Source: a virus. Taken from it: 22,881 nucleotides of DNA. Under the pieces are notes generated by a model. It saw only the letters and a list, made by a program, of their open reading frames with translations, searched no databases and had not been told where the DNA came from. Positions 1 to 22,881 of the stretch are shown in pieces. Position 1 is the stretch's first letter. Each line of letters starts with the position of its first letter. The translations under genes and the position numbers were made by a program. The stretch is taken from IMG/VR virus record IMGVR_UViG_3300021335_000097, positions 1 through 22,881 of that record; one strand, written 5' to 3'.

Positions 1-228
1 CCTGATACAAAGAAGACTAATAAAAGGTCTACATCTCCTAAGCCTAAGTTAGATCCACTAAAGGGTTGGTCAGATTCAAGACGTAAAGCACTTGGTTCTG
101 ATAAGATTGGTAAGGACGCAGGTGATGGTATGGTCTGGATCGTAATGGGTAACTCAAATGGTCTTACCAGAGTTAAACCAAGTGATCCAAGAGTAGCAGA
201 ACAGAAGAGGTTAAAGAAATTCTTATGA
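1..228 (+). CDS. Hypothetical protein, C-terminal part (gene enters from upstream)
   Basis: Reading frame 1 is open from the first base to a TGA at 226-228, giving the last 75 residues of a protein whose start lies outside the window. The visible part is basic and polar, with a Lys/Ser/Pro-rich stretch (residues 4-20) followed by a more compact piece containing GDGMVWIVMGNSNGLTRV and a Lys-rich end. I do not recognise the family. The stop overlaps the start of the next gene as ATGA (225-228), which fits translational coupling in a phage operon. That overlap and the continuous open frame support it being real coding sequence. No function can be assigned. Confidence 0.6.
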   Translation, partial: PDTKKTNKRSTSPKPKLDPLKGWSDSRRKALGSDKIGKDAGDGMVWIVMGNSNGLTRVKPSDPRVAEQKRLKKFL

Positions 229-512
229 TGAGACTAGAAGGAGATAAAGTCCTTGGTCCTCGTGGAGATGTTCTTGCTCAAAAGATTCGTGGTACTTGGC
301 ACACTAAAGAAGCTAAAGTCCTAGAATTTATTAAAGAGCAAGAAGCTCCTGCGAAGAAAAAGGCACCCAAGAAAAAAGCTAAAGTAGAAGAAGAGTTGGT
401 AATGGAACGTGCTCGTGATGAGAACGGGCACTTCATTGCTGATGATCCTGAGACTGAAGTAAATGAGGCTTGGGTAGTTAAAACTATCAAGAAGGTAACT
501 AAGAAGAAATGA
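225..512 (+). CDS. Small Lys/Ala-rich phage protein, function unknown
   Basis: A 95-residue protein with three visible parts. The N-terminus (1-38) is compact and contains LEGDKVLGPRGDVLAQKIRG. A Lys/Ala/Pro linker (39-55) resembles basic DNA-binding tails. The C-terminal part contains RDENGHFIADDPETEVNEAW, a sequence style I associate with small proteins near the structural genes of marine phages, and the protein ends in Lys residues. The start could be ATG 225 or the adjacent ATG 228. ATG 225 overlaps the upstream stop as ATGA, and the gene's own TGA overlaps the next start the same way (509-512), so three genes are probably translationally coupled. The basic linker suggests nucleic-acid contact, but that is only inference. 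Confidence 0.7.
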   Translation: MMRLEGDKVLGPRGDVLAQKIRGTWHTKEAKVLEFIKEQEAPAKKKAPKKKAKVEEELVMERARDENGHFIADDPETEVNEAWVVKTIKKVTKKK

Positions 513-868
513 CTCAGTATAGCATCGGCAAGCCAGCACGTAGGAAGTCTGTCTATGGTCACAACACTACCACAGCAGTAGAAGACGTGTATGTTTGCCC
601 TGCTAACTGTACAGCAGAAGTTACGTATATTCTTGTAGCTAATGGTGGTGGTAGCACTAATGATGTCACTATCCAGTGGTACATAGCAGCAGATGCTTAT
701 ACTTCACACTTCCTAAACGATAAGAGTTTAGCTGGTGGTGGCTATCACGAGTTCTCTACTATTGACCTTGTGTTACAGCCAGGTGATAAGATTCAGGTAG
801 TCCCTAATGCAGCAGGACACATTGATAGCATTGTCACTGTAACTGAGACCTTTGTGCCTATCGGGTAG
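509..868 (+). CDS. Small beta-rich virion protein (decoration or tail accessory)
   Basis: A 119-residue protein made almost entirely of alternating hydrophobic strands and Gly/Ser/Asn turns, as expected for a single beta-sandwich. There is no signal peptide or membrane segment. It shares a pattern with the 110-residue protein at 18361-18693: a VYxxP strand start, a Thr-rich strand, a Gly-Gly turn, then a DxIxV strand followed by a V-rich last strand. The two look like distant paralogues or at least the same fold. Such small beta-sandwich proteins in phages commonly decorate capsids or sit on tail fibres. The start overlaps the previous stop by four bases. The family role is inferred from composition and context, not from a catalytic motif. 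Confidence 0.7.
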   Translation: MTQYSIGKPARRKSVYGHNTTTAVEDVYVCPANCTAEVTYILVANGGGSTNDVTIQWYIAADAYTSHFLNDKSLAGGGYHEFSTIDLVLQPGDKIQVVPNAAGHIDSIVTVTETFVPIG

Positions 869-873
869 CGGGG

Positions 874-902
874 TTGCATTTTTTATAGTAGTGTGTTATA
901 AC
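874..902 (+). promoter_or_regulatory. Putative sigma70-type promoter for the DUF1127 gene
   Basis: TTGCAT at 874-879 and TATAAC at 897-902 are separated by 17 bases, the ideal sigma70 spacing. The -10 box matches five of six consensus positions; the -35 box matches only its TTG. Predicted transcription start is near 909, which would give a leader of about 58 bases. The -10 octamer TATAACTA is repeated at 911-918 and appears again in the capsid promoter at 11762-11769. The weak -35 limits confidence. Confidence 0.5.
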
Positions 903-974
903 TAACAACATATAACTAATCTCCATAAGGTCATAAGACCTGACTTAACAATATGGAGATACTACTATGAAAAA
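879..974 (+). promoter_or_regulatory. Structured mRNA leader burying the ribosome binding site and start codon
   Basis: Complementary segments here can form a three-way junction. Helix P1 pairs 879-892 with 961-974: 14 pairs including one G-U, and it contains the AUG at 967. Hairpin P2 pairs 895-900 with 911-916. Helix P3 pairs 919-927 with 952-960: nine perfect pairs, with the Shine-Dalgarno GGAG (955-958) bound to CUCC (921-924). Hairpin P4, inside P3, pairs 928-932 with 937-941 around an AUAA loop. P1 and P3 abut at 960/961 and could stack. RNA from the local promoter would contain only P3 and P4, while read-through RNA could form all four. This suggests translational control of the DUF1127 gene. 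The pairing is seen directly; the regulatory role is inference. Confidence 0.6.
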
Positions 975-1125
975 ATTCTTTAAAAGATTAATTGAAGCAA
1001 GACAAGCCCAAGCAAATGCTCGTATTGCTGAGATGCACCTCTGGAGAATGTCAGACAGAGAACTTAACGATCTAGGTATTGGTCGTGCTGATATCAGAAG
1101 AATCGTGAGAGAAGGTAAAGTCTAA
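967..1125 (+). CDS. DUF1127 (YjiS-like) small protein
   Basis: A 52-residue basic protein. The N-terminal half is an Arg/Lys-rich amphipathic helix (KKFFKRLIEARQAQANAR). The C-terminal half carries the DUF1127 signature, LxRMSDRELNDLGIGRADI in style, at about residues 25-43. DUF1127 proteins are abundant in Alphaproteobacteria, usually 45-55 residues long, and at least one from Rhodobacter (CcaF1) has been described as an RNA-binding protein affecting RNA maturation and turnover. A phage copy could act on host or phage RNA metabolism; that is inference. GGAG at 955-958 lies eight bases before the ATG but is buried in a nine-pair helix. The gene has its own putative promoter and noncoding flanks, unlike its tightly coupled neighbours, so it looks like a moron gene acquired from a host. 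Confidence 0.88.
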   Translation: MKKFFKRLIEARQAQANARIAEMHLWRMSDRELNDLGIGRADIRRIVREGKV

Positions 1126-1146
1126 TAAGTCTTTGGGAGGAGGCGA

Positions 1147-1602
1147 ATGGACCCTGTTACTATTATTTCAGGTGCAACAGTCGCCTTCAATGCCCTCAAG
1201 AAAGGGTTTGCTGTAGGTAAAGATCTACAAGACATGGGTAGCCAACTAACTAAGTGGGCAGGTCACATGTCTGATCTAGGTCAGGCTGAGAAACAAGTTA
1301 AGAACCCACCGTGGTGGAAGTCTTTAAGTGGTTCAGTAGAGGCCGAAAGTTTGGAAGTTTTTGCTGCGAAGCGTAAAGCAGAGTCCATGCGTAAAGAACT
1401 CAAGGACTATATAAGTTTCACGATGGGGCCATCAGCCTGGGATGAGCTAGTAGCAATCGAGGCTAAGATTCGTAAGCAAAAGAAAGAACAAGAGTATCGT
1501 AAAGCAGAACTACAAGAAGCAATAATTACTTGGGCTGTAACAGGTGTTCTTTTATTAATAGGTTTTGGTGCTCTTGGGTTTGTATTATATCTGGTGACAT
1601 GA
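1147..1602 (+). CDS. Tail-anchored membrane protein, function unknown
   Basis: A 151-residue protein with a strong Shine-Dalgarno (GGGAGGAGG, 1134-1142). Residues 1-25 form a mildly hydrophobic helix, the middle (about 30-125) is charged and helical with a Lys/Glu coiled-coil-like stretch near 100-122, and residues 126-151 are one transmembrane segment at the extreme C-terminus. Its position just before the terminase genes is where many marine phages carry a similar protein; I recall the sequence style but know no assigned function. Tail anchoring with a coiled coil could suit a holin or spanin-like lysis role, but i-spanins normally have an N-terminal membrane segment, so this is weak. Its stop overlaps the next start as ATGA (1599-1602). 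Confidence 0.75.
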   Translation: MDPVTIISGATVAFNALKKGFAVGKDLQDMGSQLTKWAGHMSDLGQAEKQVKNPPWWKSLSGSVEAESLEVFAAKRKAESMRKELKDYISFTMGPSAWDELVAIEAKIRKQKKEQEYRKAELQEAIITWAVTGVLLLIGFGALGFVLYLVT

Positions 1603-1745
1603 TACAGAAAGTAGGTAATAAGTACTACGCATACAATAAAAATGGAAAGATACTTATTATAACAAGCTATAAAAGAATAGCAGAGAATATTGACAGGAAA
1701 GCTAATGGCAAGAAATCTAACAGAAAAGCAGCAAAAGTTTCTTGA
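1599..1745 (+). CDS. Very small basic protein, possibly real
   Basis: A 48-residue frame starting at ATG 1599 through an ATGA overlap with the membrane protein gene. The first half (MIQKVGNKYYAYNKNGKI) resembles small phage proteins with a KxxNKxYxYNKxGK beta-hairpin, followed by a basic helix. The C-terminal 13 codons (1705-1745) overlap the start of the small terminase gene in another frame. Base composition at 1621-1680 is 15/60 G+C, lower than most neighbours. The coupled start and fold-like pattern argue for translation; the short length and overlap argue against. The longer upstream extension of this frame (from 1530) lies wholly within the preceding gene and is unlikely. Confidence 0.45.
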   Translation: MIQKVGNKYYAYNKNGKILIITSYKRIAENIDRKANGKKSNRKAAKVS

Positions 1746-2067
1746 TGTCCTCTTTGAAGAGGCAAAAGGAGATCCTGTGGTTGCTAAAAAACTTGCAGGG
1801 TATGCTGACGCTGTGTCTTCAACAAGTATTGTTAATGCCTTGACAGACGAGATTGCAGAGCTTACAAAGAAGTTCATAGCACAATCGTCTACTAAGGCTG
1901 CTTATACTATGTTTTCTGTTATGGCAGATCCAACTGACCTAGGTGTAAAAGAAAAGATGTTAGCAGCTAAAGACATTCTAGATCGTGCAGGATTCACTAA
2001 AACAGATAAAGTAGAAGTAAAAGCTTCAGAGCCTTTATTTATTCTACCTGCGAAAGAAGATGAGTAA
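1705..2067 (+). CDS. Terminase small subunit
   Basis: A 120-residue protein that opens with MARNLTEKQQKFLDVLFEE, the N-terminal helix typical of terminase small subunits, followed by a helical region with an AGYAD turn as in the family's DNA-binding HTH. It ends with a segment (about 75-120) rich in charged residues, including DILDRAGFTKTDKVEV, a style common in these proteins. Small subunits form ring oligomers that bind the packaging start site and stimulate the large subunit. I chose ATG 1705 because AGGAA at 1695-1699 precedes it at good spacing; a TTG at 1690 would overlap that site. The gene overlaps the next by eight bases and lies just before the large terminase, which supports the call. 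Confidence 0.82.
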   Translation: MARNLTEKQQKFLDVLFEEAKGDPVVAKKLAGYADAVSSTSIVNALTDEIAELTKKFIAQSSTKAAYTMFSVMADPTDLGVKEKMLAAKDILDRAGFTKTDKVEVKASEPLFILPAKEDE

Positions 2068-2581
2068 AAGAGCTTCAACTGCTGAACACCCAACCAAAGT
2101 AGACTGGCAGATACCACTAAGAGGGGAAAACGGAGAGTGGTATCCTGTTATAAGAGTAGGAAGACACGTACCATTTGGTTACAAACAGGATGAAGAAGAC
2201 GAAATGCTTCTGATTCCTATCCCTGAAGAACTAGAACTTTTTGAAAAAGCAAAGTTGTTTCTAAAAGAATACAGTGTTAGACAAGTAGCTAAGTGGCTGT
2301 CTGAACAATCTGGAAGAAACATCTCACATGTAGGGTTATATAAACGTGTCAGAATGGAAGAAAAAAGGCGAAGAGCCTCCTCGAACTACCGCAGGTATGC
2401 CCAAAAGTATAAAGAAGCGGCAAGGAAGAGCCAGAAGATCGAAGAAGAAAGACTTGGTGGCAAGCGCACCAGAAACCTCGCCACAGACGAAGAGTACATC
2501 GAACTCAGAGATGGAGAGTGTTGCCCCTTCTGCGGTCAAACAAAAGGTAATATTCGAGCCAAACCCAGGTCCACAGACTAG
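2060..2581 (+). CDS. Helix-turn-helix (resolvase-like) protein adjacent to terminase
   Basis: A 173-residue protein. Residues 29-60 contain a VGRHVPFGY strand-turn and LIPIPEELELFEKA. Residues 70-98 form a HTH of the type found at the end of serine-recombinase-like proteins (YSVRQVAKWL, then NISHVGLYKRV). There is no recombinase catalytic domain, so it is probably a DNA-binding factor, perhaps helping terminase recognise DNA. The tail (about 100-145) is a basic helix, followed by CCPFCG, a single CxxC knuckle. The start overlaps the small terminase stop. From about residue 112 on the same DNA is also read as the large terminase N-terminus, so this C-terminus may be dual-coding. The recombinase-like HTH assignment is from family knowledge; the role is inferred. 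Confidence 0.75.
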   Translation: MSKRASTAEHPTKVDWQIPLRGENGEWYPVIRVGRHVPFGYKQDEEDEMLLIPIPEELELFEKAKLFLKEYSVRQVAKWLSEQSGRNISHVGLYKRVRMEEKRRRASSNYRRYAQKYKEAARKSQKIEEERLGGKRTRNLATDEEYIELRDGECCPFCGQTKGNIRAKPRSTD

Positions 2582-3932
2582 GTTCTTAGCAGCTACAGAA
2601 CAAGAGGTACTTTATGGTGGGGCAGCAGGAGGTGGAAAAAGCTATTCGTTGGTTGCAGACCCAGTTAGGTACTTTGCAAATCCACATGCACGAATGCTAC
2701 TTGTTCGTAGGTCTACAGAAGAGCTTAGAGAACTTATATCAGTAAGTAAGCAGCTTTATCCTCAGGCCATACCAGGCATCAAGTTCATGGAAAGAGATAA
2801 GACTTGGGTTGCTCCAAATGGTGCTACACTCTGGATGTCTTACCTTGACAGAGATGACGATGTTATGAGATACCAAGGCCAAGCCTTTAACTGGATTGGG
2901 TTTGACGAATTAACACAGTGGCCTACTCCTTATGCTTGGAACTACATGAGGTCACGTCTACGTGCTACAAAAGCTTCAGGACTGCCACTCTATATGAGGG
3001 CTACATCAAACCCAGGCGGTCCAGGGCATCAGTGGGTAAAGAAACACTTCATTGATCCCAACACACCTAACAAACCATTCTGGGCTACAGACGAAAATGG
3101 TGAAACCATCTGCTGGCCTAAGGGTCACAGTCGAGAGGGTGAGCCTCTATTTAAACGTAAGTTTATTCCTGCTACTCTCTTTGACAACCCTTACCTATCT
3201 GAGGATGGAATGTATGAAGCCAACCTTCTATCTCTGCCTGAACATCAGCGAAGACAGTTGCTTGAAGGTGACTGGGACATTAACGAAGGAGCAGCTTTCC
3301 CAGAGTTTAACAGACGCATCCATGTTGTTGAACCATTCGATATACCAAGTAACTGGGTTCGTTTCAGAGCTTGTGATTATGGGTATGGGTCTTATACTGG
3401 TGTAGTCTGGTTCGCAGTTGTTCCAGGATCTGAACAGCTAATAGTCTACAGAGAGCTATACGTATCTAAGGTAATTGCTACTGATTTGGCTGACATGATC
3501 CTGGACATTGAACAAGAGGAGAAGATCAGGTATGGAGTTCTTGACTCTTCTCTTTGGCATAATCGTGGTGATACTGGCCCTAGTCTTGCAGAACAGATGA
3601 TTGTTAAAGGCTGTCGATGGAGACCTGCAGATAGATCTAAAGGGTCTCGTGTAGCAGGTAAGAACGAAATACACAGACGTTTACAGATAGACGAGTTTAC
3701 AGAGGAACCAAGACTTGTTATATTTTCTAATTGCACTAGTCTTATATCTCAGCTTCCCTCTATTCCTCTAGACAAAAGAAACCCTGAGGATGTAGACACT
3801 AACTCAGAAGATCACTTATATGACGCTTTAAGGTATGGGGTTATGACAAGACCAAGAAGTAGTTTATTTGACTTCGATCCTGCAGCACAACGAACAGGAT
3901 TTCAAGCAACAGATCCCACCTTTGGATACTAA
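2397..3932 (+). CDS. Terminase large subunit (packaging ATPase and nuclease)
   Basis: This is the motor that pumps DNA into the procapsid and cuts concatemers. Counting from ATG 2397 (511 residues), Walker A is GGAAGGGKS at 74-82 and Walker B is WIGFDELT at 166-173. The C-terminal RNase H-like nuclease shows acidic residues at D327 (ACDYGYG), D383 (YGVLDSS) and D476 (HLYDALRYG). The frame opens earlier, so the start is uncertain: GTG 2346, ATG 2397 and ATG 2511 are all possible and none has a good Shine-Dalgarno. The ATPase domain begins near 2545, so even the 2511 start gives a complete enzyme. The first 30-60 residues are basic and disordered, and they overlap the HTH gene in another frame. 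Confidence 0.95.
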   Translation: MPKSIKKRQGRARRSKKKDLVASAPETSPQTKSTSNSEMESVAPSAVKQKVIFEPNPGPQTRFLAATEQEVLYGGAAGGGKSYSLVADPVRYFANPHARMLLVRRSTEELRELISVSKQLYPQAIPGIKFMERDKTWVAPNGATLWMSYLDRDDDVMRYQGQAFNWIGFDELTQWPTPYAWNYMRSRLRATKASGLPLYMRATSNPGGPGHQWVKKHFIDPNTPNKPFWATDENGETICWPKGHSREGEPLFKRKFIPATLFDNPYLSEDGMYEANLLSLPEHQRRQLLEGDWDINEGAAFPEFNRRIHVVEPFDIPSNWVRFRACDYGYGSYTGVVWFAVVPGSEQLIVYRELYVSKVIATDLADMILDIEQEEKIRYGVLDSSLWHNRGDTGPSLAEQMIVKGCRWRPADRSKGSRVAGKNEIHRRLQIDEFTEEPRLVIFSNCTSLISQLPSIPLDKRNPEDVDTNSEDHLYDALRYGVMTRPRSSLFDFDPAAQRTGFQATDPTFGY

Positions 3933-3941
3933 GGAAATACA

Positions 3942-6065
3942 ATGGAAGAAGATGACATCTTTGAATCAGAAGAACTTTATATGGATGACAATGAGTCTTC
4001 CTATGTAGAAGATATAAATGACGGAGATACAGTCTTTGATGAAAAAGTAGGAACGATTACTGGCTTTGTAGAGGAAAAGTTCTCTAAAGCTGAGAAGGCT
4101 CGTTACTCTGATGAACAAAGATGGATTAAAGCATATCAAAACTACAGAGGTGTGTACGGACCAGACGTTCAGTTTACTAGTACTGAGAAGTCTCGTGTTT
4201 TTGTTAAAGTCACCAAGACTAAAGTTCTAGCTGCTTACAGTCAGATCACAGATGTTTTATTTGGTAGCAACAAGTTTCCTATTTCTATTAACCCAACTAT
4301 TCTTCCTGATGGTGTTGAGGACACAGTTAACTTTGAAACAAACCCTGAGATTCAAAAGGCTGACGAAAAGACTCCCTTTACTTTAGAGGCTTTGCAACCT
4401 GGTGAGACTATCATTGATCTTAGAGAAAGATTAGCTGGTCTCTCAAATAAACTAGAACCAGTAGAAGATAAGCTTGAAGAAGGTCCAGGGACTACACCAA
4501 CAAAAGCTACTTTCCATCCTGCTATGGTTGCAGCTAAGAAGATGGAAAAGAAAATCCATGATCAATTAGAGGAATCAAATGCTCGTAAGCAATTACGTAT
4601 TGCAGCATTTGAGACTGCACTCTTTGGCACAGGCGTTATGAAAGGCCCATTTGCTTATGATAAAGAGTACCCTTCTTGGTCAGAGGATGGAGAGTACAGT
4701 CCCTTAATTAAGACTGTGCCTCAAACATCTAGTGTTAGTATCTGGAACTTTTATCCTGACCCTGATGCTAACAACATGGACGAAGCTGAGTACGTAATTG
4801 AAAGACATAAGATGTCTCGTTCTCAGATGAGATCATTAAAGAATAGACCTTTCTTTAGAGCTAACACTATTGATACTGCCATTGAGATGGGCGAGTCCTA
4901 CACCAAAGAGTGGTGGGAACAGGTCATGGAAGACGCAGACCAAGAAACTAAATCAGAAAGATTTAACGTTCTTGAGTTCTGGGGTTATGTAGATACTTCT
5001 ATTCTAGAAGAGCATGACGTAGATATTCCAAAAGAGTTGAAAGACAGAGATCAAGTTTCTGTAAACATATGGATTTGTAATGGTCAGGTTCTACGTCTTG
5101 TAATGAACCCATTCACTCCTGCAATCCTTCCATACTATGCTGTCCCATACGAAGTAAATCCTTACTCATTCTTTGGTATAGGTATTGCAGAGAATATGGA
5201 TGATACTCAGACTCTAATGAATGGGTTTATGCGCATGAGTGTAGATAATGCTGCACTTTCGGGTAGTTTGCTTATCGAAGTGGATGAAACAAATCTAGCT
5301 CCTGGTCAAGACCTATCCATTTACCCAGGCAAGGTCTTCCGTAGAATGGGGGGAGCACCAGGACAGGCCATCTTCGGCACCAAGTTCCCTAACGTATCTA
5401 ATGAGAACATGCAGATGTTCGACAAGGCAAGGGTACTGGCAGATGAATCAACTGGCTTCCCGTCTTTTGCGCATGGTCAGACTGGCATTTCGGGTGTGGG
5501 TCGGACTGCAAGTGGTATTAGTATGCTTATGTCTGCTGCTAATGGTAGCATTCGTACTGTTGTTAAGAATATTGATGACTACTTACTTGGTCCTCTAGGT
5601 AAAGCATTCTTTAACTTTAACATGCAGTTTGACTACGACTCAGAAATTAAAGGTGACCTAGAAGTTAAAGCTGAAGGTACTGAATCTCTAATGGCTAACG
5701 AAGTACGTAGCCAACGCCTAATGCAATTTCTTGGTGTTGTACAGAATCCAGTACTTGCACCCTTCGCAAAAATGGATTATATTATACGTGAGATTGCTAA
5801 GTCTATGGATCTTGATCCTGATAAACTTACTAACTCAATGTCAGATGCAGCAATTCAAGCTGAGATCCTAAAGAAGTTCCAAGCAGAAAACCCACCTCAA
5901 GTAGACCCTAACGCACCACAGCAGGGTGCACCTCAAGGACAGCCTCCTGCAGGTGTTCAAGTTCAGGACACACAAGGCTCTGGGGGTGGTCAGATGGGAA
6001 CGGGTACAGCACCTACCCCAGGTGAGCCAGGGTTCTCAGGTAACACAGGTGAAGGTCAAGGATGA
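3942..6065 (+). CDS. Portal protein (head-tail connector, podovirus type)
   Basis: A 707-residue protein directly after the large terminase, the normal portal position. The N-terminus (1-35) is acidic; a helical region follows with RWIKAYQNYRGVYG, then KVTKTKVLAAYSQITDVLFG, a pattern typical of large podovirus portals. The middle is mixed alpha/beta with a stem-like SVSIWNFYPDPDA segment. About residues 400-620 include the helical crown region, and the last 70 residues are Pro/Gln/Gly-rich and disordered. Length is near that of the P22 and N4 portals and longer than T7's. It would form a dodecameric ring at one capsid vertex that serves as the DNA channel and terminase dock. AAGGA lies just before the ATG at 3942. 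The stop overlaps the next start as ATGA. Confidence 0.9.
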   Translation: MEEDDIFESEELYMDDNESSYVEDINDGDTVFDEKVGTITGFVEEKFSKAEKARYSDEQRWIKAYQNYRGVYGPDVQFTSTEKSRVFVKVTKTKVLAAYSQITDVLFGSNKFPISINPTILPDGVEDTVNFETNPEIQKADEKTPFTLEALQPGETIIDLRERLAGLSNKLEPVEDKLEEGPGTTPTKATFHPAMVAAKKMEKKIHDQLEESNARKQLRIAAFETALFGTGVMKGPFAYDKEYPSWSEDGEYSPLIKTVPQTSSVSIWNFYPDPDANNMDEAEYVIERHKMSRSQMRSLKNRPFFRANTIDTAIEMGESYTKEWWEQVMEDADQETKSERFNVLEFWGYVDTSILEEHDVDIPKELKDRDQVSVNIWICNGQVLRLVMNPFTPAILPYYAVPYEVNPYSFFGIGIAENMDDTQTLMNGFMRMSVDNAALSGSLLIEVDETNLAPGQDLSIYPGKVFRRMGGAPGQAIFGTKFPNVSNENMQMFDKARVLADESTGFPSFAHGQTGISGVGRTASGISMLMSAANGSIRTVVKNIDDYLLGPLGKAFFNFNMQFDYDSEIKGDLEVKAEGTESLMANEVRSQRLMQFLGVVQNPVLAPFAKMDYIIREIAKSMDLDPDKLTNSMSDAAIQAEILKKFQAENPPQVDPNAPQQGAPQGQPPAGVQVQDTQGSGGGQMGTGTAPTPGEPGFSGNTGEGQG

Positions 6066-6250
6066 GCCTCAAACTACTCGTAAACAACAAAGACATCTGG
6101 GAATCATTCGTAGAAGAGATGGACACTAAGATTGAACGTGTTCATGTCCAGATGGAACAAGCTACAACACCAGAAGACTTCTATAGGTTGCAGGGACATG
6201 TAGCATGTCTTCGTAGATTAAAAAGACTTAGGGACGAAGTAAATGGCTAA
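6062..6250 (+). CDS. Small helical protein following the portal
   Basis: A 62-residue, all-helical protein: NNKDIWESFVEEMDTKIERV forms the first helix, and YRLQGHVACLRRLKRLRDEV the second. Proteins of this length and pattern commonly sit just after podovirus portal genes; I recall the pattern but know no proven role. The two amphipathic helices would make a hairpin or coiled-coil dimer. The start is coupled to the portal stop (ATGA at 6062-6065) and the end overlaps the start of the next gene by eight bases (6243-6250), which strongly supports real translation. There are no catalytic or membrane features. It could be a structural clamp or assembly factor, which is speculation. Confidence 0.8.
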   Translation: MSLKLLVNNKDIWESFVEEMDTKIERVHVQMEQATTPEDFYRLQGHVACLRRLKRLRDEVNG

Positions 6251-9200
6251 AAAACCAGAACCATCTAAAGAAAATCCTACAGATTTTTTGGTTGAACAAA
6301 ATAGGGGTTTAAACCCTCGTGGTATTGCCTATGATCGTGAAATTAAAGATCAAGGACAAGCAGCAAAAGATGTTGGTCAGTTTGCTTTAGAAAGTCTTCC
6401 TGGTGTAGGTACAGCATTTACTGTTGCAGACATTGAAGACGAACTTAAGAAAGAAGAACCTAACTACGTCAAGATTGGTATGCTCGTAGGAACAGAGGCT
6501 ATTGGTCTGATCCCTGGTCTTGGTACTGCAGCTAAGAACATGATACGTAAAGGTGCTGACATGGCTCGTCAAACAGACGAAGTTATGGATGTAGCAAGTA
6601 GTATCCCTAAGGTATCACGTAAGAGCACACCATCATATACTGATGCAGAACTTTTAGAAGCAGACGAAATTATTAGTGAGTGGGGTAAAGGAAATCTTAC
6701 TAACCCAGAACTACGTAGTAAACTTCGTGATAAAGGGTTTAATGTAGAAACAAAAAGAATATCTCCAAAAATGACAGGGGATGATCTAGAGGTTGTTGGT
6801 CCTGATGGTAATATAGTTCGTTGGAAAGATATGCCTCGTGGGACAGACAGAAAACCTCAGATGTCTAATGAAGACTACGATATGCGTATGGCTGCATTAG
6901 ATGAAATAGATGATATAAAAGAGTGGCAAAAAGCTGCTAAAAAAGAAATAGAAACAGGTCGTGTAGCTGACCCTACTATTAAAACACCTGAACTAGAGGA
7001 GTCTACAAGACTTTTACTAGAAAATAAAATTACTAGGGAAGAACATCTAGCCAACGTTGACAAGTATAAACCTGTTAATGCTTGGGATGCTCTACCTCGT
7101 GAGCCTAGTGATAAAGCTGTTGTATATGCTTTAAATAGTGGTCAGAGAAAAGATGGTTTCTTTGTATTAGATAATGCTGCTGAAATGGGCGTTAATAAAT
7201 CATCTTTAAAAATAGGTGATCTATTTAATGGAAGATTGGACATACCTGCGTATAATTATCATGATACATGGATTGTTACAGGGTCTTCTAAAAATGCTGA
7301 AAAAGGAAGACATTATGCGAAAGCAGTTCATTATCGTTCTGGAGAAGGTGAGCCTGTAAAGTTTATAGCATCTGAAAAAACTAGTGAAAGAATTGGTACT
7401 GGTGAGATTGATAAAACACCTTATGCTACTGTTCAAGGATACGTAGAAGATTTAGACGTTAATGCTATTCGTGCTAAAGCAGCAGAATATTTAAATGATC
7501 CTGAGTGGACACAAGTAGGATTTGACCCACGCAGACAAGGTGGCTTCTATGTACGTGCAGGTGAAAATAAACATGTTCCAGTACGTGAGGCAACAGAGGT
7601 TATACAGATCGGGCCTTTGATACTAGCTAAAAATGCCAAATTAGATTTCGAGTATGAAGGTTATAGTGAAGGTGGTGTAGCAATGAACAAACAAATGGAA
7701 ATGGCCTTTATGCAAGAAGGTGGAGTACCTGATAATACTGTAGGAGTTGATCCTGTATCAGGTAATGACATTCCTGTTGGTTCTACTGCTGAAGAAGTTC
7801 GAGATGATATTCCTGCTATGCTGTCTGAGGGTGAGTACGTTGTCCCTGCAGACGTAGTTAAATACCACGGCCTAGCCCTATTTGAAGCTCTACGTAACCA
7901 AGCTAAGTTTGGACTACGTGAAATGGCAGAAGATGGTCGTATTGGTGGAGAGCCTATCGAAGAAGGTATGGAAGAAGAGTTGACTGCAGAAGATCAACAG
8001 CTTCTACAAGAAATTATGTCAATGGAAGATGAGGATGTAGTTAAGGCTGCGTATGGTACTTTCATTCCTGGTAATACTTCTACTACTGTTCCTTCTACCC
8101 AAGTACAAATGCCAACGTCAGGTCAAACACCTGCAAGTACACAGCAAGTACAACCTGCTACAACACAGCAAGATCCTTCAGGGGTCTACGGAATTGTTAC
8201 AGGATCTGGACAACCAGTTACTTCTTCAACACCCCTCGTTAATCAACAGCCTGTAGTTCAGGGTGTAGTTGGTACTACCCCAGTTACAGGTGATAGTACA
8301 ACAACTCCTGGGACTACACAGACAGGTATGGTCACTAAGAAGTATGTCGCACCAGACTGTAGAAGAATTGATGTTCTAACTCTTAATGGTAAAATTATTT
8401 CTTCTACCCCTGCAGACTTTGATGTGTTTGTTGAAGCTACTGAAGATAACCTAAAAAGATTTAATTGTATTACTGATGATGAAGAAGTTAAGGTAGATGA
8501 TACAACTACTGACACAACTCTTACAGGTGGTGAGGATGATGGTGGTAATGAGCCAGATATTAAAACAACTTCTGATCCAAAGTTTGATTTAAGTACTGAT
8601 AAAGGGTCTAGAGATGCTGCAGATTACTTCAAAGAAAAAAGTGGAGTTAGTGTTGTAGACCCATTTAAAGCTGCACAAGATGCACTTAATAATGCTCTTA
8701 ACGCTGATACAATGAAAGGTGCAGGTGCTTTAGCAGGACTAATATTGGGACCAGTTGGAACACTTGGTGCTGGTGTTATTAATGCTGGTTCTCAGATTGA
8801 TGCTCTTTCAACAGCATACGCAAATAAAAGTATGGCTGATTACTTAGGAAAGACAGACGTATCTAATAGTATTCAAAAGGCTATTGATGAGTTTCTAGGA
8901 AAAGCCCCTGGCATCGTTAAATTTGCTAATAAAAGTTCTGATCTTGGTAAAAAGAAAATGGAGTACGCTCTTCTTTCTGCGCAGAGTGTCAACGCACCAG
9001 ATGATATGGCACTTACTGAAGACAGATTTGGATCATCGGAAGCATTCAATAGTGCAATGAATGAAGTTGCTACTGCTGGTATGGTTTATAACCCTTCAGA
9101 AAAAGTATATGAAAGAACTACAGAGACTGTTCAAGTTCCTACTACAGGAGGTGGATCAGTCACCGTTGGGGCAGGAACACAGGCATCAACAGCTTCTGCT

Positions 9201-9818
9201 GCAACAGTCGATAGAGACACAGGAAGAGTTGTGTTTACACCAGGAGAAAAAACAGTTAGACCTGTTCTTAGACCACCTAATCTTACGTCTGGAAGTGGAG
9301 GAGATGACAGTAGCTCCGCACCAGTGGGAGTTGTCGGAAACAACGACACAGGTTCTAATGATTTTCTTCAAAGTGTTGCTAACTTCTTTACACCGAATGA
9401 CGGAAAAGAATATGTAGATGGTAAGCTTGTCAGTACAAGTAGCAATGACGACAACAATGATAGTCCTTCAAGTTCTGAAAGTTCTGGCTGCTGCTTCATT
9501 ATGCTAGAGGCTCGTTATGGTAACGGAACTATGGATGAAGTAGTACGTAGATACCGTGATGAATATATGACTGATCGTAATCGTAGAGGTTACTACAAGA
9601 CTGCTGAAGTACTTGTACCTCTCATGCGTAAATCAAAAGTATTTAAGTGGGTTGTTACTAAAACATTTGCTGATCCACTCGTATCTTATGGTAAATACTA
9701 CTACGGTGAAAACAAACATGGTGTTATTTTTACACCAGTTAAAAACTTTTGGATGAAACTCTTTGATGTTGTAGGGGGGAACACAGAGTTTATTAGAGAG
9801 AATGGTGAAGTTGTCTAA
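6243..9818 (+). CDS. Giant composite virion protein with CFI-type C-terminal domain
   Basis: A 1191-residue protein. Residues 45-105 contain Gly-rich hydrophobic helices (LESLPGVGTAF, then VGTEAIGLIPGLGTAAKNMI), possibly membrane-active. Residues about 290-475 hold an unfamiliar globular part ending in FDPRRQGGFYVRAG and EVIQIGPLILAKNAKL, a motif style I associate with phage polyvalent proteins. Residues 485-560 carry the MAFMQEGGVPDNT to EGEYVVPADVV module common in marine phage virion proteins. A long Thr/Gln/Asp-rich disordered region spans about 610-800. A second Gly/Ala-rich hydrophobic stretch follows near 825-870 and another disordered linker near 975-1075. The C-terminus (1081-1191) starts with SGCCFIMLEARYGNG and resembles the CFI-box type of C-terminal domain. 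Its place between portal and scaffold fits an internal or ejected virion protein. Function is inferred. Confidence 0.75.
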   Translation: MAKKPEPSKENPTDFLVEQNRGLNPRGIAYDREIKDQGQAAKDVGQFALESLPGVGTAFTVADIEDELKKEEPNYVKIGMLVGTEAIGLIPGLGTAAKNMIRKGADMARQTDEVMDVASSIPKVSRKSTPSYTDAELLEADEIISEWGKGNLTNPELRSKLRDKGFNVETKRISPKMTGDDLEVVGPDGNIVRWKDMPRGTDRKPQMSNEDYDMRMAALDEIDDIKEWQKAAKKEIETGRVADPTIKTPELEESTRLLLENKITREEHLANVDKYKPVNAWDALPREPSDKAVVYALNSGQRKDGFFVLDNAAEMGVNKSSLKIGDLFNGRLDIPAYNYHDTWIVTGSSKNAEKGRHYAKAVHYRSGEGEPVKFIASEKTSERIGTGEIDKTPYATVQGYVEDLDVNAIRAKAAEYLNDPEWTQVGFDPRRQGGFYVRAGENKHVPVREATEVIQIGPLILAKNAKLDFEYEGYSEGGVAMNKQMEMAFMQEGGVPDNTVGVDPVSGNDIPVGSTAEEVRDDIPAMLSEGEYVVPADVVKYHGLALFEALRNQAKFGLREMAEDGRIGGEPIEEGMEEELTAEDQQLLQEIMSMEDEDVVKAAYGTFIPGNTSTTVPSTQVQMPTSGQTPASTQQVQPATTQQDPSGVYGIVTGSGQPVTSSTPLVNQQPVVQGVVGTTPVTGDSTTTPGTTQTGMVTKKYVAPDCRRIDVLTLNGKIISSTPADFDVFVEATEDNLKRFNCITDDEEVKVDDTTTDTTLTGGEDDGGNEPDIKTTSDPKFDLSTDKGSRDAADYFKEKSGVSVVDPFKAAQDALNNALNADTMKGAGALAGLILGPVGTLGAGVINAGSQIDALSTAYANKSMADYLGKTDVSNSIQKAIDEFLGKAPGIVKFANKSSDLGKKKMEYALLSAQSVNAPDDMALTEDRFGSSEAFNSAMNEVATAGMVYNPSEKVYERTTETVQVPTTGGGSVTVGAGTQASTASAATVDRDTGRVVFTPGEKTVRPVLRPPNLTSGSGGDDSSSAPVGVVGNNDTGSNDFLQSVANFFTPNDGKEYVDGKLVSTSSNDDNNDSPSSSESSGCCFIMLEARYGNGTMDEVVRRYRDEYMTDRNRRGYYKTAEVLVPLMRKSKVFKWVVTKTFADPLVSYGKYYYGENKHGVIFTPVKNFWMKLFDVVGGNTEFIRENGEVV

Positions 9819-10491
9819 ACAACCCTACGAAAGTAAAGATGTGGTAGAAGTCTACGAAGAAAGATATATCCACCACCCCTTACAAGCAGAAGATATAAAC
9901 TTTGAAATAAAAACTATTGAAGGTTTATTAAACTCAGAAGATAAATGGTGTGATGTAGCCTGTGGTACTGCCCATCATTTAAGAAAAGCAAAAGGATCTT
10001 TTGAAAGGTATGGTGTTGATCGTTCACATTTAATGATTAATCAACACATTGAAGATACAGACTACAAAGTTAATTATTTTATTGAAGACTTACTTTATTT
10101 TAATCCTGGTACTTCTTTTAATTTAGTTACTAACTTTTGGTTTGGGTACTCTCATCAAGAAACTCTTAATGATGTTTTAAAGTTTTTTGAAAAGATGATA
10201 GATCTTACCTCTGAAAATGGTACTATTATTCTTTCTGTACATAACCACTGGAAGTTATTTAATCGTATCCCAAGATTAACAACAGACGTAGACAGTCAAT
10301 TTAGACTTGATGCATTACAGTGGTCTTATGTAGAGCCTAGTACAAATGACGTTTATAAATGTATTTCTCCTCATAAAGAATTAATTATAGAAACTTTTAG
10401 ACCACACTTTGAACAGTATGATCTAATAGAGTACCCAAGGATTTCTGCAAAAGAGTTACTTATTTTAAAAGGTAAAAAAAGATGCAACTAG
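9802..10491 (+). CDS. SAM-dependent methyltransferase, AT-rich
   Basis: A 229-residue class I methyltransferase-like protein. Motif I is WCDVACGTAHHL at 49-60, in the place of the usual Asp-x-Gly-Cys-Gly loop, with GVDRS at 71-75 as the acidic second strand. FNLVTNFWFGYSH at 106-118 is motif IV-like, and NGTIILSVHNH follows as the next strand. There is no DNA-methylase DPPY motif, so DNA is not an obvious substrate; small molecules, proteins or glycans are possible. The gene overlaps the giant virion protein gene by 17 bases, and ATG 9802 or GTG 9805 could start it. Bases 10021-10140 are 30/120 G+C against about 40-45 percent in sampled stretches of the portal and capsid genes, suggesting separate acquisition. 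It sits inside the late structural operon. Confidence 0.8.
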   Translation: MVKLSKQPYESKDVVEVYEERYIHHPLQAEDINFEIKTIEGLLNSEDKWCDVACGTAHHLRKAKGSFERYGVDRSHLMINQHIEDTDYKVNYFIEDLLYFNPGTSFNLVTNFWFGYSHQETLNDVLKFFEKMIDLTSENGTIILSVHNHWKLFNRIPRLTTDVDSQFRLDALQWSYVEPSTNDVYKCISPHKELIIETFRPHFEQYDLIEYPRISAKELLILKGKKRCN

Positions 10492-10709
10492 AAGAATATA
10501 AAAATGTATTGAAAACGAGGTATGATGCTCTTCCTGATGAAGAAAAAACTCTTATTGGTGAGCTTTCTCAAATGCCAGTTGGTGCTGTCCTTTATAAAGT
10601 ACTAGGGCCAGAGTTAACTGGTGCAGCTTCAGGTCAAGAAGAAACACCTCAGGAACAACCCCCTCAAGAAGAGATTCAACCAAGGCGTATGGGTTTGGGT
10701 TCTCGTTAA
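10482..10709 (+). CDS. Small phage protein with Gln/Pro-rich tail
   Basis: A 75-residue protein. The N-terminal 45 residues are helical (LEEYKNVLKTRYDALPDEEK, then LSQMPVGAVLYKVLGPEL). The rest is a Gln/Pro/Glu linker ending in RRMGLGSR. Short proteins with this layout and an RRxGLGxR-type end occur just before the scaffold gene in related marine phages, as far as I recall; the role is unknown. The start overlaps the methyltransferase end by ten bases. It may be a scaffold or portal partner that binds through the helical part, which is inference from position only. Confidence 0.72.
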   Translation: MQLEEYKNVLKTRYDALPDEEKTLIGELSQMPVGAVLYKVLGPELTGAASGQEETPQEQPPQEEIQPRRMGLGSR

Positions 10710-10742
10710 CCCTAGACATACTCCAAATAAATATAAGGCTAC

Positions 10743-10757
10743 CCAGCAGGATGCTGG
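10743..10757 (+). other. Short hairpin before the scaffold gene
   Basis: CCAGCA at 10743-10748 and TGCTGG at 10752-10757 are perfect inverted repeats around a three-base loop. No T-run follows, so it is not a simple terminator. It lies in the 69-base gap between two late genes, upstream of the scaffold ribosome binding site, and could be an RNA processing or stability element. Confidence 0.4.
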
Positions 10758-10778
10758 CCCCAACATAAGGAAAAAGAT

Positions 10779-11735
10779 ATGCCTGAAATGATGACAATGC
10801 AATCACCTAAGAACGCAGGTTTTGTAGATCGTGGTTTTAACCATGCAGAACGTAAGCGTAAAATGGAAGAAGAAGAAAGAGAAATTGCTAGACTAGAGGC
10901 AGAGGCTCGTGGCGAAGAATATGTTGAAGAAAGTGAACCCAGTGGCGAAGATACTGAGGACACCCAGGTACAAGCCACAAGTAATACCCAACAAGAAGAA
11001 CAATCCACCCAGGAAGGGGAAACACAAGAAGACGATAGCACAGCAGGACTAAGTGCTGAAGAGAAATCTTTTAAGAAACGCTACGGTGACTTACGTAGGC
11101 ACATGCAAGAAAAAGAGAAAGAGTGGAACGAAAAGATTGAAGCTCTTGAAAAGCGTAAACAAAAAGAGAGTATTGTACCTCCTAAGTCTGAAGAGGACAT
11201 TGAGGCTTGGGCTAAAGAATACCCAGACGTAGCAGGTATTGTAGAGCAAATTGCTTCTCAGAAAGCAAAAGAAATGTTCAGCAAAGCTGAGTCTAGACTA
11301 CAAGAACTAGATGATGCTCACAATGAAGCTCTACGAATGAAAGCAGAGAATGTTATTCGTAAGTCTCATGATGACTTTGATGAACTCAGATCTTCAGATG
11401 AATTTCACAACTGGGCAGAAGCTCAACCTAAATGGGTAAAGGATGCACTTTATGAAAATATGGATGATCCTGCTTCTGTTATTCGTGTAATTGATCTATA
11501 CAAAGTAGACAACAATATGACACCAACAGCTAAAAAGAATACTAAGAAAGCTGCAGCGTCTAGTGTTGTTAAAGGAACTCGTACTTCTATTGACACTAAA
11601 GGTGTATCAGGGCAAATCAAAGAATCTGATGTAGCTAAGATGTCAGCCAAGGAGTTTGAGAAACGTCAGGATGATATCTCAGAAGCAATGAGAACTGGGA
11701 AATTTATCTATGATGTGTCTGGTGCAGCCAGATAA
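10779..11735 (+). CDS. Scaffolding protein
   Basis: A 318-residue, highly charged, helical protein immediately before the capsid gene, the usual scaffold position. Residues about 20-45 are Glu/Arg helix, 50-85 are an acidic Gln/Thr/Glu-rich disordered region, and 90-135 form a Lys/Glu coiled coil (KSFKKRYGDLRRHMQEKEKE). A helical region with DIEAWAKEYPDVAGIVEQIA follows, and the C-terminus is basic and helical (KEFEKRQDDISEAMRTGKF), like the coat-binding end of other scaffolds. It would guide coat assembly into a procapsid and then leave. The ATG at 10779 is preceded by AAGGA at good spacing. No catalytic motif is expected or seen. Confidence rests on composition and position. Confidence 0.82.
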   Translation: MPEMMTMQSPKNAGFVDRGFNHAERKRKMEEEEREIARLEAEARGEEYVEESEPSGEDTEDTQVQATSNTQQEEQSTQEGETQEDDSTAGLSAEEKSFKKRYGDLRRHMQEKEKEWNEKIEALEKRKQKESIVPPKSEEDIEAWAKEYPDVAGIVEQIASQKAKEMFSKAESRLQELDDAHNEALRMKAENVIRKSHDDFDELRSSDEFHNWAEAQPKWVKDALYENMDDPASVIRVIDLYKVDNNMTPTAKKNTKKAAASSVVKGTRTSIDTKGVSGQIKESDVAKMSAKEFEKRQDDISEAMRTGKFIYDVSGAAR

Positions 11736-11757
11736 AGTGTTGACACTTAAGAAGTGT
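11736..11757 (+). promoter_or_regulatory. Operator-like repeated half-sites on the capsid promoter
   Basis: AGTGT (11736-11740) and ACACT (11743-11747) form an inverted repeat around TG. ACACTT (11743-11748) and AAGTGT (11752-11757) form a second one around AAG. The three half-sites overlap the -35 box and part of the spacer, exactly where a regulator would control RNA polymerase. No matching regulator is visible in the window. Confidence 0.4.
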
Positions 11758-11767
11758 TCAATATAAC
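11740..11767 (+). promoter_or_regulatory. Near-consensus sigma70 promoter for the capsid gene
   Basis: TTGACA at 11740-11745 is a perfect -35 box. TATAAC at 11762-11767 matches the -10 box at five of six positions, with a 16-base spacer. Predicted start is near 11774, giving a leader of about 206 bases before the capsid ATG at 11980. The promoter implies host RNA polymerase can transcribe the capsid gene independently of upstream late genes. Confidence 0.7.
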
Positions 11768-11979
11768 TACACGTATCTAAGTAAAGCCTCCTTTTATGGA
11801 CTACCTTTACAGATACTTTTTCACGATAAAAGTCTAAACTACAAAGAACTACCTGTTCAAGTATAGGCCCAGTAAGTATCTGGTTGCGCAACTGGATACT
11901 ATCTGCACCCTAGAAAACGATCAGCCTCTTTCAGGTGTTTAGCTTTCTTTTAAAGCCAAATATCATGGAGGATTTAACT
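11768..11979 (+). promoter_or_regulatory. Structured noncoding leader of the capsid mRNA
   Basis: This is the largest noncoding stretch in the window. It holds four hairpins: 11781-11786 with 11805-11810; 11815-11820 with 11828-11833; 11875-11885 with 11890-11900 (eleven pairs including two G-U, GCGC loop); and 11942-11946 with 11952-11956. None is followed by a T-run. A CCTCC at 11787-11791, in the loop of the first hairpin, is complementary to the capsid Shine-Dalgarno GGAGG at 11967-11971, and TAAA at 11782-11785 extends the match with TTTA at 11973-11976. Competing folds could therefore switch capsid translation or stabilise the message. The pairings are visible; the role is inferred. Confidence 0.5.
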
Positions 11980-13053
11980 ATGGCTTTTGCATCCGCTTCA
12001 GGTTATACCAACCTGCCAAATGGGAACTTTTCCCCAGTCATCTACTCAAAAAAAGTGCAGCTTGCGTTCAGGAAGAGCACAGTTGTAGGTGACATCACGA
12101 ACTCCGAATATTTCGGGGAGATCGCAAACCAAGGTGACACAGTGAAAATTATGAAGGAACCTGAGATTTCAGTTTCTGCATACACTCGTGGCACAACCAT
12201 CGCAGCGCAAGATTTATCAGATGACGATTTTTCATTGGTCGTTGATAAAGCTAACTACTTCGCTTTCAAGATGGATGATATCGAAGAGGCACACAGCCAC
12301 ATCGACTTCATGAACCTTGCTACCAACCGTGCAGCTTACCGTCTTGCTGATCAGCATGACCAAGAAGTTCTAGGTTACTTGTCAGGTTATGCACAGTCTT
12401 CATTGCACAGCAATGCTGACACTGTTAACACAACAGTTAACGGTACAAAAGCAAACACATCTGCAGGTTCAGATGAATTGCTTGCAGCAAACAAGCTAAA
12501 CAAAGGTGACTTTGGTAACATCACTACTTCAGGTGCTGATGACCATTCGATCCCTGTTGCAGCACGTTTGCCAGGTGCAACTGCACTACCAACAGATTAC
12601 GTTTCACCAACTATGTTGGTTGCTCGTATGGGTCGTCTACTTGATCAACAGCAAGTTGACAAAGATGGTCGTTGGATCGTAATTGATCCTGTCATGATGG
12701 AAATCTTGATGGACGAAGATTCACGTTTCCTACAATCTGATTGGGGTGCTTCAGGTGGCCTACGTAACGGTCTAGTCATCAACAACTGGAATGGTTTCAG
12801 AGTTTACTCTTCTTCAAACCTACCAGCAGTTGGTACTGGTGCTGCTACAACAGGTACAGCAAACCAAAACACTAACTATGGTGTTATCGTTGCAGGTCAT
12901 GATTCTGCTGTCGCAACTGCGGAGCAAATCAACAAGACTGAAACATACCGTGATCCAGATTCATTCGCTGACATTGTCCGTGGTATGCATCTTTACGGTA
13001 GAAAAATCCTACGCCCAGAGGCGTTGGTTACAGCTAAGTACAACTTGGCGTAA
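11980..13053 (+). CDS. Major capsid protein
   Basis: A 357-residue coat protein. The N-terminus (MAFASASGYTNLPNGNFSPV) and the following YFGEIANQGDTVKIMKEPEI are typical of marine phage capsid proteins, and the HK97-like fold is expected for the family. Other recognisable parts are DDIEEAHSHIDFMNLATNRA (an E-loop/spine style helix), GRWIVIDPVMMEILMDEDSR, and a C-terminal TYRDPDSFADIVRGMHLYGRK. I start it at ATG 11980 because GGAGG (11967-11971) sits eight bases upstream; the frame opens earlier at GTG 11935, but that reads through the leader and ribosome site. Bases 12061-12120 are 50 percent G+C with many C-ending codons, consistent with very high expression. It lies after the scaffold, behind its own promoter. 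Confidence 0.92.
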   Translation: MAFASASGYTNLPNGNFSPVIYSKKVQLAFRKSTVVGDITNSEYFGEIANQGDTVKIMKEPEISVSAYTRGTTIAAQDLSDDDFSLVVDKANYFAFKMDDIEEAHSHIDFMNLATNRAAYRLADQHDQEVLGYLSGYAQSSLHSNADTVNTTVNGTKANTSAGSDELLAANKLNKGDFGNITTSGADDHSIPVAARLPGATALPTDYVSPTMLVARMGRLLDQQQVDKDGRWIVIDPVMMEILMDEDSRFLQSDWGASGGLRNGLVINNWNGFRVYSSSNLPAVGTGAATTGTANQNTNYGVIVAGHDSAVATAEQINKTETYRDPDSFADIVRGMHLYGRKILRPEALVTAKYNLA

Positions 13054-13063
13054 TAAAATAAAG

Positions 13064-13089
13064 GAGGGGGCTGCTTCGGTGGCCCTCTT
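13064..13089 (+). other. UUCG-capped hairpin after the capsid gene
   Basis: Bases 13064-13074 pair with 13079-13089 (eleven pairs, four of them G-U) around a C(UUCG)G tetraloop, which is exceptionally stable. It begins eleven bases after the capsid stop. Only a weak T-rich stretch follows, so termination would be partial at best. It could also protect the capsid mRNA end. AAGGAGG at 13061-13067 is partly inside the stem and is the only Shine-Dalgarno-like sequence before the next gene (ATG 13096). Confidence 0.65.
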
Positions 13090-13095
13090 ACTCAC

Positions 13096-13629
13096 ATGAA
13101 TCTAGTTTCTTCTGATTACAAAATAGTCCTTAATGACACCCACGCCTTGACTAAAAACGAGTGGGGTGGTGGCCACAGTATAGACAAGCTTCCTAGATAC
13201 GAAGGTTTTTTGAAGAGCCTAGAAGTAAAAGAAATATTAGACTACGGATGTGCTAACGGTAAGTTCAAAGTCTACATGAATAAAAAGAAACCTGAGTACA
13301 TTATACAAGAGTATGACCCAGGTATTAGGGGAAAAGATAAAGATCCAACTCCTTCTGACTTTGTAGTTTGCTGTGACGTAATGGAACACGTTGAGCCAGA
13401 CTACCTAGACAATGTAATGAAACACTTACAGAGTTTAGTTAAGAAGGGTGGGTTCTTTAATATCTCTACAAAAGAAGCTATCACTATTCTTTCAGATGGT
13501 AGTAACGCACACAAGATTGTAGAGACTGGGGAATGGTGGATAGACCTCTTCAAGAAATACTTTGAAGTCCTAGATGTAGAGATAAAAAGATTTGAAACGA
13601 ATTTTAAAGTGCTCCCAAAAACTGTTTGA
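13096..13629 (+). CDS. SAM-dependent methyltransferase, second copy type
   Basis: A 177-residue class I methyltransferase-like protein. Motif I is ILDYGCANGKF at 47-57, the acidic second strand is EYDPG at 72-76, and DFVVCCDVMEHVEP at 88-101 is a clear motif IV. GGFFNISTKEA is the following strand, and DGSNAHKIVETGEWW at 134-148 is a family-specific end seen in many marine phage methyltransferases. The substrate is unknown; related phage genes sit near structural genes, so virion-protein or glycan methylation is as plausible as nucleic acid. No close Shine-Dalgarno precedes ATG 13096; AAGGAGG lies 29 bases upstream across a hairpin. It is not a close relative of the methyltransferase at 9802-10491. 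It overlaps the ParB-like gene. Confidence 0.82.
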   Translation: MNLVSSDYKIVLNDTHALTKNEWGGGHSIDKLPRYEGFLKSLEVKEILDYGCANGKFKVYMNKKKPEYIIQEYDPGIRGKDKDPTPSDFVVCCDVMEHVEPDYLDNVMKHLQSLVKKGGFFNISTKEAITILSDGSNAHKIVETGEWWIDLFKKYFEVLDVEIKRFETNFKVLPKTV

Positions 13630-13969
13630 TACAATTATACTTCCTTTAGATAATATAAATTCAGTTAGTGATTCTCGTCCAGATCTTGCTTTTGAAAGAA
13701 CACTACACAAAAGCCTAGAACTAAAAGGGATGATACACCCAATACTTGTTTGCTTAGATAAAGACTTTAAACAGACAGATATAAGTAAGTTTGAACGTAG
13801 ACCTGTACCAGAAGATATACAAGAGAGGTACAGATGTCTTATAGGGAACAACAGATACAAGTTTGCTCTTGATAACGGATATACTCACATTGAGTGCCAC
13901 GTAGTAAAAACTTTTGATGATGTTAAACGTGCACACCGTAAGACAGAGATAGAACCAAGAAAGATGTAA
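13592..13969 (+). CDS. ParB-like (ParB/sulfiredoxin fold) protein
   Basis: A protein of up to 125 residues with the core layout of the ParB N-terminal fold: TIILPLDNI strand-helix start, DSRPD, then LHKSLELKGMIHPILV, then RCLIGNNRYKFALDNGYTHI, which corresponds to the G-x-x-R-x-x-A motif that binds nucleotide in ParB relatives. It ends with a basic helix. ParB-fold proteins in phages include nucleases and CTP-binding switches; which applies here is unknown. No ATG exists near the start; TTG 13592 is the best visible start and overlaps the methyltransferase by 38 bases, so a shorter form starting elsewhere is possible. The pairing with a methyltransferase suggests joint function. Confidence 0.68.
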   Translation: MKRILKCSQKLFDTIILPLDNINSVSDSRPDLAFERTLHKSLELKGMIHPILVCLDKDFKQTDISKFERRPVPEDIQERYRCLIGNNRYKFALDNGYTHIECHVVKTFDDVKRAHRKTEIEPRKM

Positions 13970-13970
13970 G

Positions 13971-14699
13971 ATGGCTACATACGTTGCATTAATTAATGAG
14001 TTACTACGTAGACTTAACGAAGTTACACTAGATACTGCTGGTGATGGCTTTGATACAGTACGTAACGTACAAGCCCTTGCAAAAGATGCAATCAATAACT
14101 CTATAAGAAATATTCTTCAGACAGGACAGGAATGGCCTTTCCTTAAGAATACATACACTCAAACACTTACTGCAGGTACTCGCCTATATGATTTCCCTGC
14201 AGATTACTCTAGTGCAGACTGGGAAACTTTCTATATTAAAGAACTAACCTCTAGTCAGAATATGCCCTCTCATCTCCCTGTCATTACGTATGACGAGTAT
14301 ATTCAACGTTATCGACAATCAGACGATACTGGTAATGCTGCAGGTATTTCTGCTCCTACTTTAGTTTATCAGACTAACGAAGAGAAGTTTGGTGTGACAC
14401 CTATCCCTGATGCTGCTTATGAAATTGAGTATGTTTATTGGTCTTACCCTTCTGATCTAAGTTTGTTTGATGATGTCGCAATAATTCCAGATAGATTTAA
14501 ACATGTGGTTATTGATGGAGCAATGATGTACATGATGCGTTTTAGATCTAATGATCAAAGTGCTTCAATACACCAGGCTAACTTTGAGAATGGTATTAAA
14601 TCTATGAGAAGAGTTCTTATTGATGATCCATTAAGAGTTAGATCAACTGTAATAGAAAGAAATAATTCTTCTAATGCTATCTTAGGAAGAGTTAGCTAA
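13971..14699 (+). CDS. Head-tail adaptor (tail tubular protein A type)
   Basis: A 242-residue protein with the usual layout of podovirus adaptors: an N-terminal helical start (YVALINELLRRLNEVTL), a second helical segment (AKDAINNSIRNILQTGQEWP), then a beta-rich middle (TYTQTLTAGTRLYDFPADY) and a C-terminal helical part (PDRFKHVVIDGAMMYMM). This matches the family represented by T7 gp11 and related phage adaptors. It would form a ring under the portal that connects to the nozzle. AAGAAAG precedes the ATG at 13971. The stop overlaps the nozzle start as TAATG (14697-14701), so the two are made together. Order adaptor-nozzle-fibre is the podovirus pattern. Confidence 0.85.
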   Translation: MATYVALINELLRRLNEVTLDTAGDGFDTVRNVQALAKDAINNSIRNILQTGQEWPFLKNTYTQTLTAGTRLYDFPADYSSADWETFYIKELTSSQNMPSHLPVITYDEYIQRYRQSDDTGNAAGISAPTLVYQTNEEKFGVTPIPDAAYEIEYVYWSYPSDLSLFDDVAIIPDRFKHVVIDGAMMYMMRFRSNDQSASIHQANFENGIKSMRRVLIDDPLRVRSTVIERNNSSNAILGRVS

Positions 14700-16237
14700 T
14701 GGCTGACAATCTCGCCTCATTTAAAGTATTCTGCCAAGGCGGTCTTAACACTAGTCGTGATGTGTTATCACAAGGTGAGACTTCCCCTGGTTCAGCTATT
14801 GGTTTAATTAACTATGAACCTGCTGTTACTGGCGGTTACCGTAAGATAAGCGGTTACAGTAATGATTACGGAACAGTACCTGGTTTTGGTAATGTATTAG
14901 GTGTTTGTGTAGCAAATGGTATTAACGATGGTATATTAGCTGCACGTTATGATACAGGAAGTACTAATTATCTTTACTATTGGGATACAGCTACTGAAGC
15001 TTGGGTTACTATCTCTACTCCTGCAAGTGTAAATGTATCAACATACCCTAAAGTAAGATTTACTAAGTATAACTGGGGTGATGACAAAGTAGTAATTACA
15101 GATGGTGTAAACCCTGCAGCTACTTATGATGGTACTACTTATACACAGATTACTGCTTCTACGGCACCAACTGCACCTAAAGTATCTCACGTATTTAAGA
15201 ATCACTTGTTCTTAGCAGGAGATGTAACAGAGTCAACTAACCTTTGGTTCTCTGCACCTTATAATGAAACAGACTTCGATCCAGCAAACGGTGCAGGTGT
15301 TATTAATGTAGGTTTTCCTATTGTAGCTATCAAGTCTTTCCGTGATGTGTTATACATCTTTGGTAGTAACAACATTCGTAAGCTTGCAGGAGACAACATC
15401 TCAAACTTTGTACTGCAAGAAGTTACAGACGATCTAGGCTGTATGGCTACAGACAGTGTTATTGAGATTGGTGGTGACCTACTATTCTTATCACAAGATG
15501 GTCTACGCCCTGTCAGTGGTACTGATAAGATTGGTGACGTTAACCTAGAGACAGTATCAAAAGACATTCAGTCTATCTTTACAGATGTTGTATTTGATGT
15601 AGACCTAGATAAACTAGACGCAGTAGTTATACGACAGAAGACACAGTTCCGTTACTTCTTAGGTGCTGCAGAGGGTCAAGGAATTATTGGTGGCTTTAGA
15701 CAAACACCTAACGGATTACAGTTTGAATACGGACAGATGTTAGGTGTATTTACTACTTGTGCTGCTAGTGGTTACATAGGTCAATATGAATTTGTAATAC
15801 ATGGTGACTCAAATGGTAAAGTGCATAGACAAGAAAGAGGTACTGACTTTGACGGTGAAAACATCCTAAGTGTTTTCCAAACTCCTTTCTTTCATATGCA
15901 AGACCCAGAGCAACGTAAAGTTTATTACACAGTCGCAACATATCTAAGATCAGAAGGTGACAACGAGATTATTATGTCAGCACTTTATGATTATGAAGAT
16001 ATTGAAACACTAAGTCCGACTAACTTTACCCTAATTACAGAGGGTGCTGCAGCATACTATAACGAGGCTTTATATAACAGTACTGCAATCTTTGATGGTA
16101 ACCCTGCGCCTGTACAAAGAACAAACATTTCAGGCTCAGGTAAGTCAGCCTCATTTAAATACGTAACTAATGACACCAATGCGTCACACAGTATACAGGG
16201 TCTTGTGATTACATTTGGAGTAGGAGACAGGTTGTAA
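14699..16237 (+). CDS. Tail nozzle protein (tail tubular protein B type)
   Basis: A 512-residue beta-rich protein. The N-terminus (GGLNTSRDVLSQ, then INYEPAVTGGYRKISGYS) is characteristic of podovirus nozzle proteins and of P22-like DNA stabilisation proteins. Short repeated strands follow, suggesting a beta-propeller: KVRFTKYNWGDDKVVITDG, HVFKNHLFLAGD, SFRDVLYIFGSNNIRKLAG and LLFLSQDGLRPVSG. The C-terminal part contains a beta-sandwich-like region (about 400-510). It would form the hexameric tube tip that closes the DNA channel and carries the fibres. The gene overlaps the adaptor stop by one base. The exact match to T7 gp12 or P22 gp10 types cannot be decided by eye. Confidence 0.85.
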   Translation: MADNLASFKVFCQGGLNTSRDVLSQGETSPGSAIGLINYEPAVTGGYRKISGYSNDYGTVPGFGNVLGVCVANGINDGILAARYDTGSTNYLYYWDTATEAWVTISTPASVNVSTYPKVRFTKYNWGDDKVVITDGVNPAATYDGTTYTQITASTAPTAPKVSHVFKNHLFLAGDVTESTNLWFSAPYNETDFDPANGAGVINVGFPIVAIKSFRDVLYIFGSNNIRKLAGDNISNFVLQEVTDDLGCMATDSVIEIGGDLLFLSQDGLRPVSGTDKIGDVNLETVSKDIQSIFTDVVFDVDLDKLDAVVIRQKTQFRYFLGAAEGQGIIGGFRQTPNGLQFEYGQMLGVFTTCAASGYIGQYEFVIHGDSNGKVHRQERGTDFDGENILSVFQTPFFHMQDPEQRKVYYTVATYLRSEGDNEIIMSALYDYEDIETLSPTNFTLITEGAAAYYNEALYNSTAIFDGNPAPVQRTNISGSGKSASFKYVTNDTNASHSIQGLVITFGVGDRL

Positions 16238-16238
16238 C

Positions 16239-18350
16239 ATGGCAGGTTATACAAGACAATCAGTAGCTGATATTATTGCTAATGCAGTTATTAAAGCTGC
16301 ACCAGTTAATGCTGAGTTTAACGCAATACGAGATGCTTTTAATAACAGCACAGGTCACAAACACGATGGTACTTCTGCAGAAGGTACTTACGTCCCTCTT
16401 ATCGCAGACTTAGATGGCCTTAACAAAGTAACAGTAGACACAGCATCAAATAGAGTTACCTTTCACTCAGAGGTAAGTGGTGCTGCAGTAGCTCAAGTAA
16501 GAATCCAAGACGGTGCTATCCTTCCTGCTGTTACTAATGATATTGATCTTGGTAGTTCTACTCTAGAGTTTAAAGACTTATATGTTGACGGTATTGGTTA
16601 CATTGATGCTATCGTAGGTAATCTTACAGGTGATGTAACAGGTAACGTAACGGGGGATGTCACAGGTGATGTTACTGGTGACCTAACAGGTAACGTTACA
16701 TCTACAGGTACTTCTACCTTTACAACAGTAGATATTAATGGCGGTAATATTGACGGCACAGTTATTGGTGCTACTACCCCTGCTGCTGCAGACTTCACTA
16801 CAATGGATGCTTCAGGTAACTCTACTGTCGGTGGTACTCTAGGTGTTACAGGTGCAACAACTCTTTCTAGTACTCTAGATGTAACAGGTGCTTCAGGGTT
16901 TACAGGTGACGTAACTACAGTCAACCTCACCTCAACAGGTACATCAACACACAGCACTGTAGACATCAACGGAGGTGCTATTGATGGTACTACTATTGGT
17001 GCTAGTACTACTGCTGCTGGTAGCTTTACAACTCTATCGACATCTGGACAGGCTACCTTGGCGACTGTTGATATTAATGGTGGGGCTATTGACGGTACTA
17101 TTATTGGTGCAACAACTCCAGCGGCTATCACAGGCACAACAGTTACAGCAACTTCTTTTGTCGGACCAGTATCAGGTGCTATTACAGGTAACGTTACAGG
17201 TAATGTAACTGGTAACCTGACAGGTGATGTGACAGGTAATGTTACAGCTTCAAGTGGTTCATCTACGTTTAACGATGTGACTATCAACGGTACGTTGAAC
17301 ATGGATGCAGCTACTACTGCTACTATAACTAACCTAAGTACCCCTACAAACGCAGGAGATGCAGCAAGTAAGGGTTATGTTGACACAGAACTAGCTGCAC
17401 TTGTAGACTCAGCCCCAGGCACACTAGACACACTAAACGAACTAGCTGCTGCTCTAGGTGATGATCCTAACTTCTCCACAACTATTACAACAAGTATAGC
17501 AGCCAAGCTGCCACTAGCAGGTGGTACAATGACTGGTGCTATTGCTATGGGTACATCTAAGATTACTGGTCTAGGTGATCCTACAGCTAACCAAGATGCA
17601 GCAACTAAGAACTACGTAGACTCTAATGCTTTACTTCTATCTGGTGGCACTATGACAGGTGACATCAACATGGGTGGGTCTACTCAGTTGACTAACTTAC
17701 CTAGCCCTACTTTAGGTGGACAAGCAGCAAACAAGACATATGTTGATAGCATTCTAGGATCAGCTACTGCTGCTTCTGCTAGTGCAACTGCTGCAGCTAC
17801 ATCAGAAACAAATGCTGCTACAAGTGAAACAAACGCAGCTAACTCAGCTACCTCTGCATCTAATGATGCTGCTACTGTTGCAACTATCTACGATACTTTT
17901 GATGATCGTTACTTAGGTGCAAAGGCTACACAACCTGCCACAGATAATGATGGTGATGCACTTATTACTGGTGCAATGTACTTTAATAGTACAACTAACC
18001 AACCGTTTATTTATGGCAGTGGTGGTTGGGTTGCAGCAGGTAGTACAGTAAACGGTACAGCACAACGTTCTGTTTATACAGCAACAGGAGGACAGACCTC
18101 TTTTGCTGCTACATATGATGTTGGTTATGTAGACGTTTATTTAAATGGTATTAAGCTAATACTAGGAACTGACTTTACTGCAACTTCAGGCACAGCTATT
18201 GTGCTAACATCAGGAGCTACTGCAGGGGATGTTGTAGACATTATTGCCTACGGAATCTTTGAAGTAGCTAACCACTACAACAAAACAGAAAGCGATGCAC
18301 GTTATGCTCTAGCAGATGATGCACTTGCTTTAGCTATTGCGTTAGGATAA
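16239..18350 (+). CDS. Tail fibre protein with Gly-x-x-Thr repeats
   Basis: A 703-residue fibre. The N-terminus (1-55) contains VNAEFNAIRDAFNNSTGHKH, a style common in phage fibre attachment domains. About residues 95-125 hold DIDLGSSTLEFKDLYVDG. The shaft contains two tracts of four-residue GxxT repeats (16617-16700 and 17175-17246) and three copies of a VDINGGxIDGT module. Next come copies of LxGGTMTG segments, an Ala/Ser/Thr/Asn coiled-coil-like region (about 510-545), and a distal part with SVYTATGGQTSFAATYDVGY and VYLNGIKL strands. It ends in YNKTESDARYALA, frequent at fibre ends. A trimer is expected. AGGAG precedes ATG 16239. Role: host attachment or a link to the receptor-binding protein. 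Confidence 0.88.
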   Translation: MAGYTRQSVADIIANAVIKAAPVNAEFNAIRDAFNNSTGHKHDGTSAEGTYVPLIADLDGLNKVTVDTASNRVTFHSEVSGAAVAQVRIQDGAILPAVTNDIDLGSSTLEFKDLYVDGIGYIDAIVGNLTGDVTGNVTGDVTGDVTGDLTGNVTSTGTSTFTTVDINGGNIDGTVIGATTPAAADFTTMDASGNSTVGGTLGVTGATTLSSTLDVTGASGFTGDVTTVNLTSTGTSTHSTVDINGGAIDGTTIGASTTAAGSFTTLSTSGQATLATVDINGGAIDGTIIGATTPAAITGTTVTATSFVGPVSGAITGNVTGNVTGNLTGDVTGNVTASSGSSTFNDVTINGTLNMDAATTATITNLSTPTNAGDAASKGYVDTELAALVDSAPGTLDTLNELAAALGDDPNFSTTITTSIAAKLPLAGGTMTGAIAMGTSKITGLGDPTANQDAATKNYVDSNALLLSGGTMTGDINMGGSTQLTNLPSPTLGGQAANKTYVDSILGSATAASASATAAATSETNAATSETNAANSATSASNDAATVATIYDTFDDRYLGAKATQPATDNDGDALITGAMYFNSTTNQPFIYGSGGWVAAGSTVNGTAQRSVYTATGGQTSFAATYDVGYVDVYLNGIKLILGTDFTATSGTAIVLTSGATAGDVVDIIAYGIFEVANHYNKTESDARYALADDALALAIALG
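16617..16700 (+). repeat. Tandem 12-base repeats encoding GxxT, first tract
   Basis: Seven consecutive 12-base units in frame, each encoding Gly-Asn/Asp-Val/Leu-Thr. Units differ mostly at third codon positions, so the protein pattern is conserved more than the DNA. It forms part of the fibre shaft. Confidence 0.85.
16728..17126 (+). repeat. Three copies of a VDINGGxIDGT module in the fibre shaft
   Basis: Copies of about 60 bases begin at 16728, 16959 and 17067, each encoding VDINGG(N/A)IDGT(V/T/I)IGA followed by a Thr/Ala-rich end. Starts are 231 and 108 bases apart. They look like duplicated beta-helix turns and could recombine. Confidence 0.8.
17175..17246 (+). repeat. Tandem 12-base repeats encoding GxxT, second tract
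   Basis: Six consecutive 12-base units of the same type as 16617-16700, encoding Gly-x-x-Thr with x mostly Asn-Val or Asp-Val. The two tracts flank the VDINGG modules. Confidence 0.85.
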
Positions 18351-18360
18351 GGATTTAAAA

Positions 18361-18693
18361 ATGGCTAACACTTTTAAAAACGCAGTTGGTTCAGCAATAG
18401 GCACATCTCAAACAAGTGTTTATACTGTTCCTTCTGGGGCTACAACAACAGTTATTGGAATGACTATCTCAAATATTACAGGTGCATCTACTACTTGTGA
18501 TGTTGTCGTTACAGACACTTCTACAAGCACAGATGTTTTCATTGTAAAAGGAGCTACTGTTCCATCGGGTGGTGCACTAGTACCTATCGGTGGCGAACAG
18601 AAAATCGTACTTGAATCAACAGACGTAATCAAAGTAACTAGCAGCGTGGCTTCTGGTCTTGATGTTATCGTATCTGTACTAGAGCAATCTTAA
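18361..18693 (+). CDS. Small beta-sandwich virion protein between the two fibre genes
   Basis: A 110-residue protein, Thr/Ser/Val-rich with regular strands: TSVYTVPSGATTTVIGMTI, then TTCDVVVTD, then PSGGALVPIGG and a DVIKV strand. There is no signal peptide or transmembrane segment. It shares a strand pattern with the protein at 509-868, so they are probably distant paralogues. Proteins of this kind occur next to fibre genes and may form collars, fibre joints or decoration. AAGGA at about 18350 precedes the ATG by a normal distance. Role is inferred from fold pattern and position. Confidence 0.75.
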   Translation: MANTFKNAVGSAIGTSQTSVYTVPSGATTTVIGMTISNITGASTTCDVVVTDTSTSTDVFIVKGATVPSGGALVPIGGEQKIVLESTDVIKVTSSVASGLDVIVSVLEQS

Positions 18694-18707
18694 GGGGTTA
18701 AATAGAA

Positions 18708-21700
18708 ATGGCATATATTGGTAACCAACCAGCACCGTCAAACGTAAACAGTGATAGCATCACAGACGGTAGCATTAAAAACGCAGACATTGCACCAGAC
18801 GCAGCTATTGATGTTAGTAAACTTGATGGTGTCACAGCAACTAATACTGAGCTAAATAAGCTAGACGGTGTTACTGCTACAACTGCAGACCTAAACGTAA
18901 CTGCAGGTGCAGATGCTGCAGGTGTGACAGCAAGTGATATTCAAAAGACTCAGTATCTTTCTGGTGTTTCTTCAGATGTTCAGACACAACTAGACAACGC
19001 AGCGGGTGCATCTGTTAAAGGTTCTTTGACTAAGACTTTTGCAGCTAATGAAACATCTACTATTGCTCTTAGTGCAGCTTCTACACCTACCCCTATTGTA
19101 GCAGTTACTAAAGAAGTACCCCAGGTAGGTGTTGAATCTAAAGGTAACTGGGATGTTCGTGCAGATGGCTCTAACTACGATATCGAAGACTCAGCACCTA
19201 GTGTTACTATAACACCTTCTTCTGCAACTGAAGATGGTATATTTACTTTAGGTTCTGGTTCTTTTGCTTCTACTGATGTAGGTAAACGTATTGTTGGTAA
19301 TGGTGGTGAGGCTGTCCTTAAAACTACTGCAGGTGCATATGAGATCGTTACAGCATTTAACGATACTTCTACTATTGCTGCAGGTGACTGGGAGATGTAC
19401 GGTCTAGATTTCTCCAGTGCTGGACGTTTGAAAATGTCTGGTTTCTTTGAAAATCTTTCTGAACCTGGTTCTATCGGTGATGAAGACATTATTAACAGAG
19501 TCAATTTTCCTACAAGGAGTGTTTCGTATGTAGGTAATCTTAATGTTCTTGACGACAATAATGTTCTATTTAGTAACTATAAAAACACAGCAGTACACCA
19601 GATTATTAAGCTAGGTATGGATACAGGGTTTGACTTAACTGAATCTCGTTTATTTAGTGACTGTACAGAGTCTTCTCATCTTATGTTTGACAAAGAGTCG
19701 TTCTTTGGTTTTAACCACGATGGAACAAAAGTGTTCTTTATTGATGGTTCAGATTCAGACAACAATTTTTCTTATAACAGTACTGACTACACTTTGTACG
19801 AAGATGGAACAGCAAAGATTATAGCTCAGTTTGATCTAACTGAAGACCCATACGATCTTAAGTACATGTCTGCTAAACCTACAGGTTACTTTGATAATAA
19901 CCCAACAGGTGAGTATGACACTAACTGTATAAGATTTTCTTCAGATGGAAGTAAATACTTTATCTTTGGTGGTACTAACGGAACTATTGTTGGCTATACT
20001 GCATCTACAACAGGTGCTATCAAAACTGATGACACCGCTATTTCAGGAAACACTTTAAACGTTAGTGGTGTTATTTCTGGTTCCAGCCAAAATAGTACTT
20101 TCAACAAGTTTGAGTTTTATGATAACGGACTAAAACTGTTTATTTCTGACCACAATGGTCAGTCTGTTTACAGATACGACATGACATCAGCTTATGACTT
20201 GTCCACTGCGACTTTTGTTGGATCACATTCTTTAGGCGTAAACGTTACATCTTTTGCATTTAACAGTGATGGAACAAAGCTTTTAAACACTACTGGTACT
20301 GAGATTAGAGGGTATACTTTAAGTACAGCTTGGGATTTAACTACTGTTTCTGCGTTTAGTAACACTCAACAAATTCGTATGACTTCAACCAGCACCGCAC
20401 CAAACGTTCATTATGATCAACTTCACGATGGTTCTTGGTCTGATGATGGTAATAAACTTTACCTTATTGATCATCAATGTTATATACATCGTTGGGATGC
20501 TGTTAAACCTTATGAAATGAAAGGTATGTATAAGTACATTACTAATGTAGCAACTACAAGTACTAAAGGTCCAAAGTACGCAATTAGAACAAGTACTTTA
20601 GACACTGGAAGTACTGCTTCTACGGGCCGCAGCCGAGGGTTACAGGTTTCAAATGACGGTCTTAACGTATACTGGACAAATTATGACACCGACACAATCT
20701 ATCAAGCTGTACTAGGGACTGCACACGATTTAAGCAGTAAGACTTCAAGTACTAACTATGCTGTTAGTTCTTCGTATTTAGATCCATACTACTTGTCTAT
20801 TGTAGATAATGGAAATAAATTATACTATTATTCTAATACATATGGTGGACTTGTAAGACACACCTTTGGTACTGCTTACGATTTAAGTACTTTAGGTGGA
20901 GCCTCTGCTGTTCTTGATCATAACGTAAATACAGCAAATGGTTATGGAGCATATGGGTTAGCATTTAACTCTACTGGAACTAGTTATTATATGCAATCTG
21001 GTGCTACCCCTTACAACGAATCACAAATAAACGGTGGTAATTTTGTTTATAACTACCCGATTATCAAGTACTCATTCACAAATGGTCCGTTTGGTAGTTC
21101 TGCCGCCCTTGACCCTGTTGATGTTCTTAATACATCTGGCGTAGGTGATGTTTATAATGCTTATGGTGTCCAGAATAACCCTTTTGCGTTTAACGACACA
21201 GGAACATCTTTGTTTACTTTTGGTGGAAGTAGTGGCGTAGAAATAGCAGAATATAGACTTGAAAGTTCTTTCAGTCTTTCTATCACTGAAGATAAAAGAA
21301 TTAATAGTGATAACCTACAAATTGTAAATCTAGGTTTTTCTGATACCAGAGGTATTGAAATAAGCCATGACGGAACAAAAGTTCTTATACTTAAAAGTGC
21401 ATACTCATCAAGTGGTGTACAGCCAACAATGTATTTCTATACATTATCAACACCTTGGGACTTAAGTACTATATCTTCTACAGCAGAAAGTAGTTATAAT
21501 ATCCCTCAATACTCTGGGTATAACTTTTATTGGGGTGTCAGGATGGACCCCACAGGTACCCGTATAACTACCTATCGTAAAGGTTCGGCAACGAACTCAG
21601 ATCACGAGTTTCGTGTATTTACACTAGGTACTCCTTACAGTTTCTCAGGTAGCGTGGCGAATGCCTTTGAACCACAGGATTTTGGTATAACACCGCAGGG

Positions 21701-22844
21701 TGATAGAGGCGATATCTACGCAACGTCAAGTCAAACTAGGTTTTTGCACACGTATGACTTTTCTGCAGACGGACAACAGTTCTATTATACCTATGTAGAC
21801 TCTAGTCAAGGTTCAAACGGTTTATCATTACGAATGAGAACTTTCAGCTTAAATGTACCTTGGTATCTTCCTAGTGGTGCTGAAGAAGCTAGAGGTAACG
21901 TAGATGCTTCTAATTGGAATTTAGAGACTGCACAAGAGCTGTGGGCAAACGCTGCTGTTGATCATAGAACAGGCCGTATGTATATGGCAACAACAGAGAG
22001 TTCACGTTTTAATGATAGCAATTACAACAACTGGGATAACAGTATCTATACACCTATTATTGTAGGAAGATACGATAAAAGTAATGGAAGGTTGGAAACA
22101 GGACTGAATCCTAGCTGGTATGATCAGGTTAAGTTTACCCAACTTCCAACAGACGTTCAAAGAACAGAAGATATGTGCCTAGATATAAAAGGTAGGTACT
22201 TATACGGTATTGCTAGAAACGGTAGACTTTGGAGATTAAATGTTTCTGGTACATATCTAAAAGATGTTACTCCACACGATCAGTACTTTACTGCTGTAAC
22301 AAACAGTTCGGGTCAGATTGATACATCTCCTTGGACTGATATCAATGACATGGTTGCAGACGAGACTGGACAAGGCTTTAAGTATTATGCATTCTCAACG
22401 GATGGGCGTGTAACATTTAAAGTTGTACATAACACAGACGGTGTGCGTAGTGTTGTCCGTAATAACTCAGGTACGTGGCAGTATAACAGTAATGTTACCT
22501 ACGGTTCTGAGACTTGGACGAATGCTACAAGCAACAACCAGTTCTCAGCATTTAGAGATGCTATGGGTGTGACACAAAACCGTATGACTAAGAACCAACT
22601 AGATGGTGTTACAGATGCTAACTTCCCAGCAACAGGGGATACATTTGACTTAGCAATCGTTTTAAGGTCTGAGGAAGATCAAACAGCAGCCCCTACATCT
22701 GATGGTATTACTATTGACTATGATGCTGCTGCATTGAACAAAGGTGCTATCCTCGGTACAGACTACGACTATGACGTACCTTCTAGTACTTCTGTTCGTA
22801 TCACATCTCTAGCAGCACAAAACTTAAAGGTTAAGGTACTGTAA
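18708..22844 (+). CDS. Giant tail fibre or receptor-binding protein with propeller-like repeats
   Basis: A 1378-residue protein. The N-terminus (1-110) holds DGSIKNADIAPDAAIDVSKL and the TELNKLDGVTATTADLN pattern frequent in phage fibres. Residues about 110-240 hold a SLTKTFAANETSTIALSAAS module and a SFASTDVGKRIVGNGGEAVL module, both found in marine phage fibres. From about 300 to 1060 the chain repeats units of roughly 60 residues: F-x-x-D-G-T-K strand, a short YxL strand and a (W/Y)DLS turn. About eleven such turns are visible, which suggests one or two beta-propellers. The end (about 1220-1378) is a separate C-terminal domain with DAMGVTQNRMTKNQLDGVTD. It probably binds the host surface. 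It follows the small beta-sandwich gene after 14 bases. Confidence 0.82.
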   Translation: MAYIGNQPAPSNVNSDSITDGSIKNADIAPDAAIDVSKLDGVTATNTELNKLDGVTATTADLNVTAGADAAGVTASDIQKTQYLSGVSSDVQTQLDNAAGASVKGSLTKTFAANETSTIALSAASTPTPIVAVTKEVPQVGVESKGNWDVRADGSNYDIEDSAPSVTITPSSATEDGIFTLGSGSFASTDVGKRIVGNGGEAVLKTTAGAYEIVTAFNDTSTIAAGDWEMYGLDFSSAGRLKMSGFFENLSEPGSIGDEDIINRVNFPTRSVSYVGNLNVLDDNNVLFSNYKNTAVHQIIKLGMDTGFDLTESRLFSDCTESSHLMFDKESFFGFNHDGTKVFFIDGSDSDNNFSYNSTDYTLYEDGTAKIIAQFDLTEDPYDLKYMSAKPTGYFDNNPTGEYDTNCIRFSSDGSKYFIFGGTNGTIVGYTASTTGAIKTDDTAISGNTLNVSGVISGSSQNSTFNKFEFYDNGLKLFISDHNGQSVYRYDMTSAYDLSTATFVGSHSLGVNVTSFAFNSDGTKLLNTTGTEIRGYTLSTAWDLTTVSAFSNTQQIRMTSTSTAPNVHYDQLHDGSWSDDGNKLYLIDHQCYIHRWDAVKPYEMKGMYKYITNVATTSTKGPKYAIRTSTLDTGSTASTGRSRGLQVSNDGLNVYWTNYDTDTIYQAVLGTAHDLSSKTSSTNYAVSSSYLDPYYLSIVDNGNKLYYYSNTYGGLVRHTFGTAYDLSTLGGASAVLDHNVNTANGYGAYGLAFNSTGTSYYMQSGATPYNESQINGGNFVYNYPIIKYSFTNGPFGSSAALDPVDVLNTSGVGDVYNAYGVQNNPFAFNDTGTSLFTFGGSSGVEIAEYRLESSFSLSITEDKRINSDNLQIVNLGFSDTRGIEISHDGTKVLILKSAYSSSGVQPTMYFYTLSTPWDLSTISSTAESSYNIPQYSGYNFYWGVRMDPTGTRITTYRKGSATNSDHEFRVFTLGTPYSFSGSVANAFEPQDFGITPQGDRGDIYATSSQTRFLHTYDFSADGQQFYYTYVDSSQGSNGLSLRMRTFSLNVPWYLPSGAEEARGNVDASNWNLETAQELWANAAVDHRTGRMYMATTESSRFNDSNYNNWDNSIYTPIIVGRYDKSNGRLETGLNPSWYDQVKFTQLPTDVQRTEDMCLDIKGRYLYGIARNGRLWRLNVSGTYLKDVTPHDQYFTAVTNSSGQIDTSPWTDINDMVADETGQGFKYYAFSTDGRVTFKVVHNTDGVRSVVRNNSGTWQYNSNVTYGSETWTNATSNNQFSAFRDAMGVTQNRMTKNQLDGVTDANFPATGDTFDLAIVLRSEEDQTAAPTSDGITIDYDAAALNKGAILGTDYDYDVPSSTSVRITSLAAQNLKVKVL
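19629..21875 (+). repeat. Degenerate propeller-like protein repeats (DLS turns)
   Basis: DLS- or DLT-type turns are encoded near 19629, 19830, 20193, 20330, 20511, 20723, 20877, 21272, 21456, 21636 and 21861. Typical spacing is 140-230 bases, with two longer gaps (near 19830-20193 and 20877-21272) that may each hide a degenerate unit. Most are preceded by a DGTK-type strand and a YTL-type strand. Repeats are diverged at the DNA level. Confidence 0.7.
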
Positions 22845-22860
22845 AGTACCTTTTCCTCTT
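22833..22860 (+). terminator. Probable Rho-independent terminator after the last fibre gene
   Basis: AAGGTACT (22833-22840) pairs perfectly with AGTACCTT (22845-22852) around a GTAA loop, followed by a T/C-rich tail to about 22860. The loop includes the TAA stop (22842-22844), so the stem starts inside the gene. The tail is interrupted by C residues, so strength is uncertain. Confidence 0.6.
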
Positions 22861-22881
22861 TCATCTATAAAGGTAATGTAA

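Follow-up and report, generated by a model that had tools for sequence, protein, structure and literature searches.

A possible start-site-dependent translational lock on a DUF1127 gene of HMO-2011-type roseophages

Roseobacter phages of the HMO-2011 type carry a small DUF1127 gene whose leader folds into a hairpin that includes the Shine-Dalgarno (SD) sequence. We propose that this leader is a translational lock of the kind found at T4 e, soc and I-TevI, closed or open depending on where transcription starts; the start sites are predicted, and we give this reading a probability of roughly 0.58. Read-through RNA from the upstream genes, or RNA begun at about position 909, would contain both arms of the hairpin, with the SD paired and DUF1127 silent. 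RNA from a promoter inside the hairpin (predicted start 923-925) would lack most of the 5′ arm and leave the ribosome site open, and the choice of start site would then be a choice of whether the DUF1127 protein is made. The embedded promoter would be switched on by an activator at a box at 867-878, plausibly late in infection. Computation gives the identity of the gene, the SD-pairing hairpin and its compensatory evolution, the position of the -10 element and the fixed spacing of the box.

The window (the whole stretch of DNA that was analysed) is 22,881 nt long and covers positions 1-22,881 of IMG/VR record IMGVR_UViG_3300021335_000097. Its relevant features are:

867-878, + strand: box AGCGGGGTTGCA, conserved among the leaders (consensus AACGGGKWTGCA), which overlaps the preceding gene's stop codon and is a candidate activator site
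874-902, + strand: upstream promoter copy, TTGCAT (874-879), 17 nt, TATAAC (897-902); predicted start about 909
911-916, + strand: second -10 copy TATAAC, directly against the hairpin; its RNA is predicted to start at 923-925, within the 5′ arm
919-927, + strand: 5′ arm of the SD-occluding stem, ATCTCCATA (from folds and the covariation table)
928-941, + strand: inner stem-loop AGGTC-ATAA-GACCT (from folds); other short hairpins stand here in relatives
952-960, + strand: 3′ arm of the stem, TATGGAGAT, with the SD GGAG at 955-958 (from the SD core pairing probability)
967-1125, + strand: DUF1127 gene, 52 aa, ATG start, Pfam PF06568
1147-1602, + strand: next gene, PHROG 32327 (unknown function), followed by the terminase genes, with the portal gene further on

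The gene, its relatives and its place in the genome

The open reading frame at 967-1125 encodes MKKFFKRLIEARQAQANARIAEMHLWRMSDRELNDLGIGRADIRRIVREGKV, a protein that is arginine-rich as judged by eye. The earlier note had taken it for a 52-residue DUF1127 protein, and Pfam bears this out: residues 11-44 match PF06568 with E=7.2e-8 and 32.5 bits against a gathering cut-off of 23.3. The product also matches PHROG 26566 (E=6.8e-9), whose function is unknown. An AlphaFold2 model, for which the alignment held the window and IMG/VR sequences only, has three helices (residues 2-27, 30-35 and 40-49; mean pLDDT 79.8), and a search of the PDB returned no convincing structural neighbour (best E=5). PF06568 was matched by all 19 of 19 diverse phage members of the family, and ten further phage proteins match it too. 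Three of the phage proteins (L346, L347 and L355) also show a weak similarity of DUF1127 to SAM-like Pfam domains (SAM_TNK E=2.6e-4, below the cut-off). Searches for the nearest cellular homologue gave short or weak matches only, so that no host donor can be named.

Carriage of DUF1127 by phages, which the earlier note had put forward as a matter for database searches, turned out to be widespread. When complete genomes were searched with a profile, all 11 Roseobacter HMO-2011-type phages (CRP-1, -2, -3, -9, -13, -207, -212, -235, -345, -603 and -738) proved to carry a single copy each, and five relatives with other hosts (HMO-2011, HTVC033P, HTVC115P, phiM6 and a Manatee Spring phage) none. 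Direct tblastn reached six CRP phages and Sinorhizobium phage Phosso, a consensus query returned 36 records (17 from Roseobacter phages), and IMG/VR holds more than 200 contigs with the gene (at least 208 relatives). Pfam confirmed DUF1127 in CRP-207, -212, -13, -3, -235 and -6, SIO1, CRP-403, phiM12 and OC. The gene is also present in roseophages unrelated to the HMO-2011-type group, namely the Cobavirus-type phages SIO1, P12053L, ICBM1 and CRP-5, CRP-6, and the autographivirus CRP-403; here it follows MazG, lies before or near ribonucleotide reductase (RNR) and in most cases overlaps its neighbours. In the HMO-2011-type genomes inspected it lies upstream of the terminase genes. The reading frame, whose loss in related phages the earlier note had also considered, is kept, and purifying selection acts on the DUF1127 core (median dN/dS of 0.17 for unsaturated pairs).

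Most HMO-2011-type copies are annotated “hypothetical protein”, one is annotated as DUF1127, and the CRP-13 copy was missed altogether. The unannotated genes are at 1498-1656 of L345 in CRP-13 and, between MazG and RNR, at 1150-1329 of L350 in roseophage SIO1. A literature search, which did not extend to subscription papers, found no account of a phage DUF1127 gene, and the main texts of PMC6918029, PMC8528129 and PMC9038755 mention neither DUF1127 nor promoters.

By its terminase and portal genes and its gene order, the window is assigned to the HMO-2011-type podoviruses (roseophages), close to CRP-9; CRP-9 covers 60% of window positions 1-12000 at 85% identity, and the two TerL proteins are 93% identical. 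Most neighbouring genes overlap or nearly touch, and the gap upstream of the DUF1127 gene is 98 nt (869-966). The noncoding flanks described in the earlier note are therefore found on the upstream side; downstream, only 21 nt separate the gene from the next open reading frame, whose SD GGGAGGAGG (1135-1143) is strong and exposed (pairing only 0.06). No terminator-like site was found on the + strand in positions 1-3000 of the window, and the DUF1127 gene is the head of the packaging gene block and not a free-standing moron. The promoter of its own that the label “moron” would imply is predicted and conserved, but given the lack of a downstream terminator and the position at the head of the packaging block the label itself is doubtful.

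A hairpin that pairs the Shine-Dalgarno sequence

The leader had been described as regulated-looking, and its fold agrees with that impression: the segment 905-985 folds at -16.8 kcal/mol with z=-4.67, and 0 of 200 shuffles folded as well. Among the leaders of relatives the median fold z is -3.65. (Fold energies and opening costs are throughout thermodynamic predictions made with ViennaRNA defaults; since a fixed 50-nt fold window clips the 5′ arm in some leaders and makes the SD appear falsely open, longer windows were used.) The SD core of the window has a pairing probability of 1.0 at both 37 °C and 20 °C, and hairpin pairing of the SD recurs in almost every one of more than 80 distinct phage leaders. 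For 84 phage leaders the median SD pairing probability is 0.998 and the median cost of opening the SD is 8.1 kcal/mol, against 0.39 and 0.6 kcal/mol in a control set of 81 other genes from three such phages (Mann-Whitney p=8e-23, which is not a strict probability because the leaders are related). Among rhizobial chromosomal DUF1127 leaders, only 2 of 66 have SD pairing above 0.8. The SD is thus more deeply buried than in either the control genes or the rhizobial DUF1127 genes, and the lock would belong to the phage form of the gene.

The stem bears signs of selection for pairing. Among 76 leaders there are 44 distinct arm pairs, and the same stem positions exchange T-A, A-T, G-C and C-G (at offset +5, T-A 30, A-T 18 and G-C 18). 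Relatives with differing arms keep the pairing, as in CTACTCCT/AGGAGTAG, GTCTCTGTAAG/CTTATGGAGAC and ATAACTATCTC/GAGATAGTTAT. Since their divergence in sequence and length precludes a single alignment, and with it a covariance model, the leaders were compared by swapping arms: across 17 leader classes, cognate arms pair at -11.2 kcal/mol and swapped arms at -7.7 kcal/mol (permutation p=5e-5). With related leaders such p-values overstate independence, and counts at the level of the 17 classes are safer, although the classes share promoter ancestry.

Two familiar types of leader were considered and set aside. No known riboswitch or Rfam RNA was found in the window. An RNA thermometer was rejected: the stem is closed already at 37 °C and is costlier to open at 20 °C, and the marine hosts live below 37 °C. 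Outside the HMO-2011-type group, the phiM12 leader (L354) may pair its SD as well (probability 0.75), and the OC leader (L355) may form a hairpin, seen when the fold window is longer but not when it is shorter; both lack the embedded hexamer described below.

Promoter copies and a box at constant distance

Two copies of TATAAC, 14 nt apart, lie in the window leader. The first (897-902) fits the start near 909 proposed in the earlier note, and its surroundings (AGCGGGGTTGCAT...TATAAC) are conserved in the close (main-group) relatives, so that the promoter ascribed to the gene is both predicted and conserved. The second (911-916), which keeps a constant spacing in relatives, predicts instead a start at about 923-925, and the position of the start is in this respect no longer the one first proposed. 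The two predictions have different consequences for the hairpin. RNA from about 909 would carry it complete, with an SD-opening cost of 9.2 kcal/mol, whereas starts at 923-925 would remove much of the 5′ arm and lower the cost to 2.4-1.7 kcal/mol. If transcription began at 921, 2-3 nt before the predicted position, most of the stem would stay closed (6.9 kcal/mol).

This arrangement recurs throughout the group. All 81 HMO-2011-type leaders have a TAWAAY hexamer abutting or inside the hairpin from which the predicted start would free the SD; that start falls a median of 6 nt inside the 5′ partner and is associated with an opening cost of 0.6 kcal/mol, versus 7.3 kcal/mol for longer RNA. At class level a freeing hexamer is found in 16 of 17 classes against 2.5 expected from shuffles, and among 81 control leaders only 8 contain one anywhere in the matching stretch. 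Between classes the distance from embedded hexamer to SD varies with hairpin size, over a range of 23 to 51 nt, which indicates that the hexamer follows the 5′ arm. In CRP-235 and CRP-738 it sits between the two arms.

The embedded -10 also stands at a nearly fixed distance from the upstream box. The box AACGGGKWTGCA lies 42-43 nt before it in 43 of 43 leaders with two -10 copies and 42-45 nt before it in 26 of 27 leaders with a single copy (the exception is a leader for which another hexamer was taken); four leaders with a variant box were missed by the box pattern. This spacing holds between leaders with wholly unlike hairpins, whether or not they have the upstream copy. The strict box occurs once each in the window, in CRP-9, in CRP-1 and in the greater part of the CRP-345 genome that was searched.

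The two copies differ in what accompanies them. The upstream one has a -35 (TTGCAW at 17 nt) with a mean of 3.5 of 6 matches, and part of its TTGCAT in the window falls within the box. The embedded copy has no recognisable -35 (mean 2.3 of 6 matches against a background of 2.6), an extended -10 TG is present in only 18 of 81 leaders, and some copies read TAAAAC. Since the embedded copy is found in all leaders at constant box spacing and the first copy is absent from about a third, the embedded copy looks like the common promoter element; the first copy as the only promoter was rejected on the same grounds. Given the lack of a -35 and a box at fixed distance, the promoter is probably activator-driven, and the box at 867-878 looks like the activator site. 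Palindromes occupy the -35 position just upstream of the embedded -10 in some relatives and are possible regulator sites: CACCTAATTAGGTG in CRP-212 (L344), GCACCTA..TAGGTGC in CRP-3 (L346) and GGTACTAAGTTACC in CRP-207 (L343).

From the hairpin and the promoter geometry together we infer the actual start sites, the silence of the longer RNA, the late timing, the activator and the target of the protein. Several observations count against the lock. The upstream copy looks like the stronger promoter in the main group, and its RNA would be locked. The embedded promoter, with no -35 and seldom an extended -10, may be weak. In the window a start at 921 would be enough to keep the stem largely closed, and a promoter near the start of a gene is expected anyway.

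Competing accounts and known systems

The most serious alternative is leader regulation of the conventional sort, acting on the RNA from about 909. Translation would be closed by default, and either a trans-acting factor of the phage or the host (protein, sRNA or RNase III) would open it or the DUF1127 protein would close it further by autoregulation; the second TATAAC would be a promoter remnant. The better -35 of the upstream copy, whose transcript carries the full hairpin, would suit this account, as would the report that the cellular DUF1127 protein CcaF1 of Rhodobacter binds RNA (PMC12501420). Against it, the third or so of leaders that lack the upstream copy keep both hairpin and embedded -10, no loop or bulge sequence is common to all classes, and the tracking of the 5′ arm by the -10 is left unexplained. 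Leader types also swap between protein types (L197/L198 versus L190/L193/L220), which makes protein-specific recognition, and with it autoregulation by sequence-specific DUF1127 binding, unlikely. We regard the account as a whole as unlikely.

Hairpins at the 5′ end stabilise mRNAs in other bacteria, and the stem-loop here would stand at or near the 5′ end of a message that enters the packaging genes. It could therefore shield a long packaging and structural mRNA from decay, with SD pairing a by-product of location. A stabiliser could do without the SD, but almost all classes have it in the stem; moreover, with starts at the usual spacing of 7-9 nt, the 5′ arm would be truncated in most leaders (median opening cost 0.2-0.6 kcal/mol) and the hairpin destroyed. 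We consider this improbable. The chances are slimmer still that the inverted repeat works as DNA, namely as an operator that overlaps the promoter and binds a dimeric regulator, with no RNA structure involved. The 5′ arm does overlap the -10 and start region, where a repressor would act, but the arm sequences of related phages are almost wholly different, the distance between arms varies and the SD is always within the 3′ arm. In addition, the outer stem contains G-U pairs in 42 leaders, and since an RNA hairpin tolerates such pairs and a DNA palindrome does not, they argue for RNA. Equally slight is the prospect of an ordinary accessory gene whose leader has no regulatory role and folds by chance in an A+T-rich intergenic stretch, for although SD pairing above 0.8 arises by chance in 12 of 81 control genes, a chance fold is largely contradicted by covariation (the compensatory changes and the swap test) and by z values of -4.67 in the window and -3.65 (median) in relatives.

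The start-site-dependent lock has close parallels in T4. Hairpins of the SD-hiding kind are found at T4 e, soc, 49, I-TevI and segB and at Aeh1 mobE, and that of I-TevI is removed through the choice of a late start site (PMC2988022, PMC3014915). As in the T4 late genes, the SD would be sequestered on long upstream transcripts, and the putative promoter is placed so that its own transcript would lose the 5′ part of the hairpin. There are also differences: T4 late promoters depend on gp55, whereas HMO-2011-type leaders have a host-type TATAAC/TATAAT together with the conserved upstream box, and the arrangement is found in an unrelated group of podoviruses, on a DUF1127 gene and conserved over 17 leader classes, with start sites that are predicted only. 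The proposed likeness is one of mechanism, short of proven membership. If confirmed, it would place a T4-style start-site translational lock outside the T4-like phages, in many differently built hairpins, and would give the HMO-2011-type phages, which are abundant, a candidate promoter box.

Cellular DUF1127 genes offer a second set of comparisons. Sinorhizobium meliloti duf1127-1 is likewise controlled by its mRNA leader, there by transcription attenuation through a translated upstream ORF with C-rich codons (PMC12218461), whereas the phage leader pairs the SD directly. Attenuation of this type was rejected for the phage: there is no usable uORF start codon in the window between 909 and 951 and no leader terminator, and no upstream ORF is shared among relatives, which sets the phage leader apart from the attenuator. 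The Rhodobacter sphaeroides locus of CcaF1 and the CcsR sRNAs also places a DUF1127 protein in a Rhodobacteraceae context, but no CcsR-like sRNA cluster was recognised downstream of the phage gene. The small DUF1127 proteins of Agrobacterium tumefaciens and YjiS of E. coli and Salmonella have the same domain and size class; unlike the phage gene, theirs are cellular and chromosomal, with PhoR and SsrA as reported partners.

The DUF1127 proteins are common among the Alphaproteobacteria, and whether they act by binding RNA or sensor kinases is disputed. PhoR is reported as a kinase partner, as is SsrA for YjiS (PMC12501420, PMC11707872). DUF1127 proteins of distant species are interchangeable in A. 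tumefaciens (PMC12501420), and in the phosphate control of that species CcaF1 can stand in for the native proteins (PMC12501420, PMC11707872). By analogy the phage protein most likely acts on host regulation as its cellular counterparts do, by binding RNA, a sensor kinase (PhoR, for example) or both. Its sequence holds nothing that decides between the two, and kinase interference and RNA binding appear to have similar odds; the takeover of host RNA metabolism suggested in the earlier note is one candidate role. Retention in all 11 genomes checked, purifying selection and the proposed hairpin lock suggest that the phage gains only from a well-timed DUF1127. More tentatively, and we hold this to be doubtful, an activator-dependent late promoter (AACGGGKWTGCA, 42-45 nt, TAWAAY) and the SD hairpin might form a phage-wide unit that times DUF1127 to one stage of infection in marine Roseobacter phages, where the protein would reprogram host phosphate or RNA control and would be harmful if made earlier. 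CRP-1 and CRP-9 have been isolated and offer a tractable system for DUF1127 function.

A different pairing of promoter and hairpin lies elsewhere in the window, ahead of the coat gene. A strong promoter (TTGACA, 16 nt, TATAAC) within 11740-11825 is directly followed by a terminator-like hairpin at about 11773-11822 with a CCTCC loop and a T run (z=-3.05). A comparable layout, with CCTCCC, CCTC and CCCC, recurs in CRP-9, CRP-1 and CRP-345. The hairpin could possibly give rise to a phage RNA of about 50 nt with an anti-SD loop, or act as an attenuator. The coat gene itself probably starts at ATG 11980 (MAFASASGYTNL), with the SD GGAGG at 11968-11972, where the mechanical listing gave GTG 11935, and its SD is likewise fully paired in the prediction.
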